Made by a program: the position numbers and the translations under genes
Notes under the pieces: generated by a model
The model's input: only the letters and a program-made list of their open reading frames with translations
Database searches by the model: none
What the model was told of the DNA's origin: nothing
Assembly (NCBI GenBank): GCA_024228575.1
Contig: JAAETH010000017.1
Span: forward strand, 1-56,899
From: Actinomycetes bacterium
GTDB lineage: Bacteria > Actinomycetota > Acidimicrobiia > Acidimicrobiales > Poriferisodalaceae
Length of the DNA: 56,899 bases
Direction of reading: 5' to 3'
In this document: positions 1 through 56,899 of the stretch, in pieces
Numbering within the stretch: position 1 is the first letter of the stretch
How the letters are laid out: every line of letters starts with the position of its first letter

Positions 1-1068
1 GCAGGTGGGGCGGTCACGATGTCGTCGGCCTTCGCTGTGATGTTGCCCGATTTTCCACCGGCGCGACGAAGCACCGCCATCGGGTTCGCGGGCGCAACCG
101 GATCGCTTGGAGCGCTCATGGGCCCCGCGCTCGGATCGATATTGATCGACCTGTTCAGCTGGCGCGCGATCTTCCTGATCAATGTTCCGTTGTGCCTGCT
201 GGTTCTGGTTCTCGCACCCAGGTGGCTGCGCGAGTCGCGCGACCCTGACGCCACTGGCCGGATAGACCTGGTCGGTGTTGCGGTTGGAACGGCTGCGATC
301 TTCTTGATGATGTTCGCCATCGTCCAGAGCGAGAGCTGGGGCATCAGCGATCCGCGTGTGGCCGGCCTGTTCGTTGTGGGAGCAGCCCTGTTGCCCGTCC
401 TGATCCGTCGGTCCAGGACACACCCAGAACCGCTGATCAACCTCGACCTGTACCGCTACAAGTCGTTCCGAAGCGTCAACATCTCGGTCGTGTTCTACGG
501 GCTCGCCTTCACGGCAGGCTTCCTGGTCAACTCGCTGTTCCTCCAGGATTTGTGGGGCCAATCGATCCGCACTACCGGCATGGCTCTCATACCCGGTCCG
601 CTCATCGCAGCCGTCATCTCCCCCATCACTGGTGGGGCTGCAGACCGGTTCGGCCATCGCTGGGTCCTGGCCATCGGCACCAGCATGCTGGCCGTCTGCT
701 ACTTGCTCATGGCGACCCTGCTGACCGAAACACCACACGTGTTCGACCGCTTCGTGCCGCTGACTCTGATCTCGGGAGCCGGCGTCGGGTTGACCGTCGC
801 CACCTGGTCGAGCGCCGGCATCTCCGATATTCCACCGTCGAAGTTCGGGGTCGCGGGTGCCACGTTCAACACCCTTCGCCAGGCGTCGTATGCGCTGGGC
901 ATCTCGGCCGTCATCACCCTCGTGGCGTCTGGTACGAGCGAACTCGACATCGTCGGCTACCGACGGGCATACGTGTTCGTGGCAGCCGCCTACCTCGTCA
1001 GCGCCGTGCTGGTGGCGGTGACATTCCCGTCGGGTTCGAGCCACGACCGGGCAACAAGCGACACATAG
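1..1068 (+). CDS. MFS drug-efflux transporter (DHA2-like), 5' end outside window
   Basis: The reading frame is open from the first base, so the N-terminal helices lie upstream of the window. What remains is about 355 residues with repeated hydrophobic segments. The segment GATGSLGALMGPALGSIL followed by a WRAIFLINVP stretch is the conserved helix 5-6 signature of drug:H+ antiporters of the 14-TM DHA2 group, which export small toxic molecules across the inner membrane. The C-terminus ends in a short polar tail. The downstream neighbour is a tRNA-like fragment, not an operon partner. The family assignment is firm; the substrate is unknown. Confidence 0.9.
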   Translation, partial: AGGAVTMSSAFAVMLPDFPPARRSTAIGFAGATGSLGALMGPALGSILIDLFSWRAIFLINVPLCLLVLVLAPRWLRESRDPDATGRIDLVGVAVGTAAIFLMMFAIVQSESWGISDPRVAGLFVVGAALLPVLIRRSRTHPEPLINLDLYRYKSFRSVNISVVFYGLAFTAGFLVNSLFLQDLWGQSIRTTGMALIPGPLIAAVISPITGGAADRFGHRWVLAIGTSMLAVCYLLMATLLTETPHVFDRFVPLTLISGAGVGLTVATWSSAGISDIPPSKFGVAGATFNTLRQASYALGISAVITLVASGTSELDIVGYRRAYVFVAAAYLVSAVLVAVTFPSGSSHDRATSDT

Positions 1069-1119
1069 AGGCTTGGCGGGTAGCCGGTTTCGATGCGGCG
1101 GCGGTGCCCTCCCTTCTAG

Positions 1120-1161
1120 CTCTCAATCCGCAGGTTCTGGGTTCAAGTCCCAGGGGGCGTA
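1120..1161 (+). pseudogene. 3' half of a tRNA-Lys-like gene, putative attachment site (left)
   Basis: Positions 1137-1153 form a perfect T arm: stem CTGGG/CCCAG around loop TTCAAGT. It is preceded by an anticodon-loop-like CTCTCAA and the 3' anticodon-stem strand TCCGC, and followed by a 7-base acceptor strand and a discriminator A. No 5' half (acceptor, D arm) lies upstream, so this is not a functional tRNA. Mobile elements that integrate at the 3' end of tRNA genes carry such fragments. The first 18 bases recur at 4766-4783 with one mismatch. Confidence 0.6.
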
Positions 1162-1257
1162 CGGCGTAGACACCCGGCCATCGGCAAGCACGTTCTCCAG
1201 GGCGAGGGAGCATCACCGTCACAACAGAGCAGACGCGCCGCGGTGATTGCGCGTTGA

Positions 1258-1626
1258 TCAGTTGAAGGTCGTCAAGCCCTCTCCGCACAGGCGGGCGGTC
1301 TCGGAACCGGCGGTGTCCAGCTCAAGCTCAATCGTGCTCGGGCGGTTGAACACATCCATCTCGTCGAATCCACTCAGTCGTTCCTCGATGTCGAGAATGG
1401 CGGCTGCCTCGCGCTTCAGAGCCGGGGGTCGACTGGCTCACTCTCGAGGGCGAGCACGCCAAAGACGCACTCATGTGTTCTGAATAGGTGCTCTCGCGCT
1501 ACGAAACGATCGAGTGCTTCGACGCCGAGCGTCGCCGACTCCGAGCTGAGCACTCTTCTGCAGCCGGTTGGCGGTCTGGTGCCACAGCTTGTCCCACACG
1601 ATGACGCCGTCCGGTGAGTGCGTCAC
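1258..1626 (-). pseudogene. frameshifted remnant of an unidentified gene
   Basis: No single frame is open, but three frames on the minus strand join into protein-like sequence. The order is VTHSPDGVIVWDKLWHQ, then LGVEALDRFVAREHLF with VFGVLALESEPVDPRL, then KREAAAILDIEERLSGF running to a TGA at 1258-1260. Two small indels would restore one frame of about 120 residues. Composition and third-position GC look like real coding sequence. I do not recognise the family. It lies about 30 bases downstream of another frameshifted gene on the same strand, which suggests a dead two-gene operon inside the island. Confidence 0.45.
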
Positions 1627-1656
1627 GTCCGGATCCGGGAAGTCCAGGCGGGTCCG

Positions 1657-2001
1657 CTAGGCGCCGCAGTGTCCACACGAGCGAAGGGTCCCGCCTGTGG
1701 CGGTAGCCGATACACGGCGGCATCTCGCTCGTTGAACGGGCCGTGCCATCTTCTGTCTGGGCTCGGCTTGCCGGTTCGACCTTCGCCGTTGCTGCAATGG
1801 CTGCACTGACCCAAGTGAAGAGTGGCCCGGCGTCCATGTTCGCGCCAGTTCTCGGAGACGAAGTAGGCCATGCCGGATAGGGGCAGTAGTCCAGCCCTCC
1901 CGATCGCAGACGAAGGCAATCTCCACTGGCGAGCCGGGTCGTGTTCCACGAGACTGTTCGAAGACGAGGCGTACCCGACCCTCGCTGTCGAACCATCTCA
2001 A
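1657..2001 (-). pseudogene. frameshifted small zinc-ribbon-like protein
   Basis: The frame starting at 2001 reads MRWFDSEGRVRLVFEQ and VEIAFVCDREGW. The coding signal then moves to another frame (LLPLSGMAYFVSENWREHGR, LHLGQCSHCSNGEGRTG, RRWHGPFNERDAAVYRL) and returns to the first frame for the end, LRSCGHCGA. The restored product would be about 115 residues with two CxxC pairs (CSHC and CGHC), as in a small zinc ribbon. Two compensating frameshifts mean it is either a pseudogene or carries sequence errors. The function of such small zinc-ribbon proteins in mobile regions is unknown. Confidence 0.5.
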
Positions 2002-2078
2002 AGTGCCAGGGTTCGATTGCAGTAGTCGTAGTTTCTGCCGCTTAGAGAATCAAAGTCCGGCACCACGCCGATGTTTGA

Positions 2079-2084
2079 TACGCT
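2079..2084 (+). promoter_or_regulatory. -10 box TACGCT of abiEi (leaderless-type)
   Basis: TACGCT lies 7 bases before the ATG at 2092 and no Shine-Dalgarno sequence is visible. This favours 2092 over the upstream ATG at 2071 as the start and suggests a leaderless transcript. Confidence 0.45.
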
Positions 2085-2091
2085 AGACGGC

Positions 2092-2895
2092 ATGATCAGG
2101 ACAGGGGTCCCTCCAGGCGAATTCGCCGACTGGCTCATTGGCCAGGGCCGGCACTTCATCACCACAACCGAGGCGGCCAAGGTCCTCGGCGTTGCTCCCG
2201 CGACGGTGCCGAAGAGTCTCGAGCGAGCCCGTGAGGCAGGCAAACTCATTTCGGTGACGAAGGGTGGATGGGTCCCTGTACCGCCCGAACACCGCAGCGC
2301 GGGCGCTCCCCCTGCCAGCCACTACATCGACCAACTGATGAGCTACCTCGGCCATTCGTACTACGTCGGACTCCTGTCGGCAGCCGCTATCCACGGGGCA
2401 TCTCATCAGTCGCCGATGGTCTTTCAAATCGTCACGCCCGCCAGGTTGCGAGAACGCAGGGTAGGCCGTAGCCGGATCCAGTTCCTGCAGCGAGAAGGCA
2501 CCGCCGGTAGGCCTATGAGACAACACAAGGTCCCCACCGGCAGGATCTGGGTATCGACTCCCGAGGTCACCGTTTTCGACCTCATTGAGTCGCCCCGGGA
2601 AAGCGGGGGCCTCTCCAACGTCGCGACCATCATCGGGGACCTCCTCTACGACAACCGTCTCGACCCGCAGGCATTGGCTGACCTTGCGAGCCTGTACCCG
2701 ACCGCTGTCGCGCAGCGGGCCGGGTATCTGGTCGACCTCATGTCCAAAGAGACTGATATGGACATGGACACCGAGGCTCTGCAGCGCGCCGTGCAAGGTT
2801 GTCGCTATCGGGAGCTGTCGCCGAGCCACGGCGGCGGCAAGCACGACGAGCGTTGGCACGTGATGGTCAACACGGCGATCGAACACGACCTGTGA
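2092..2895 (+). CDS. abiEi: AbiEi-type antitoxin, type IV toxin-antitoxin system
   Basis: The product is 267 residues (an ATG at 2071 would add seven). The N-terminal 60 residues form a winged-helix DNA-binding domain (FITTTEAAKVLGV, then a helix and a wing ending KGGWVPVP). The rest matches the AbiEi C-terminal antitoxin domain, with HYIDQLMSYLGHSYYVGLL and STPEVTVFDLIESP as typical landmarks. AbiEi binds its own promoter and neutralises the AbiEii toxin without forming a stable complex. Its stop overlaps the start of the toxin gene (GTGA), so translation is coupled. The pair causes abortive infection against phage in characterised cases; here that role is inferred. Confidence 0.85.
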   Translation: MIRTGVPPGEFADWLIGQGRHFITTTEAAKVLGVAPATVPKSLERAREAGKLISVTKGGWVPVPPEHRSAGAPPASHYIDQLMSYLGHSYYVGLLSAAAIHGASHQSPMVFQIVTPARLRERRVGRSRIQFLQREGTAGRPMRQHKVPTGRIWVSTPEVTVFDLIESPRESGGLSNVATIIGDLLYDNRLDPQALADLASLYPTAVAQRAGYLVDLMSKETDMDMDTEALQRAVQGCRYRELSPSHGGGKHDERWHVMVNTAIEHDL

Positions 2896-3668
2896 TCACC
2901 GAAGCCGACCTGGCTCACTGGCGTCGCGTCGTACCGTGGTCGACCGACGAACAGGTCGAACAAGACCTAGTGCTTTCGCGGCTCATTATCGAGGTCGCCA
3001 ACAACCCGCTACTGGGTGATGAACTTGTCTTCCGTGGCGGCACGTGCTTCCACAAACTCTGGCTGACACGCCCGTGGCGGTACAGCGAAGACCTCGACTA
3101 CGTCCGGCGAACCGGAGACGGTGTTGGCCCGGTCTTCGATGCCATCCGAAACGTCGCCGCAGCGGTCGGCTTCGACGACGTTCGCACTCAGATCGGCAAA
3201 CATCCCAAGGCGCGCCTGCGGTCGACGTTCGTCGGTGGCGGCCGGCTACAGATCAAGATCGAGATGAACACATTCGAGCGCTCGCCCGCACTAGCGTCCG
3301 TGACGCGTGCCTACGAGGTCGACAGCCCCTGGTTCACCGGCCTGGCTCAGGTGCCGACGTTCGCCATCGAAGAACTGATCGCTACCAAGATTCGGGCACT
3401 TTTCCAGAGACGCAAGGGACGTGACCTGTTCGACATCTGGCTCGCAGTCGACCGGGGCGGGGCCACACCGGAACAGATCGCAGCCTGTTTCGGGCCCTAT
3501 CGCCCCGACGGCTGGACACCCGCCAGGGCGCTCGACAACCTCGCAGCGAAGCTCGAAGATCTGGACTTCAGCACCGACCTTGACAAGCTCTCCACCAACT
3601 GGCCGGAGGGCTACACGATTGAGGATGGCGCACGCGTGGCGCGGACGATCATCGGGCGACTCACGTGA
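2892..3668 (+). CDS. abiEii: AbiEii-type nucleotidyltransferase toxin
   Basis: The start is the GTG at 2892, which overlaps the TGA of the antitoxin gene. Upstream in-frame codons belong to antitoxin coding sequence. The product is 258 residues. The nucleotidyltransferase core is visible: FRGGTCFHKL (residues 48-57) with the GG motif and YSEDLDYV (64-71) with the two metal-binding aspartates. IEELIATKIRALFQRRKGRDLFDIW is the conserved helix pair of the AbiEii/MenT family. Known members transfer nucleotides, for MenT to tRNA acceptor ends, and arrest growth. All key motifs are present, so the toxin is predicted to be active. Confidence 0.88.
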   Translation: MITEADLAHWRRVVPWSTDEQVEQDLVLSRLIIEVANNPLLGDELVFRGGTCFHKLWLTRPWRYSEDLDYVRRTGDGVGPVFDAIRNVAAAVGFDDVRTQIGKHPKARLRSTFVGGGRLQIKIEMNTFERSPALASVTRAYEVDSPWFTGLAQVPTFAIEELIATKIRALFQRRKGRDLFDIWLAVDRGGATPEQIAACFGPYRPDGWTPARALDNLAAKLEDLDFSTDLDKLSTNWPEGYTIEDGARVARTIIGRLT

Positions 3669-3705
3669 CTGAATTCTATCGCCGCTTCGTAATCGGCCGC
3701 ACTGG

Positions 3706-3711
3706 TAGCTT
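3706..3711 (+). promoter_or_regulatory. -10 box TAGCTT of the mrr-like gene
   Basis: TAGCTT lies 6 bases before the ATG at 3718 with no ribosome-binding site between, which fits a leaderless transcript separate from the abiE pair. Confidence 0.45.
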
Positions 3712-3717
3712 CGAGCC

Positions 3718-4596
3718 ATGACCACCGACCTGCCCACCTACGGAGACCTCATGCTCCCCGTCGTGTTGGCCATACAGGCGCTCGGTGGGTCGGGCACTGG
3801 TCGGGAGATCTCGGCGAGCGTCGTGGAGACAGAAGGGTTCTCCGAAGAACTACTTGAGGTGACCTACGACGGTCGCGACAAGTCGGTCCTTCTCGATCGT
3901 CTCGACTGGGCTCGCAGCTACTGCAAGCTCGGAGGTGTACTTGAGAGCCCAAGAAGGGGGCTCTTCCTCATCTCCGATCTCGGCCAGGAGATTGCGGCGC
4001 AGCCGGCCGACGAGGCAACCGAGCGACTTCGCGAGGTGGATCGGAAGGTACGCCGCGACCGACACAGAAAGAAGACCTCCACAGCGGGCTCACAAGTCAA
4101 CGATGACACCGTCGATGCTCCGGACGATGATGAGGAATGGCGCGAGACCATAGTCAGTCGACTCCACCGCCTATCGCCGGACGCGTTCGAGCACTTTGTG
4201 CTGTTCTTGTTGCGATCGAAAGGCATGGAGCTCAAGCGGGTCGGCGGATCGGGCGATGAGGGTGTCGACGGGATTGGGACTGCGCCCATCACCAGCGTCC
4301 TGTCCACCACAGTGGCCGTTCAAGCAAAGCGCTACGAGCCATCCAAGACTGTTGGGCGCGAGACTGTCGCCCTGTTTCAGAGCGACGCGACGGCAGCTGG
4401 AGCTGAACACGGAGTCCTAATCACCACCGCGAGATTCTCTGCACCCGCTCGCAAAGCCGCGATGGGACGCCACCCGACAATCGACTTGATCGACGGCGAC
4501 AGACTCGCTGATCTGTGTCTTGAGGAGGAGATCGGGATCTCCCGTCGACCGGTCGTGGACGAGGAGTTCTTCGACAGGTTTGAGAAGCTGAGGTAG
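3718..4596 (+). CDS. Mrr-type restriction endonuclease
   Basis: The product is 292 residues. The N-terminal domain (about 1-115) is the winged-helix Mrr_N-like reader module. A charged linker follows (about 115-140). The C-terminal domain is an Mrr-type PD-(D/E)xK nuclease, with LSPDAFEHFVLFLL, then GDEGVDG (179-185, catalytic Asp 184) and VQAKRY (Gln 202 and Lys 204 of the QxK motif). Mrr enzymes cut DNA carrying modified bases and restrict incoming DNA. Together with the adjacent AbiE pair this makes a two-system defence island. No cognate methyltransferase is present, as expected for a modification-dependent (type IV) enzyme. Confidence 0.85.
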   Translation: MTTDLPTYGDLMLPVVLAIQALGGSGTGREISASVVETEGFSEELLEVTYDGRDKSVLLDRLDWARSYCKLGGVLESPRRGLFLISDLGQEIAAQPADEATERLREVDRKVRRDRHRKKTSTAGSQVNDDTVDAPDDDEEWRETIVSRLHRLSPDAFEHFVLFLLRSKGMELKRVGGSGDEGVDGIGTAPITSVLSTTVAVQAKRYEPSKTVGRETVALFQSDATAAGAEHGVLITTARFSAPARKAAMGRHPTIDLIDGDRLADLCLEEEIGISRRPVVDEEFFDRFEKLR

Positions 4597-4654
4597 CCCC
4601 CAACAACGCGCAGCCGTGGTCACGAGGTGGTCACAGTAGATCCGTGACAGGGCG

Positions 4655-4663
4655 TTATCCACA
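4655..4663 (+). promoter_or_regulatory. perfect DnaA-box sequence TTATCCACA
   Basis: A single exact match to the DnaA-box consensus lies in the 185-base gap after the mrr-like gene. A hairpin GCTCAGA/TCTGAGC follows at about 4710-4730. One box alone does not make an origin; it could be a relic of a plasmid-like ancestor of the island or chance. Confidence 0.25.
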
Positions 4664-4764
4664 GATACTTCCCCACGCGACCCACACCCAGAACGCAGCC
4701 GTTTCCCCAGCTCAGACGTTACTTCTGAGCACAATCCGGTAAGGGCCGAGCCTGGCCTTCCGCG

Positions 4765-4783
4765 GCTCTTAATCCGCAGGTTC
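4765..4783 (+). repeat. right copy of the tRNA-Lys-like core, putative attachment site
   Basis: GCTCTTAATCCGCAGGTTC repeats positions 1119-1137 with one mismatch (18 of 19) in the same orientation. Here the anticodon loop reads CTCTTAA (Lys, CUU). It touches the stop codon of the lysR gene, and the T arm is absent. With the left copy it brackets the defence genes. Confidence 0.55.
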
Positions 4784-5663
4784 ATGTCGCCCAGTCTTCG
4801 AGGGCCACGGCGAGTTCCCTGACCAGGTCACCCATCAGCTCGGCAGCAGCGCGTGACGGTTCGCCCGGCGACACCCTGGCGACGGTGTGGAAGTCGGGTG
4901 TGGGCGCGAAGTCGGCGGAGCGAGGCCACTCGATCACGTTTCCCATCAACGCTCGACGGCTCAGGAGGGCCACGCCGAGACCCGCCTCGACCGCGGCCAA
5001 CACACCAGCACTGCTGGGGCCAGAGAACGCCGTCCAGTGGTCGATGCCGGCGGCGTCGAGGGCCGCGCGGGCAAAGGGGCCGTAGAAGCCTTGACGGCCG
5101 AACGTGATGAGAGGCACATCACCTTCGGAGTACTGGGCCTCGGCCGCACACACCCAAACCAGCTCATCGTGGGCCAAGACGACATCTCCGTGGGAGACCT
5201 CGGCGCCGGCCTGGAATACGGCGATGTCGAGGTCGCCGCGCTGAACCATCTCTTCGAGGTCGTGGCCTCTGTCGACGAAGAACTCGACCCAGGTCTCGGG
5301 GTGGATGCGGTTGAAGCGGGCCAACACAACCTTGATGCACAGAGCCGAAACCTCCTCGGTCGCGCCGAGTCGCACACGCCCGGTGAGATCCGAGCTCGAC
5401 AGGCGATCGATCATCAAGTCGTGTAGCTCGACAATCTGTCTCGCCTGCTCTACCACCTGGTGACCGTCGCGGGTTGGGCGCAACGAATGCCCCTCCCTGA
5501 TGAGCAGTGGACGGCCGACCTTCTCTTCGAGACGCTTGATCTTCCAGCTGACAGCTGACTGGCTCATACCCAGACGCGACGCCGCCTTCGACATCCCTCC
5601 GTGCTCGAGAACGGCCAACAAGGTCCTCAGAGATTCGGTGTCCAACTGCATGTTCGAAGCCAT
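4782..5663 (-). CDS. LysR-family transcriptional regulator
   Basis: The product is 293 residues with the usual LysR architecture: N-terminal winged helix (MSKAASRLGMSQSAVSWKIK, about residues 24-43) and a periplasmic-binding-protein-like effector domain from about residue 90 (TGRVRLGATEEVSALC). LysR proteins bind as tetramers upstream of a divergent target and respond to a small molecule. The divergent neighbour here is only a 54-codon ORF. An inverted repeat CATGACA/TGTCATG spans the shared promoter region. The stop codon abuts the putative right attachment core of the defence island. Confidence 0.9.
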   Translation of the reverse strand: MASNMQLDTESLRTLLAVLEHGGMSKAASRLGMSQSAVSWKIKRLEEKVGRPLLIREGHSLRPTRDGHQVVEQARQIVELHDLMIDRLSSSDLTGRVRLGATEEVSALCIKVVLARFNRIHPETWVEFFVDRGHDLEEMVQRGDLDIAVFQAGAEVSHGDVVLAHDELVWVCAAEAQYSEGDVPLITFGRQGFYGPFARAALDAAGIDHWTAFSGPSSAGVLAAVEAGLGVALLSRRALMGNVIEWPRSADFAPTPDFHTVARVSPGEPSRAAAELMGDLVRELAVALEDWAT

Positions 5664-5671
5664 ATGGAAAT

Positions 5672-5719
5672 CATGACAGATTTTGATGAAAACTAGAAGA
5701 TCATGTTGGTTGTGTCATG
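5672..5719. promoter_or_regulatory. divergent regulatory region with inverted repeat CATGACA...TGTCATG
   Basis: Seven-base arms at 5672-5678 and 5713-5719 form a perfect inverted repeat in the AT-rich gap between lysR and the divergent small ORF. This is a candidate LysR binding region. The arm next to lysR lies just before its ATG, which would allow autorepression. Confidence 0.35.
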
Positions 5720-5744
5720 GCTTCCGGGCGTCGACAATTGGGAT

Positions 5745-5909
5745 ATGACCAAGACCTTCAACAACACACCCCACACCTTTCAGGCCCTGGCTCGAGAGGC
5801 TCTCGGCCCCGGAGTCCAGTTCGCAGGCCCTCCTGAGAACGTGCTGGCTTCGGTCAGCCATGCCGTCCACGCAGGCCCGGTCCACGACCCCGTCCAGCGC
5901 GTCAGCTAA
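5745..5909 (+). CDS. small protein, 54 residues, divergent from lysR
   Basis: The ORF reads MTKTFNNTPHTFQALAREAL, then a Gly/Pro segment, and ends HAGPVHDPVQRVS. An upstream in-frame start at 5703 is possible but would lie inside the regulatory repeat. It has no membrane segment or cysteines. It fills the gap between lysR and the convergent tauE-like gene, whose stop it overlaps by three bases. The divergent position and AT-rich promoter argue for expression, but I recognise no family and it could be non-coding. Confidence 0.4.
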   Translation: MTKTFNNTPHTFQALAREALGPGVQFAGPPENVLASVSHAVHAGPVHDPVQRVS

Positions 5910-6655
5910 CGACCGAACTGATAGATCGCGACCGCCAACCCGCTTGCGATCACGAACCCTCGAAGTAGCGGGACCGACAGCCGCCGCGCATATCTCGAAG
6001 CGACACGAGCCGAGACGGCGCTACCCACGAACACGGGCACAACGGCCAACCAGTCGATGTAGCCGGCAAACGTGTATGCCACGGCCGCCATCGTCGTCCC
6101 CATGGAAAGAGCAAGATTTTTTGCGGCGTTCGCGCTTAGGAACTCGCCGAAGCCACGAATTGTGAAAGCGGCAAGCATCAGGTTGCCGATCCCCGACCCG
6201 AAGTAGGTCAGGTACACGCCCAGAGCAAGGATCATCACCGCGCCCGCAGCGCCGTCGGTGAGGCTCGGCGCCGAATGGCCGGCCCAGACATGGATTCTGG
6301 GGCTCACGGCAAACAGGAGTGTTGCACCCAGCAACAACCACGGGACCAAGGTCTCGAACCCCTCTGCCCCGGTGGCGAACAACAGACCGATACCGATGGT
6401 CGCCCCGAGGAATACGATGGCGAAGTCACGCGGATAACGATGTTTGTTCTGCTTCACCTCTGGCCAATACTCGGGCACCGCGGCAAGGTTTGCCGGCGTC
6501 AGAGCAGCAAGTGTCGTCGTCGCTGCCTCGATTGGCGTCAACCCGATGTAGAGCATCGCCGGATACGTCAAGAAGCTGCCGCCAGAAGACACCGAGTTGA
6601 CGACTCCGCCGACCAGTCCGGTCGCGAACAGAACCAGTACTTCGACGACCGACAT
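5906..6655 (-). CDS. TauE/SafE-family membrane exporter
   Basis: The product is 249 residues from the ATG at 6655; a GTG at 6676 would add seven. The ATG is preferred because TACTCT lies 8 bases upstream. The protein is almost wholly hydrophobic, with about eight helices. It has the family signature near the N-terminus (GLVGGVVNSVSSGGSFLTYP) and the second-half counterpart YLTYFGSGIGNLMLAAF. TauE/SafE proteins move small anions such as sulfite, sulfoacetate or other organic acids out across the inner membrane. The upstream neighbour on the same strand is the large secreted protein, but the promoter-like box suggests separate transcription. Confidence 0.85.
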   Translation of the reverse strand: MSVVEVLVLFATGLVGGVVNSVSSGGSFLTYPAMLYIGLTPIEAATTTLAALTPANLAAVPEYWPEVKQNKHRYPRDFAIVFLGATIGIGLLFATGAEGFETLVPWLLLGATLLFAVSPRIHVWAGHSAPSLTDGAAGAVMILALGVYLTYFGSGIGNLMLAAFTIRGFGEFLSANAAKNLALSMGTTMAAVAYTFAGYIDWLAVVPVFVGSAVSARVASRYARRLSVPLLRGFVIASGLAVAIYQFGR

Positions 6656-6663
6656 CGGCGCAG

Positions 6664-6669
6664 AGAGTA
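6664..6669 (-). promoter_or_regulatory. -10 box TACTCT of the tauE-like gene
   Basis: On the minus strand TACTCT is followed by eight bases and then the ATG at 6655, in the leaderless arrangement seen at other genes here. Confidence 0.35.
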
Positions 6670-6681
6670 GCCCCACCTCGC

Positions 6682-9600
6682 TCAGGGTCTGGTGAACGTC
6701 GACGTGCCGTCGGACAGGGTGTCTGTTTCGGGGTCGTAGCCAAGGGCCACCTCGAAGTCGCCGAGGGGTTCGTCGACCGTCGCCGTGTGACAGCTGAAGC
6801 TCACCGCTACCGGCAGCGAATCCCCGAGGCTGGTTGCAGCCGAATCTGATGTTGCCGGGTAGGCACCGCCAAACACCTGGCAGGCTGCGACCTCGTCGTC
6901 ATGCCACCTAACTCTGTAGGTCCAGAGGGTCACACCGCCGCGCTCGACCCAGCCGGTGGCGTCGATCTCGATCGTCTGGGTGCTGTTGTCGTTGGCATCG
7001 ATTCCCGTCCACGATCCGACCAGCCGCTCCGGCGAGGGGACGGGCTCTTGGGGGGTGAGGCCGACGATCGGGTGTGGCGGCGGATCGGCACCGAGGCTTC
7101 CGATGAACGGCCGGCTCGAGAAGTTGAACACCCCACCGTCGGAGGCGACCATCAAGTAGCCGTCGGCGAACGAGACCATGCCGTTGACCGGTTGAGCGAG
7201 CTTCGCCCCGGGTTCGAGAACACCTGGTACCGAACCCACAAACTGGGCGTCACCGAAGGCGAACACACCACCATCGGAAGCGACCAGCCAATAACCCGCC
7301 GCTTGGGTCGAGACAATGCCGACGACTGGGCCATCGAGCACCACGCCGGGCAGCACCTCGGGAACCGAACCGTGAAACTGGGCATCACCGAAGGCGAACA
7401 CACCACCATCGGAACCGACCATGTAGTAGCCGTTGCCCGACGACGTCGCGACCGAGTTGATGATGACGCCCACGAGGTCGAGTTCCGCTGCATCACCGAA
7501 GTGTTTCGCCGATCCGAACGGCAACGCCCTGCCCCTGTCGGTGAACACCCAATAACCATCTCCCGTCGGCATCGTCGAGATCGCGGCGGGAACCTCACCG
7601 GGGTCGAGCACGCTGAGATCAACATCGCCATGATGTGCGGCAGTACCCAGTGGCCACACGCGCCCGCCACTGTCGAGGATCCAGTAGCCGTCACCGGTCG
7701 GAAGGGCCTCGAGGGCTATGGCATTGAGCACAGGGACGACCATCTCGTCGACCACGTCGCCGTAGGTGATGGCATCGCCGAACGAGAAGACGTGACCGTC
7801 GAGCTCGAGCATCCAGTAGCCCGAACCGACCGCCGGACGGACCACGTTCGACTCGCTCGACGAGAGACTCGAGCCTGCTGAGTTGACTCCCCTGACAGTG
7901 AATGCCAAATCGCCGTCGTGGGTCAGATCGGCGAAGACGGCATCGTTGCCGACAACCGCCTTCGTGACGAGCTCGGTTCGGCTTCCCGCCTCACCGGACC
8001 ATGCGGTGATCTCGTAGTGCGATACCTCATCGACCGATGGCGCCCACCAGACAACGACACTCCCATCACCCGCAAGGGCATAGGGGGTCCCCGGTGGTTC
8101 GGGAATGATGATCGCCGCAGTCGGCGTGACCCAGTCCGAAGGAGTGGAGGTCTCCGAGGTGCCAACAGCGTTTGTGGCCGAGATGGTGAAGCGATACCTC
8201 CCCTCGTTCTCGAGGCCGTCGAACACGACGTCTGTCGCAGGTGCCACAACGTCGATGGTCGCCCCGCCCGGGAAGGCGGCGACGGTGAAATGGTCGATGG
8301 CCCTCCCCCCATCCGCTGGTGCATCCCAGGCCAGATGTGCCAAGCCATCGCCTGCGAACACGGTGGGGGCATCGGGCTGCGACGGTGCGGTTGCCGCCGG
8401 CAGTGGCGTGAACGTCGCCGACGGTTCTGATGCGGCGCCAGCCCCGCCCACCGTGACCAGATCGCTGTAGGCGCGCACCGTGAACGAGTACGCCGTGCCG
8501 TTGTCGAGCCCATCGATGATCGTCGTGGTGTTGCCGCCTTCGACGAGCTTCTCGATGTCGCCCGGGGTGACCACGATCTCGTAGTACGCGATCGGCCGGC
8601 CGTTCTCGGCGGCCGGCGTCCAGACAAGGCTGACCTGCCCATCACCGGAGGTGCCCTCGGGCGCACCGGGCGTGCCGGGCGACCCGAAGGGAGTGGCGAC
8701 GGGCGACGCGGCGGAGGCCCGTGACAAACCGATGGCGTTCAATGCGGCGACCGTGAAGGTGTAGTCGGTGCCGTTCGTCAAGTCGTCGAAGGTGACGAGG
8801 CTGGTGTCGACCCCGATCTGCCTCACTTCATCTCCCGGAGTTCGGGTGACCCGATAGCCGGTGACGGCCGATCCTCCGTCGTCGGGGGGTGGGCTCCACC
8901 ACACGACGACACTCTGGTCGCCCGCACTCGCCGAAGGAGCGGCGGGCTGGGCCGGAGCGACGGCTGGAATCAGCATCGCCATCACCTGGCTGGGCCCGCC
9001 CTCGTCGCACCCTTCGGACGTGTGCCACGACAGAACCCGCTTTCCGGCACCCGACACCGCTACGGCGGGTTCGAGTGCGGATCGAGCTGTGGGAACGTCG
9101 GTGACGCGCCGTTGATCTCCAACGAGTAGGCCATCTGCGGAGACGGAGCGGGTCCAGATGTTGGAGGCGCCCTCGGCGACGCTCTCGTCGCTGCCCTGCC
9201 ACACAACCACGTACCGATCCTTGGCCGCGTCGTAGGCGACCGTCGGCGAGAACCCGCCCGAAGCGGTCGAACCATCGGTGCCCATTTCCGAGACACGAAT
9301 GGGCTCACCGATCACCGCTCCGTCAGCTCCGATCAGGCGAGCCCAGATCTCGGATTCGGCTCCGTCGAGCCCCTCGGCGCCACCCTGGCCCGACCACACG
9401 ACAAGCGCACCGGGCCGATCGGTGTTCGTTGCCACGTCCGGGCTGGTGACGTCGGAGTTCTGGGTACCCGACCCTGTCGAGACGAAGAGTCGGGCGAACG
9501 GGTCGGGTTCGGTTCCTTCGAGCACGTTCAGCACAATCGATGTGCCGGACTTGTTTGCTACAAGAATGAACCCGGTGAAGGGATCGACGGCGACCGCTGG

Positions 9601-10272
9601 TGGGTCTGTCGGATCGGCGTCGGGGTGAACAACAAACGTCTCACCACCAACAACGCCGGACCTGCCAAGTCGCCGACCCAGGATCTTTTGGGCGACCTCG
9701 TCGACCCAAACAGCGACGTACTCGTCGTGGCGCGCACCGTCGTACGTTATGTCGGGCAGGCTGAGGGTCTCGCCGTCTCCACTGACGAGCGTCGACGTGC
9801 CGGCAATCGGTTCACCCAGCGCCGACAACTGTTGAGCGACAATCTGGCTCTGAGTCGAACCGGCGACACCGGTCGAATACACGACGACGTACGAATCGGC
9901 GACATCGGCCCCAACACTGAATGGGTTGAACGCCAACTTCGGGTCGACAGCGTGTTCTGAAGGGCCGCCTGGCACCACGACGGACGAGACGAGATTGACC
10001 GAACCGGGAAGCGGAGCCTGACCCGACGAGCCGATGGAGATCGAGTTGATCTCGGTTCCGACCGATCGATGGCCCTCGTCGGACACGAAGGTGGCGACGA
10101 CTTGATCTGAGTCCGGATCGGACGCCAGTGCCACGGACTGCCTGACGCCACAGCCCGGCGTGTCGATCTTCACTGCGTCGGCGGTTTCGCCACGAGATGG
10201 GCTGGCGCCAGACGCCACGACAGCGACGAGTACAAATCCGATGACTGATGCTCTGCTCAGCAATGACACCAC
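6682..10272 (-). CDS. large secreted protein with four FN3 domains and six GYW/GVFAFGDA repeats
   Basis: The product is 1196 residues. A signal peptide (about 1-29, VIGFVLVAVVASGASPSRG) is followed by about 400 residues of propeller-like beta repeats (DRYVVVWQGSDE, VLSWHTSEG). Four fibronectin type III domains come next (about 440-810), each with a GDGxVxVxW core and an LTNGTDYTFTVAA-type end. Then there are six 40-50-residue repeats of the form GYWxVxSDGGVFAFGDAxFxGS (about 815-1085), and a beta-rich C-terminal domain with no clear match. The GYW repeats are abundant in Acidimicrobiia and probably fold as a beta propeller. The protein likely acts at the cell surface in adhesion or glycan binding. 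No catalytic motif was seen. A CATAAT box precedes the start. Confidence 0.85.
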   Translation of the reverse strand: MVSLLSRASVIGFVLVAVVASGASPSRGETADAVKIDTPGCGVRQSVALASDPDSDQVVATFVSDEGHRSVGTEINSISIGSSGQAPLPGSVNLVSSVVVPGGPSEHAVDPKLAFNPFSVGADVADSYVVVYSTGVAGSTQSQIVAQQLSALGEPIAGTSTLVSGDGETLSLPDITYDGARHDEYVAVWVDEVAQKILGRRLGRSGVVGGETFVVHPDADPTDPPAVAVDPFTGFILVANKSGTSIVLNVLEGTEPDPFARLFVSTGSGTQNSDVTSPDVATNTDRPGALVVWSGQGGAEGLDGAESEIWARLIGADGAVIGEPIRVSEMGTDGSTASGGFSPTVAYDAAKDRYVVVWQGSDESVAEGASNIWTRSVSADGLLVGDQRRVTDVPTARSALEPAVAVSGAGKRVLSWHTSEGCDEGGPSQVMAMLIPAVAPAQPAAPSASAGDQSVVVWWSPPPDDGGSAVTGYRVTRTPGDEVRQIGVDTSLVTFDDLTNGTDYTFTVAALNAIGLSRASAASPVATPFGSPGTPGAPEGTSGDGQVSLVWTPAAENGRPIAYYEIVVTPGDIEKLVEGGNTTTIIDGLDNGTAYSFTVRAYSDLVTVGGAGAASEPSATFTPLPAATAPSQPDAPTVFAGDGLAHLAWDAPADGGRAIDHFTVAAFPGGATIDVVAPATDVVFDGLENEGRYRFTISATNAVGTSETSTPSDWVTPTAAIIIPEPPGTPYALAGDGSVVVWWAPSVDEVSHYEITAWSGEAGSRTELVTKAVVGNDAVFADLTHDGDLAFTVRGVNSAGSSLSSSESNVVRPAVGSGYWMLELDGHVFSFGDAITYGDVVDEMVVPVLNAIALEALPTGDGYWILDSGGRVWPLGTAAHHGDVDLSVLDPGEVPAAISTMPTGDGYWVFTDRGRALPFGSAKHFGDAAELDLVGVIINSVATSSGNGYYMVGSDGGVFAFGDAQFHGSVPEVLPGVVLDGPVVGIVSTQAAGYWLVASDGGVFAFGDAQFVGSVPGVLEPGAKLAQPVNGMVSFADGYLMVASDGGVFNFSSRPFIGSLGADPPPHPIVGLTPQEPVPSPERLVGSWTGIDANDNSTQTIEIDATGWVERGGVTLWTYRVRWHDDEVAACQVFGGAYPATSDSAATSLGDSLPVAVSFSCHTATVDEPLGDFEVALGYDPETDTLSDGTSTFTRP
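7240..7421. repeat. near-identical 47-base direct repeats inside the FN3/GYW gene
   Basis: Positions 7240-7286 and 7375-7421 match at 45 of 47 bases and encode the GGVFAFGDAQF part of the fourth and fifth GYW repeats. This suggests recent internal duplication or gene conversion, and copy number may vary between strains. Confidence 0.8.
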
Positions 10273-10342
10273 TTCCGATTATGCCACCTCGAAGTGTGTG
10301 GATAGGGTCGGATTTGGTCGATTCACCGAGGAGGGAAACCAG

Positions 10343-12589
10343 GTGAAGGACAAAACAAGGCCCGGCAGCACGGCGGCGGAACACCAGCCTGGCTGGACTC
10401 CCAAGCCGAGCCCACCCGAAGATGCCCCCAACGTGATCGTCATCGTCTTCGACGACACCGGCTTCTCCCACCTCGGCTGTTTCGGGTCTGACATCAACAC
10501 TCCGAACCTCGATCGCCTCGCCGGCGGTGGGCTGCGCTTCACCAACTTCCACACGACAGCGCTGTGTTCACCGACCCGGGCCTGCCTGCTGAGTGGCCGT
10601 AATCATCACTCGGTTGGCATGCGGTTCCTCTCAAATGTCGACACCGGCTTCTCGAACTGTCGCGGGGTGATCTCGAAGTCGGCCGCCACCTTTGCCGAGA
10701 TTCTCAGCGCAAGTGGATACGCCACGTTCGCCCTCGGTAAGTGGCACCTTGCCAACCTCGACGACTGCGGGCCCGCGGGGCCCTTCGACCACTGGCCCCT
10801 CGGCCGCGGCTTCGACCGCTTCCACGGTTTCATCGGTGGCGCGACCGACCAGTTCTCGCCGGAACTTGTCGTCGACAACCACCCGATCGACCCACCGTCG
10901 CACGACGGATATCACCTGTCGGAGGACCTCGTCGACCAGGCGATCTCGATGATCGCAACCCAGCAGGCGACGGCCCCAGACCGCAAGTTCCTCACCTATT
11001 TGGCATTCGGAGCCACCCACTCCCCGCACCAGGCACCGCAGGCCTACCTCGACAAGTACAAGGGTCGCTACGACGATGGTTGGGACATCGCACGCGAACG
11101 CTGGTTCGACCGCCAGAAGCAGCTAGGAACCGTTCCCGCTCATGCCGAGCTGGCGCCACGAAATCGCGGCGTCGAGGCATGGGACGACCTCGACGACGAC
11201 GCCAAGCGGTTGTACTGCCGGATGCAGGAGGCATTCGCCGCGTTCCTCGACCACACCGACGACCAGATTGGCCGGCTGATCGACTACCTCGAGGGCGGAA
11301 ACCTGCTCGACGACACACTCATCGTCGTGATGTCCGACAACGGAGCCAGCCAGGAGGGTGGCAAACACGGATCGGCAAACGAGAACGCCTTCTTCAACCG
11401 CCGCCGCGAAGGGGTCAGCGATCTCCTCGAGCACATCGACGACATCGGTGGACCGAACCTATACAACAACTACCCATGGGGATGGGCCCAGGCCGGCAAC
11501 ACGCCGCTGCGCTACTACAAACAAAACACATACGAGGGTGGCATCCGCGACCCGCTCATCGTGCACTGGCCACGCCAGATCGACGATGCGGGCGCCCTGC
11601 GAGACCAGTACGTCCACGCCATCGACATAATGCCGACGATCCTCGACGCCGTCGGTGTCGAGGCGCCAGCAACATTCAAGGGCATCGAACAACAACCCGT
11701 CGAAGGGACCTCGTTCAGATCGGTCCTCGAATCACCCGACGCCCCGCCTACCCGAACGACCCAGTACTACGAGATGCTCGGCCACCGCGCTATCTGGCAC
11801 GAGGGATGGAAGGCGGTGACACTTCACCGTCAGGGCACACCCTTCGAAGACGACGAGTGGGCGCTCTACGACACGGCTACCGACTTTGCCGAGATCCACG
11901 ATCTCTCCGAAACACACCCCGACAGGTTGCGCGATCTGATCGACCTCTGGTGGGCCGAGGCTGACAAGTACAACGTTCTGCCGCTCGACGATCGTGGGGT
12001 CGAACTGTTCGTCTTCAAACGTCCCGGCTCGGCTTCCTCGATCCCCGTCCAGCGATTCCCTCGAGGTGTGCCCCACATCGAGCGCTTCAAGATCCCCGAC
12101 ATCCGCAACCGGTCCTTCGAGATCGGGGCCGCGCTCGACGGTGGTGGCGACGGTGTTCTCGTGGCGATCGGCTCGCGTACGGGGGGCCTTTCCCTCTACG
12201 TGAAGAACGGACATCTCCACTTCACCTACAACCACCTGGGACACCAATACACCGTCGGAGCGAACACCAGAATCCCTGCTGGCAGATGTGAACTCGGTGT
12301 CGACTACACGAAGAACGCAGAACATCGAGGGATCGCAACGCTCTACCACCAGACGGTTTCGGGCAGGGTTGCCGTCGGCTCGGTCGAGGTCGAGACCATG
12401 CCGTTCCGCCAGTCGTTGTATGGCATGGACATCGGCCGCGATTGTGGCCCAACCGTCACCCCGGACTACGAGGGCCAGTTCGAATTCACCGGATTGCTCG
12501 ATTGGGTCGAGTTCCGACTCGAGAACGATCGCGACGATCTCGTCGCAGCTGCTGCTGTCGAAGCGGAGAACGCTCTGGCCGATCAGTAG
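10343..12589 (+). CDS. type I sulfatase (formylglycine-dependent arylsulfatase family)
   Basis: The start is the GTG at 10343: a strong GAGGAGGG site lies 8 bases upstream, and an earlier start would run into the divergent gene. The product is 748 residues. Metal-binding FDDTGF (36-41) and CSPTR (75-79) mark the active site. Cys 75 is the residue converted to formylglycine by a maturase not encoded here. DNGAS and KHGSANENAFF follow in the catalytic domain. The C-terminal about 170 residues form an extra beta-sandwich-like domain. No signal peptide is evident, so the enzyme may be cytoplasmic. Substrates are sulfate esters of aryl compounds or glycans. Confidence 0.9.
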   Translation: MKDKTRPGSTAAEHQPGWTPKPSPPEDAPNVIVIVFDDTGFSHLGCFGSDINTPNLDRLAGGGLRFTNFHTTALCSPTRACLLSGRNHHSVGMRFLSNVDTGFSNCRGVISKSAATFAEILSASGYATFALGKWHLANLDDCGPAGPFDHWPLGRGFDRFHGFIGGATDQFSPELVVDNHPIDPPSHDGYHLSEDLVDQAISMIATQQATAPDRKFLTYLAFGATHSPHQAPQAYLDKYKGRYDDGWDIARERWFDRQKQLGTVPAHAELAPRNRGVEAWDDLDDDAKRLYCRMQEAFAAFLDHTDDQIGRLIDYLEGGNLLDDTLIVVMSDNGASQEGGKHGSANENAFFNRRREGVSDLLEHIDDIGGPNLYNNYPWGWAQAGNTPLRYYKQNTYEGGIRDPLIVHWPRQIDDAGALRDQYVHAIDIMPTILDAVGVEAPATFKGIEQQPVEGTSFRSVLESPDAPPTRTTQYYEMLGHRAIWHEGWKAVTLHRQGTPFEDDEWALYDTATDFAEIHDLSETHPDRLRDLIDLWWAEADKYNVLPLDDRGVELFVFKRPGSASSIPVQRFPRGVPHIERFKIPDIRNRSFEIGAALDGGGDGVLVAIGSRTGGLSLYVKNGHLHFTYNHLGHQYTVGANTRIPAGRCELGVDYTKNAEHRGIATLYHQTVSGRVAVGSVEVETMPFRQSLYGMDIGRDCGPTVTPDYEGQFEFTGLLDWVEFRLENDRDDLVAAAAVEAENALADQ

Positions 12590-12631
12590 CCCACAGCGCC
12601 GGACGGGGTTTCGACACCCGGCCGGGCCGGC

Positions 12632-12985
12632 TCAAACCGCGGTTCTCTCCCCGCGGAGTTGATTGGCGAGAATCGCTGCAAACGACTTCGGAGCAACGAC
12701 CCGCGTACGGGTCACGTGCCGGCGAGGTCCCACGACCCTGGGGATGGCCGCATTCGGATCGACCTTGTCGAGATACCAATGCCGCCCGGCGATCGACCTT
12801 GTGTCGGGTCGTGCGTGAACGAGCGCGATCCGATGGGCCCAGTGTGCATCCACAAACGCACCGGCGTCGCCACCGGCGTCGGGATGGTGGACCTTGGCGG
12901 CCTTACGAAACGCCCCGTGCACTTCAGCGCGGGTCGCGTCGGCGTCTATGCCCAGCAATAGCCGAGCACGCTTGAGTTCATCCAT
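12632..12985 (-). CDS. small J-domain (DnaJ-like) protein
   Basis: The product is 117 residues. The N-terminal half is a J domain with LLGIDADATRAEVHGAFRK and the HPD motif at residues 34-36 (KVHHPDAGGD), the tripeptide that stimulates Hsp70 ATPase. The G/F and zinc-finger regions of full DnaJ are missing. The C-terminal part is basic (RHWYLDKVDPNAAIPRV). Such short type III J proteins direct DnaK to particular clients. No dnaK gene is nearby. Confidence 0.8.
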   Translation of the reverse strand: MDELKRARLLLGIDADATRAEVHGAFRKAAKVHHPDAGGDAGAFVDAHWAHRIALVHARPDTRSIAGRHWYLDKVDPNAAIPRVVGPRRHVTRTRVVAPKSFAAILANQLRGERTAV

Positions 12986-13130
12986 GAACTTTGATCTCTC
13001 AATTCGGCGACCCCGTCCATGGAGTCACATACTCTCCCGATCGGTCCCGCGGCCGCGAAGCTAAGCACCACCAGAGCTTTTGTTCCAACACAATGTGTGG
13101 GCATTTCGTCGGAACTCGGGGCTGTGACCC

Positions 13131-14360
13131 TCAGCCGGGCGACGCCACCGCCGAATCGACGTGGTCGTACAACAGTTCAGCGAGGGCCTGGCCCGTCGGG
13201 CTGGTGTCCTCGATGACCAAGAACGCTCCGTAGCCATCCTCGAGATCGAGCCATGGCACACTTCCGTACGCTCCGCCGTCGCTGATGCGACCGGTGGTGC
13301 GATCGACCCACCAACCCATGCCATAACCGACGGACGGCGACCACGTGTCGCCGTCGTAGACCTCACCGATTCGGTCCTGGTGCATGCGATCGAGCGAGGA
13401 CTGGGTCACAACCTGTTCGTCGCCACACATGCCGCCTCGCAGGTGCATCAACAGGAGTTTCCCGTAGTCGGAGGTGTTTGTGTAGACCCCACCCTCCATG
13501 TTCGGATTGTCGCTCGGTGACAGCAGCGACGGGTCGCTGTCGAAGTCTTCGGGATAGGCGAAACCCGAAGACATCTGGGCGAAGTGGTTGTTGTAGTCGA
13601 GGGTTTCGAGACCACACGGCTCGACGAGGATCGAACCGACCAGGTCACTCCACGAACGCCCGCTTGCGACCTCGGCCACACCACCCGCAACCTGCCATTG
13701 GGCACCCCCGTAGCGGAACTCGGTGTCGGGTGGAACGATGTCGTCATCGTCGGCCGCCGTCTCGAAGATCGATTCGGCGCAAGAGGCCAGATCCCCGATT
13801 GGGATGAACTGACAGAGGTATGGCGCGTACGTCGGGTCTGGGGTCAGGCCGACGAGGCCAGAACTGTTCGACAGCAGCTGGGCCACGGTGATCGTCTGGT
13901 TGTCGCCGTCCCATCCGGTGAGCTCGGAGACCGGTTGGTCGACGTCGAGCACCCCGTCGTCGTGCAATCGCATGAGGACCGTGGCGGTGATCATCTTGGA
14001 CGACGAGGCGATCAGTGAAATCCGATCCTCGTCGAAGTCTCCCCAGTGGTCGTGATAGATGACGCCGTGCTCGCGGTGAACCACGATGAGACCCGCTCCG
14101 TTCAGGTTCTCCGCATCGACATAGTCCTGAACCACGGGTCCGATCGCAGAGAAGTCGAACCCGTCGGGCGACACATCTGGGACCGTCGTATCGGGAACAG
14201 TCGTATCTGGTGCCTCGGTATCTGGAATCGCTGTGATCAGCGGGCCCTTCGTCAACTCCGCCTCGGGCACGCCCTCACTTGTTGTGCTCGATATGCACGC
14301 CGTGGTGAACAGGCCAACGGTCGCCAACACGAACAAGAACCTTCGAGACATTCCACTCAT
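13131..14360 (-). CDS. beta-lactamase-family serine hydrolase lipoprotein
   Basis: The product is 409 residues. The N-terminus is a lipoprotein signal with the lipobox TTAC at about residues 19-22, so the enzyme is anchored outside the membrane. A Thr/Pro-rich linker follows (PDTEAPDTTVPDTTVP). The catalytic domain has SSSKMIT (SxxK) and RYGGAQWQVAG in the place of the YxN motif. The fold covers class C beta-lactamases, D-Ala-D-Ala peptidases and esterases; sequence does not say which. The start is supported by a TAGCGT box 7 bases upstream. Confidence 0.85.
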   Translation of the reverse strand: MSGMSRRFLFVLATVGLFTTACISSTTSEGVPEAELTKGPLITAIPDTEAPDTTVPDTTVPDVSPDGFDFSAIGPVVQDYVDAENLNGAGLIVVHREHGVIYHDHWGDFDEDRISLIASSSKMITATVLMRLHDDGVLDVDQPVSELTGWDGDNQTITVAQLLSNSSGLVGLTPDPTYAPYLCQFIPIGDLASCAESIFETAADDDDIVPPDTEFRYGGAQWQVAGGVAEVASGRSWSDLVGSILVEPCGLETLDYNNHFAQMSSGFAYPEDFDSDPSLLSPSDNPNMEGGVYTNTSDYGKLLLMHLRGGMCGDEQVVTQSSLDRMHQDRIGEVYDGDTWSPSVGYGMGWWVDRTTGRISDGGAYGSVPWLDLEDGYGAFLVIEDTSPTGQALAELLYDHVDSAVASPG

Positions 14361-14367
14361 TGTTGCA

Positions 14368-14373
14368 ACGCTA
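14368..14373 (-). promoter_or_regulatory. -10 box TAGCGT of the serine-hydrolase lipoprotein gene
   Basis: On the minus strand TAGCGT is followed by TGCAACA and the ATG at 14360, with no Shine-Dalgarno site. This is a leaderless-type arrangement. Confidence 0.4.
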
Positions 14374-14587
14374 GCGGCCTTCGAGTTGTCCTCGCGCTCA
14401 CCGGTTCACCCCGGCTCGGTTCGGTCGAGTCGTGGGACACTGTTGACGAGAACATCGTCGAAACCGTCGGGAACAAACTTGTGCACCTGCCCAGAGTTCT
14501 GCTCACCTTCCTGCTGGCGATCTCGTCCATCGATCCCGGACCCCTGGGCCCCGAAGACCGGTACAAGAACAGGAAGACTCAGCGACG

Positions 14588-15175
14588 ATGACAGTGGTCA
14601 GAACGGCTTCCCTCGATGATCTCGGCGAGATGAGCACCGTCCTCGGTGACGCGTTCTACGACGATCCGATCATGACCTGGGTGTTCCCTGACGCCGAGAC
14701 GAGGCCTCGGCTGCTCGAAGCGATGTTCGGGTTCCTGGCCGAATACCGCTACCTTCCCGAAACCCTTTCGACCATCTGCCAGGACGCAGCCGCTCTCTGG
14801 AGCAGGCCACACACGATGCCCGACGATGGTTTCTGGGAGCAGCGAGGTGGCCAGTTCTCCGAAGCTCTGGAAGGTCAGGTCGAACGACTTGGCATGGTCA
14901 GCGACGCCATTTCCAGAAGACACCCCGGCGATCCGCACCGCTACCTGCTTTCCATCGGAGTGCGTTCCTCGGCGCAGGGCAGGGGCTTGGGTGGCCTCCT
15001 GATGGCCCATACCCTCGCCGAAATCGACGCCGCGGGAGAGTGTGCCTACCTCGAGGCCACGTCTCCGCGCAGCCGCATCCTCTACGAACGTCACGGATTT
15101 GAGGTCACGGACCAGATCGACATCGATGGGTGCCCGCCGATGTGGCCGATGTGGCGCGAGGCCCGTCGCAGCTGA
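14588..15175 (+). CDS. GNAT-family N-acetyltransferase
   Basis: The product is 195 residues. The acetyl-CoA site is clear: LLSIGVRSSAQGRGLGGLLM (about 125-144) with the Q/RxxGxG/A signature, then a helix and ILYERHGFEV, the usual C-terminal strand. The N-terminus (VVRTASLDDLGEMSTVLGDAF) is also typical. The enzyme transfers an acetyl group to an amine on an unknown substrate. The gene stands alone between the divergent lipoprotein gene and an aminotransferase remnant. Confidence 0.88.
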   Translation: MTVVRTASLDDLGEMSTVLGDAFYDDPIMTWVFPDAETRPRLLEAMFGFLAEYRYLPETLSTICQDAAALWSRPHTMPDDGFWEQRGGQFSEALEGQVERLGMVSDAISRRHPGDPHRYLLSIGVRSSAQGRGLGGLLMAHTLAEIDAAGECAYLEATSPRSRILYERHGFEVTDQIDIDGCPPMWPMWREARRS

Positions 15176-15610
15176 TCGGGCACCGACGAACAACACCACC
15201 AACCACATCTCGCCGTGAAGGGTGGCATCGACGCGAGTACGAGGGTCTCGATCCCCGAGATCTCCTGTCGATCGGTGCGGCAAGTTGGGTCGCGATCCTT
15301 CCATGACGTCGGCGTCGACGGCGATCGTCAACCGGGCGAATCCGGCGAGGGTGTTGAAACTGCGCTCGATCAGGGCGTCGCACACACCCGCCAGTCCAAA
15401 CGTCTTGATCAGGCCATGTGTCGCCACCCACCTGGCATCTGCTGGTTGGGCGACAAGATGAGGCCGGCATGGATCTCATCGGCGGTGACAGATACATCGT
15501 GGGTGGCGCAGATCGACGCGACGTGTCGAATGGTCGAAGTCCATCGATGCTCCTCGTGCGACCTCGTCCCGCTGTAGGTGGAGCAGAGAGGTTCCAGAAA
15601 CCAGCAGAGT
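15176..15610 (-). pseudogene. remnant of a PatB/MalY-type class I/II aminotransferase
   Basis: Two minus-strand frames together resemble the middle of a PatB/MalY cystathionine beta-lyase-like protein. The first reads IRHVASICATHDVSVTADEI followed by HAGLILSP, matching the conserved (S/A)DEIHADL motif. The second reads KTFGLAGVCDALIERS, the region around the PLP lysine. A frameshift near 15409-15427 separates them. The N- and C-terminal parts are missing and flanking coding signal is poor, so this is a fragment. The 450 bases around it contain no intact gene. Confidence 0.5.
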
Positions 15611-15628
15611 TCACGGCATGCTGACGGT

Positions 15629-16336
15629 ATGGCGAACCCCGACAACGTTCGAGCCCGGTCACCCATCGATCGCGCATTCCTGACCGATCAAGAGGGAACC
15701 GGCACCTTGATCCTGGTACGCCATGGTCAACAGCGGTGGCCCGATCCGACGACTTCGGTACCTGCCGACTGGGCCGACCCTCCCCTCTCCGAGAAAGGGG
15801 TCGCCCAGGCACAGTGTGTGGGTCGGTGGCTTGCCGATCGGCCGATCTCGGCCGTCTATTCGTCGCACCTGCTGCGAGCAAACGACACGGGCAAGGCGAT
15901 CGCAGCACACCACGGCCTCGACGTCGAGGTGGTCGAGGATCTGGCCGAGATCCACCTGTACGGCGGCCTGGCATCCGACGAAAAACCGGTCGACTTGCTC
16001 GGCCACAAGGCGGTCGCCGGAGTGTGGGAACGGTTCGTCCAGACCCAGAAGTGGGATTCATATCCCTTCACCGAGAGTTCATCCGACTTCAGGCGCCGCG
16101 TGGGATGGGCTATCGAGTCGACGATCGTCGAACATCCGGGCGAGACGGTCGTGGTCGCATGTCATGGTGGTGTCATCAACGCCTATCTGGCCGAGTTGCT
16201 CGGAGTCCACGTCGACATGTTCTTCAGGCCGTTCCACGCATCGAGCCATCGCCTCCTGTACGGACAGGGTCGCCGGGTCATCGAGACCTTGAACGAGGAC
16301 AGCTATCTCGCAGCAGAGGATCTCCTCACCCACTGA
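15629..16336 (+). CDS. histidine phosphatase family protein
   Basis: The product is 235 residues from the ATG at 15629; an earlier in-frame start at 15578 adds 17 residues without a better site, and CATGCT lies 6 bases before 15629. The phosphohistidine motif LVRHGQQRW (about 31-39) and the second catalytic histidine in VVVACHGGVINAYL are present. PLSEKGVAQAQ and SSHLLRANDTGKAI match phosphoglycerate mutase-like phosphatases (SixA/GpmB/CobC type). It removes phosphate from a small molecule or protein; the substrate cannot be read from sequence. Confidence 0.88.
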   Translation: MANPDNVRARSPIDRAFLTDQEGTGTLILVRHGQQRWPDPTTSVPADWADPPLSEKGVAQAQCVGRWLADRPISAVYSSHLLRANDTGKAIAAHHGLDVEVVEDLAEIHLYGGLASDEKPVDLLGHKAVAGVWERFVQTQKWDSYPFTESSSDFRRRVGWAIESTIVEHPGETVVVACHGGVINAYLAELLGVHVDMFFRPFHASSHRLLYGQGRRVIETLNEDSYLAAEDLLTH

Positions 16337-16447
16337 CGCACCACCAGCCCCAAGAACCGTCGAACACGATCCGACTCGCACCAACTCGGAAACCCGATCC
16401 ATCCACGATCTGCACCTGTTCATGACAGGAAGCGGCCACCGGGCGGC

Positions 16448-16453
16448 TATCAT
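16448..16453 (+). promoter_or_regulatory. candidate -10 (TATCAT) of the cold-shock gene
   Basis: TATCAT with an ATGACA element 20 bases upstream (16422-16427) could start a transcript near 16460, giving a leader of about 190 bases. The spacing is longer than ideal, so this is tentative. Confidence 0.25.
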
Positions 16454-16527
16454 CAACATCCAACATCCCCTTGAAGAGATCAGGGCGGCTACGGAGCACC
16501 TCGTCACGGCAACGTGCGGGGCAAGCT

Positions 16528-16572
16528 CACAGTCGAGTGGGAGCGCAGCAAATGTGCGACGACTCGACTGTG
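16528..16572 (+). promoter_or_regulatory. leader hairpin 1 upstream of the cold-shock gene
   Basis: CACAGTCGAGT (16528-16538) and ACTCGACTGTG (16562-16572) are perfect 11-base complements with a 23-base loop. It lies in the 314-base gap 16337-16650 that otherwise holds no gene. Long structured leaders are typical of cold-shock mRNAs and change shape with temperature. Confidence 0.55.
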
Positions 16573-16607
16573 CGAATCGGAATAGGGGCCGATACCGTGG
16601 GCGCCAC

Positions 16608-16630
16608 GAGCGGCTCATACCGAGCCGCTC
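16608..16630 (+). promoter_or_regulatory. leader hairpin 2 next to the cold-shock start
   Basis: GAGCGGCTC and GAGCCGCTC form a perfect 9-base-pair stem with loop ATACC. The stem ends 20 bases before the TTG start, just upstream of the purine-rich GAGAAGAG. It could modulate ribosome access or act as an attenuator, although no U tract follows. Confidence 0.5.
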
Positions 16631-16650
16631 TTGCAATGAGAAGAGTCACG

Positions 16651-16851
16651 TTGACTACAGGTACAGTAAAGTTCTTCAACTCCGAGAAGGGCTTCGGCTT
16701 CATCTCGCGAGAAGGGGGCGACGACGTTTTCGTTCACTACTCCAACATCGACGGTGCGGGTTTCCGTTCCCTCGAAGAGGGTCAGGCCGTCGAATTCGAA
16801 ATCGGCCCGGGCCGAAAGGGTGACGAGGCCCTGAACGTCCGCCCGATGTGA
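16651..16851 (+). CDS. cold-shock protein (CspA family)
   Basis: The product is 66 residues. The TTG at 16651 is chosen because it gives the standard N-terminus (f)[10 protein letters not shown]; an ATG at 16636 would add five residues. Both RNA-binding motifs are present: KGFGFIS (RNP1) and DVFVHYS (RNP2). The protein is a single OB-fold RNA chaperone that melts mRNA structure in the cold. It stands alone, with a structured leader upstream and a strong terminator downstream. Confidence 0.95.
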
Positions 16852-16900
16852 GTTCATCGGGTCGGTCACCGGCCCGATACTCAAACCAAACCGAACAATT

Positions 16901-16937
16901 GAACAGCACCCGCCAAGTGCGGGTGCTGTTCTCGTTT
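16901..16937 (+). terminator. rho-independent terminator of the cold-shock gene
   Basis: GAACAGCACCCGC (16901-16913) pairs perfectly with 16919-16931 around a CAAGT loop, a 13-base-pair stem followed by TCGTTTT. It lies 50 bases after the csp stop. Confidence 0.88.
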
Positions 16938-17081
16938 TGACTCGCCTCAGCTCCACCAGCGTTCCACTCGGGACCGGTGTGCACCCTCGACCAGCACTAG
17001 GGGCAGCGTGGCAACCATGCATCGGTCGTGCGGTATCGCTGAACACGACGCCAGGGCAGAAGGTCATCCCGGTACCTTCGG

Positions 17082-20000
17082 TCATCCACCACGATCGGCG
17101 GTTGTGACCTCGGCGAGGTCCTCGGCTATACGGGCGGTCCGAATCAGCCCGTGGGCACGAGCCCTGGAGGCGATGTCCCTGAGACCGAGAACCTCATCTG
17201 CCGATGCCACGCCAGAACGTTCACGGGCCCGCACCAGTTCGACCTCGGAAAGCAGCTGGTGGGGCAAGGACCGGGCCTTGCGATCGAACTCGACCGCCCT
17301 CTCCAGATGTCGAATCGCTTGTTCTGTATCCCCGGCCGTCAGAGTCAATCGGCCGAGGTGGTAGTCGACAGATGGGCCCGCGACGATGAACCACAGAGGA
17401 AGGCTGCGCCCCGAGTACGGCATCAGTTCCCGGACGATCGCGTCAACAGATTCGACCATGTCGCAGTTGACTACAGCCTCGCTGAGCGCGGCCATGGCCT
17501 GAGACCACGTCACATCGCGCGGGAGGGCCTTCAACCCGCCCTTGAGGATGTCGGAGGCGATTCGAGACGCCTCGACCTTCTCACCGCTCTCACTGAGCGC
17601 ACAAGCCAGAGCACACCTCCACGCGAGTACCTCTGGGAAGGCGTCGACCATGTCGCGGATGACCGGCACTGCGTTTGCCGCCTGGTCCTGTGCACGGAGC
17701 AGCTGGAACATCTGGGCGCCGAAGACGCTCTCGGCCATGCTCGGCTCGTGGCGAATGCTGAGCCTGTGGACCTCCTCGATCAACGCCGATGTAGCGGCGA
17801 GGTCACCGGTCAACACCATTCGTGCAGCCCTCAGAGTCTCGACCTGTACACGCAGCGCAGGCACGGGCGCCAGCTCGAGAAGCTCTTCCAGGACCGCGAA
17901 CTCGACATCGAGCTCACCAGCACGGCCTTCCTCCAGTAGGGCCGCACACCTCCACTCGCGCGCCATGAGTTCGAGTTCGGCACTCTCGGACAAGACGGCC
18001 GCGTCGATCATCTCGTCGATGACGGCAACACGTTCGTCGAAGTGGTCGGGATGATTGATCGTCCACGCCAGGCCCAACAACGCCTGAGCGTGCAGAGCTG
18101 GCTCTGAGTGTTCGCGGGCCCTTTCGACCGCGACCCTGGCGAGCTTGCGACCCGCGGGGTGGTCACCCCCGTGATGGATCTCCTGGGCCAACCTCGACGT
18201 GACCTGGGCGTCGAGACCGGGACGTTCGCAACCGTGAAGTGCTCGGGCGGCGCGCTCGAGCATAGACATCGCGTCGATGTCGACCGCGCCGAACCCCGAG
18301 CGAGGTCCGGCGTGTGTCATCGCCGCACCAGCGACCACATCCATATCGCCCTGCTCGACCGCTTGGTCGAGAGCTAGGGCCGCAGCAGTTCTGCGCCGGC
18401 CCACATCGCCGCATCGGTGTGCCGACTCCGCGATCCTGAGCAAGAGCCTGCCTCCATCACGCGACGAGCGACTCGCCCACTGGCGCGACTCGAGCGCCCT
18501 CTCGAAGTTGATGAGCGCCTCGTGATACGAGGCCTCGACGTAGGCGGCCTCACCCGCCGCAACGTTCGAATCGTGGCATCGAGCCGCATCGCCGAGTCGC
18601 CCCGACCGGTACCAGTGGAGTGCCGCCCAAGGTGTCCACTCCTTGCCTTGACGCCGCTCCAGGTCGTCACAAGCGATGGCCAGTTGATGATGCACACTCA
18701 GCCGCCGACCGGCGATCGCATCCGCCACGACAGCTTCGCGGTAGATCGCGTGAACGTAGTCGTACTCCGGCCCCATGCCACCGGTGAGCTCGATCACCAA
18801 CCCCCGGTCGATCAGCTCCTCGAGCCCCTTGACGGTTGCGGCCTCCCCGGCAGGCGACCCACTCTGCAACAACACCAGAGGAGCCGGGTGGGCGTTCAAC
18901 CCAATGGCCAGTAGCAGGTACGAAGATGTCTGCTCGAGTCCTTCGGTTCGGCGGTGCACCAGGCGATGGATGCCGTCAGGAAGCGAGAACCGCGCACTGG
19001 GGTCAATCGATCCGGCCAATTCGAGCACCAGGAACGGGTTTCCACCGGTGAGCTGCATCACGCGGTCGACCAGCTCGACGTCGACGGGACCACGCTCACG
19101 CTCCATCAGTTGGGCTACGGCCGCGGCGTCCAGACCGCCGAGCTGGTGTCTGCTGAAGCCGCCGACGTGCTCGGCAGCATCGACCACGAGGTCGAGGGCC
19201 GCCGGGTGCTCGACCTCGGCGTCACGCAGGGCGAGCACCACGGCGACCCTTGCCCGGCGCCGACGATCGACAATATGTGCGAGGACTGCAAGCGTTCCGG
19301 CGTCGGCCCAATGAACGTCATCGATGAGCAGGACAACCGGGACCTCATCGCTGCGGTTGAGAACCAGGTCCGAGACTCGATCGAATAGTGCTGCTTGGGC
19401 GCCGCGGTCGGTGCCGTCGACATGGACAACATCGCCGTTCAAGACCTCGATGAGCTCGTCGACAAACCGCATCGGGCTCTTCGCTTCCGCCCGGTGGCAT
19501 CGACCAGCGATCACCATCGCGTCACTCTCGAGTTGTTCGCGGAGCCGCCTCAGCACCGATGTCTTCCCGATGCCGGCCTCTCCGGACACCAAGACCACAC
19601 CCGGCCCTCCTTCGAACGCGTCCCTGATCTCGAGGTCGAGCAGTTCGACGAAGTCGTCACGACCAAAGAGGTCGCCGGACACAGATGATGTGTCTCGCCG
19701 ATCCTGAATCGAGGTGGACCGCTCGTCGGGGAAAAGAGCGGGTAGCTGTTCTCCCCTGAGGATCGTCCCTTCGAGGTGGCGCAGCCGGTCACTCGGTTCA
19801 ATGCCGAGCTCTCCGACCATCCGACGCCTCGCGTCGTGGAACGCCCGCACCGCCGCGGGGCGGTTCCGCTCGAGGTGACGAGCTCGCATCAGAAGCTCCC
19901 AGCGAAGCTCTCTCAGCGGTTCGGCCTCGACGAGCGCGACCACGCGACGGCATGCCTCGGCCGTGCGTCCATCCTCCAGGAGTGCAGCCACCATGTGTTC

Positions 20001-20480
20001 CTCGGCCTGGAGGTGTAACTCCTCTAGCCGCAGTCGCTCGCTCTCGGCTCGTGGCAGGTGACTCAGAAGTGGCCAAGGCTCACCCGACCACAGCTCGAGC
20101 GCCTCTCTGAGAGCGGCCGCGGCACCTTCGCGGTCATTGGTTCGCGCTCTCGCAACACCGCTCGTCGCAAGCGACTCGAAGCGCCAGACGTCGACGGCTG
20201 ACGGGTCGGCATCGAGGCGGTACCCGGTGGGCCTGCGGACCACCAGGCCGTTGGGTAGCACTGAGCGCAGTCGCGAGATGTAGGTGCGCGTGGCGGCTCC
20301 AGGGTCGACGGGAAGCTCGTCAGGCCAAAGCGCGTCCCAGATCTCGGAATCGGCGACCGTCGCTCCGGCGTGAAGAGTCAGCAGCGAGAACAACTGCTCG
20401 TTGCGGCGCCCCGAAACGCGAACCGGGGCGCCCGGAGTAACCGCTACCTCCATCCCACCGAGCACGCGAATGTGCATCAT
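17082..20480 (-). CDS. SARP/BTAD-type regulator fused to AAA ATPase and TPR-like repeats
   Basis: The product is 1132 residues from the ATG at 20480; the open frame extends to 20540, but a GGAG site supports 20480. The N-terminus is an OmpR-like winged helix (MHIRVLGGMEV, GAATRTYISRLRSVLP). A bacterial transcriptional activation domain of TPR-like helices follows (GEPWPLLSHLPRAESERLRL). The AAA_16 domain has a Walker A GEAGIGKTS and a Walker B VLLIDDVHWAD. The rest (about 600-1130) is helical repeats. Large SARPs of this kind activate secondary-metabolite or stress genes in actinobacteria. No biosynthetic cluster adjoins it, so its targets are unknown. There is no C-terminal LuxR helix-turn-helix. 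Confidence 0.88.
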   Translation of the reverse strand: MMHIRVLGGMEVAVTPGAPVRVSGRRNEQLFSLLTLHAGATVADSEIWDALWPDELPVDPGAATRTYISRLRSVLPNGLVVRRPTGYRLDADPSAVDVWRFESLATSGVARARTNDREGAAAALREALELWSGEPWPLLSHLPRAESERLRLEELHLQAEEHMVAALLEDGRTAEACRRVVALVEAEPLRELRWELLMRARHLERNRPAAVRAFHDARRRMVGELGIEPSDRLRHLEGTILRGEQLPALFPDERSTSIQDRRDTSSVSGDLFGRDDFVELLDLEIRDAFEGGPGVVLVSGEAGIGKTSVLRRLREQLESDAMVIAGRCHRAEAKSPMRFVDELIEVLNGDVVHVDGTDRGAQAALFDRVSDLVLNRSDEVPVVLLIDDVHWADAGTLAVLAHIVDRRRRARVAVVLALRDAEVEHPAALDLVVDAAEHVGGFSRHQLGGLDAAAVAQLMERERGPVDVELVDRVMQLTGGNPFLVLELAGSIDPSARFSLPDGIHRLVHRRTEGLEQTSSYLLLAIGLNAHPAPLVLLQSGSPAGEAATVKGLEELIDRGLVIELTGGMGPEYDYVHAIYREAVVADAIAGRRLSVHHQLAIACDDLERRQGKEWTPWAALHWYRSGRLGDAARCHDSNVAAGEAAYVEASYHEALINFERALESRQWASRSSRDGGRLLLRIAESAHRCGDVGRRRTAAALALDQAVEQGDMDVVAGAAMTHAGPRSGFGAVDIDAMSMLERAARALHGCERPGLDAQVTSRLAQEIHHGGDHPAGRKLARVAVERAREHSEPALHAQALLGLAWTINHPDHFDERVAVIDEMIDAAVLSESAELELMAREWRCAALLEEGRAGELDVEFAVLEELLELAPVPALRVQVETLRAARMVLTGDLAATSALIEEVHRLSIRHEPSMAESVFGAQMFQLLRAQDQAANAVPVIRDMVDAFPEVLAWRCALACALSESGEKVEASRIASDILKGGLKALPRDVTWSQAMAALSEAVVNCDMVESVDAIVRELMPYSGRSLPLWFIVAGPSVDYHLGRLTLTAGDTEQAIRHLERAVEFDRKARSLPHQLLSEVELVRARERSGVASADEVLGLRDIASRARAHGLIRTARIAEDLAEVTTADRGG

Positions 20481-20540
20481 CGATGCTCCGCCCTCGATCG
20501 ACGCCATTCTGACACCAACGTGTCGCGGATGTTGAAACAC

Positions 20541-20850
20541 CCGACCGTCACAATCAGATCGCCGGTCCTATCGCTCGGACCAGGGACCTTGTGGGAGCAA
20601 GGCCCGAAGCCATCGAGGGAGTCGACGGCAACACGGTCAGCGTGACCACTGCCGGGAGTTCGGTCGACAGCGCCGAAACCTCTTCCAGCTTCAGAGACCC
20701 ACACCTTCAGAGACCCCGAGAGTGGAACCGCATTCGGTGCCGACTGACCAGCCATCGCCACGGTGACGGTCGAGGTGCTCGCCGATCGATCGGGCTGGCC
20801 CACCCGCGTCTTGGGGACATTCGACCGGCACCAAGCGGTACCTTCGGCCA
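20541..20850. other. 310-base gap with no convincing gene
   Basis: It lies between the SARP gene and the secreted-protein gene, both on the minus strand. A minus-strand frame is open across it (20477-20851, with MAGQSAPNAVPLSGSLKVWV inside) but it overlaps the SARP start, lacks a good start site and matches nothing I know. The 12-base run CTTCAGAGACCC occurs twice at about 20693-20716. The gap probably holds the SARP promoter. Confidence 0.4.
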
Positions 20851-21588
20851 CTACTGCGTCAGGTAGATCTCGACCTCGACGAAGACATCGTCTCCAGAGC
20901 TCGGATCGTCGTATCTACCTGGAGTTGTCGTGCCGCTGGGCGAGGTACCCCAGACAAGGACCCGATCGTATTGCCAACGATCGTGATCGGTCAGCTGGAT
21001 GTAGCCTGCGGGCCCGCTCTCGGTCCACCCGTCCTCGAGGTAGGGCTCAGCGATGAACCACTGCGACTGTCCCAGATTGCTCGCGTACACGACCTGGATC
21101 GAGGTGTCGTACACGTACGCCGCGCTGACGATGTGCTGCTTGGTCACGAACTCGACGTATGTCGACGGAACCGGGTCACGGGGGTAGCGGTCGGTGATGA
21201 CCATGTCCCCGGCTCCAGGTACGCCGTCTCCATTGTCGACGAGTTTGGCGATCAGGACATCGGTCGCCGGGTCGTAGCCGGGTACACCGTCGACCTCGCC
21301 GTAGGCGATGGCGAAGATGACTTCGACCGCAACCAGGACACAATCGTCATCGAAGACGAACGCCCCATCCGTTCCGGGAACCTCTTCCCCCGGGAAGGAA
21401 TCGCCGTGCCGCGCATGAGCGGTGATGGCGGGGGCGGGCAGTCTCAGCAGCTCGTATGTGTCGGCGTCGGCGTCGTAGTGGCAGACCGGCAGCCGTTCGA
21501 CGGGCCTTGCTCCGGCGGCATCACTGCTGCCGACGATCAGGGCAACAAGTGCAACTGCAATCGTTGCTACGAGGAATTTGATCTTCAT
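20851..21588 (-). CDS. secreted protein of unknown function with VCHYDADADTY motif
   Basis: The ATG at 21588 is chosen because GGAGG lies 6 bases upstream and it opens directly into a signal peptide (MKIKFLVATIAVALVALIVG). The longer frame to 21780 adds an uncharged region with no signal. The product is 245 residues. The mature N-terminus reads VCHYDADADTYELLRLP and AITAHARHGDSFPGEE, a motif seen near the start or end of many bacterial surface proteins. The remainder is beta-rich with many Tyr, Asp and Gly. It is probably exported; no enzyme motif was found. Confidence 0.75.
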   Translation of the reverse strand: MKIKFLVATIAVALVALIVGSSDAAGARPVERLPVCHYDADADTYELLRLPAPAITAHARHGDSFPGEEVPGTDGAFVFDDDCVLVAVEVIFAIAYGEVDGVPGYDPATDVLIAKLVDNGDGVPGAGDMVITDRYPRDPVPSTYVEFVTKQHIVSAAYVYDTSIQVVYASNLGQSQWFIAEPYLEDGWTESGPAGYIQLTDHDRWQYDRVLVWGTSPSGTTTPGRYDDPSSGDDVFVEVEIYLTQ

Positions 21589-21776
21589 CTCCCGACCTCC
21601 TTTCTCGGGCCGAGCCGAAGATCCTTCGCCCACCACACTCGGCCGTGGACTGTCTCCAAGTCCACGTTGCCCACCACAGGCAAAATCCACCAGAGTCCTT
21701 GGGCCGTTCCACACCCCGTTGAGCCGGAGATGGATCGACGATCGAGTCATCGAGTTGGGGCGGCCGTTTCGGTCGG

Positions 21777-22364
21777 TCAACCAACGATCGCGAGATAGCG
21801 GGCCGCATCATCGGCGATTCCCCGCAGCATCGATGCGATATTCGGACTCCCAGCGGACAGACTCTCGATGCCGGCAGGATCGAAGCCGGCCGCCCACTCG
21901 CGGGGGTCCATCCACCGATGGTTTGTGTGTTCGTGGCTGGTCGCGAGCTCACCGCTGACGGACCCCCGGAATGTGAGCTGAAGAAAGTCGCTCCCATAGA
22001 CGAAGATCGGGTAACAGCCCACCATCTGCGGTTGGCCGACGAAGCCGAGACCCGACTCCTCGCGCAGCTCTCGCTCGGCGGCATCCCACGGGGTCTCGCC
22101 GGGATCGACGATGCCGCCGGGCAGGAAAAAGGTGCCCGCCATCGCCGTTCCCTCGGCACGCTGCAACAACAAGATGTGGCCATCAGCTCGTTCCGCGTAG
22201 ATCGCCGTGGACAACACATAGGTGTCCAGCTCGATCGGTGACTCGATTGGCGGGGACAGCGGGTCATCACTCACGTCGGCCACCGTAGTCGCGGCCCCGA
22301 AGCCCTCGATTGTTGTGCCCTCGATTCCCCATGAAGGCAGGTCAAGTGATATGTAGTGACTCAT
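21777..22364 (-). CDS. Nudix hydrolase
   Basis: The product is 195 residues from the ATG at 22364. The Nudix box is complete, from GGIVDPGETPWDAA to RELREESGLGF at about residues 85-109, including the REUxEE catalytic glutamates. A segment before the box (ADGHILLLQRAEGTAMAG) is typical of the fold. Nudix enzymes cleave nucleoside diphosphates linked to another group. The ATG overlaps the divergent ATG of the monooxygenase gene; a GTG at 22274 would shorten the protein by 30 residues and relieve the overlap. Confidence 0.85.
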   Translation of the reverse strand: MSHYISLDLPSWGIEGTTIEGFGAATTVADVSDDPLSPPIESPIELDTYVLSTAIYAERADGHILLLQRAEGTAMAGTFFLPGGIVDPGETPWDAAERELREESGLGFVGQPQMVGCYPIFVYGSDFLQLTFRGSVSGELATSHEHTNHRWMDPREWAAGFDPAGIESLSAGSPNIASMLRGIADDAARYLAIVG

Positions 22365-24165
22365 GAACACGCCCGACGCGATCGATCACGAAGCCCTGCG
22401 AGAGAGGTACCGAATCGAGCGGGACAAGCGGCTTCGACCCAACGGCGCCGACCAATACCTCAAACCGAGCGGCAGGTTCGCTCACCTGGCCGAAGATCCC
22501 TGGGTCGACCACATCGAACGCGAACCGGTCACCGACGAGGTCACCGTCGCACTCATCGGTGGTGGGTTCTCCGGCTTGTGCACCGGCGCCCACCTCCAGG
22601 AGGTGGGAATCACCGACGTTCGCATCGTCGACAGCGCAGGTGATGTGGGCGGCGTCTGGTATTGGAACCGTTATCCCGGCGCCATGTGTGACACGGCCGC
22701 GATGGTCTATCTGCCGCTCCTGGAGGAGACCGGCCACATGCCATCGATGAAGTACGTGTACGGGAACGAGATCTTCGAACACGCACAACGCATCGCCAAG
22801 GCCTTCAACCTCTACGAAAACGCTCTCTTCTCGACCGAGGTGACCAGCCTCGAATGGGAAACCGAGTCGTCGCGCTGGGTCATCGAGACCAACCGTGGCG
22901 ACCGTTTCCGGGCCAGGTTCGTGGCCATGGGTACCGGACCCATGACACGGCCGAAGTTGCCAGGCATTCCCGGCATCGAACGCTTCGGTGGCCACACGTT
23001 CCACACCGCCCGCTGGGACTACGAGTACACCGGAGGTGATCGGGCTGGGGCACCGATGGAGAACCTGGCCGACAAACGGGTCGGAATCATCGGGACCGGA
23101 GCCACCGCCGTGCAGTGCATCCCGCCTCTCGCCAGAGACGCCAAGGAGCTGTTCGTGTTCCAGCGCACCCCATCATCGATCGACGTGCGCAACAACCATG
23201 CGATCGATCCTGACGAGTTCGCCGCCTTGGGGCCCGCCTGGCAACAGAAGTGGCTGACCAACTTCGCCACCCTCCAGATGGGTGGATTCGCCGACGAAGA
23301 TCTCGTCAAGGACGGCTGGACCGACATCGCCCAGCGCATCCGCGACAGAGCCATCCTCGAGTTGGCCAAGGGTGACGGCGAGCTCACGCGAGAACTCATG
23401 GCCAAGGCCTACGAGGACTGCGACGACGAGAAGATGGAAGAGATCAGGGCTCGGGTCGACGAGATCGTGCAGGATCCTGCCACGGCCGAGGCCCTGAAAC
23501 CCTGGTACCGCCAGCTCTGCAAACGTCCGTGTTTCCACGACGAGTACCTGCAGTCGTTCAACATTGCGACGAATCACCTCATCGACACCGATGGTCAGGG
23601 CGTCGAACGCATCGACGAAACCGGGGTTTGGGCGAACGGCGAACACTACGAGCTCGACTGCATCGTCTTCGCCTCGGGGTTCGAGGTGCACCTCGCTCAC
23701 TCGGCCGACTACGAGACCGTGGGTCGCGACGGTTTGGCCTTGTCCGAGGCCTGGGCCGAGGGCATGCACAGCCTTCACGGTATTCATGTTCACGGCTTCC
23801 CGAACATGTTCATCGAGGGGCTCAGCCAAGGTGCCCGCCTGGTCTCGAACATAACCCACAACCTGAATGAGGTAGGCAAGAACATCGCAGCCATAGCGTC
23901 AAATGTCCTCGAAACCGGCGCGTCAGAGGTCGAGGTCTCAGAACAAGCCCAAGAGGCGTGGATGGAGCTGCTCGACACCAGCTCGGGGTCGTTGCTCGGC
24001 AGCGCCGACTGCACGCCGGGTTACTACAACAACGAGGGCCAGGAGCCCACAGCCTCCGATCTGCGAAACGCAGCCGGCTACCCGGCCGGCCCAGCAGCCT
24101 ATTTCGACTACATCGCCGGTTGGCGTTCGTCCGGTGGTTTCGACGGTCTCGATTTCCGTCCCTGA
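22363..24165 (+). CDS. flavin-containing / Baeyer-Villiger-type monooxygenase
   Basis: The product is 600 residues. The FAD-binding dinucleotide fold GGGFSG lies at residues 66-71. GGVWYWNRYPGAMCDTAA is the strongly conserved loop of class B monooxygenases. FGGHTFHTARWDY resembles the Baeyer-Villiger fingerprint FxGxxxHTxxW. A second, NADPH-binding fold follows (GIIGTGATAVQ). The C-terminal DLRNAAGYPAGPAAYFDYI matches steroid or cyclohexanone monooxygenase-like proteins. Such enzymes insert oxygen next to ketones, consistent with ketone or steroid breakdown. The hydrolase, VOC and PanE-like genes downstream may act on later steps; that link is inference. Confidence 0.9.
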   Translation: MNTPDAIDHEALRERYRIERDKRLRPNGADQYLKPSGRFAHLAEDPWVDHIEREPVTDEVTVALIGGGFSGLCTGAHLQEVGITDVRIVDSAGDVGGVWYWNRYPGAMCDTAAMVYLPLLEETGHMPSMKYVYGNEIFEHAQRIAKAFNLYENALFSTEVTSLEWETESSRWVIETNRGDRFRARFVAMGTGPMTRPKLPGIPGIERFGGHTFHTARWDYEYTGGDRAGAPMENLADKRVGIIGTGATAVQCIPPLARDAKELFVFQRTPSSIDVRNNHAIDPDEFAALGPAWQQKWLTNFATLQMGGFADEDLVKDGWTDIAQRIRDRAILELAKGDGELTRELMAKAYEDCDDEKMEEIRARVDEIVQDPATAEALKPWYRQLCKRPCFHDEYLQSFNIATNHLIDTDGQGVERIDETGVWANGEHYELDCIVFASGFEVHLAHSADYETVGRDGLALSEAWAEGMHSLHGIHVHGFPNMFIEGLSQGARLVSNITHNLNEVGKNIAAIASNVLETGASEVEVSEQAQEAWMELLDTSSGSLLGSADCTPGYYNNEGQEPTASDLRNAAGYPAGPAAYFDYIAGWRSSGGFDGLDFRP

Positions 24166-24198
24166 ACCCTCCGAGGGAGGCCGGGACACTTCGAAGCG

Positions 24199-24245
24199 AG
24201 GTGGTTTCCCATCGATACGGATTCCGTTCATCTGGGAAACCACCT
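24199..24245. promoter_or_regulatory. large palindrome between the monooxygenase and the AbiEi/DUF559 gene
   Basis: AGGTGGTTTCCCA (24199-24211) and TGGGAAACCACCT (24233-24245) are perfect 13-base complements. The 21-base loop contains a smaller palindrome ACGGA-T-TCCGT. There is no U tract, so it is not a classical terminator. Its position 36 bases before a type IV antitoxin-like gene suggests an operator bound by that protein, since AbiEi binds inverted repeats in its own promoter. Confidence 0.5.
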
Positions 24246-24280
24246 TCCGGCATAACGTCCCACCCCACGTGTAGAACCTG

Positions 24281-25186
24281 CTGTATGACATCAAAAGGGA
24301 TGTCGCGCTCGCCCGACTCGCGACCCAACAACACGGACTCATCAGCCGGGCCCAACTTCGAGAACTCGGGGCAAGCCCCGGCTGGATCACCCGCCGGCTC
24401 GACAACCGATCACTGGCCGAAGTAGCGCCGGCGGTCTACGCGGTGGCAGGTGTTCCCCACTCGTGGGAACGATCGGCACTGGCAGCGGTCTTGTCGACCC
24501 ATCCTCGCGCCGTCGCGTCTCACTGGACGGCGGCTCATCTACACGGATTGGCCAGCCGACAACACCGCCTGTACGTCACGATGCCACGGGCGCGACGCCC
24601 AGAGCGATCCTGGGAGATACGCCACTCGACGAGGCCCCCCGAACCTGACATCAGGCTCCGGCGGATCCCGGTGACCGGCATCGTGCAGACACTGGTCGAC
24701 ATGGCATCCGAGGCTCCCGAACGTAGCGGCCAGTTGATGGATGAGGCCGGCCGCAAGCAGCTGCTCTCTGTCGACGCTCTGAGACGCCGCTGCGACAAGG
24801 GGGGCCGGGGTGTCGCTGGATTCGGTGAATTCCGCCGGCAGGTGGAGATGCGAGTCGACTGGTTGGGCAAGACCGAGAGTCAGTTGGAGAACCGGTTCGC
24901 CGAAATCCTCGCCCGAGCGGGGCTTCCACTTCCCGTCGCCCAGTTCTGGATCGTCGATGGCGACGGCAATCACCATCGCCTCGACTGGGCCTACCCCCAA
25001 TCGAGGACGGCCATCGAGCTCGACGGCTACCGATTCCATTCGGACCCGACCGCCTTCAGCAAGGACCGGGCGACCCAGAACGCCCTGAACGAGATGGGCT
25101 GGACGACGTATCGCTACAGCTGGCCTCAACTCGACCAGAGGCCCGATGTCGTCGTTCGCCAGATGCTCGATGCCGCACCCGGCTGA
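24281..25186 (+). CDS. AbiEi-like antitoxin-domain protein with DUF559 (Vsr-like) nuclease domain, non-standard start
   Basis: The recognisable N-terminal winged helix (TQQHGLISRAQLRELGASPG, SLAEVAPAVYAVAGVP) begins before the first usable ATG/GTG/TTG, which is the GTG at 24443. A TAG stop lies just upstream of 24281, so a full-length protein would have to start at the CTG at 24281 (301 residues). The middle matches the AbiEi family. The C-terminus is a DUF559 PD-(D/E)xK-like domain (HHRLDWAYPQSRTAIELDGY, with D and ExD). No toxin gene follows; in this family the nuclease-like domain is fused directly. Roles are probably in defence or regulation. Confidence 0.7.
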   Translation: MYDIKRDVALARLATQQHGLISRAQLRELGASPGWITRRLDNRSLAEVAPAVYAVAGVPHSWERSALAAVLSTHPRAVASHWTAAHLHGLASRQHRLYVTMPRARRPERSWEIRHSTRPPEPDIRLRRIPVTGIVQTLVDMASEAPERSGQLMDEAGRKQLLSVDALRRRCDKGGRGVAGFGEFRRQVEMRVDWLGKTESQLENRFAEILARAGLPLPVAQFWIVDGDGNHHRLDWAYPQSRTAIELDGYRFHSDPTAFSKDRATQNALNEMGWTTYRYSWPQLDQRPDVVVRQMLDAAPG

Positions 25187-25211
25187 TGTTGAACCGGCGA
25201 CGCTACCGACC

Positions 25212-26333
25212 TCAGATGCCGTAGCCGTCCAACCAGCCGCTGATTCGGTCGGCCACCTCGTCTCTGGCTCCGTCGGGCTCGGTCAGGTAGTGGTCGCCGG
25301 CCATGAACTCGAGTGACTTGTCGTGTGAACCCAGAGCATCGTGGATGGCATGGGCGTCGCTGGGGAACACACCGGTGTCCGAGGTCGATTGGACGACGAG
25401 CGAAGGCACGTCGATGCGTCTCAGGTGCGGCTCGCCCCGACAATGTGACTCGCGCAAACTCCACATCGAAAGCCAGCTGCGACAAGTGCTCGTCAGGCCG
25501 ATGCCCCGCGGAGAATAGTTTGCCCGCCTCGGATCACCTGCGTAGCAGACGCCGACGGGACGATCGGATGGGTCGAGGGTGCCGTCGAGAAGCCTCAGAT
25601 CGGCCCAGGTCCGATACATGTTGAATGCACGGTCCGACATTCCTGCAGCGTCGAGGCGTGCTAGTTCACCGATGCACCAGTCGGTCAGTCGTTCGTTGCG
25701 CGCGAACTGGGCGGTCCGGTAGCGGTCGACGAATTCGGGCGAGTAGGGCGGACCGTTCTCTGGGTTGAACATGCTGAGCGACCAGTCGGTCGATGCCGGA
25801 TCCGTTTCATCGGTGATCGCCGGATCGAACCAGGCGGTCAGAACATCGGGGCGGCCGGCATGGGCGTTGAGCGACACGTAGTAGTCACACGACGGCAGGT
25901 CGAACACGGCTTCGGGCAGGCGCAGCCCGCGGGTGGCCGCGATATTCGGTTCGGTGGCCTGTGACTGGTAGGCACCCATCAGCGATCCCCCGCCGGAGTT
26001 GCCGACGATGACGACCTGTTCGACACCGGCACTCTCGTACAACCACCTGACCCCCGCGGCGATGTCGACGAGTGCGTGCTCGAGTACGAGAAAAGCTTCG
26101 TTGCCTCGAAACCGGGTGTTCCATCCCAGATAGCCATACCCCCGCTCGGCCAGGTAGGGCGCCAGGTAGTGTTCGCTGAAATCGACGTTGTAGTGGGTCG
26201 CGATGAAGGCGACCTTCGGGTTCGTGCCCGCCGGTGTGTGATAGAGCCCTTGGCACGGCATGAACCCGGCACCGTTGCGCACCGACGTGGCCGAGACCAT
26301 CGAGACGAACTCGCGTTCAGTACTGTTTCCCAC
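25212..26333 (-). CDS. alpha/beta hydrolase
   Basis: The product is 373 residues, starting at a GTG with GGGAG upstream. The nucleophile elbow is GNSGGG (in VVIVGNSGGGSLMG). The catalytic aspartate is likely in STSDTGVFPSDA and the histidine in GDHYLTEPDG. KVAFIATHYNVDFSEHYLAP near the start fits the oxyanion region. An esterase or C-C hydrolase role is likely. The protein is cytoplasmic, with no signal peptide. The gene diverges from the VOC gene next to it. Confidence 0.82.
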   Translation of the reverse strand: MGNSTEREFVSMVSATSVRNGAGFMPCQGLYHTPAGTNPKVAFIATHYNVDFSEHYLAPYLAERGYGYLGWNTRFRGNEAFLVLEHALVDIAAGVRWLYESAGVEQVVIVGNSGGGSLMGAYQSQATEPNIAATRGLRLPEAVFDLPSCDYYVSLNAHAGRPDVLTAWFDPAITDETDPASTDWSLSMFNPENGPPYSPEFVDRYRTAQFARNERLTDWCIGELARLDAAGMSDRAFNMYRTWADLRLLDGTLDPSDRPVGVCYAGDPRRANYSPRGIGLTSTCRSWLSMWSLRESHCRGEPHLRRIDVPSLVVQSTSDTGVFPSDAHAIHDALGSHDKSLEFMAGDHYLTEPDGARDEVADRISGWLDGYGI

Positions 26334-26439
26334 GCTCGCTCCCTACACCTCGCGACACTGACGATACGTCCACGTCTCGAATACAGCACAGCCTGGCACC
26401 GGGAGTATGGTCCCGGTACTGGACCACGGGAGATATGTG

Positions 26440-27021
26440 ATGCCGGAAGAGACCATTCAACTCGGGGGCGTTCACCACCTGGCTCTGGTCTGCAGCGATA
26501 TGCAGCAGACCGTCGACTTCTACACAAACGTGCTCGGAATGAAGCTCAAGAAGGGTTTCGACCTCGACGGTGGTTATGGGCAGCACTTCTTCTTCGACAT
26601 GGGTGGTGGCAACGATCTGGCGTTCTTCTGGTTCAACGACGCCCCAGAAACGCAACCAGGGGTCTCCTCTGTCGCTGGGCTGATCGGCAGGGGCACGAAC
26701 ATCACGTCGGGCCATGGCTCGATGAACCATGTGGCGTTCGCCGTGTCGCCGGACAAGATCGATTCCTACCGCGAAAGCCTCGTTGCAAAAGGTGTCGACT
26801 GCAGCCCCGTCATCAACCACGCCGACGTGGTCACGGGAGCACACGCCAGAACCGACCGCGACATCACGGAACGCACGTGGGTCCGGTCGTTCTACTTCCT
26901 CGACCCCGACGGAATCATGCTCGAGTTCTGCGCCACGATTCAGGACGGGATTCCCGATGTCGACCTGCCGGTCGACCGCGACGGAATCAAGGCGAACGGC
27001 CAGCCGATCACCGGAGCCTGA
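26440..27021 (+). CDS. VOC-family (glyoxalase/extradiol dioxygenase-fold) protein
   Basis: The product is 193 residues from the ATG at 26440, with GGGAG seven bases upstream and TATGGT (26406-26411) as a candidate -10. Two babbab modules are visible: VHHLALVCSDMQQTVDFYTN and MNHVAFAVSPDKIDSYRE, with FYFLDPDGIMLEFCA carrying the C-terminal metal-ligand Glu. His in VHH and the Glu in LEF are typical ligands. The enzyme may be a ring-cleaving dioxygenase or lyase. Its 3' end overlaps the convergent panE-like gene by 14 bases. Confidence 0.85.
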   Translation: MPEETIQLGGVHHLALVCSDMQQTVDFYTNVLGMKLKKGFDLDGGYGQHFFFDMGGGNDLAFFWFNDAPETQPGVSSVAGLIGRGTNITSGHGSMNHVAFAVSPDKIDSYRESLVAKGVDCSPVINHADVVTGAHARTDRDITERTWVRSFYFLDPDGIMLEFCATIQDGIPDVDLPVDRDGIKANGQPITGA

Positions 27022-27946
27022 CTTCGGGTGCTCGGGATGCCCGCTCGAGAGCCTGGACGAGTCCGGTCAACGTAGCGTTGACCGGTGCGGTCATTCCCAC
27101 CTTCTTCGCTTCGCGAGGGACGGCCCCATTGATCACACCGACCTCGCTGGTGCGTCCCGCCTCGATATCGAGCAGCACTGAGGGTTTGGCCAGAGGCATA
27201 CGGTCTGCGAAATCCCTGACCTGCTGGACCGGATCGTCGAAGTCGAGCGCGACGTTCAGCGCCTGCGCTACCTCCCAGGCTTCGAGTGCCGCAGCCCGAC
27301 TTGTGGATCCCATCTCGGGATGGTCGACCACCTCACCGAGTGTCATCCCTGTCAGTGCACACTGAGCGCTGAAGGCAACGTTGCAGATGAGTTTGCCCCA
27401 CTGCATTGAGGCGATATCGGCGACGGCCACCGCATCAAACCCTGCCGATGACCAGATCGACGCGATGTGTTGGGCCGGCTCGATCGCCGTACCCGAGTAG
27501 GCACCCATACGAATGGCCTTCATGTCGTTGTGGTGTGCGTGTCCGTCGGCCGGCAAAGAAGCCCCGAACCCCTGGGCGACCCCGACCAGCAGACGCTCCG
27601 GTCCGACCATGTCGGCGACGATCTCTGCGCTCCCCAGCCCGTTCTGGATGGTCAGGACCAGGGTGTCGGGACCGCTGAGCCGCAGAGCGGCCACAGCAGC
27701 GTCGGCGACGTGGGCGGCCTTCACAGCGATGACGACCAGGTCCACCAGCATCTCTGGAGGTTCGGTGTAGGCCACCATGTCGACCACGCGATCGCCGCTC
27801 GCCCCAGACACGCGCAGCCCGTGTTCGTTGATGGCCGCAACGTGGCGGGTGTTGTGATCGACAGCACACACCACATTTCCCGACGACGCGAGCAACGCCG
27901 CGTAGATCGATCCCATCGCTCCGCAACCGACCACGGCTGTCTTCAC
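27008..27946 (-). CDS. 2-dehydropantoate 2-reductase family (PanE/ApbA) oxidoreductase
   Basis: The product is 312 residues with a GTG start and GGGGAG upstream. The NADP-binding fold is at the N-terminus (AVVGCGAMGSIYAALLASSG). The central LTIQNGLGSAEIV and the C-terminal domain (MQWGKLICNVAFSAQCALTG, with the conserved Lys, and KPSVLLDIEAGRTSEVGVIN) are full-length family hallmarks. True PanE reduces ketopantoate for CoA synthesis, but this family has many paralogues in catabolism, and this position beside VOC and enolase-superfamily genes suggests one of those. Confidence 0.88.
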   Translation of the reverse strand: MKTAVVGCGAMGSIYAALLASSGNVVCAVDHNTRHVAAINEHGLRVSGASGDRVVDMVAYTEPPEMLVDLVVIAVKAAHVADAAVAALRLSGPDTLVLTIQNGLGSAEIVADMVGPERLLVGVAQGFGASLPADGHAHHNDMKAIRMGAYSGTAIEPAQHIASIWSSAGFDAVAVADIASMQWGKLICNVAFSAQCALTGMTLGEVVDHPEMGSTSRAAALEAWEVAQALNVALDFDDPVQQVRDFADRMPLAKPSVLLDIEAGRTSEVGVINGAVPREAKKVGMTAPVNATLTGLVQALERASRAPEVRLR

Positions 27947-27971
27947 AGACCCACACTCCCCGCCTCGGTGT

Positions 27972-29093
27972 TCACGCGCACAACCCTTCGAGGTACCCCG
28001 AAAGACCCGGGTTCAACTCGAGCCCGAAGCCCGGTGCAGGCGGAGGGCTGATGCGACCGTTCTCGACCGAACACACCGGTGGGAATCCACCGACCGGCTG
28101 GAACACGCCGGGGTAGGCCTCACATCCCCCGAGTCCGAGACCAGCGACCAGGTGCAGATTGATCACGTGACCACCGTGTGGGTGGCATTGGCTGCGATCG
28201 AACCCCGCGTTTTCCAGCAAGGCGATCTGCTCGACGTACTCGGTCAACCCATAGCTGAGCCCGGGATCCATCTGGAAGATGTCGAGCCCTGGGCGCATTC
28301 CGCCGTAGCGCGCCAGGTTTGCGACATCCACAACACTGAACAGGTTCTCACCGGTAGCGACCGACCCTGGGTAGCGGGCCGTCACCTCGGCGTTGAGCGC
28401 ATAGTCGAGCGGATCGCCGGGCTCCTCGAACCAGCGCAATCCATAGGGTTCGATAGCGCCCAATAAGCTGACGGCTTCGACGAAGCCGAAGCGGCCGTGC
28501 GCGTCGACCGCAACCTGCGAGCCGGTTCCGACAACGTCGATCGTTTGCTCGATCCTGCGCAGGTCGTCCGCTACCGAGGCTCCGCCGACCTTGATCTTGA
28601 ACTGATCGAACCCCATGTCGCGGTGACGTTTCAGCTCCTCCCGCAACTGCCGGGCGGAGCCGTCTCCGTCAGCGTCGCACGGGTAGTAGTACCCACCCGC
28701 CGCGTACACCGATACCGAATCGTTCGCCGCGGTGCCATGACGGCGGGCGATCGTTGCGTAGGTCGGTTCGTCTGCGAGCTTGGCATTCAGATCCCAGGCA
28801 GCCAATTCAAGCGCGGCGACCGCACCGGCACGGTCGCCGTGTCCGCCGGGTTTCTCGTCTTGCATGGCGACGTCCCTGATCGCTTCGGGGTCGAGACCAT
28901 CGTCGCCGAGGAGCGCTTCGGGATCGGCCTCGAGCAGGCGGGGGATCATGCGGTCACGAAGAATGCCTCCCTGAGCGAAACGTCCGATCGAGTTGAATGC
29001 AAGACCTACCACCGGCCTGCCGACTCTAGGCGAGTGGCTCGGGCTCAGATGTTGTCCTCGCCGAATCGGGGGTTGCATTCTGAACGAAAACAC
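27972..29093 (-). CDS. enolase-superfamily dehydratase (D-tartrate dehydratase-like), N-terminal domain missing
   Basis: The open frame gives 373 residues, but recognisable sequence starts only at GRPVVGLAFNSIGR (about residue 25). The first about 50 residues of the usual capping domain are absent and upstream frames contain nothing similar. The barrel is intact: FDQFKIKVGGAS (KxK base), metal ligands in VAVDAHGRF, WFEEPGDP and ATGENLF, and CHPHGGH. These match the tartrate/galactarate-type dehydratases, which remove water from acid sugars. The start is uncertain; it may be 29093 or later. Loss of the cap would leave the active site open, so this may be a decaying gene. Confidence 0.65.
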   Translation of the reverse strand: MFSFRMQPPIRRGQHLSPSHSPRVGRPVVGLAFNSIGRFAQGGILRDRMIPRLLEADPEALLGDDGLDPEAIRDVAMQDEKPGGHGDRAGAVAALELAAWDLNAKLADEPTYATIARRHGTAANDSVSVYAAGGYYYPCDADGDGSARQLREELKRHRDMGFDQFKIKVGGASVADDLRRIEQTIDVVGTGSQVAVDAHGRFGFVEAVSLLGAIEPYGLRWFEEPGDPLDYALNAEVTARYPGSVATGENLFSVVDVANLARYGGMRPGLDIFQMDPGLSYGLTEYVEQIALLENAGFDRSQCHPHGGHVINLHLVAGLGLGGCEAYPGVFQPVGGFPPVCSVENGRISPPPAPGFGLELNPGLSGYLEGLCA

Positions 29094-29180
29094 CTACCAT
29101 CAACCCTTCGTTCGGCCGCGAAAAGTAGCCAACTGGCCACTCTCCGCTGCTCGACCCTGACGATGGGGAGCTTTCCCAAG

Positions 29181-29474
29181 ATGATCAAGCGCAAGTCGAA
29201 TACCAAGGCCGACCAGGTCACGGTGACCTTCAGTCTCGACGAGACCCGTCCCGTCTCGGTCGTTGGTGACTTCAACGAGTGGGATCCCCTGGTGACACCT
29301 CTGAAGAAGCGCTCGAACGGTCTTCGCTCTGCAGCGGTCAAGGTGCCCACCGGTTCCGAGCTGCGCTTCCGCTACCTCGTCGACGGCGGCGAGTTCCAGG
29401 ACGAACCCGAAGCCGACCGCATCGAACCCAACGGCTATGGCCAGAGCCACAGCGTGGTACTCACCTCGGCCTGA
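29181..29474 (+). CDS. small glycogen-binding-fold (CBM48/isoamylase N-terminal) protein
   Basis: The product is 97 residues from the ATG at 29181 (MIKRKSNTKADQVTVTFSL); an in-frame ATG at 29163 is possible. RPVSVVGDFNEWDPLVTPL is the glycan-binding signature of the AMPK-beta/isoamylase early-set domain, followed by LRFRYLVDGGEFQDEPEAD. The domain stands alone without an enzyme, as in many actinobacteria, and probably binds glycogen or a partner protein. Confidence 0.85.
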   Translation: MIKRKSNTKADQVTVTFSLDETRPVSVVGDFNEWDPLVTPLKKRSNGLRSAAVKVPTGSELRFRYLVDGGEFQDEPEADRIEPNGYGQSHSVVLTSA

Positions 29475-29650
29475 TCCGGCCCGTGGGCACACTCCTCGGC
29501 ATCTGAGGGGTTGCAGCGCCCACCCTCGACAAAGTTGTTGCGGACACCGATGCCATCCGTGACCACCGTGCGGGTCAATATCTCTGCCGACAGTACGATC
29601 TCGGATGGGACGCGGTTGCGTTTGGACCTGTCCGATCGCATGGAGGCGAC

Positions 29651-31387
29651 ATGGCATACAGAAGCCGACGAAAGCTCGACGCCATCTTGTTGGTGCTGAG
29701 CGCTGTTTTGGTCGGGATCATTTCGTTGATCGGTGCTGCCGTCGGCGATGGCGAGCGCATCGTCGGCTACTGGGCGATGGCCATGGTCGAACCCGGAGGG
29801 GGCCAGATTACCGAGGTCATCGACTACGACTTCGGCCCGTCGAGCCGACACGGCATCTTCCGCGATGTACCAGGACTGGCCCCGACCGCAGCGGTGACCG
29901 TCGAGTCGACAACCGCACCGGATCGGTTCGTACTCGAACCCAGCTACGCCGAGACCCGCATTCGCATCGGTGACCCGCATTCCACGATTCGAGACAGGCA
30001 CCGCTACAACATCACCTATCCACTCTTGTTCGACTCATTCGACGGGCGCATCTCGTGGAACGCCATCGGCGCGGCATGGCCGGTGAGCATCGCCGATGTC
30101 GAGGTTCACCTGCTCAGCGACCGCGAGTTGACAAGCCCGTTGTGCTCGAAGGGCGAGGCCGGAGCTTGGGACGGCTGCACGGTTGAGTCGATCGGTCCCG
30201 GTCATCTGATGGTGAACGTGGACAGGTTGGGTGCGTTCGAGGGTGTGACGGTCTCGGCGGTGCCCGGAGCCACCCTCGCGGTTCTGCCGGCAGCGCCAGT
30301 AGCACCAACAGGCGAGGCCGACGATCCGGGTTCGGGGCTCCTGCGCCCAGCCTTGACGGCCGTCGTATTCGCTCTTTTTGCCGCTGCGGTGGCCTCGAGA
30401 TGGGTCAGGAGCAGGGGTCGCGAGTGGGTGTGGATCGGAGGCAGTGCCGACGCGGCGTTTGGTCCACAACTCGGCGAGCAGTATCGGGCACGACTGGTCG
30501 ACCACGAGGAGCTGGATCTGTTGGCCAGCACCGAGTTCGTCCCGCCCGGTGGGCTGACCGCATGGCAGGGAGGTGTCCTCTACACCGAGAAGGCGACGAT
30601 GGACCACTGTGTCGCCTGGCTTCTCGAGCGGGCTATCGACGGCGAGATAGAGATCACGGGAACGGGTAGGGACGTGACCCTTCACCGGCTGGCTGTCGAC
30701 TCGAACGAGAGCGAAGCCCTCGACAGATTGTTCGGTGGACGCAAACGTGTGGCACTCGGCAAATACGACCAGCAGTTCGCGAGCGGGTGGTCTGCACTGG
30801 GAATCAGGCTGGGTAAGTGGTACGACGACTCGGCGCTCTGGGACCCCTCTGGCGATCGCCGCAAGACGGTGGTCAGGGTGTCCGGCGTGATCGCCCTGGT
30901 TCTCGGCGCGATCGTCGTGGCTGTGTCGGCTGCGATGGCGAACCGTTGGGGACTTGTGTGGCTCGCCGGTGTTGGTATCGGAGCCACGGCGGTCGGAGCT
31001 GGATGGTCACTGCTGATCCGCAGCTGGGAGCTGAGGATTCGCACCCCAGAGGGCAGCGGGCTGTGGATTCGAACCGAATCGTTCCGGCGGTTCATCGAGG
31101 GCTCCGATGCCCAACACGTCGAGGAAGCCGCCCAGCGCGGCCTTCTGCGCGAGTACACGGCATGGGCCGTGGCACTCGGCGAGGTGGGCGCCTGGTCAGA
31201 TGCCGTCGAGCAGGCCGAGAGGTCAGGACGCATAAGCGGCCTGGATTCGACCGGCCTCTATTTCGCAGCGACGGCCCTGAATCTAGGGAGCGCCGCCGCA
31301 GCCGCGGCCAAGGCCCCATCGAGCAGTGGAAGCGGCGGAGGTTCTGTCGGTGGCGGGTCTGGCGGCGGAGGCGGCGGCTCTTGGTAG
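29651..31387 (+). CDS. DUF2207-family membrane protein
   Basis: The product is 578 residues with GGAGG four bases before the ATG. A signal-anchor (LDAILLVLSAVLVGIISLIG) leads to the extracellular DUF2207 domain (VIDYDFGPSSRHGIFRDVPG). A transmembrane helix near 240 (LTAVVFALFAAAVASRWV) and a pair near 415-455 follow. The cytosolic part ends in a Gly/Ser-rich tail closing in GGGGGGSW, typical of the family. Function is unknown. The last codons overlap the start of the next gene. Confidence 0.85.
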   Translation: MAYRSRRKLDAILLVLSAVLVGIISLIGAAVGDGERIVGYWAMAMVEPGGGQITEVIDYDFGPSSRHGIFRDVPGLAPTAAVTVESTTAPDRFVLEPSYAETRIRIGDPHSTIRDRHRYNITYPLLFDSFDGRISWNAIGAAWPVSIADVEVHLLSDRELTSPLCSKGEAGAWDGCTVESIGPGHLMVNVDRLGAFEGVTVSAVPGATLAVLPAAPVAPTGEADDPGSGLLRPALTAVVFALFAAAVASRWVRSRGREWVWIGGSADAAFGPQLGEQYRARLVDHEELDLLASTEFVPPGGLTAWQGGVLYTEKATMDHCVAWLLERAIDGEIEITGTGRDVTLHRLAVDSNESEALDRLFGGRKRVALGKYDQQFASGWSALGIRLGKWYDDSALWDPSGDRRKTVVRVSGVIALVLGAIVVAVSAAMANRWGLVWLAGVGIGATAVGAGWSLLIRSWELRIRTPEGSGLWIRTESFRRFIEGSDAQHVEEAAQRGLLREYTAWAVALGEVGAWSDAVEQAERSGRISGLDSTGLYFAATALNLGSAAAAAAKAPSSSGSGGGSVGGGSGGGGGGSW

Positions 31388-31986
31388 TCCGAGCCCTCCT
31401 GATCGTTCTGCTTGGCGCTGTCGCCCTGTCCTGCATCTGGATCCTCTACTGGATCACCCGCAAGACGGCGGCGATGCCAAGAGATCCGCTGCCTGCCGAC
31501 GTGGATTGGCGCACACCGAGGCTTGCCATCCGCCGGGCCACGGCTGGCGACGCCGATGCCCTGGCCGCGTCGATCGATCCCGACGTCATGCGGGCCCACG
31601 GCTGGTTCCCCAAACACCGGGCCCGGATGGTGCGCCAGCTTCGGCAGAACCGCAGCCGCACAGCGGTGTTCGTTGCCTGTGACCACGGAACCGACGATGT
31701 TGTGGTCTTCTTCGACCTCAGTTTCGCGCCCCAGGAGCTCGCCGGGTGGCACCTCGGATTCTGGACAACCCCCGATCACCGTGGCCGGGGTTACGCAACC
31801 GAAGCGCTCGGCGCAATGGCCCAGGTCACTCATCGGGCCGGGGTCGAAACGCTCCATCTCGGAACCATCGAAGACAACACGGCGATGCAGTCGGTGATCG
31901 TCAACGCGGGTGGGGTTCCGCTCGAGCCACGACAGGTACGCCTCCCGAACGGCACAACAACCAGCTCGCTCTGGTTCGTGCTCTAG
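31381..31986 (+). CDS. membrane-anchored GNAT acetyltransferase
   Basis: The TTG at 31381 overlaps the DUF2207 stop by 7 bases and opens into a clear transmembrane helix (VVRALLIVLLGAVALSCIWI) before the enzyme; an ATG at 31474 would give only the soluble part. The product is 201 residues. The acetyltransferase has DWRTPRLAIRRATAGDADAL and the acetyl-CoA loop TTPDHRGRGYATEAL, as in ribosomal-protein-type (RimJ-like) enzymes. The membrane anchor and overlap suggest it works with the DUF2207 protein. The 3' end overlaps the convergent EamA gene by four bases. Confidence 0.75.
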   Translation: MVVRALLIVLLGAVALSCIWILYWITRKTAAMPRDPLPADVDWRTPRLAIRRATAGDADALAASIDPDVMRAHGWFPKHRARMVRQLRQNRSRTAVFVACDHGTDDVVVFFDLSFAPQELAGWHLGFWTTPDHRGRGYATEALGAMAQVTHRAGVETLHLGTIEDNTAMQSVIVNAGGVPLEPRQVRLPNGTTTSSLWFVL

Positions 31987-32906
31987 GGATCCGGCTGGGA
32001 CCGGTCCGGCGGGATGCGCAACACTGCCGTCACAGCGCCGAGCACGACAAGACCGCCCAAGGCCTGGATCCACGTGACCGATTCGCCGTGGACCGGCCAG
32101 GCGAGCCCTACCGCCACGATGTTCATCGCGAGCAGCGCCAGCGACGATCGCGATGCCTCGACGTATCCGTGGGTCCAGCTCATCAAGATGTGCCCGACGA
32201 CGCCGGTGATGTAGGCCAGCACCAGAAGCCAGAACCAATCACGACCATCGACGAGACCGAAGTCTGCGGGCTCGGCGAGAAAGAGGGCCGGCGGGATGAT
32301 CGCGATGAACGACCACATGTTTATCGCCGCCATCCACTCGACGGGATCGACGTCGGTTCGAGATCGCGCCACCCGGGTGAGCACGAAGTACACGGTGAAT
32401 GTCGCCATCGCCGAAAGAGCGAACACGACGCCAAGCGCTGAACTTCTCAGCTCACCTCCGGCACCGAGGATGACCGTGGCCGCGCCGACGATTCCTACGA
32501 CCGTGCCGACCACGTGAGCCGGGGTTGCCCGCTCGCCGAAAAGGGGCCCAGCGATGAGAAGGATGACCGCCGGCTGGAGCGTGACAGCAACAGCCAGGAC
32601 GGCAACGGTTGCTTCCTGCACCGTCTCGAACACGAAGAGGAGGTTGATCCCGAACGCCAGGCCGGCGGGCGCCGCGGTGCGGATCGTCTGGAGGGACACG
32701 CGCCGCCCCCGGAGGTGGACGATCGCAAAAAGGACCGGAATGCTGATACCGAAACGGATGGAGGCACCGACCACGGGCGGAGCCGTTATCAGCTTGGCGA
32801 CGACCGGGCCCGCTCCCCAGACGAAGACGACGACCAGCAACACCAGGTACGGAAGCCGAGGATCGACCCTCGGGTCGCCTTCGTTGGCCGATACGGCAGA
32901 TGTCAC
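31983..32906 (-). CDS. EamA/DMT-family transporter
   Basis: The open frame extends to 33149, but the first 80 residues are Arg-rich and non-family-like. The GTG at 32906 gives 307 residues starting just before the first helix. Ten hydrophobic helices in two EamA halves are visible (LPYLVLLVVVFVWGAGPVVA and FALSAMATFTVYFVLTRVA). LVLAYITGVVGHILMSWTH and PVHGESVTWIQALGGLVVLG are standard late-helix motifs. Such proteins export metabolites or amino acids by proton exchange. Confidence 0.85.
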   Translation of the reverse strand: MTSAVSANEGDPRVDPRLPYLVLLVVVFVWGAGPVVAKLITAPPVVGASIRFGISIPVLFAIVHLRGRRVSLQTIRTAAPAGLAFGINLLFVFETVQEATVAVLAVAVTLQPAVILLIAGPLFGERATPAHVVGTVVGIVGAATVILGAGGELRSSALGVVFALSAMATFTVYFVLTRVARSRTDVDPVEWMAAINMWSFIAIIPPALFLAEPADFGLVDGRDWFWLLVLAYITGVVGHILMSWTHGYVEASRSSLALLAMNIVAVGLAWPVHGESVTWIQALGGLVVLGAVTAVLRIPPDRSQPDP

Positions 32907-33085
32907 CCGGAGGACCCTAGGCCCCGATCGACCCGACGGCACACGGCCTATCGGGGTGGGCCATCGAGTTGCCGGTCGAGACCTCACTCCCGTCGATGAC
33001 CACCGATCCCCACCTGACAAACGCCGGCGACTCAGAATCGGCCCACGAACGTCTCGGCCAGTCCCGGCCAACCGCTGACGCGGTC

Positions 33086-33091
33086 TAGATT
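33086..33091 (+). promoter_or_regulatory. -10 box TAGATT of the serine-hydrolase gene
   Basis: TAGATT lies 6 bases before the GTG at 33098 and directly abuts an earlier GTG at 33092, which therefore cannot easily be the start of this transcript. Confidence 0.4.
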
Positions 33092-33097
33092 GTGGCC

Positions 33098-34351
33098 GTG
33101 TTGATCCTGGGTCTCGGCGTAGCAGTATGCGGTCTCGCCATCGGGGCATTGTGGTGGGCGCGCCGTCGACGAAAGCGATCTGGGCTGCGCCGGGTTGTCA
33201 CGATCCTCGGCACATCTGTACTCGTCGTCGGCCTCACCACGATCGGAACATACCTGTGGGCCCTGACCGCCACGGACACCTCACAGTTCGCCCGCTCTCT
33301 GGTGTGGGGTGGTTCGGCATTCGGCGACCAGGATCGTTTCCCCTCACGAACGATCGAGGCCTCGGAAGATCCGGTCATCTTCGAACCGGTGGCCGATTCG
33401 CCCGTCGCCGCATACGAAGCCGATGGGTCGGGCCGTTCGCTCGACCAGTTCCTCGAGGACGGCGACACGACAGCGTTCATCGTTCTTCACGGCGACCGCC
33501 TGCTGTACGAGGGCTACTTCAACGGATCGAGCCACAATTCGACACAGACGTCGTTCTCGGTGGCCAAGTCATTCACTGCGACCCTGCTCGGGATAGCACT
33601 CGACGACGGACACATCACCAGCCTCGAAGATCCGGTGACAACGTATGTCCCCGAGCTGACCGACCGCGACGAACGGTTCACCGAGATCACGCTGCGCCAC
33701 CTGCTCACGATGTCATCGGGCCTGTCGTTCGAGGACGGGGCATCGCCGTGGGCCGACCCCGCAAACACCTACCACGGCACCGATCTGCGATCGGCGGTCC
33801 TGTCCGAGCCGACGATCGAGCAACCTCCCGGCACACGATTCCACTACAACGACTGGAACGTCATCCTTCTGGGCTTGGTGCTCGAGAGGGCAACGGGCAT
33901 GTCGGTCAGCGACTACATGCAACAGCGGCTGTGGCAACCGATGGGCGCAGAGGCCGACGGATCGTGGAGTCTCGACAGTGATCGCCACGGCTTCGAGAAG
34001 ACATTTGTCGGCGTCAATGGCCGCGCAATCGACCTTGCCAAACTCGGCTGGATCTACCTGAACGAGGGCTACAACGGCGAACACCAGGTTGTTTCGTCGG
34101 CGTACATCGCCGAGGCGACCAGCGTCGACACCACAACGGACCCTGCCTCGCACTACCAGTACCTCTGGTGGATCGACGAGGATCGGGACTCGTACTACGC
34201 CAACGGGGACCATGGCCAGTTCATCTATGTAGATCCCGGTGCAGATCTGGTCATCGCACACAACGGTCGGTCCGGAGATATCGATTGGATCGGCTTCATG
34301 GGTGAGCTCGCCGATTGGCTCGAACCACAACTCGTCAACCCCGAAACCTGA
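33098..34351 (+). CDS. membrane-anchored beta-lactamase-family serine hydrolase
   Basis: The product is 417 residues from the GTG at 33098 (a GTG two codons earlier is the alternative). Two N-terminal hydrophobic segments (LILGLGVAVCGLAIGALWWA and VVTILGTSVLVVGLTTIGTY) place the enzyme outside the membrane. The catalytic domain has SFSVAKSFTATL (SxxK) and FHYNDWNVIL (YxN), and LRHLLTMSSGLSFEDG between them. ANGDHGQFIYVDP near the end replaces the KTG box (HGQ). The class covers esterases such as EstB and the 6-aminohexanoate-dimer hydrolase type. Confidence 0.88.
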   Translation: MLILGLGVAVCGLAIGALWWARRRRKRSGLRRVVTILGTSVLVVGLTTIGTYLWALTATDTSQFARSLVWGGSAFGDQDRFPSRTIEASEDPVIFEPVADSPVAAYEADGSGRSLDQFLEDGDTTAFIVLHGDRLLYEGYFNGSSHNSTQTSFSVAKSFTATLLGIALDDGHITSLEDPVTTYVPELTDRDERFTEITLRHLLTMSSGLSFEDGASPWADPANTYHGTDLRSAVLSEPTIEQPPGTRFHYNDWNVILLGLVLERATGMSVSDYMQQRLWQPMGAEADGSWSLDSDRHGFEKTFVGVNGRAIDLAKLGWIYLNEGYNGEHQVVSSAYIAEATSVDTTTDPASHYQYLWWIDEDRDSYYANGDHGQFIYVDPGADLVIAHNGRSGDIDWIGFMGELADWLEPQLVNPET

Positions 34352-34424
34352 CCTGCCTGCGGGTTTGCCCACGTTCCACGCCGAGTAGGTTTGGTTTCAA
34401 CATCCCCAAGGGACAGAGGCGCCG

Positions 34425-35372
34425 ATGTCGACTTCACCTGTTGCCCGTCCGCTCACGGCACTCGTCGCCCCAACGTTGCTCGAGCGTGTGTTCGAACACC
34501 CCGAAAGGATCGTCGATCTGGTCGATCGTGGTGCGCCGTACAAGACGTTGGCTGCGGTCCACAAGGACCCGCCAACCGTTCCCGCCGCGCCGTGGTTCCG
34601 GAACTTCTGGGCGTTGGGCGGAAAGGCCACCTTCCCCGGCGCCGAGGAAGTGTTCCACAACCCCCTCTACATCGAGGCGGCAAAGGAGCTGTTCGGCGCC
34701 AAGGTCGTCACTCCCCTGGCGATGATGACCAATCTGAACGCGCCCAGCCCTGCTGCTCCGCCCCACCTCGACCTGCCGTTCTTCCGTGGGGCTCACAAGC
34801 GAGAGGTTCCCAGCTGGCTGCTGGCGCCGATGGGCTACTCGGGTTTGTTCCATCGGTGGGCGATCCCCATGGCGTCTGCTCTCACATGGATCTACGCGGG
34901 CCCCGGTGGCGAGTTCGAGTACTGGCCCGCCGGTCTTGACGAGCCGAGTCTCGAGATCTCGGCGATGTCATCGAACCAGGGGGTGATGGCCGACAACGAG
35001 TACACCTACCACCGCGTCTGCCAGGTCGGGTCCCGCGACGATTTCGTGGCGGACAACACGGTGCCCTACGACGCGACCCTCGAACTCGATGGCGACGAAT
35101 GGTCGATACGACGCGGCACCGACGAGCTGGCGCGCTACGCGCGGGGAGCGATCCGCATCTCGGTGTTGTGGAAGGCCTACTGCTTCGCCGATGAGTCCGA
35201 AGCCCACGCCTTCACGAGTGGGGTCGACGACCTGACGCCGTCGACGATCGTCGAGATGTTCCAGGATGACCTGAAGCGAAGGGGAGTCGCTGTCGATGCG
35301 CCTGCCGATCTCGGCGGTGGCGACCTCTGGGGTGAGACGATTCGGGCAACCTACGGGATCTCCGGGTACTGA
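34425..35372 (+). CDS. uncharacterised protein, possible 2-oxoglutarate/Fe(II) dioxygenase fold
   Basis: The product is 315 residues; GGGACAGAGG lies upstream of the ATG and TAGGTT about 40 bases upstream could be its -10. I do not recognise a named family. APPHLDLPFFRG has an HxD motif, TYHRVCQVG a later His, and ARYARGAIRISVLWKAYCF an Arg, in the order of non-haem Fe(II)/2-oxoglutarate enzymes. GPGGEFEYWPAG lies between them. It is cytoplasmic. The same operon direction as the CotH gene does not imply a link, as 76 bases separate them. Confidence 0.55.
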   Translation: MSTSPVARPLTALVAPTLLERVFEHPERIVDLVDRGAPYKTLAAVHKDPPTVPAAPWFRNFWALGGKATFPGAEEVFHNPLYIEAAKELFGAKVVTPLAMMTNLNAPSPAAPPHLDLPFFRGAHKREVPSWLLAPMGYSGLFHRWAIPMASALTWIYAGPGGEFEYWPAGLDEPSLEISAMSSNQGVMADNEYTYHRVCQVGSRDDFVADNTVPYDATLELDGDEWSIRRGTDELARYARGAIRISVLWKAYCFADESEAHAFTSGVDDLTPSTIVEMFQDDLKRRGVAVDAPADLGGGDLWGETIRATYGISGY

Positions 35373-35448
35373 CCTCCGAGGCGACGGGTGTCGACACCAG
35401 GGTGGGCTGGTTCCGACCGCACCTGCACAAGTTGGGCATAATACGTCG

Positions 35449-36891
35449 GTGCAGCTGACGAAGGCCCTCACCGCAATACTGGTCATTGCCCTGGCCGCGA
35501 CAGCATGTTCGGGGTCGAGCGACACAACCCAGAGCACGACCCCCCGGACAGGCACCCCGACCACCACCGTAGATGCACGGGTCGAAACGACCGACGTCAC
35601 GGCGGTCGATGCACCGGTGCCTCCAGTCCTCGACCCGGCCTGGGACATCGCCGGCAGCGACGCCCTATTTGATTCCGGCGAGATACTGACCTTCGAGTTG
35701 ACGCTCGACCCCGAAGACCTGGCCTTCCTGGACGCCGATCCAACCGCCGAGGAATACGTCGAAGGTTCGTTTGTGTTCAACGGCCAGACGGTCGGCCCTG
35801 TCGGCATCCGGTACAAGGGTTCGCTCGGATCATTCATCGAATGTGTGGACGGACCCAACCTGTTCGAGCCCTCGGGTGCCAAGAGCTGCTCGAAGTTGTC
35901 GATGAAGATCAAGATCAACTGGGACGACCCCGGCGCCGAGTTCTTCGGGCAACGCAAGCTGCAGTTCCACGCCATGAACCGCGACGAGTCGATGATGCGA
36001 GAACGGCTCGCCTATCTCATGTTCGCCGAGATGGGTAGCGCGTCGCCTCGAACCGCACCCACAAGACTCATCATCAACGGTGAGTACGCCGGACTCTTCC
36101 TACTCGTCGAGAACATCGACGGCAGGTTCACCCGCGACCGCTTCGACGACGGCACGGGCAACCTCTACAAGGAAGCCTGGCCGTTCACCCACGAAGGTGA
36201 GATCACCGGCGAAGAAGTGTTCATCGACTCGCTGCGAACCAACGAGGACGAGGATCCTTCGGCAGACCTCATCCGACAGTTTGCGCGCGACATAGAGGAC
36301 ATATCGGGCAGCGACGATGTCACTGCGGTGCTCGAGGTCCTGAACCGGTCGACCGACCTCGATGACCTGCTCGGTTTCGCAGCGGTCGACCGCGCGATCA
36401 TCAACGATGACGGGCCATTCCACTGGTATTGCGGCGAAGGCGATTGCGCACCTCACAACTACTTCTGGTACGAGGAGCCGGCCAGCGGGAAGATCCACCT
36501 CATCCCTTGGGACCTCGACAACTCGCTTCTGCCCGAAACCGCTCGGCCCATGGCAGTCATCAGGATCGCCGACGAGTGGGGCCAGACGAGCAGCGACTGT
36601 CGGCCATTCGCATTCGGACCGCTGGGAGTACGGCAACGTTCAGCCTCGTGCGATCCCCTGGTCGCCGCCCTGGTATTGCTCGAGGACGAGTACAAACAAC
36701 GCCGAGCCGAATTCCTCGCGGGCCCATTCGATCCCGGGAGGGTTGCCGGGTTGCTCGACGAATGGTCCAGCCAGCTCGCCCCCTATGTCGACGAACAAGC
36801 CGCGGCGCTTCCAGGTGAACCGACACTCACCCGATTCGAAGCTGCAATCGCCGAACTGCTGACCATCGTCAGCGCCCAACAGGAGGTCTGA
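35449..36891 (+). CDS. CotH-family protein kinase-like lipoprotein
   Basis: The GTG at 35449 (CATAAT box 6 bases upstream) opens into a lipoprotein signal with lipobox ATAC at about residues 17-20. A Thr-rich linker follows, then the CotH kinase domain: RKLQFHAMNRDESMMRERLA, LIINGEYAGLFLLVENID, NLYKEAWPF and IPWDLDNSLL. CotH proteins are atypical secreted kinases that phosphorylate surface proteins. The product is 480 residues and sits outside the membrane. It is the first gene of a tight trio with DUF4956 and VTC genes (gaps of 2 and 1 bases), an arrangement that recurs in other bacteria. Confidence 0.88.
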   Translation: MQLTKALTAILVIALAATACSGSSDTTQSTTPRTGTPTTTVDARVETTDVTAVDAPVPPVLDPAWDIAGSDALFDSGEILTFELTLDPEDLAFLDADPTAEEYVEGSFVFNGQTVGPVGIRYKGSLGSFIECVDGPNLFEPSGAKSCSKLSMKIKINWDDPGAEFFGQRKLQFHAMNRDESMMRERLAYLMFAEMGSASPRTAPTRLIINGEYAGLFLLVENIDGRFTRDRFDDGTGNLYKEAWPFTHEGEITGEEVFIDSLRTNEDEDPSADLIRQFARDIEDISGSDDVTAVLEVLNRSTDLDDLLGFAAVDRAIINDDGPFHWYCGEGDCAPHNYFWYEEPASGKIHLIPWDLDNSLLPETARPMAVIRIADEWGQTSSDCRPFAFGPLGVRQRSASCDPLVAALVLLEDEYKQRRAEFLAGPFDPGRVAGLLDEWSSQLAPYVDEQAAALPGEPTLTRFEAAIAELLTIVSAQQEV

Positions 36892-36893
36892 CG

Positions 36894-37478
36894 GTGTCAC
36901 AGTCGTCCCTGCTCATCACCGACGCAGTCGCCGTAGTCTTGCTCGTCTTCGTCCTGTACTTCCCTCGGTATCGGCGCCGCGACATGGTCGTCGCCCTGCT
37001 CGGTATCAACGTCAGTGTCCTGTCGGTGACCACCGTGCTGGGCAAGTCCACGATCTCGGCTGGCCTCGGGCTGGGCCTGTTCGGGGTGCTCTCGATCATC
37101 CGGCTGCGCTCGAACGAGCTGGACCAGGAGGAAGTGGTCTACTACTTCTCCGCCCTCGCGGTCGGGCTCGTCTGCGGCATCTCGATCGACCCGGCCTGGG
37201 CGAGTCCGGCATTGATCGGGGCGATTCTCGCCGCCCTGTACGTCGGCGACCACCCGATGTTGTTCCGGCGTGCTCGGAGCCAGACCCTCACCCTCGACTC
37301 GGCATTTACCGACGAGGGTGCTCTCATCGAACGACTCGAGCAACTTCTCGGAGGGCGGGTTCGCCGCATCAAGGTCAGGCGGGTCAACCTGGTGAACGAC
37401 ACGACGGTCGTCGATGTGAGGTACGACCTGATCACAGACGACACACGCTCGACCGACGACTCGACCCAGGCCCGTTGA
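36894..37478 (+). CDS. DUF4956 membrane protein
   Basis: The product is 194 residues from the GTG at 36894; AGGAGG of the preceding gene's end lies 7 bases upstream. Helices are visible near 7-25 (LITDAVAVVLLVFVLYF), 33-60, 75-95 and 100-115. FGVLSIIRLRSNELDQEEVV is the conserved loop of DUF4956. The C-terminal about 70 residues are a soluble alpha/beta domain (LIERLEQLLGGRVRRIKVRR). The function is unknown, but the family nearly always neighbours VTC-domain genes, so it probably forms the membrane part of a polyphosphate or related complex. Confidence 0.85.
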   Translation: MSQSSLLITDAVAVVLLVFVLYFPRYRRRDMVVALLGINVSVLSVTTVLGKSTISAGLGLGLFGVLSIIRLRSNELDQEEVVYYFSALAVGLVCGISIDPAWASPALIGAILAALYVGDHPMLFRRARSQTLTLDSAFTDEGALIERLEQLLGGRVRRIKVRRVNLVNDTTVVDVRYDLITDDTRSTDDSTQAR

Positions 37479-37479
37479 G

Positions 37480-38259
37480 GTGCCCCACCGACCGATCGAG
37501 CGCTCTGTCGCCGGGCTCACACCAATCGATCTCAACACCCTCAACACCCTCGCGTACCTACAAACACGCACCGACCGCAAATACCTGTTGACCATCGATG
37601 AAGCCGAAGAGCTGGTCGACCGTTTCAGCGGCAGTTGTGCGGCGCTCGAGATCGAGCGGACTCGCTCGTTTCGTTACGAGACCACCTACTTCGACACCCC
37701 CGACTACATGTTTCACAAGGCGACGGCATATCGACGTCCGCTGCGCTACAAGCTGCGGGTGAGGCGTTATCTCGACACCGATCTCAACATGTTCGAGATC
37801 AAGGCAAAGGACCGGCGCAACCGAACCGACAAGCGACGTACCGAGATCGCGTCACCGGTGCAGCCTCTCACCGACCCGGCCGTGCGGTCCCTTCTCTCCG
37901 TCCATCGACCCGACGCGCCGACCGCCGATCTTGTCGCGAGCCTGACCACCCGATTCCGCAGGGCGACACTGGTGGGCCGCGACGCGTCCGCGTTCGATCC
38001 CACAACCGACACCGAAGCCGACTTCCGCGTCACCATCGATTCTGACGTGCACTTCGATTCGGCGGATGGGCGAACCATCGATTTTGGCCGTGTCGTACTC
38101 GAGTCGAAGTCGTCGACGAAGGCCTGCACCGTCGATCGCTGGTTGTGGTCGCGCGGCATCCGCGAGACCCCCATCAGCAAGTACTGCACACCGATGGCCG
38201 CATTTCACCCGAACCTGCCATCGAACCACTGGCATCGCACCCTGGCCCGTTTCTTCTGA
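37480..38259 (+). CDS. VTC-domain polyphosphate polymerase-like protein
   Basis: The product is 259 residues with a GTG start one base after the DUF4956 stop. The beta-barrel tunnel residues of the triphosphate-tunnel (VTC) family are present: DRKYLL (32-37), YETTYFDTPDY (66-76), YKLRVRRY (90-97), FEIKAKDRRNRTDKRR (105-120), VVLESKS and ISKYC. In yeast Vtc4 this domain makes polyphosphate from ATP. In bacteria the role with CotH and DUF4956 is not settled; building a phosphate-containing surface polymer is a plausible inference. Confidence 0.85.
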   Translation: MPHRPIERSVAGLTPIDLNTLNTLAYLQTRTDRKYLLTIDEAEELVDRFSGSCAALEIERTRSFRYETTYFDTPDYMFHKATAYRRPLRYKLRVRRYLDTDLNMFEIKAKDRRNRTDKRRTEIASPVQPLTDPAVRSLLSVHRPDAPTADLVASLTTRFRRATLVGRDASAFDPTTDTEADFRVTIDSDVHFDSADGRTIDFGRVVLESKSSTKACTVDRWLWSRGIRETPISKYCTPMAAFHPNLPSNHWHRTLARFF

Positions 38260-38287
38260 ACACCGAGGCTGCGCGAGGCTGGTCGTC

Positions 38288-38662
38288 GTGGCAAATGCAC
38301 CCGAGAAGTTCAGCTATCCGATCAGCGATTCCATCCGCGAGATGGCGATGGCCCTCCCCGACACGACCGAGGGAACGTCCTGCGTCAATCGTGCCTTCAA
38401 GGCGGGGGGCAAGAACTTCGCGTTCCTCGGTGAGAAGCCCGAGGGGTGCGGACTGCGCCTGAAGTTGAGTGATTCGGTGCCAGAGATCGAGAAGCGTTCG
38501 GAGCGCCAGCCCGACCGCTACGAGGTTGGCAAGGGTGGATGGGTGATGCTGCGGTTCCCCGCAGACGCTGCTCCGGACAACGCCGATCTCGAATCGTGGA
38601 TAGTCGAGAGTTTCTGCCTCCTGGCACCCAAGAAGACTTCCGCGAAGCTCGAGAACCGATGA
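38288..38662 (+). CDS. MmcQ/YjbR-like protein
   Basis: The product is 124 residues from the GTG at 38288. The small double-wing fold of the family is suggested by ALPDTTEGTSCVNRAFKAGG, KNFAFLGEKPEG and KGGWVMLRFP. Members bind DNA or small molecules in unknown ways. Its TGA overlaps the ATG of the PIG-L gene (ATGA), so the two are translated together. Confidence 0.75.
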   Translation: MANAPEKFSYPISDSIREMAMALPDTTEGTSCVNRAFKAGGKNFAFLGEKPEGCGLRLKLSDSVPEIEKRSERQPDRYEVGKGGWVMLRFPADAAPDNADLESWIVESFCLLAPKKTSAKLENR

Positions 38663-39498
38663 CACGACCGACGATCCTGTTCCTCCACGCCCATCCAGAC
38701 GACGAGTGCATCCTCACCGGAGCGACGATCGCCGGCGCCGTCGATGCGGGTTGGCGGGTGTTGGTCGCATATGGGACCCGCGGCGACGCAGGCGAAACAA
38801 ACAAGGACCTCACCGGCGACACACTCGGCGAACGCAGGACACGAGAGGCCCTGAGCGCCTGTGCCGAGCTTGGTGTAGACCGTGTCGAATGGCTCGGCTA
38901 CGACGACTCGGGCATGGCGGGCACCGAGACGACCGGCAACGCTGAGGCGTTCAGCAATGCCAGCCTTTCCGAGGTTGCCGCACGGATCGGGCGCACCTTC
39001 TCCGACGAACGGATCGATGCGGTTGTGGGCTATGACCGCCATGGCACCTACGGCCACCCCGATCACGTCCAGGTCCACGCGATCACAAGGCCGACCGCTC
39101 ACGAGGTTGGTGCTTCGTGGGTCTTGGAAGCAACGTACAACCGCGACTACCTCGAGTCGCTCGACGAACACCCCTACAGTGGGACCGTTGCCGACGACCC
39201 GACGGCCTTTGGTGCGTCGTTCGACGAGGTGACGCACTTCGTCGAAGGGCACGAACTGTTCGCGCGCAAGGATGCGGCGATCGCTCACCACCACTCGCAG
39301 GTTCCCGATGATTGGGATCCCGACAACCGTGGCATTGAACAGCTGGACGGCTTCGCCCGCGTGTTCGGCACGGAGTGGTACATCACCCACCGGATCCGTG
39401 GCGGCGCCGACTGGTCTCCCTTCGCCTCCCTGTTCTGCGACAAGTTGTTGTGGTCGGGCGCACCGCCTTCGATGCGCGAGTATGTGCCCGATGTTTGA
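38659..39498 (+). CDS. PIG-L family N-acetyl-sugar deacetylase
   Basis: The product is 279 residues from the ATG overlapping the previous stop; a longer open frame to 38539 is just overlap with the previous gene. Zinc ligands lie in HAHPDDE (residues 10-16) and HGTYGHPDH. YGTRGDAGETN is typical of actinobacterial members such as MshB and Mca, which act on mycothiol intermediates or conjugates. Substrates are N-acetylglucosaminyl or other amides. Its 3' end overlaps the PhyH gene by 8 bases, so the operon continues. Confidence 0.88.
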   Translation: MTRPTILFLHAHPDDECILTGATIAGAVDAGWRVLVAYGTRGDAGETNKDLTGDTLGERRTREALSACAELGVDRVEWLGYDDSGMAGTETTGNAEAFSNASLSEVAARIGRTFSDERIDAVVGYDRHGTYGHPDHVQVHAITRPTAHEVGASWVLEATYNRDYLESLDEHPYSGTVADDPTAFGASFDEVTHFVEGHELFARKDAAIAHHHSQVPDDWDPDNRGIEQLDGFARVFGTEWYITHRIRGGADWSPFASLFCDKLLWSGAPPSMREYVPDV

Positions 39499-40300
39499 CA
39501 TCTCACAGGTCAGCGCTTCCGACATCGACGCCTACCACCGCGACGGTGTAGTCCTCGTCAAGGGACTGTTCGGAGATTGGGTCGACATCATCTCCGCCGG
39601 GATCGAACGAAACATGGCCGACCCAGGACCGTCCGCTGCCGAGAACACGGTCGGTTCGGAGACCGGACGGTTCTTCGACGATTACTGCAACTGGAATCGG
39701 ATCCCCGAATTCGAGCGCGTTGTTCGCCACTCGGCGGCAGCCGAGGTGGCGGGGTTGTTGATGCAGTCGCCGACGGTTCAGATCTTCCACGATCACATCC
39801 TCGTGAAAGAGCCGGGAACGTCGACACCGACGCCCTGGCATCAGGACGGTCCCTACTACTTCGTCGAAGGTGAACAGACGCTCAGCCTGTGGTCGCCCAT
39901 GGACCCCGTCAGCGAGGCGACCCTGCGCTTCGTCGCCGGATCTCACCGATGGGAGAAGCCGGTCGTTCCTACACGCTGGGTTTCGGGTGACGAGTCCTTC
40001 CCTGGCGAGGACGTGTACCAGCCCGTTCCCGATCCCGATGCCGAACCCGGCAGGTACCACATCCTCGAATGGGACATGGAGCCAGGCGACGCCGTTGCAT
40101 TCGACTACCGAACACTGCACGGCGCCCGCGAGAACCAGAGCACCGAGCGCAGACGGGCCTTCGCCCTGCGCTTCGTGGGCGAGGATGCCCGCTTCACACA
40201 GCGTCCAGGGCCCACCTCCCCACCATTCCACGGACACGGCATGACCGAGGGCCAGCGGCTTCGCGAGGACTGGTTCCCCACCATCTATTCCAGCCGCTGA
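39491..40300 (+). CDS. phytanoyl-CoA dioxygenase (PhyH) family protein
   Basis: The product is 269 residues from the ATG at 39491; an ATG at 39482 would add three residues. Iron ligands are in PTPWHQDGPYY (HxD) and TLHGARENQS (distal His), and the 2-oxoglutarate Arg in RRRAFALRFVG. VSASDIDAYHRDGVVLVKGL is the usual N-terminus. The enzyme hydroxylates a small molecule using Fe(II), O2 and 2-oxoglutarate. Coupling to a PIG-L deacetylase suggests tailoring of an amide or sugar-containing metabolite. Confidence 0.9.
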   Translation: MFDISQVSASDIDAYHRDGVVLVKGLFGDWVDIISAGIERNMADPGPSAAENTVGSETGRFFDDYCNWNRIPEFERVVRHSAAAEVAGLLMQSPTVQIFHDHILVKEPGTSTPTPWHQDGPYYFVEGEQTLSLWSPMDPVSEATLRFVAGSHRWEKPVVPTRWVSGDESFPGEDVYQPVPDPDAEPGRYHILEWDMEPGDAVAFDYRTLHGARENQSTERRRAFALRFVGEDARFTQRPGPTSPPFHGHGMTEGQRLREDWFPTIYSSR

Positions 40301-40369
40301 CGGTCGCCACCGTCGTCGACAAGTCGGCAATTCAATCGACCAGAGCTGCGTACGTACGTTCGATGACGC

Positions 40370-40375
40370 TAGTAT
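40370..40375 (+). promoter_or_regulatory. -10 box TAGTAT of the SNF2 gene
   Basis: TAGTAT lies 8 bases before the GTG at 40384, supporting that start over the ATGs at 40363 (upstream of the box) and 40399. Confidence 0.35.
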
Positions 40376-40383
40376 CGTCGGAC

Positions 40384-43170
40384 GTGTTCGACCAACACAT
40401 GACCTTCGTGGCAGCAGACCCACCACACACGTCGTGGTTCGCGTGCTGGGATCCCCACGAGAGGGGTGGCCTGCTCGACAGCGCCGACCCAATCGACGAA
40501 CACGTCGACATCGAAGTGGTCGTGCCCACATCTCGAGGCACTCGGCGCGCGGTGGTTTCGGCCCAGCAGCTGACCATGACCGACGCCATCGACGCGCTGG
40601 CACAGCTTCGTCATTCCGACTCAGCGAGCGCTTCGGCGCACGTGTGGGCTGCGGTCGTACGAGCAGCACTCGCGCTGGTCGCCGCCGGCAAGGTGCTTCC
40701 TTGGGTGAGCCCGGCCGGGTACGACACATGGCGCGTCGATCCCCTGGCCCAGTCCGATATCGATCACCTCGGCGTACTTTCGGCGGCGCTTCCGGCCGAA
40801 GCCCACGCCCGGCCGGTAGACACCGCCGCCGGCACGACCGGCCTCATCGCCGATCCGACCTACACCATTCGGGCCGTGTTCGATGCGGTCGCCGACCGGC
40901 TCATCAGAACCGCCGCTGCACCCGACGTCGGGTCGATGTCGATGTTCGCCCAGCTGCAACCCACGAAGGTTCCGCATCTGCGGCCGTGGGTGAACGATGT
41001 TGCGGTCGCCCATTGTGCAAGCGCTCGCCTCGTTCTTCGCGTATCACCGCCGGACGACGAACCGCCAGCAGACGGCCTGGCCGATTGGCAGGTCACGTTC
41101 CAGCTCCAGAGTCGCACCGATCCGTCGCTGCTGGTCGATGCAGCAGACTTCTGGCAGACACCCGCCGAGGTTGCCCAGCGACTGGGCGAACAGGCCGAGG
41201 TCATCCTGCTCGAAGGATTGAGACGCGTCGGCAACCTGTGCCCGCGGTTCGCATCGGTACTCGACCGCGCCACACCGACATCGATCGATCTCGACGACGA
41301 CGACATCGACAACCTGCTCGACCATCTGGAAGAACTGACCACAGCGGGAATCGACCTGCGGTGGCCTTCCGAAATGGTCACACCCAACGTCGAGCGGCGC
41401 CTCGTGGTGGGGGCCTCGGCCCCAGGTGGCTCTCTGCGGTCGGTCACCGATCTCGAGTCGCTGTTGAACGTCGACTGGGAGTTCCTCATCGAAGGTGTCG
41501 CACTAACAGTCGCCGAGCTGAAGGTGCTGGGTGCGGCCAAACGTGCGATCGTCCCCTTGCGCGGCAAGTGGGTTCGCCTCGATGCTGCGACTCGCCGACG
41601 GCTGCAGGAACGCCCACCCACCATCACAACAAACATGGCGCTCGCTGCGGCTCTCGGTGCCGAGCTGACACTCGACGGCGACTCCGAGCCGACGCCCGTT
41701 CGTGTCGCGGGAGTGGTCGAGGACCTCATCGAACGGCTGGCGAACCTGAGCGGCGAACGCGAGCAGGCCGAACCCATCGGATTGCACGCAGTTCTGCGTC
41801 CATATCAACGAAGAGGCCTGGCATGGATGTCCGACCTGTGCTCACTCGGACTCGGCGGCTGCCTGGCCGACGACATGGGGCTCGGCAAGACGGTGCAGCT
41901 ACTCGCACTACATGCGATGCGAACCGGTCCGACGCTTGTGGTCTGCCCGACTTCACTGGTCGGCAACTGGTGTCGTGAGGCTGCCAGATTCCTCCCAGAT
42001 GTGACCGTTCACACCTTCCACGGTGCCACTCGCTCGCTGGCGGGAATCGGGTCGGGCGACATCGTCATCACCACGTACGGCGTCGTCCGCTCCGACGCCG
42101 ATGCCCTCGACACGATCGACTGGGATCTCGTGGTCGCAGATGAGGCCCAAGCCGCGAAGAACCCACGCTCTCGCACGGCCAAGGCCCTGCGCCAAATCGG
42201 CTCAACAGCACGCATCGCCTTGACCGGCACACCTGTCGAGAACCGGCTGAGCGAGTTGTGGTCGATTCTCGACTGGGCGGTTCCCGGCCTGCTCGGTCCA
42301 CTCGAGACGTTCCGCCGCCAGACGGCCGCCCCGATCGAACGCGACGGCGACCGTGAGGCAACCCGGCGCCTCGCCCGCCTCATCGGGCCATTCCTCTTGC
42401 GGCGCAAGAAGACCGATCCTGGCATCGCACCCGAACTGCCACCGAAGATCGAACGCGACCTCACCGTTGTGTTGTCGCCCGAGCAGGCCACCCTGTACAA
42501 GGCCACCGTCGATGTCGCCCTCCACGAGGTAGCGGAGGCCAGCGGGATAGAACGGCGGGGTCTGGTACTGAAACTTCTGACCGGACTCAAGCAGATCACC
42601 AACCACCCGGCCCAGTTCCTGAAAGAGTCTGGCCCACTCGAACATCGGTCCGGCAAACTCGAAGCACTCGACGAACTACTGGCGTCCACAACCAGCAACG
42701 GTGAAGCGACGCTGGTCTTCACGCAGTATGTCCAGATGGGCCGGCTGATCACCTCCTTCCTGTCCGAACGTTCCCATCGGGTCGAGATACTGCACGGCTC
42801 GATGACCATCGCTGCCCGTCAAAGCCTGGTCGATCGTTTCCAGGCCGGCGAGATCGACGTCCTGATTCTGTCGCTGAGGGCGGGTGGAACCGGGCTGAAT
42901 CTGACTGCCGCCACCAGCGTTGTTCACTACGACCGTTGGTGGAACCCGGCGGTCGAGGATCAGGCGACCGATCGTGCCTACCGAATCGGGCAGGACAAGA
43001 CGGTAACCGTCTACCGCATCATCACCGAGGGGACCGTCGAGGATCGCGTCGCCGAGCTGCTTCGGCTGAAGCGCCAGCTCGCCGATCGTGTGGTCGGCAC
43101 CGGCGAGGGATGGATAGGCGACTTGTCCGACGCCGAGCTGGGTGAACTCGTCTCATTGGATACGACATGA
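40384..43170 (+). CDS. SNF2-family DNA helicase/translocase
   Basis: The product is about 928 residues; starts at 40363 or 40399 are alternatives. After a 500-residue N-terminal region lie the helicase motifs: PYQRRGLAWM, Walker A DDMGLGKTVQ, DEAQAAKN (motif II), TGTPVENRLSELWSILDW (III), then in lobe 2 SLRAGGTGLNLTAA, VVHYDRWWNPAVEDQATDRA and RIGQDKTVTVYR (V-VI). These are bacterial SNF2 translocases of unclear role, in DNA repair or transcription recycling. The last codons overlap the SWIM gene (ATGA), a frequent actinobacterial pairing. Confidence 0.92.
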   Translation: MFDQHMTFVAADPPHTSWFACWDPHERGGLLDSADPIDEHVDIEVVVPTSRGTRRAVVSAQQLTMTDAIDALAQLRHSDSASASAHVWAAVVRAALALVAAGKVLPWVSPAGYDTWRVDPLAQSDIDHLGVLSAALPAEAHARPVDTAAGTTGLIADPTYTIRAVFDAVADRLIRTAAAPDVGSMSMFAQLQPTKVPHLRPWVNDVAVAHCASARLVLRVSPPDDEPPADGLADWQVTFQLQSRTDPSLLVDAADFWQTPAEVAQRLGEQAEVILLEGLRRVGNLCPRFASVLDRATPTSIDLDDDDIDNLLDHLEELTTAGIDLRWPSEMVTPNVERRLVVGASAPGGSLRSVTDLESLLNVDWEFLIEGVALTVAELKVLGAAKRAIVPLRGKWVRLDAATRRRLQERPPTITTNMALAAALGAELTLDGDSEPTPVRVAGVVEDLIERLANLSGEREQAEPIGLHAVLRPYQRRGLAWMSDLCSLGLGGCLADDMGLGKTVQLLALHAMRTGPTLVVCPTSLVGNWCREAARFLPDVTVHTFHGATRSLAGIGSGDIVITTYGVVRSDADALDTIDWDLVVADEAQAAKNPRSRTAKALRQIGSTARIALTGTPVENRLSELWSILDWAVPGLLGPLETFRRQTAAPIERDGDREATRRLARLIGPFLLRRKKTDPGIAPELPPKIERDLTVVLSPEQATLYKATVDVALHEVAEASGIERRGLVLKLLTGLKQITNHPAQFLKESGPLEHRSGKLEALDELLASTTSNGEATLVFTQYVQMGRLITSFLSERSHRVEILHGSMTIAARQSLVDRFQAGEIDVLILSLRAGGTGLNLTAATSVVHYDRWWNPAVEDQATDRAYRIGQDKTVTVYRIITEGTVEDRVAELLRLKRQLADRVVGTGEGWIGDLSDAELGELVSLDTT

Positions 43171-44300
43171 CAACGCCGAACGGTCCCGCCTGGGGTGAAG
43201 CATGGTTGGTGGCGCTGGTCGACGAGGTGGGCTTCGATTCGTCCCGGCTGGCGCGCGGTCGCGGACCCGAGCGGCGCGGGCTGGTGGAGAACATCGAACT
43301 CAGCCCTGGTCTCGTCCGCGCAGACGTCGGAGGTGGTGGGCTGCCCGAGGCAACACAGTTGGGGGTGAGCCGTCTCAGCGACGACCGTTGGGACAAATTG
43401 CTCGACGCCGTCGCCGCACGACCCTCCGACAGTGCCGCGGTGCTGTCTGGTGATGTCCCCGACGAACTCGCCCAGGCCGCATTGCCCGGCAGTGGCGACA
43501 TCTCGCCAGGTTGCTCCTGTGGCAGCTGGGACGAACTCTGCCCTCATTCGGCGGCGTTGTGCCATCGTGTGGCCGGCCTCGTCGACGACGATCCGTTCGC
43601 CCTGCTCCTCCTGCGCGGGCGGCGCCGCGATCAGATTCTCGCCGTGCTGCGGGCCAGAAGGGCTGCGACTCGGGGCGTTGCAGCAGCGACCACCGCCGAA
43701 CACCCTCGTGGCCTCGATCCCGGCGTCTCGGGGGCGGGGGCGTACCGACGAACCCCAACGCCCATCACCCAGTCCGCCCGCCTGCCTTCCCGCCCGGGCC
43801 GGATGCCCGACATCAACGCCGTTCCCCCAGCGGGGTCGGGTGTCGAGCGGTCCGAATTGAGCGAACTCGTCGCCGATGCGGCCAGGCGGGCTTTCGAGAT
43901 GTTTGGCGGCGATGCCGACAGTGAGATCCAACTCGATGTCGAAGCCGACATCGCTCGGCGCGCTCACAGCGGCGATGCTTCGGCCATCAGCAGCCACACC
44001 AATATCCCAGAAGCCGAGTTGACGACCGCAGCAATCGCTTGGGGTTGGGGCAGGGCGGCCGGGCTCAAGATCAGCAGCGACAGATGGGATCCACGACCCG
44101 ACCAGGTAGCGCCGGCCGTGTCTGCCCTCGGCACCGGCGCGAAGGCCAGGCGCAACTGGGTCAGCCGCGGCCGAACCCAGCTGCGCCTCGACAGTGCGGG
44201 CGTTTGGTGGCGCTTCGAGGCCGACGACAACCTGGGTTGGGTGCTGGCCTCCGAGGGTGCGTCCGACCCAACCGAACTGGTCGAACACACCGAACCGTAG
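43167..44300 (+). CDS. SWIM zinc-finger protein, partner of SNF2
   Basis: The product is 377 residues. The SWIM motif CxCx(n)CxH is at about 114-123 (CSCGSWDELCPH). The middle is low-complexity (GVSGAGAYRRTPTPITQ) and the C-terminal half contains an alpha-beta region without a known name. SWIM domains bind DNA or proteins. The stop-start overlap with the SNF2 gene implies one complex or pathway. Confidence 0.88.
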   Translation: MTTPNGPAWGEAWLVALVDEVGFDSSRLARGRGPERRGLVENIELSPGLVRADVGGGGLPEATQLGVSRLSDDRWDKLLDAVAARPSDSAAVLSGDVPDELAQAALPGSGDISPGCSCGSWDELCPHSAALCHRVAGLVDDDPFALLLLRGRRRDQILAVLRARRAATRGVAAATTAEHPRGLDPGVSGAGAYRRTPTPITQSARLPSRPGRMPDINAVPPAGSGVERSELSELVADAARRAFEMFGGDADSEIQLDVEADIARRAHSGDASAISSHTNIPEAELTTAAIAWGWGRAAGLKISSDRWDPRPDQVAPAVSALGTGAKARRNWVSRGRTQLRLDSAGVWWRFEADDNLGWVLASEGASDPTELVEHTEP

Positions 44301-44343
44301 GCAGGATCCCCACTGGGTTCGTTATCCGGTCCACAATGTCCTC

Positions 44344-45618
44344 ATGAACCTCGACGACGCTGTTGCCGCGGCCCGCAGAAACTACGCGCGGCAGAGACCG
44401 ACAAGCCGCGACTGGGGTGACCGGGCCCGCACCGTGCAGCCCGGCGGGAACACGCGCTCGGTCCTCGACTTCGCACCGTTCCCCTTCCGGGTCGCCAGAG
44501 CAGACGGACGCGAACTCGTCGATGTCGACGGGCATCGGTACATCGACCTTCTGGGGAACTACACGGCCGGGCTCCTGGGCCACAACCCGGGCCCCGTGCT
44601 CGACGCAATCCACGCAGCACTCGCAAACGGTTGGTCACTCGGCTCGGTCCACGTGAACGAGGTTCGTTTTGCGGAGCTGTTGGTTCAGCGGTTCGAGGCG
44701 ATGGAGCAGGTTCGCTTCACGAACTCCGGTACGGAAGCAAACCTCATGGCGTTGGCCGCAGCGACCCATCACACCGGGCGAAGCAAGATCGTCGTGTTCG
44801 CCAACGGGTACCACGGTGGTGTCCTCTCCTTCGCTCAAGAGTCGAGTCCCGTCAACGTGCCACACGACTGGCAGATCTGTCGGTACAACGATCTTCGCGA
44901 CGTCGAGTCAGCATTCGAGGACTGTGGGCGCGACATTGCCGCTGTCCTGGTCGAGCCGATGCAGGGTTCTGGCGGATGCATCGCCGGTACGCCCACCTTC
45001 CTGGCCGGGCTTCGCCAACTATGTGATTCCTACGGGTCGATGCTCGTGTTCGACGAGGTGATGACGTCTCGATTCCCCGGTGGCGGCGCGCAGGGGCTTC
45101 TCGGAATCGACCCAGACCTGACAACACTCGGGAAGTACCTCGCAGGTGGGATGACGTTCGGCGCCTTCGGTGGGCGAACCGAAGTGATGAGCCACTTCGA
45201 CCCCGCAGCCGGAGGCCGATTGGGCCACGCCGGAACCTTCAACAACAACACGATGTCGATGGCGGCGGGAGTGGCGACCCTGACCGATGTTCTGACCGAG
45301 GAGGTCTTGAGCGCTACACACGATCGTGGGGAGCAGCTTCGCGCATCGTTGAACAACGTATTTGCCCAAAGCGGGCTGGGTATGTGTGCGACGGGTGTCG
45401 GCTCACTGCTCGGCGTGCACGGAACCGCCGGCCCGGTCACATCGGCCGACGACCTGGCCGACTCCGATCACCGGCTCGCGGAGCTGTTCTTCTTCCATTG
45501 CCTCGACGCCGGCTTCTACCTGGCCCGGCGCGGCTTCATCGCACTGAGCATCGAGGTGACCGATGCCGATCTCGAGGCCTTTGTCGAAGTGGTCGAGGGG
45601 TTCGACCCGACGGCGTAG
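44344..45618 (+). CDS. class III PLP aminotransferase (glutamate-1-semialdehyde aminomutase-like)
   Basis: The product is 424 residues from the ATG at 44344. TNSGTEANLMALAAA binds the phosphate, VLVEPMQGSGGC and VFDEVMTSRF carry the conserved Asp, and LGKYLAGGMTFGAFGG has the PLP lysine. It resembles GSA aminomutase but differs from HemL in length and substrate-loop sequence, so it is probably a paralogue that transaminates or epimerises another amine. It is followed convergently by a patatin gene. Confidence 0.85.
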   Translation: MNLDDAVAAARRNYARQRPTSRDWGDRARTVQPGGNTRSVLDFAPFPFRVARADGRELVDVDGHRYIDLLGNYTAGLLGHNPGPVLDAIHAALANGWSLGSVHVNEVRFAELLVQRFEAMEQVRFTNSGTEANLMALAAATHHTGRSKIVVFANGYHGGVLSFAQESSPVNVPHDWQICRYNDLRDVESAFEDCGRDIAAVLVEPMQGSGGCIAGTPTFLAGLRQLCDSYGSMLVFDEVMTSRFPGGGAQGLLGIDPDLTTLGKYLAGGMTFGAFGGRTEVMSHFDPAAGGRLGHAGTFNNNTMSMAAGVATLTDVLTEEVLSATHDRGEQLRASLNNVFAQSGLGMCATGVGSLLGVHGTAGPVTSADDLADSDHRLAELFFFHCLDAGFYLARRGFIALSIEVTDADLEAFVEVVEGFDPTA

Positions 45619-45634
45619 CCCGTGTTTGGTGAGG

Positions 45635-46582
45635 TCAGGAAACCGAACGGAGCACCTGGAGATGGTCGGCCAGGCTCGGGTCGGCGAGGCGTTTCCTCGT
45701 CGACGCGAGCGCCGAGTTGGTCGTGACCTCGCCGCGACGGGCATCCATCGGATTACGGCCCATGGCGACCAGGTCTGAAGACGTAGGTTCAATGGTCAAC
45801 ACGGCGAGACCCACATCCTCCAGCCGGCGGACCTCGCGGGACAACTGGGCCGAGTGAAGGGCGCGGGTACCAACTCTCGACGAGCGGCGACCGGCACGGG
45901 CAGCCGACATCGGCGACACCACCACGACGAGATCGGCTCGGCTGTTCCTCAGAAGATCGGCGTTTGTGGGCGAGTGGACTCCCCCGTCGACGTAGCGGCG
46001 ACCCTCGTGCTGAACTGGACGGAAGAAGCCGGGAATGGACGATGAAGCCTGAACCGCTATCCCCACCGGGGTGCTCAACTCATCGCGTCCGAACACCACC
46101 CTGTCGCCACGATCGAGATCGACAGCGCAGATCCACAGACGTTCCTCCGGCCAGATTCTGCCGCTGTAGATCGCGCCGATACGCTCGCCGATTGCGTCGG
46201 TGGAGATGGTCCCCTGCGGCAGCAGACCCGCCAGCGCCTTGGCAGGGTGACGACCAGCGTGAAGGAGCAGTCTGGGTGATGCCGGAACCGGCGGCCTCGA
46301 GAATGGTCGGGGTCGGAAGTCAAAAACCGGCGGCCCTTTGGCGCGACCAACAATGGCGGCTGCCTCGCGGGACAGGGGGCGGCCGGTGTTGCGCGCCGCC
46401 AGGTCGAGAGGGGGGAAACCGGCTCGCAGCACGGCTGCCACCCCAGACCCGGCAGAGGTCCCGACCAGGAGGTCGGCGCAGCGGGCGTCGAAGCCCGCCT
46501 CGGCCAGGGCGGTGAGAACACCGGCGTGGAATGCACCTCCGACGATGCCCCCGGCACCCAACACGACTGCAACCGACGGCAT
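45635..46582 (-). CDS. patatin-like phospholipase
   Basis: The product is 315 residues from the ATG at 46582; TTG and GTG codons just upstream are alternatives. VVLGAGGIVGGAFHAGVL is the oxyanion loop, LLVGTSAGSGVAAVL the GxSxG nucleophile and YVDGGVHSPTNAD the DGG dyad motif. Such enzymes release fatty acids from membrane lipids or act on thioesters. No signal peptide is seen. Confidence 0.88.
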   Translation of the reverse strand: MPSVAVVLGAGGIVGGAFHAGVLTALAEAGFDARCADLLVGTSAGSGVAAVLRAGFPPLDLAARNTGRPLSREAAAIVGRAKGPPVFDFRPRPFSRPPVPASPRLLLHAGRHPAKALAGLLPQGTISTDAIGERIGAIYSGRIWPEERLWICAVDLDRGDRVVFGRDELSTPVGIAVQASSSIPGFFRPVQHEGRRYVDGGVHSPTNADLLRNSRADLVVVVSPMSAARAGRRSSRVGTRALHSAQLSREVRRLEDVGLAVLTIEPTSSDLVAMGRNPMDARRGEVTTNSALASTRKRLADPSLADHLQVLRSVS

Positions 46583-46708
46583 CACCAACTATTACATGCC
46601 AGATCTGGCGCTGTAGGGAGTCGCGCGAATGGGGAGGCGCGCCGGCGATGACGGGATCGGAGGGGGACCGAACGGCCTGGCGAAGTACGAGCCATCAGCG
46701 GAGAGGTC

Positions 46709-47302
46709 ATGGTTGAAGGTGTTGTGACCTCGGTGTTCGCGCCCGACTGGTTCTACGTCATGGAAGAGGACTTCGAGGTCGACGCCGATCCGTCGACTCC
46801 GGAGAACACCCTTGTGTCCTGTGGTGCTGCGTGCCCACTCGCTGCCGGTGATCTGGTCACGGTGACCGGTCAAGCCGAGATCCACCTCGGGATTCCTCGT
46901 ATCGATGCCTCGGCGCGAACGATCGTCGTCGTTTCCGCCGGGAACCCGCTTCCCACTTTGCGGATCCCCGACTGCACCGTCGGGCGGGTTCGTCCCGACA
47001 ACCGGGCCCGCCGCAACGAAGACTTGTGCTGCTGGCACATACCAACCGGCCGCCGGCCAGCCTGCCAGCAGACGTAGACCATGTCGTCGATATCCAAGGC
47101 TCGACGATCCAAACCCCGTGCCCAGCCGGCACATCTCAGCCACGACCTGGCCAGACATCGTGCATCGTCGACCAACCCGACGAGCCGTTGGCACCGCAAT
47201 CGGTACTGGGCCGACTCCAGTGGTGTGTTCGGCAAACCCAACGGCCAGGCCTCGCGCTTCGACGTGACCGATACCGGCGGATGTTCACGAGAGGTGCGCT
47301 GA
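46709..47302 (+). pseudogene. decayed secreted protein with nuclease-like OB segment and cysteine repeats
   Basis: Several frames together read like one protein. The first is VEGVVTSVFAPDWFYVMEED, PSTPENTLVSCGAACPLAAG and DLVTVTGQAEI, as in the OB-like region of ExeM/NucH-type extracellular nucleases. Next come CAAGTYQPAAGQPACQQT and DIQGSTIQTPCPAGTSQP with GQTSCI, two GCC2/GCC3-type cysteine repeats. The end, NGQASRFDVTDTGGCSRE, resembles the C-terminal anchor motif of Acidimicrobiia surface proteins. At least two frameshifts break it. GGAGAGG precedes the first ATG, but the piece looks like the tail of a larger lost gene. Confidence 0.5.
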
Positions 47303-47318
47303 GAGTTTGGGTACGAAC

Positions 47319-47350
47319 CCACTAGCGGAAGTGATGTGGGTTGATGGGTT
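47319..47350 (+). repeat. motif copy A (inverted relative to B and C)
   Basis: CCACTAGCGGAAGTGATGTG (47319-47338) and the following GGGTT match copy C on the opposite strand at 18 of 20 core positions. Confidence 0.5.
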
Positions 47351-47455
47351 GATCGTGTGGTTGTGGACCGAGATGATGTGCTCGACGCCCAGGGGCCGGC
47401 CAGTTGTCTCCCGAGCGGCGTGGGGCCCGTGTGTTGATGCCAGGTCTCACCGCGT

Positions 47456-47490
47456 GAACCCGACATCCACACCATTTCAGCGCGTGACCA
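47456..47490 (-). repeat. motif copy B
   Basis: This 35-base stretch matches copy C at 30 of 35 positions in the same orientation. Its core on the minus strand is TGAAATGGTGTGGATGTCGG. Confidence 0.6.
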
Positions 47491-47778
47491 TTTGTACATC
47501 GCCGAACCGGGTCCAGCACGTGCCGGAGTTTGCGCAGTCCTCGCGTCCGCGGAGGCGTGAGTGCAACCGGCTGCAGGTCTGTCACCGCCGATAGTGGTGC
47601 AGAGCTCGGTCCGTGTCCGCTGTGGTCGGTATGGTTGTCCCACCGCCTGAGTAGGCATTCGAACGCCCAGAGCGATCGTCGATCGACGGGGAGCGTACGA
47701 GCCAACCTGGCTCATCGTTGTCAGGCCTGCAGTCGAGGAGTTCCTCAGCACCCACCACCTGTGTTCCTTCGCCGCACC

Positions 47779-47813
47779 CGAACCCGACAGCCACACCACT
47801 TCCGCGAGTGGCC
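47779..47813 (-). repeat. motif copy C
   Basis: The core on the minus strand is CACTCGCGGAAGTGGTGTGG. With copy A it forms an inverted pair about 490 bases apart, as at the ends of a small mobile element. Confidence 0.6.
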
Positions 47814-47897
47814 ACTAGTCCACCGGTCGGGCGCCCGCGCTCGAGTGCGACCCGCTGCCATACTGGCCGCACGGCCGACGACGGGAGCATGTAATAG

Positions 47898-49025
47898 ATG
47901 AGTCGAACAGTGGGGTCCCGAAAGGGACTCATCGTGGGGCTCGCTGGTCTGTGCGCAGCGCTGGCTCTCGCTGCTCTCGTGACGTTCGTGTTGACGAGTA
48001 CTGATGACGAGGTCGAACAGGCCGCCGACGATCGAGCCGCTTCGACCCCGGCACCGGCCGTTGCTCCGGCAACTGCTCCCGCCACAACTGCTCCCACCAC
48101 CACGCTTCCCACCACAACCGCTTCCACCACCACGATCACGACTCTCCCCCCAACGACGGCTACCACAACAACAACTCTGCCGGTTCCGCCTGCAGCACCC
48201 GAGACCTATGTCGTGGCCCACAACGAGTCGTTGCAACAGGCCAAACAGGTCGGCGTCGACGTCGTGGCGGCGATTACCAACTACGAGGTGGGCGAGAGCA
48301 CAGCAGAGATAGCTGCTCGCATCACCGACGACACCTCCCTTCAAGCGGTGGTCGCAGAACACGCCGAGCCACTCGTTCACGCCGACATGTGGTCGCGGGG
48401 AACCGTCGAGTACGCACAACTCGGCGGGCACAGGAACTCCCGTGCCTCGATCATGGTGGTCGTGCGTCAAGACATCGGAGTCGGGTCCGAAGTCGAGCGG
48501 TCCGAGACCAGAACCGTCGATGTCCGCGTCGACCTCGTCGACGGGACATGGGTGTTCGTCGACCTGCCAGACGTCGGTGGAGAACGACTCGAGCGGCCCC
48601 CCGATCTGGCAAACGTGGCCGCGGCCGTTGTCGACGATCCACGGATCGAGCTGGCCGATTCGGCCCACTGGGATATCTACGCCGGCCGGATATCACCCAC
48701 GCTGCTCAGGTTGCTGACCGACCTCGCCGACCAGACCTCGTTCGCCGCAGTGGTCTTGAAGACCGGTCACCCTCACAACGTGTTCGAGACCGATCGCATC
48801 AGCAACCACACCGTCGGCCGCGCCATCGACATCTACCGGGTTGGTGATACCCGCGTCATCGACAACAGCGGGCCAGACTCGTACATCCACGACATAGTCG
48901 AGTGGATCTATGCGAACCCTCTGGTCACCGAGGTGGGCAGTCCCTGGGCGCTCGACGGAAGCGGCGGCCGCTCGTTCACCAACGACGTCCACCTCGACCA
49001 CATCCACATGGGAACCACCGGCTGA
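47898..49025 (+). CDS. membrane-anchored protein with M15-like peptidase domain
   Basis: The product is 375 residues; GGGAG lies 9 bases before the ATG. A transmembrane anchor (LIVGLAGLCAALALAALVTF) is followed by a Thr/Pro-rich spacer of about 55 residues. The middle domain (about 100-240) is unknown. The C-terminal region has RISNHTVGRAIDIYRVGD (H-x6-D) and VHLDHIHMGTTG, which match the zinc-ligand pattern of M15 D-Ala-D-Ala/LAS-type peptidases. It is predicted to trim cell-wall peptides outside the membrane. The spacer carries it through the wall. Confidence 0.65.
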   Translation: MSRTVGSRKGLIVGLAGLCAALALAALVTFVLTSTDDEVEQAADDRAASTPAPAVAPATAPATTAPTTTLPTTTASTTTITTLPPTTATTTTTLPVPPAAPETYVVAHNESLQQAKQVGVDVVAAITNYEVGESTAEIAARITDDTSLQAVVAEHAEPLVHADMWSRGTVEYAQLGGHRNSRASIMVVVRQDIGVGSEVERSETRTVDVRVDLVDGTWVFVDLPDVGGERLERPPDLANVAAAVVDDPRIELADSAHWDIYAGRISPTLLRLLTDLADQTSFAAVVLKTGHPHNVFETDRISNHTVGRAIDIYRVGDTRVIDNSGPDSYIHDIVEWIYANPLVTEVGSPWALDGSGGRSFTNDVHLDHIHMGTTG

Positions 49026-49130
49026 GATCTGCTCACATTGGAGCCGCGCGAGCTGCGAGGCGCGAAAGCGACGACAGGAGTGGGCGACGATCCCGGACAT
49101 CGTTCCAACGCACCCATCCGCTAGCCCCCC

Positions 49131-49136
49131 TAGTCT
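49131..49136 (+). promoter_or_regulatory. -10 box TAGTCT of the amidohydrolase gene
   Basis: TAGTCT lies 6 bases before the ATG at 49143 and there is no Shine-Dalgarno site. Confidence 0.45.
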
Positions 49137-49142
49137 TCGGGC

Positions 49143-50366
49143 ATGAGGACGATTGTTCAGAACGGCACACTGCTCGACACGTCGACGATGACCTTCACCG
49201 ATGGGGTGGTGGTCATCGACGACGGCCAGATCGTCGAGGTGTCCGAGAGGTACGCGGGCCCGGCCGACGTCACCATCGATGCCGCAGGGCGTTATGTGCT
49301 CCCCGGCCTCATCGATGGCCACGTTCACTTCCGCCTCTCCACATTCGACTTCGGCTCACTGGTGCAGTGGAGCGAGGTCGAATTCGGCATCGTCATGGCC
49401 GACCTTGCTCGAGCGACGGTCCAGCGGGGCTTCACCACGGTCCGCGACCTGGGCGGCGATGTCACCGGGCTCATCCGGGCCATCCAGCGCGGATCGACCG
49501 TCGGGCCACGGATCGTGCGGGCCGGCCTCATGTTGACCCAGACCGGTGGCCACGGCGACGCGATGAGCGGCGAACGCGACGTGCCGCTGTGTGGCTGCGC
49601 ACTCGGGTCCGACCGCCTTTCGATCATCGCCGACGGAGCCGAAGCCGTGCGCAAGGGTGCCCGCCATCTTCTGCGCGACGGCAGCGACTTCTTGAAGATC
49701 CATGTTTCTGGCGGGGTGGCGTCGCCCTCCGACCCACTCGATTCGATCCAGTACACCCATGACGAGATCGATGCAGCCGTCACCGAGGCGTCACATCGTG
49801 GAACCTACGTGACGTGCCACGGATACACCTCCGAGGCCGTGCAGATGGCGGTCAGGGCGGGCGTCGGATGTGTCGAACACGGCAACCTCGTCGACGCCGA
49901 TACCGCAAAGCTGATGGCCGACTCCGACGTCACGCTCGTTCCGACCCTGGTCACCTACAAGGCAATGAACGATCTCGGAGCCACCATGGGTCTGCCCCAG
50001 GCCAACCTCGACAAGAACGCCGTCATCTTCGCTTCGGGATTGTCATCGCTCGAAACCGCTCGATCCGCTGGTGTGACGATGGGGTTTGGCACCGACCTCA
50101 TCGGTGAGAGCCAGCCGATGCAGAACCTGGAGCTGGCGATCCGGGCAGAGGTCCAGCCGGCCGAAGAGGTGTTGCACTCGATGTGGACGGTCAACGCCAA
50201 GTTGTGCCACATGGAAGGTCAGATCGGGGTGATAACACCAGAAGCTCGGGGCGATCTCGTGATCTCGAACGTGAATCCGCTGGACGATCTCGTCGCGTTT
50301 GCCGATCACGAAACGGCATTGAGTCACGTTGTGCAGGGCGGCCGGGTGGTAGTAGACCGCACGTGA
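49143..50366 (+). CDS. amidohydrolase family protein (imidazolonepropionase/prolidase-like)
   Basis: The product is 407 residues, cytoplasmic. Metal ligands are visible in order: GHVHF (HxH), SDFLKIHVSGGV (bridging Lys), YVTCHGYTSEA, GVGCVEHGNLVD and GFGTDLIGE. The N-terminal strand domain (IVQNGTLLDTSTMTFTDG) and the C-terminal return (GVITPEARGDLVISNVNPL) are complete. These binuclear-metal enzymes hydrolyse amides, cyclic imides or dipeptides; the substrate is unknown. Confidence 0.9.
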   Translation: MRTIVQNGTLLDTSTMTFTDGVVVIDDGQIVEVSERYAGPADVTIDAAGRYVLPGLIDGHVHFRLSTFDFGSLVQWSEVEFGIVMADLARATVQRGFTTVRDLGGDVTGLIRAIQRGSTVGPRIVRAGLMLTQTGGHGDAMSGERDVPLCGCALGSDRLSIIADGAEAVRKGARHLLRDGSDFLKIHVSGGVASPSDPLDSIQYTHDEIDAAVTEASHRGTYVTCHGYTSEAVQMAVRAGVGCVEHGNLVDADTAKLMADSDVTLVPTLVTYKAMNDLGATMGLPQANLDKNAVIFASGLSSLETARSAGVTMGFGTDLIGESQPMQNLELAIRAEVQPAEEVLHSMWTVNAKLCHMEGQIGVITPEARGDLVISNVNPLDDLVAFADHETALSHVVQGGRVVVDRT

Positions 50367-50406
50367 TGGCCGGTCATCGGACGTCGCCGCTGTCCGACAG
50401 AGGCCG

Positions 50407-50964
50407 TCACCATCTCCGCGGCTTGTCCTTGTCGAGGAGCCTGAGGATCTCGTCGGCCACCGCCGACACGGTCAGTTCCTCGGTCGAGATCCGATCCGGG
50501 GTGTCGACAGCGGACAGGGCAGCCACACATCGGTCGATCTGTGCGAGGCGCCAATCGCGGACCTCCGCATCGCGGTGTGTGTTGTCGGGTATCAGAACCT
50601 GTTCCCTGATCCGGCGGTCCAGTTCGCCGGTGCCGGCCTCGAGAATGAACTCGCGCACATGATGTCGGTAGTCGAGCCGCTCGAGGATCTCGCGACGGTA
50701 GGCGTCGACCACAAGTGTCATGGGGACGATCAGATCGCACTGGTGGTGCTCGATCAGGGCATCGGCCGTCGCCACGACCATGGTTCGCCAGATCGGGAGA
50801 TCTTGGAGGTCGTCGACCTCTGACGCCATGGTGGGCACGAGGTGTTTCACGAAGTCGCCAACGATCTCGGGGTCGTACATCATCGCTTCGGGGAGACGCT
50901 CGACGAGCACCTTGGCGACACTCGTCTTCCCGGCCCCGAACGCCCCATTGATCCAGATGATCAT
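50407..50964 (-). CDS. AAA_18/TmrB-like P-loop kinase
   Basis: The ATG at 50964 is chosen over that at 50994 because TACCCT lies 6 bases before it (50971-50976) and it begins directly with the first strand MIIWINGAFGAGKTSVAKVL (Walker A). The product is 185 residues. DLIVPMTLVVDAYRREILER and VREFILEAGTGELDRRIREQ match the tunicamycin-resistance/AAA_18 group of small-molecule kinases. The substrate is unknown. Confidence 0.8.
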   Translation of the reverse strand: MIIWINGAFGAGKTSVAKVLVERLPEAMMYDPEIVGDFVKHLVPTMASEVDDLQDLPIWRTMVVATADALIEHHQCDLIVPMTLVVDAYRREILERLDYRHHVREFILEAGTGELDRRIREQVLIPDNTHRDAEVRDWRLAQIDRCVAALSAVDTPDRISTEELTVSAVADEILRLLDKDKPRRW

Positions 50965-51017
50965 CGTCGAAGGGTAGTTCGGTTGCCGAGCCATGGTTGA
51001 AGCAGGCTGTCGGTTCG

Positions 51018-51023
51018 TAGCCT
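51018..51023 (+). promoter_or_regulatory. -10 box TAGCCT of the deazaflavin reductase gene
   Basis: TAGCCT is followed by six bases and the ATG at 51030, without a Shine-Dalgarno site. Confidence 0.4.
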
Positions 51024-51029
51024 GTGTTC

Positions 51030-51473
51030 ATGAGCCTGTTCGACACCATCAAAGACACACAGCTCCAGACGATGAATCTTCTCCACCAGACCGTGTTGTG
51101 TGTTTCCAGAGGCAGGATCGGAAACACGCTGGGCAATATGCCCGTCTACAAGGTCACGACCACGGGCCGCACCTCTGGCAAGAAACGAACCGTCATGTTG
51201 ACCAGCCCACTGCGAGTCGACGACGCGTATGTGTTCGTCGCTTCGAAGGGAGGCGACGACCGCGATCCGGACTGGTACCGCAACATGGTCGCCAATCCCG
51301 AGATCGTCATCGAACCCGCCGACGGCGGCGCCCCGATCGCACTCCTCGCACGCACGATCTCGGAGGACGAAAAGGCCGAGTTGTGGCCCCAGATCGTCGG
51401 CGCGTACAAGGGATATGCCGACTACCAGTCCAAGACCGACCGCGACATTCCTGTGGTCGTCGCCTCACCCTGA
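51030..51473 (+). CDS. deazaflavin (F420)-dependent nitroreductase family protein
   Basis: The product is 147 residues. The split-barrel fold of the Ddn/FDOR family is shown by VYKVTTTGRTSGKKRTVMLT, YVFVASKGGDDRDPDWYRNM and NPEIVIEPADGG. Members use reduced F420 to reduce nitroaromatics, quinones or unsaturated lactones, and suggest that the host makes F420. The end overlaps the convergent PadR gene by 52 bases, so antisense effects between the two transcripts are possible. Confidence 0.88.
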   Translation: MSLFDTIKDTQLQTMNLLHQTVLCVSRGRIGNTLGNMPVYKVTTTGRTSGKKRTVMLTSPLRVDDAYVFVASKGGDDRDPDWYRNMVANPEIVIEPADGGAPIALLARTISEDEKAELWPQIVGAYKGYADYQSKTDRDIPVVVASP

Positions 51474-52117
51474 ATTGGCTCGGATCGCGGATCGAACACC
51501 GAGCGATGTTCCTTGATGCTGTTGAGCATGGCCTCGGTGCGGTCGGTCATTCCGAGCCCGTCCGTTGTGGGCCATGTGGCGATCTCGGCCTTGGCGAAGT
51601 CGACCCACCTGGCCATGAGGTCGAAGAGCTCTAACTGGAACGTGGCGAAGAGCACCGACAGGTGTGTCCGTTGCGGAAACGGGTGTTCGCCATCGAGGTA
51701 GCCGGCGTTGATCGTTGTGACCTGTTCGTGGAGAGCACGAGCATCGTCTGCCATCGTTTCGAGCGCCGCCACCAGATCGTCGGTGCTGCCATTCTCGGCG
51801 AACAGCAACCGGAGCAAGGCCTCGGCTTCGAGCGTTGGAGGTTGCGGCGAGGAAGTGGTCCATGCTCTCAACGCTGACCGCCCTTCGTCCGTGATCGTGT
51901 AGACGGTACGACCGCGCCTGCCAACAGATTCTTGGCGGGCCGTGGCCAGGCCGTGTTCGACGAGCTTCTTCGGCTCCGAGTACAACAACCGCTCGGACTT
52001 GGGCCATGCGAAGCGCAGGCTTCGTGTGGCCTGTCGGGTGAGTTCGTATCCGGTCCAGGGCTGGATACCCAGCAGGCCGAGCACAGCGTAGGAGGAGGTG
52101 GTGAGGCGGGAGGTCAC
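51422..52117 (-). CDS. PadR-family transcriptional regulator
   Basis: The start is the GTG at 52117 with TATTGT (52125-52130) 7 bases before it; the longer open frame to 52174 runs through the operator. The product is 231 residues. The winged helix (SSYAVLGLLGIQPWTGYELT, GRRGRTVYTITDEGRSALRA) is followed by a helical Vir_act_alpha_C dimerisation domain. PadR proteins repress genes for stress or aromatic-acid responses. A palindrome over its own -10 indicates autorepression. Confidence 0.88.
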   Translation of the reverse strand: MTSRLTTSSYAVLGLLGIQPWTGYELTRQATRSLRFAWPKSERLLYSEPKKLVEHGLATARQESVGRRGRTVYTITDEGRSALRAWTTSSPQPPTLEAEALLRLLFAENGSTDDLVAALETMADDARALHEQVTTINAGYLDGEHPFPQRTHLSVLFATFQLELFDLMARWVDFAKAEIATWPTTDGLGMTDRTEAMLNSIKEHRSVFDPRSEPIQGEATTTGMSRSVLDW

Positions 52118-52127
52118 ATTCCCGACA

Positions 52128-52146
52128 ATACTGCATCGTGCAGTAT
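52128..52146. promoter_or_regulatory. palindromic operator ATACTGCA-TCG-TGCAGTAT
   Basis: Two perfect 8-base arms with a 3-base spacer overlap the -10 of the padR gene, 11 bases upstream of its start. The form and place are those of a PadR operator. Confidence 0.7.
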
Positions 52147-52234
52147 GTCCAAGACTGAACTCTTGACCTGACACATTCTGTTCAGCCCTGGCTCCGAGCC
52201 GGAGACCAACCAGACTCGTTCACCTTCGGAGCCA

Positions 52235-52265
52235 CAACTCAATTCTGAATGTCAACTCACTTCTG
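52235..52265 (+). promoter_or_regulatory. tandem direct repeats before the HDOD gene
   Basis: CAACTCAATTCTG (52235-52247) and CAACTCACTTCTG (52253-52265) match at 12 of 13 positions, 18 bases apart, just upstream of the start. They may bind an activator or include a -35 element. Confidence 0.4.
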
Positions 52266-52268
52266 TGG

Positions 52269-53105
52269 GTGATGTTCCGATTGAAATGTGTGTCTAGTTC
52301 TGAATTGGCCGAAGCGGTAGATGTTTCTCCATATCTGAACTGTGCCGCGCTCGTGTCCGATCGGTCGGCCTACACGGTTGCTCTGCTTGAACTACTCGAC
52401 GATCCCGACGCCGACCGTCACCAGATCTCCGAGTTGGTCTCTGCAGACCCTGTGCTTGTCAGCAAGCTCCTCGTGCTCGCGAACAGTGCATGGATAGCGG
52501 CTAGGGCACCGTCGACGAACGTCTGGGACGCCTCACGCGTGCTCGGGCTCACGATGGTGCGAAACCTTGCAGCAGCAACCCTCGTCGACTTGAGCAGCTC
52601 CAACCCCCACCTCCCAACGGGCTACCTCGAACACGCGATCGCCTCCGCAGCTGGAGCGGCTGCTGTCGCCGAGCGTGTCGGCGGCAAGGTCAGGGATGCT
52701 TGGAGCGTGGCGCTCCTCCACGATCTGGGTGTTGTGCTGCTCGCCTCGGCCCACGGACGCGAAGCGGTCTCTTCGGCCGGACGGTCGATCCTCAGCGAGG
52801 AGCAACGGTTCGGGCTCGATCACGCCACACTCGGCGCTGCGGTACTGGGCGAGATGCGCATGCCGAATCTGGTGTGCGAAACCATTCGAGAACACATCGA
52901 GCCGCCGGATCTCGGAGGATCGCCGATGTCGTTGACGGTCCGAGCCGGAATCGCCATGGCGGAGTCGGCCGGAGTCACTGGAAGTTCGGCCCCCGTCGGA
53001 GAGCCGGAACCCTTCCTGCGCCGGCTCGGTCTCGAACGCGAGCAGGCCGAGATCGCCACCGACCTCGAAACCCACGCCGACCGCCTCACCGATCTCCTCA
53101 AGTAG
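52269..53105 (+). CDS. HDOD-domain signalling protein
   Basis: The product is 278 residues (GTG at 52269, ATG one codon later). The HDOD core has ISELVSADPVLVSKLLVLAN, RVLGLTMVRNLAAATLVDLS and VALLHDLGVVLLASAHG, but only part of the HD residue set, as usual for HDOD. Such proteins act in two-component, cyclic-di-GMP or stress networks rather than as phosphohydrolases. The gene stands alone. Confidence 0.85.
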   Translation: MMFRLKCVSSSELAEAVDVSPYLNCAALVSDRSAYTVALLELLDDPDADRHQISELVSADPVLVSKLLVLANSAWIAARAPSTNVWDASRVLGLTMVRNLAAATLVDLSSSNPHLPTGYLEHAIASAAGAAAVAERVGGKVRDAWSVALLHDLGVVLLASAHGREAVSSAGRSILSEEQRFGLDHATLGAAVLGEMRMPNLVCETIREHIEPPDLGGSPMSLTVRAGIAMAESAGVTGSSAPVGEPEPFLRRLGLEREQAEIATDLETHADRLTDLLK

Positions 53106-53175
53106 CCGACCGTGCGGGCAACATCAGACTCCACACGGCCCTGAGAGCCGCGTCGCACGGCAGCTACACCACGAA

Positions 53176-54441
53176 CTACTCGAGGTGGGTCCAGCTCGTG
53201 TGGCCTTCGTCGAGCAGCCGGGCACTCGATCGATAACACGACTTCGAGACGAACGGCTGGATCTCGCCGGCACGGGTGAGACACAACTCGGCCTTGAATG
53301 CGCGGGCCTCGACGACCTCGGGCTCGTCGCCGTGACCCAACGCGAGCAGGTCGATGACGTGGAGTGCAAGCTGTGTGTCGCCCGCTGCGGCCAGAGCGCG
53401 GGCGCGTTCGATGACCACCTGCGGATTCTCGATCGCCGACAACACGGCAGCCGCAACATCGGTGGGCGGCGCGGGGTGGAGTGTGGTCGGGTTGCGGTCC
53501 CACCAGCCGTTCTCCTCTCGGTACAGGTCGCGCACGATGTATTCGGGTGCCCCGTAGAGCGGGCGCATCCACGGCTGGCCGAAGTGTTCGTCTGGGTAGG
53601 TCATGTCGGCCAGGATCTCGGCTTCGTCCATTCCGGCGTTCATCCGACCCACGACCTCGTCGCGCAACCAGCGGAGCGCACCGGCCATCGACAGGAGTTG
53701 GCTTCGCACGTCGTCGGTACCTTCGACGATCGGACCGAACTCGGTCATCAACCGCTCCGCATCGAGCGCGGTGAGCCGTTCCAACGACTCGGCCCAACGG
53801 ATGGTCAGCCGCTGGGTGCGCAGCGGAGTGCCGATGTTGGGGATCGTGAACCCTGGCGTGGCCGCACCTCCACACAACAGGCCGTCGTCGGGGAGCCACA
53901 ACGCGACTGCATCGTCGACCTCCGAAGGAACCCAGATCAGTTCGACCCGGCGGGTGCCTTCGACCAGCGTCATCGTGTCGGTAAACGTCTCGGTTGGGTC
54001 GTGCAGGGTGAAGCCGGTTGCGAGCACATCGAGCGGGATCGGGGTGCGGCTCGGGAACTGGATTGAAGCCATCCGCTGCTGGAGTCCGGCGGTCTCGCGG
54101 TACCTGGCGTACCGCCGCACCACGTTCCTGTGGGCGACCAGCCGTGGTGGTGGGTCGCCCCGATGATCGTTGTGGCGCTGCCACACGTCGACAGCGGCGT
54201 TGTAGCCGTGGTGGCCGTGGCTGTAGACGATCGCATGCACAGGTGCGTCGAAGTGTTCGCGCAGGGTGGTGATCATCGCGTCGGCGTGTAGGTAGCCGCC
54301 GGCGTCGATCACCACAACCCCGGCGTCGGTCTCGATCGCAAGCGAGTTGCCCTGGCCGGGCAACACGACCATGCCCGGCCCGAGGACCTGGCCGGCCAGT
54401 GCCCCAGCGAGCACACCTCTACGCTTCTTTGGTTCGTTCAT
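53176..54441 (-). CDS. MBL-fold hydrolase, alkylsulfatase-like
   Basis: The product is 421 residues from the ATG at 54441; the frame extends to 54516 without family sequence. The metallo-beta-lactamase motif is AIVYSHGHHGYN (first His ligands). YPDEHFGQPWMRPLYGAPEY, IVRDLYREENGWWDRNPT is the alkylsulfatase dimerisation domain. The canonical THxHxDH has lost its Asp here (SHGHHGYN), as in divergent SDS hydrolases. No C-terminal SCP2-like domain is seen. It likely cleaves alkyl sulfates or related esters. Confidence 0.82.
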   Translation of the reverse strand: MNEPKKRRGVLAGALAGQVLGPGMVVLPGQGNSLAIETDAGVVVIDAGGYLHADAMITTLREHFDAPVHAIVYSHGHHGYNAAVDVWQRHNDHRGDPPPRLVAHRNVVRRYARYRETAGLQQRMASIQFPSRTPIPLDVLATGFTLHDPTETFTDTMTLVEGTRRVELIWVPSEVDDAVALWLPDDGLLCGGAATPGFTIPNIGTPLRTQRLTIRWAESLERLTALDAERLMTEFGPIVEGTDDVRSQLLSMAGALRWLRDEVVGRMNAGMDEAEILADMTYPDEHFGQPWMRPLYGAPEYIVRDLYREENGWWDRNPTTLHPAPPTDVAAAVLSAIENPQVVIERARALAAAGDTQLALHVIDLLALGHGDEPEVVEARAFKAELCLTRAGEIQPFVSKSCYRSSARLLDEGHTSWTHLE

Positions 54442-54573
54442 GTGTTTCTGCCTAATCCGGTGGGTTGGATGGGTCGGGTTGTCGGTGTTCTCCCAGGAGA
54501 CTCTCCGCCACTTCACATTCTTGTCGTGTAGCTATTGGGAGACCAACCGGACGAAGACATGAAGGACACACCC

Positions 54574-55869
54574 ATGAGACCTACTCGACCCCGGCTCATC
54601 GTTCTGGGCCTTGTGCTTGGGCTCGTCGCCGCAGCGTGCGGGAGCGACAGCAGCACCACTGATGACTCCGACGCTGTGACGACCACAAGCGCGACGAGTC
54701 AAGCGAGCACCACGAGCACGGCGAACACAGGAAGCGCGGCGAACACGAGAAGCTACGCCTTGGTCGATAGCGGCCAGGTGACGTGCTACGACACGACGGC
54801 CATCATCGATTGCCCAGCCGAAGGTGAGGCCTTCTTCGGCCAGGACGCCGAGTATCTCGGCAACAGCCCCTCCTATACCAACAACGGCGACGGCACGATC
54901 ACCGACAACGTCACCGGCCTGATGTGGCAACAAGACCCGGGCGACAGGATGGAATACGCCGACGCCGCCGAAGGTCTGGATTCCTTCAGCCTCGCCGGCT
55001 ACGACGATTGGCGCCTCCCGACGGTCAAGGAGCTGTACTCGCTCTACCTCGGCTACGGAACCGACCCCCTCGGCCCCGACATCGACGAAACAGCGTTGAC
55101 TCCATTCATCGACGATGACCATTTCGTATTCGCATATGGAGACACGAGCAGCGGTTTTGGGCGCCTCATCGACTCACAGTGGGCGACGAGCTCGATCTAT
55201 GAGTCCACCGTCATGGGCGACCAGGAGTGTTTCTTCGGCGTCAACTTCGCCGACGGTCGCATCAAGTGTTACCCGACCATGCCCGGCCCCAGTCAGTACT
55301 TCACCATCTATGTGAGGGGTTCATCCGACTATGGGGTGAACGCCTTCTCAGATGGTGGTGATGGCACAATCGTCGACGCGGCAACAGGGCTGACCTGGCA
55401 ACAACACGACAACGGCGAGGGTGTCGATTGGGAGACCGCCCTCTCCTACTGCAGCACCCTCGATCTCGGTGGGTCGACCGACTGGCGTCTACCGAACGTC
55501 AAGGAACTCCAGAGCATCGTCGACTACTCGCGATCGCCCGACACGACCGATTCGCCCGCGATCGACGCTCTGTTCGACACGACCTCGATAACCAATGAGG
55601 CGGGTGAGGCCGACTACCCCTTCTTCTGGAGCAGCACAACACATGTCGGATACCCCACGAACCTGACCACCGCCGACTACGTCGCCTTCGGACGCGCTCT
55701 GGGCGACTTGGGTGATGGATGGATCGATGTTCATGGTGCCGGCGCACAGAGGAGCGACCCCAAGGCCGGCGACCCAGCCGCCGTCTACGACGATTTCGGC
55801 GAGGCACAAGGCACGATGGTGTTGGACGCAATGCGCATCGAGAACTATGTGAGGTGTGTCCAGGGTTAG
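54574..55869 (+). CDS. lipoprotein with two DUF1566 (Lcl) domains
   Basis: The ATG at 54574 is chosen because AAGGA lies 8 bases upstream and it opens into the lipoprotein signal (LIVLGLVLGLVAAACGSD, lipobox AAAC). The product is 431 residues. After a Ser/Thr linker lie two Lcl/DUF1566 copies, each with GTITDNVTGLMWQQD or GTIVDAATGLTWQQHD and WRLPTVKELYSL or WRLPNVKELQSI. Such domains occur in surface adhesins and may bind collagen or glycans. Confidence 0.85.
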   Translation: MRPTRPRLIVLGLVLGLVAAACGSDSSTTDDSDAVTTTSATSQASTTSTANTGSAANTRSYALVDSGQVTCYDTTAIIDCPAEGEAFFGQDAEYLGNSPSYTNNGDGTITDNVTGLMWQQDPGDRMEYADAAEGLDSFSLAGYDDWRLPTVKELYSLYLGYGTDPLGPDIDETALTPFIDDDHFVFAYGDTSSGFGRLIDSQWATSSIYESTVMGDQECFFGVNFADGRIKCYPTMPGPSQYFTIYVRGSSDYGVNAFSDGGDGTIVDAATGLTWQQHDNGEGVDWETALSYCSTLDLGGSTDWRLPNVKELQSIVDYSRSPDTTDSPAIDALFDTTSITNEAGEADYPFFWSSTTHVGYPTNLTTADYVAFGRALGDLGDGWIDVHGAGAQRSDPKAGDPAAVYDDFGEAQGTMVLDAMRIENYVRCVQG

Positions 55870-55938
55870 TCGTCACGACCTGGCTGCCTCTCGGCCCTCG
55901 GGCAGGTCGCAGTACCGAACCGGGTGCGAGATCGGGGT

Positions 55939-56481
55939 CTATCCGTTCTGGAGTTTCTCGGCAAATGACTCGTAGTAGTCCTCGATGGGCTTGAACGCAG
56001 GGTTTCCTTCAAAGGCCCTTCGTGTCTCGGCAGCGACCTCATCGTTCGATTTGCCGATGTCCCAGAGGTCCGCCTGTGGCTGGGCGGCATGCCAGGGAGT
56101 GTCACAGAAGATCTCGAGGGTGTTCCCCTCGGGGTCATCAAAGTAGATCGACCAGGCATTGCCGTGGGTCAGGGGAAGGCGGTTGCCGATCCGGTCGTCG
56201 GCAGCTAGGCGGGCGTCCATCTCCTTGACTTCGTCGAGAGTGTTGACCCTGAAGGCGAAATGGTGCACCGAGTTTGGTGGGCTGTCATCTCGATGTTCGT
56301 CGACGAAGGCGAGCTGATGGTGATCGGTGTCGACCTGGCTCAAGAACACGATCTCCCCGCCACCGGGGCCGGGGAACGGGCCGCGGTCGGTGATCTTGAA
56401 GCCGAGGACCCCTGTGTAGAAGTCGAGCATGTTCTCCATGTCTCGAACGAGGACGCCTGCATGTGACCAGCGCAACTGCAT
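55939..56481 (-). CDS. VOC-family dioxygenase-fold protein
   Basis: The ATG at 56481 follows an AAAGGA site by 7 bases; a TTG two codons earlier is the alternative. The product is 180 residues. LRWSHAGVLVRDMENMLDFY and SVHHFAFRVNTLDEVKEMDA are the two modules, and IYFDDPEGNTLEIFC carries the C-terminal Glu ligand. It resembles extradiol-type or fosfomycin-resistance-like VOC proteins. It is translated from the same message as the TetR gene upstream. Confidence 0.85.
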   Translation of the reverse strand: MQLRWSHAGVLVRDMENMLDFYTGVLGFKITDRGPFPGPGGGEIVFLSQVDTDHHQLAFVDEHRDDSPPNSVHHFAFRVNTLDEVKEMDARLAADDRIGNRLPLTHGNAWSIYFDDPEGNTLEIFCDTPWHAAQPQADLWDIGKSNDEVAAETRRAFEGNPAFKPIEDYYESFAEKLQNG

Positions 56482-56483
56482 GT

Positions 56484-56899
56484 TCAATTCCTTTCTGGAG
56501 GGGTCTGGATGATCTGGCTAGCGAGCGCTCTGAGGGCTCCTTGAAGAAGGAGAAACAGCGCACCCGTGTCGGTGGTTTCGGGATCGATGTGGTTGGCGAT
56601 GAAGACGCCGTCGGCAAGTGCCAGAAAGAACTCGGTGAACTGCTCGAGGGTCTCAGCGGGAAGTTCATCGGCGACCGTCCCGATCAACGCCACCACAAAC
56701 CCGCGAAGGTCGCGTCGCGCCCTCGTGCGCACGCGACGAATCGCGGCCAACGACACAGCGTCCACCTCGCGGCGCTCGAGCGCGATCAGCAACAGCAAGC
56801 GCAGGAATTCCGGATGTTCCTCGAACAGCGTCGCCGGCGTGTCGGTCGATGCCTCGGGGCCAGGCAACGAGTCGTGCCACACACGAGCACCCTCTTCCA
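56484..56899 (-). CDS. TetR-family regulator, N-terminal part outside window
   Basis: The frame is open to the window edge, so the DNA-binding domain is cut off. The visible 138 residues are the helical ligand-binding domain of a TetR protein (PEFLRLLLLIALERREVDAV, LEQFTEFFLALADGVFIANH). The stop is directly followed by the VOC start, so the regulator and enzyme form an operon and the regulator probably senses the enzyme's substrate. Confidence 0.75.
   Translation of the reverse strand, partial: EEGARVWHDSLPGPEASTDTPATLFEEHPEFLRLLLLIALERREVDAVSLAAIRRVRTRARRDLRGFVVALIGTVADELPAETLEQFTEFFLALADGVFIANHIDPETTDTGALFLLLQGALRALASQIIQTPPERN

Follow-up and report, generated by a model that had tools for sequence, protein, structure and literature searches.

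In the window (the whole stretch of 56,899 nucleotides that was analyzed), three genes coding for a CotH kinase-family lipoprotein, a DUF4956 membrane protein, and a VTC (triphosphate tunnel) protein form an operon that is a real, conserved, pel-free variant of an already described cassette. The obligate unit of this cassette is the DUF4956-VTC pair, to which CotH is added as a third, exchangeable partner. What is new is above all the one-to-one pairing of DUF4956 with VTC, the phosphate-transport and phytase-like partners of the pair, the gene fusions, and the contradiction of a published statement that the three-gene synteny is confined to Pel loci.

The operon and the DUF4956-VTC pair

The features of the locus are as follows.

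35437-35442, plus strand: CATAAT, a possible -10 element 6 bases 5' of the CotH GTG (from sequence, tentative)
35449-36891, plus strand: CotH kinase-family lipoprotein, 480 amino acids (Pfam PF08757, 1.7e-36); GTG start, TGA stop
36881-36887, plus strand: Shine-Dalgarno-like aggaggt upstream of DUF4956 (from sequence)
36894-37478, plus strand: DUF4956 membrane protein (Pfam PF16316, 7.6e-56); GTG start, TGA stop
37480-38259, plus strand: VTC (triphosphate tunnel) protein, 259 amino acids (Pfam PF09359, 3.5e-20); GTG start

The open reading frames lie exactly where the initial annotation had placed a tightly spaced CotH-DUF4956-VTC operon, and Pfam agreed with its family names, all three matches being above the Pfam cut-offs. 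The genes share one strand and are separated by 2 bases (CotH/DUF4956) and 1 base (DUF4956/VTC). The VTC gene has no obvious Shine-Dalgarno sequence and starts 1 base past the DUF4956 stop, so that translational coupling is likely. The preceding gene stops 76 bases short of the CotH start. A consensus scan detected no sigma-70 promoter upstream of CotH, and a leaderless mRNA beginning at CotH would be compatible with the CATAAT element. An NCBIfam search returned no name for the trio proteins, and a role in anti-phage defense was rejected, with 0 of the 3 proteins matched by PADLOC.

Elsewhere in the window, a PIG-L de-N-acetylase gene (38539-39498, plus strand) lies shortly 3' of the trio; at one other locus (L033), VTC likewise has a PIG-L neighbor, in opposite orientation, which may be coincidence. 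A protein with an AbiEi-type antitoxin domain is encoded at 2071-2895 (plus strand; PF09407, 6.1e-32), and the open reading frame at 2799-3668 could be its partner. A 1196-amino-acid protein with three fibronectin type III domains is encoded at 6682-10272 (minus strand).

We examined the co-occurrence of the families in 99 genomes (the window genome and 98 relatives), in 149 genomes drawn from across the phylum, and in 14 control genomes. Among the relatives, every VTC locus adjoined a DUF4956 gene (22/22); DUF4956 was above cut-off in 20 genomes, of which 19 also had VTC. Across the phylum, DUF4956 and VTC were present in the identical 16 of 149 genomes, which span 7 families and 13 genera, with 18 copies of each and all 18 adjacent; the chance of identical 16-genome sets is 1/C(149,16) = 8e-22 on the assumption of independent genomes, which these are not. 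Among the 14 controls, scored for presence only, a match to one family always came with a match to the other, and this was so in three genomes (Bacteroides ihuae, Corynebacterium glutamicum, and Methanosarcina acetivorans); CotH was also matched in C. glutamicum and M. acetivorans. The gene order is CotH-DUF4956-VTC in the Acidimicrobiia versus VTC-DUF4956-CotH in other actinobacteria; the linkage therefore outlasts rearrangement. These counts from the relatives and the phylum bear out the expectation that the families lie side by side in other genomes. The initial annotation had further treated the trio as the unit, and this held only in part: the linkage of DUF4956 to VTC is constant, but CotH is swapped at other loci.

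The window genome (G000) carries a second DUF4956-VTC pair, on contig C186 (L031:424-1859), followed by a response regulator gene of the OmpR type and a histidine kinase gene (HisKA); upstream, the locus is truncated at the edge of the contig, so that a CotH gene cannot be judged there. A DUF4956 gene apart from VTC is rare. One such case is a CotH-DUF4956 locus without VTC in genome G065 (L045:8305-10211, minus strand), whose VTC sits elsewhere, fused to a beta-helix, and another is found in genome G090 (L029).

Third partners, fusions, and the link to Pel

CotH is the commonest third partner of the pair: it was found within 2 kb of 31 of the 48 pairs examined and was absent from 12, with the remaining 5 at contig ends; because the genomes are related, the 48 pairs are not independent. 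To identify other neighbors, we scanned selected open reading frames with Pfam, because clustering all neighboring frames gave mostly shadow open reading frames. At three loci (L103 to L105), a long open reading frame of one family lies 3' of the pair, and the copy that was scanned (L105) is a Cthe_2159-type beta-helix lipoprotein according to Pfam. On plasmids of Shinella, Aminobacter, and Nitratireductor, the third partner is phytase-like and bears a Sec-type signal; its identity is taken from existing annotation in all three and confirmed by Pfam for Shinella. Since CotH, the beta-helix lipoprotein, and the phytase-like protein all occupy it, the third slot is usually filled by a secreted protein; no recognized third partner was seen at L101, L121, and L122. 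A phosphate transporter lies inside the operon at two loci, as an Na/Pi cotransporter gene directly 3' of DUF4956 (L114) and, in Nitratireductor, as an inorganic phosphate transporter gene of its own that stands between VTC and the gene for the phytase-like protein. Phosphate-transport and phytase-like genes were encountered beside the pair independently.

Two single open reading frames join the parts directly. One (L034:5510-7882, minus strand) reads VTC, a membrane segment with a lipobox, and CotH; the other (L028) reads VTC, a membrane segment, and a beta-helix. Each was seen once, in a draft genome, so that an assembly fault is possible in principle; the two are different fusions of the same VTC end to secreted lipoproteins, and they agree with each other. 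The fusions link VTC to the membrane as well as to a secreted domain.

The initial annotation had regarded the trio as a candidate for an undescribed system, and in this it was mistaken. A cotH gene, a poly-phosphate polymerase gene, and a DUF4956 gene have been reported beside pelDEADAFG in streptococci, clostridia, and bifidobacteria (Whitfield 2020, PMC7112168), and VTC genes with CotH have been reported in a Clostridium perfringens locus (Lepp 2010, PMC2879425). In Streptococcus intermedius, SIR_1592-1594 belong to the same three families, and all three genes have been deleted (Raju 2025, PMC12345266). In one medium, aggregation fell by over half when either the DUF4956 or the CotH homologue was deleted, Pel being up in the former deletion and down in the latter; deletion of the VTC homologue gave no phenotype and left aggregation unaffected (PMC12345266).

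The same study reported that the three-gene synteny was not found outside Pel loci (PMC12345266). With PelG as the sole Pel marker, we found no match in the window genome or in the 98 relatives, and the 16 phylum genomes carrying the DUF4956-VTC pair had none either; PelG was above cut-off in only 2 of the 149 phylum genomes, and neither of these had DUF4956 or VTC. The trio thus exists without Pel, and the pel-free loci contradict the Pel-only statement of Raju 2025. A Pel accessory role in the window genome was rejected on the absence of PelG. The window locus is like the pel accessory cassette (PMC7112168, PMC12345266) in its three adjacent families, published there as an MgtC transmembrane domain plus ACT (DUF4956), a polyP polymerase (VTC), and a secreted CotH. 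It is unlike that cassette in having no pel locus, in a genome without PelG, and in its order, CotH-DUF4956-VTC; moreover, S. intermedius SIR_1594 has an FN3 domain, whereas the window CotH is a lipoprotein without FN3.

Kinship of the three proteins

The VTC protein scored 73 bits against PF09359 (cut-off, 23 bits), and this was the only domain that Pfam found in its 259 amino acids, with no SPX domain and no Vtc-type transmembrane domain. A phmmer search with the protein alone gave no PDB match, profiles being needed; a profile of 20 diverse members reached yeast Vtc4 at 3.4e-21. In the alignment, residues R30, K34, Y70, D72, R93, R95, E106, K108, K118, R161, R183, E208, K210, S233, and K234 correspond to Vtc4 R196, K200, Y241, D243, R264, R266, E279, K281, K294, R361, R373, E426, K428, S457, and K458, respectively. 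All tested Vtc4 residues are thus present in the window protein, in keeping with the initial annotation, whose reading had hung on conserved catalytic basic residues. The equivalents of R264, R266, E426, and K458 were invariant in the 20 diverse members, and that of K200 was kept in at least 90%. Vtc4 R264, R266, and E426 are the residues mutated to inactivate the VTC complex (PMC9911596), and K458 has been described as catalytic (PMC4641920). The structural model of the protein (pLDDT 80) had Vtc4 as its closest solved fold (VIA-align Z 14.5 over 213 residues, 3.3 A), followed by CYTH enzymes (Z 11-13.7), with adenylate cyclases of the same fold also just below Vtc4.

The window system is like the yeast VTC complex (Vtc1/Vtc3/Vtc4; 3g3q, 8i6v, 7ytj) in its Vtc4 tunnel domain and tested active-site residues and in that a polymerase domain is coupled to a membrane part in which basic residues are conserved. 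It is unlike the yeast complex in lacking SPX, in having a separate MgtC-like protein in place of the Vtc transmembrane domain, and in the addition of a secreted partner. A VTC domain gene of Clostridium thermocellum, Clo1313_1989, showed a weaker signal of convergent mutation in ethanol-adapted strains (PMC10503014) and is a possible genetic handle on the family.

DUF4956 has about five hydrophobic segments by hydropathy and a C-terminal beta-alpha-beta-beta domain, predicted to be cytosolic, with a basic strand, RVRRIKVRR, that was not kept in all distant members of the alignment. Among 20 diverse members, Y22 and R72 were invariant and R70 nearly so. In a profile comparison (hhalign), DUF4956 matched MgtC at 94.8% (E 5.3e-8) in both its membrane region and its C-terminal domain, while reversed, column-shuffled, and unrelated controls reached at most 0.6%, and R70 aligned with the arginine of the MgtC motif GFLGAGVILR. 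These alignments make DUF4956 a distant relative of MgtC. It differs from the MgtC/SapB family in its obligate partner (VTC) and in falling below the Pfam MgtC cut-off: PF02308 was not among the matches of the window protein at E values up to 10, and one relative gave 0.024, which does not reach the cut-off. The MgtC reading has already been published for the S. intermedius homologue (PMC12345266), so that the link found here is an independent confirmation and not a discovery. Only 5 additional relative loci, all in genome contigs and 0 in viral contigs, could be added for folding, and the AlphaFold model of DUF4956 is weak for this reason (pLDDT 52). A fold search with this weak model was uninformative, with no match under 1e-3; its weak ACT-like rows are in line with MgtC but are no proof of it.

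The CotH protein carries an N-terminal lipoprotein signal (MQLTKALTAILVIALAATAC, followed by S; lipobox LAATAC, followed by S) and scored 126.8 bits against PF08757. It matched the spore-coat kinase structure of Bacillus cereus CotH (5jd9) at E 9.7e-6, and in an alignment of 13 relatives the conserved positions were K123, E221, K241, D321, N337, and D355, of which E221, K241, D321, and D355 were invariant. The K, E, D, N, and D positions of the spore-coat kinase are thus kept; unlike that kinase, the window CotH is an exported lipoprotein in a VTC operon, without a spore context.

Candidate roles of the cassette

We tentatively propose, at somewhat less than even confidence, that the cassette is a prokaryotic VTC-like machine for a phosphate polymer. 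VTC would polymerize phosphate from ATP at the cytosolic face, and DUF4956 would hold the polymer at the membrane and pass the chain outward; the R70/R72 pair would sit where a membrane helix meets the cytosol, and the C-terminal domain, which is basic, would lie on the chain path. The secreted partner, CotH here, would bind the polymer, be supplied by it, or modify surface targets in connection with it. We favor this reading because VTC always occurs with DUF4956, because VTC has Vtc4 residues and the Vtc4 fold, and because of the phosphate context, the fusions, and the linkage kept despite reordering. The initial annotation had proposed such a route, with a polymer made inside, passed through DUF4956, and used outside. 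Neither refutation test that was run refuted it, and it is the best-supported mechanism; the tunnel fold, the tested catalytic residues, the DUF4956 pairing, the MgtC kinship, and the partner swapping are observed, and the polymerization, the export, and the role of CotH are what we infer. The window genome has PPK1 and PPX, so ordinary cytosolic polyphosphate does not need the operon, and an envelope role would be in line with this. Counted against the machine are the host PPK1 and PPX themselves, the lack of an aggregation phenotype in the S. intermedius VTC deletion, residue D32 of VTC, the weak DUF4956 model, which lends a channel no structural support, and the single-instance fusions. The molecular role of the MgtC superfamily is debated, and to our knowledge MgtC itself is not an established channel. 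A stand-alone machine for polyphosphate export that uses the MgtC-type protein as its translocation path, and whose exported polyphosphate, not ATP, serves an extracellular CotH kinase as phosphate donor, seems very improbable. In the open-access literature, we found no biochemistry for any prokaryotic VTC member, and the earlier remark that the biochemistry of the trio is not established is consistent with everything found.

A regulatory envelope module, which we consider unlikely, would have DUF4956 acting like MgtC on phosphate signaling or ATP synthase, VTC sensing phosphate or nucleotides with any polymer incidental, and CotH phosphorylating surface proteins that tune a matrix polymer. 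MgtC promotes phosphate uptake via PhoR (PMC6658541), the S. intermedius DUF4956 deletion uncoupled Pel (up) from aggregation (down) while the CotH deletion lowered both (PMC12345266), and OmpR-type regulator genes (L031 and L104) and histidine kinase genes (L031 and L121) lie beside the pair. However, no two-component system adjoins the window locus, and all tested VTC catalytic residues are kept in 20 diverse members, which a mere sensor need not do. Quite unlikely, in our view, is a VTC protein that DUF4956 anchors to the membrane and that recovers phosphate there as a tripolyphosphatase or NTP phosphatase. The tunnel fold is common to the CYTH/TTM tripolyphosphatases (ygiF, AtTTM3; ygiF 5a60, Z 13.7), and the phosphate transporters and phytase-like neighbors also suit phosphate recovery. 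Compared by motif position with E2, E4, and E171 of the AtTTM3 acidic patch (the fourth residue, E90, was left out), D32, which replaces Vtc4 T198, stands where that patch has an acid; it is a step toward the tripolyphosphatase pattern and was counted against a polymerase. Against this, the VTC motif is R-x-[DE]-x-K and not the E-x-E-x-K of the tripolyphosphatases, which have glutamates (PMC4641920) at the positions that we pair by alignment with R30 and K210; these two residues, at two of the acidic-patch positions, are basic, as in Vtc4, and K234, the equivalent of catalytic K458 that AtTTM3 hardly needs, is conserved. A polymerase is the better guess for VTC, on residues and model alike, and is not thereby proven.

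The cassette may instead serve an extracellular glycan, as seems to be the case beside pel, phosphorylating or retaining a polysaccharide whose polymer partner is encoded elsewhere in the genome, a reading that we hold to be rather improbable. It draws on the linkage to pel genes known from streptococci, clostridia, and bifidobacteria (PMC7112168) and on the Cthe_2159 lipoprotein, of a carbohydrate-binding family, which replaces CotH in L105 (L103 and L104 have an open reading frame of the same family) and forms a fusion with VTC in L028, but PelG was missing from the window genome, the 98 relatives, and the 16 pair-carrying phylum genomes, and no glycan synthase adjoins the window locus. That unrelated genes are fortuitously co-transcribed is barely credible given the one-to-one adjacency across families, the reordering with kept linkage, and the fusions, and for the DUF4956-VTC pair these observations already refute it.

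That the cassette occurs without pel puts a published statement right, and Pel specificity of the cassette should not be taken for granted in work on Pel. If VTC and DUF4956 make and export polyphosphate, then bacteria and archaea would have a VTC-type enzyme beside PPK1/PPK2, the eukaryotic VTC complex would gain prokaryotic relatives with a different membrane partner, and the MgtC superfamily would gain a member with a testable enzymatic partner. An extracellular CotH kinase fed by polyphosphate, if there is one, would account for the working of a surface kinase where ATP is scarce or absent.
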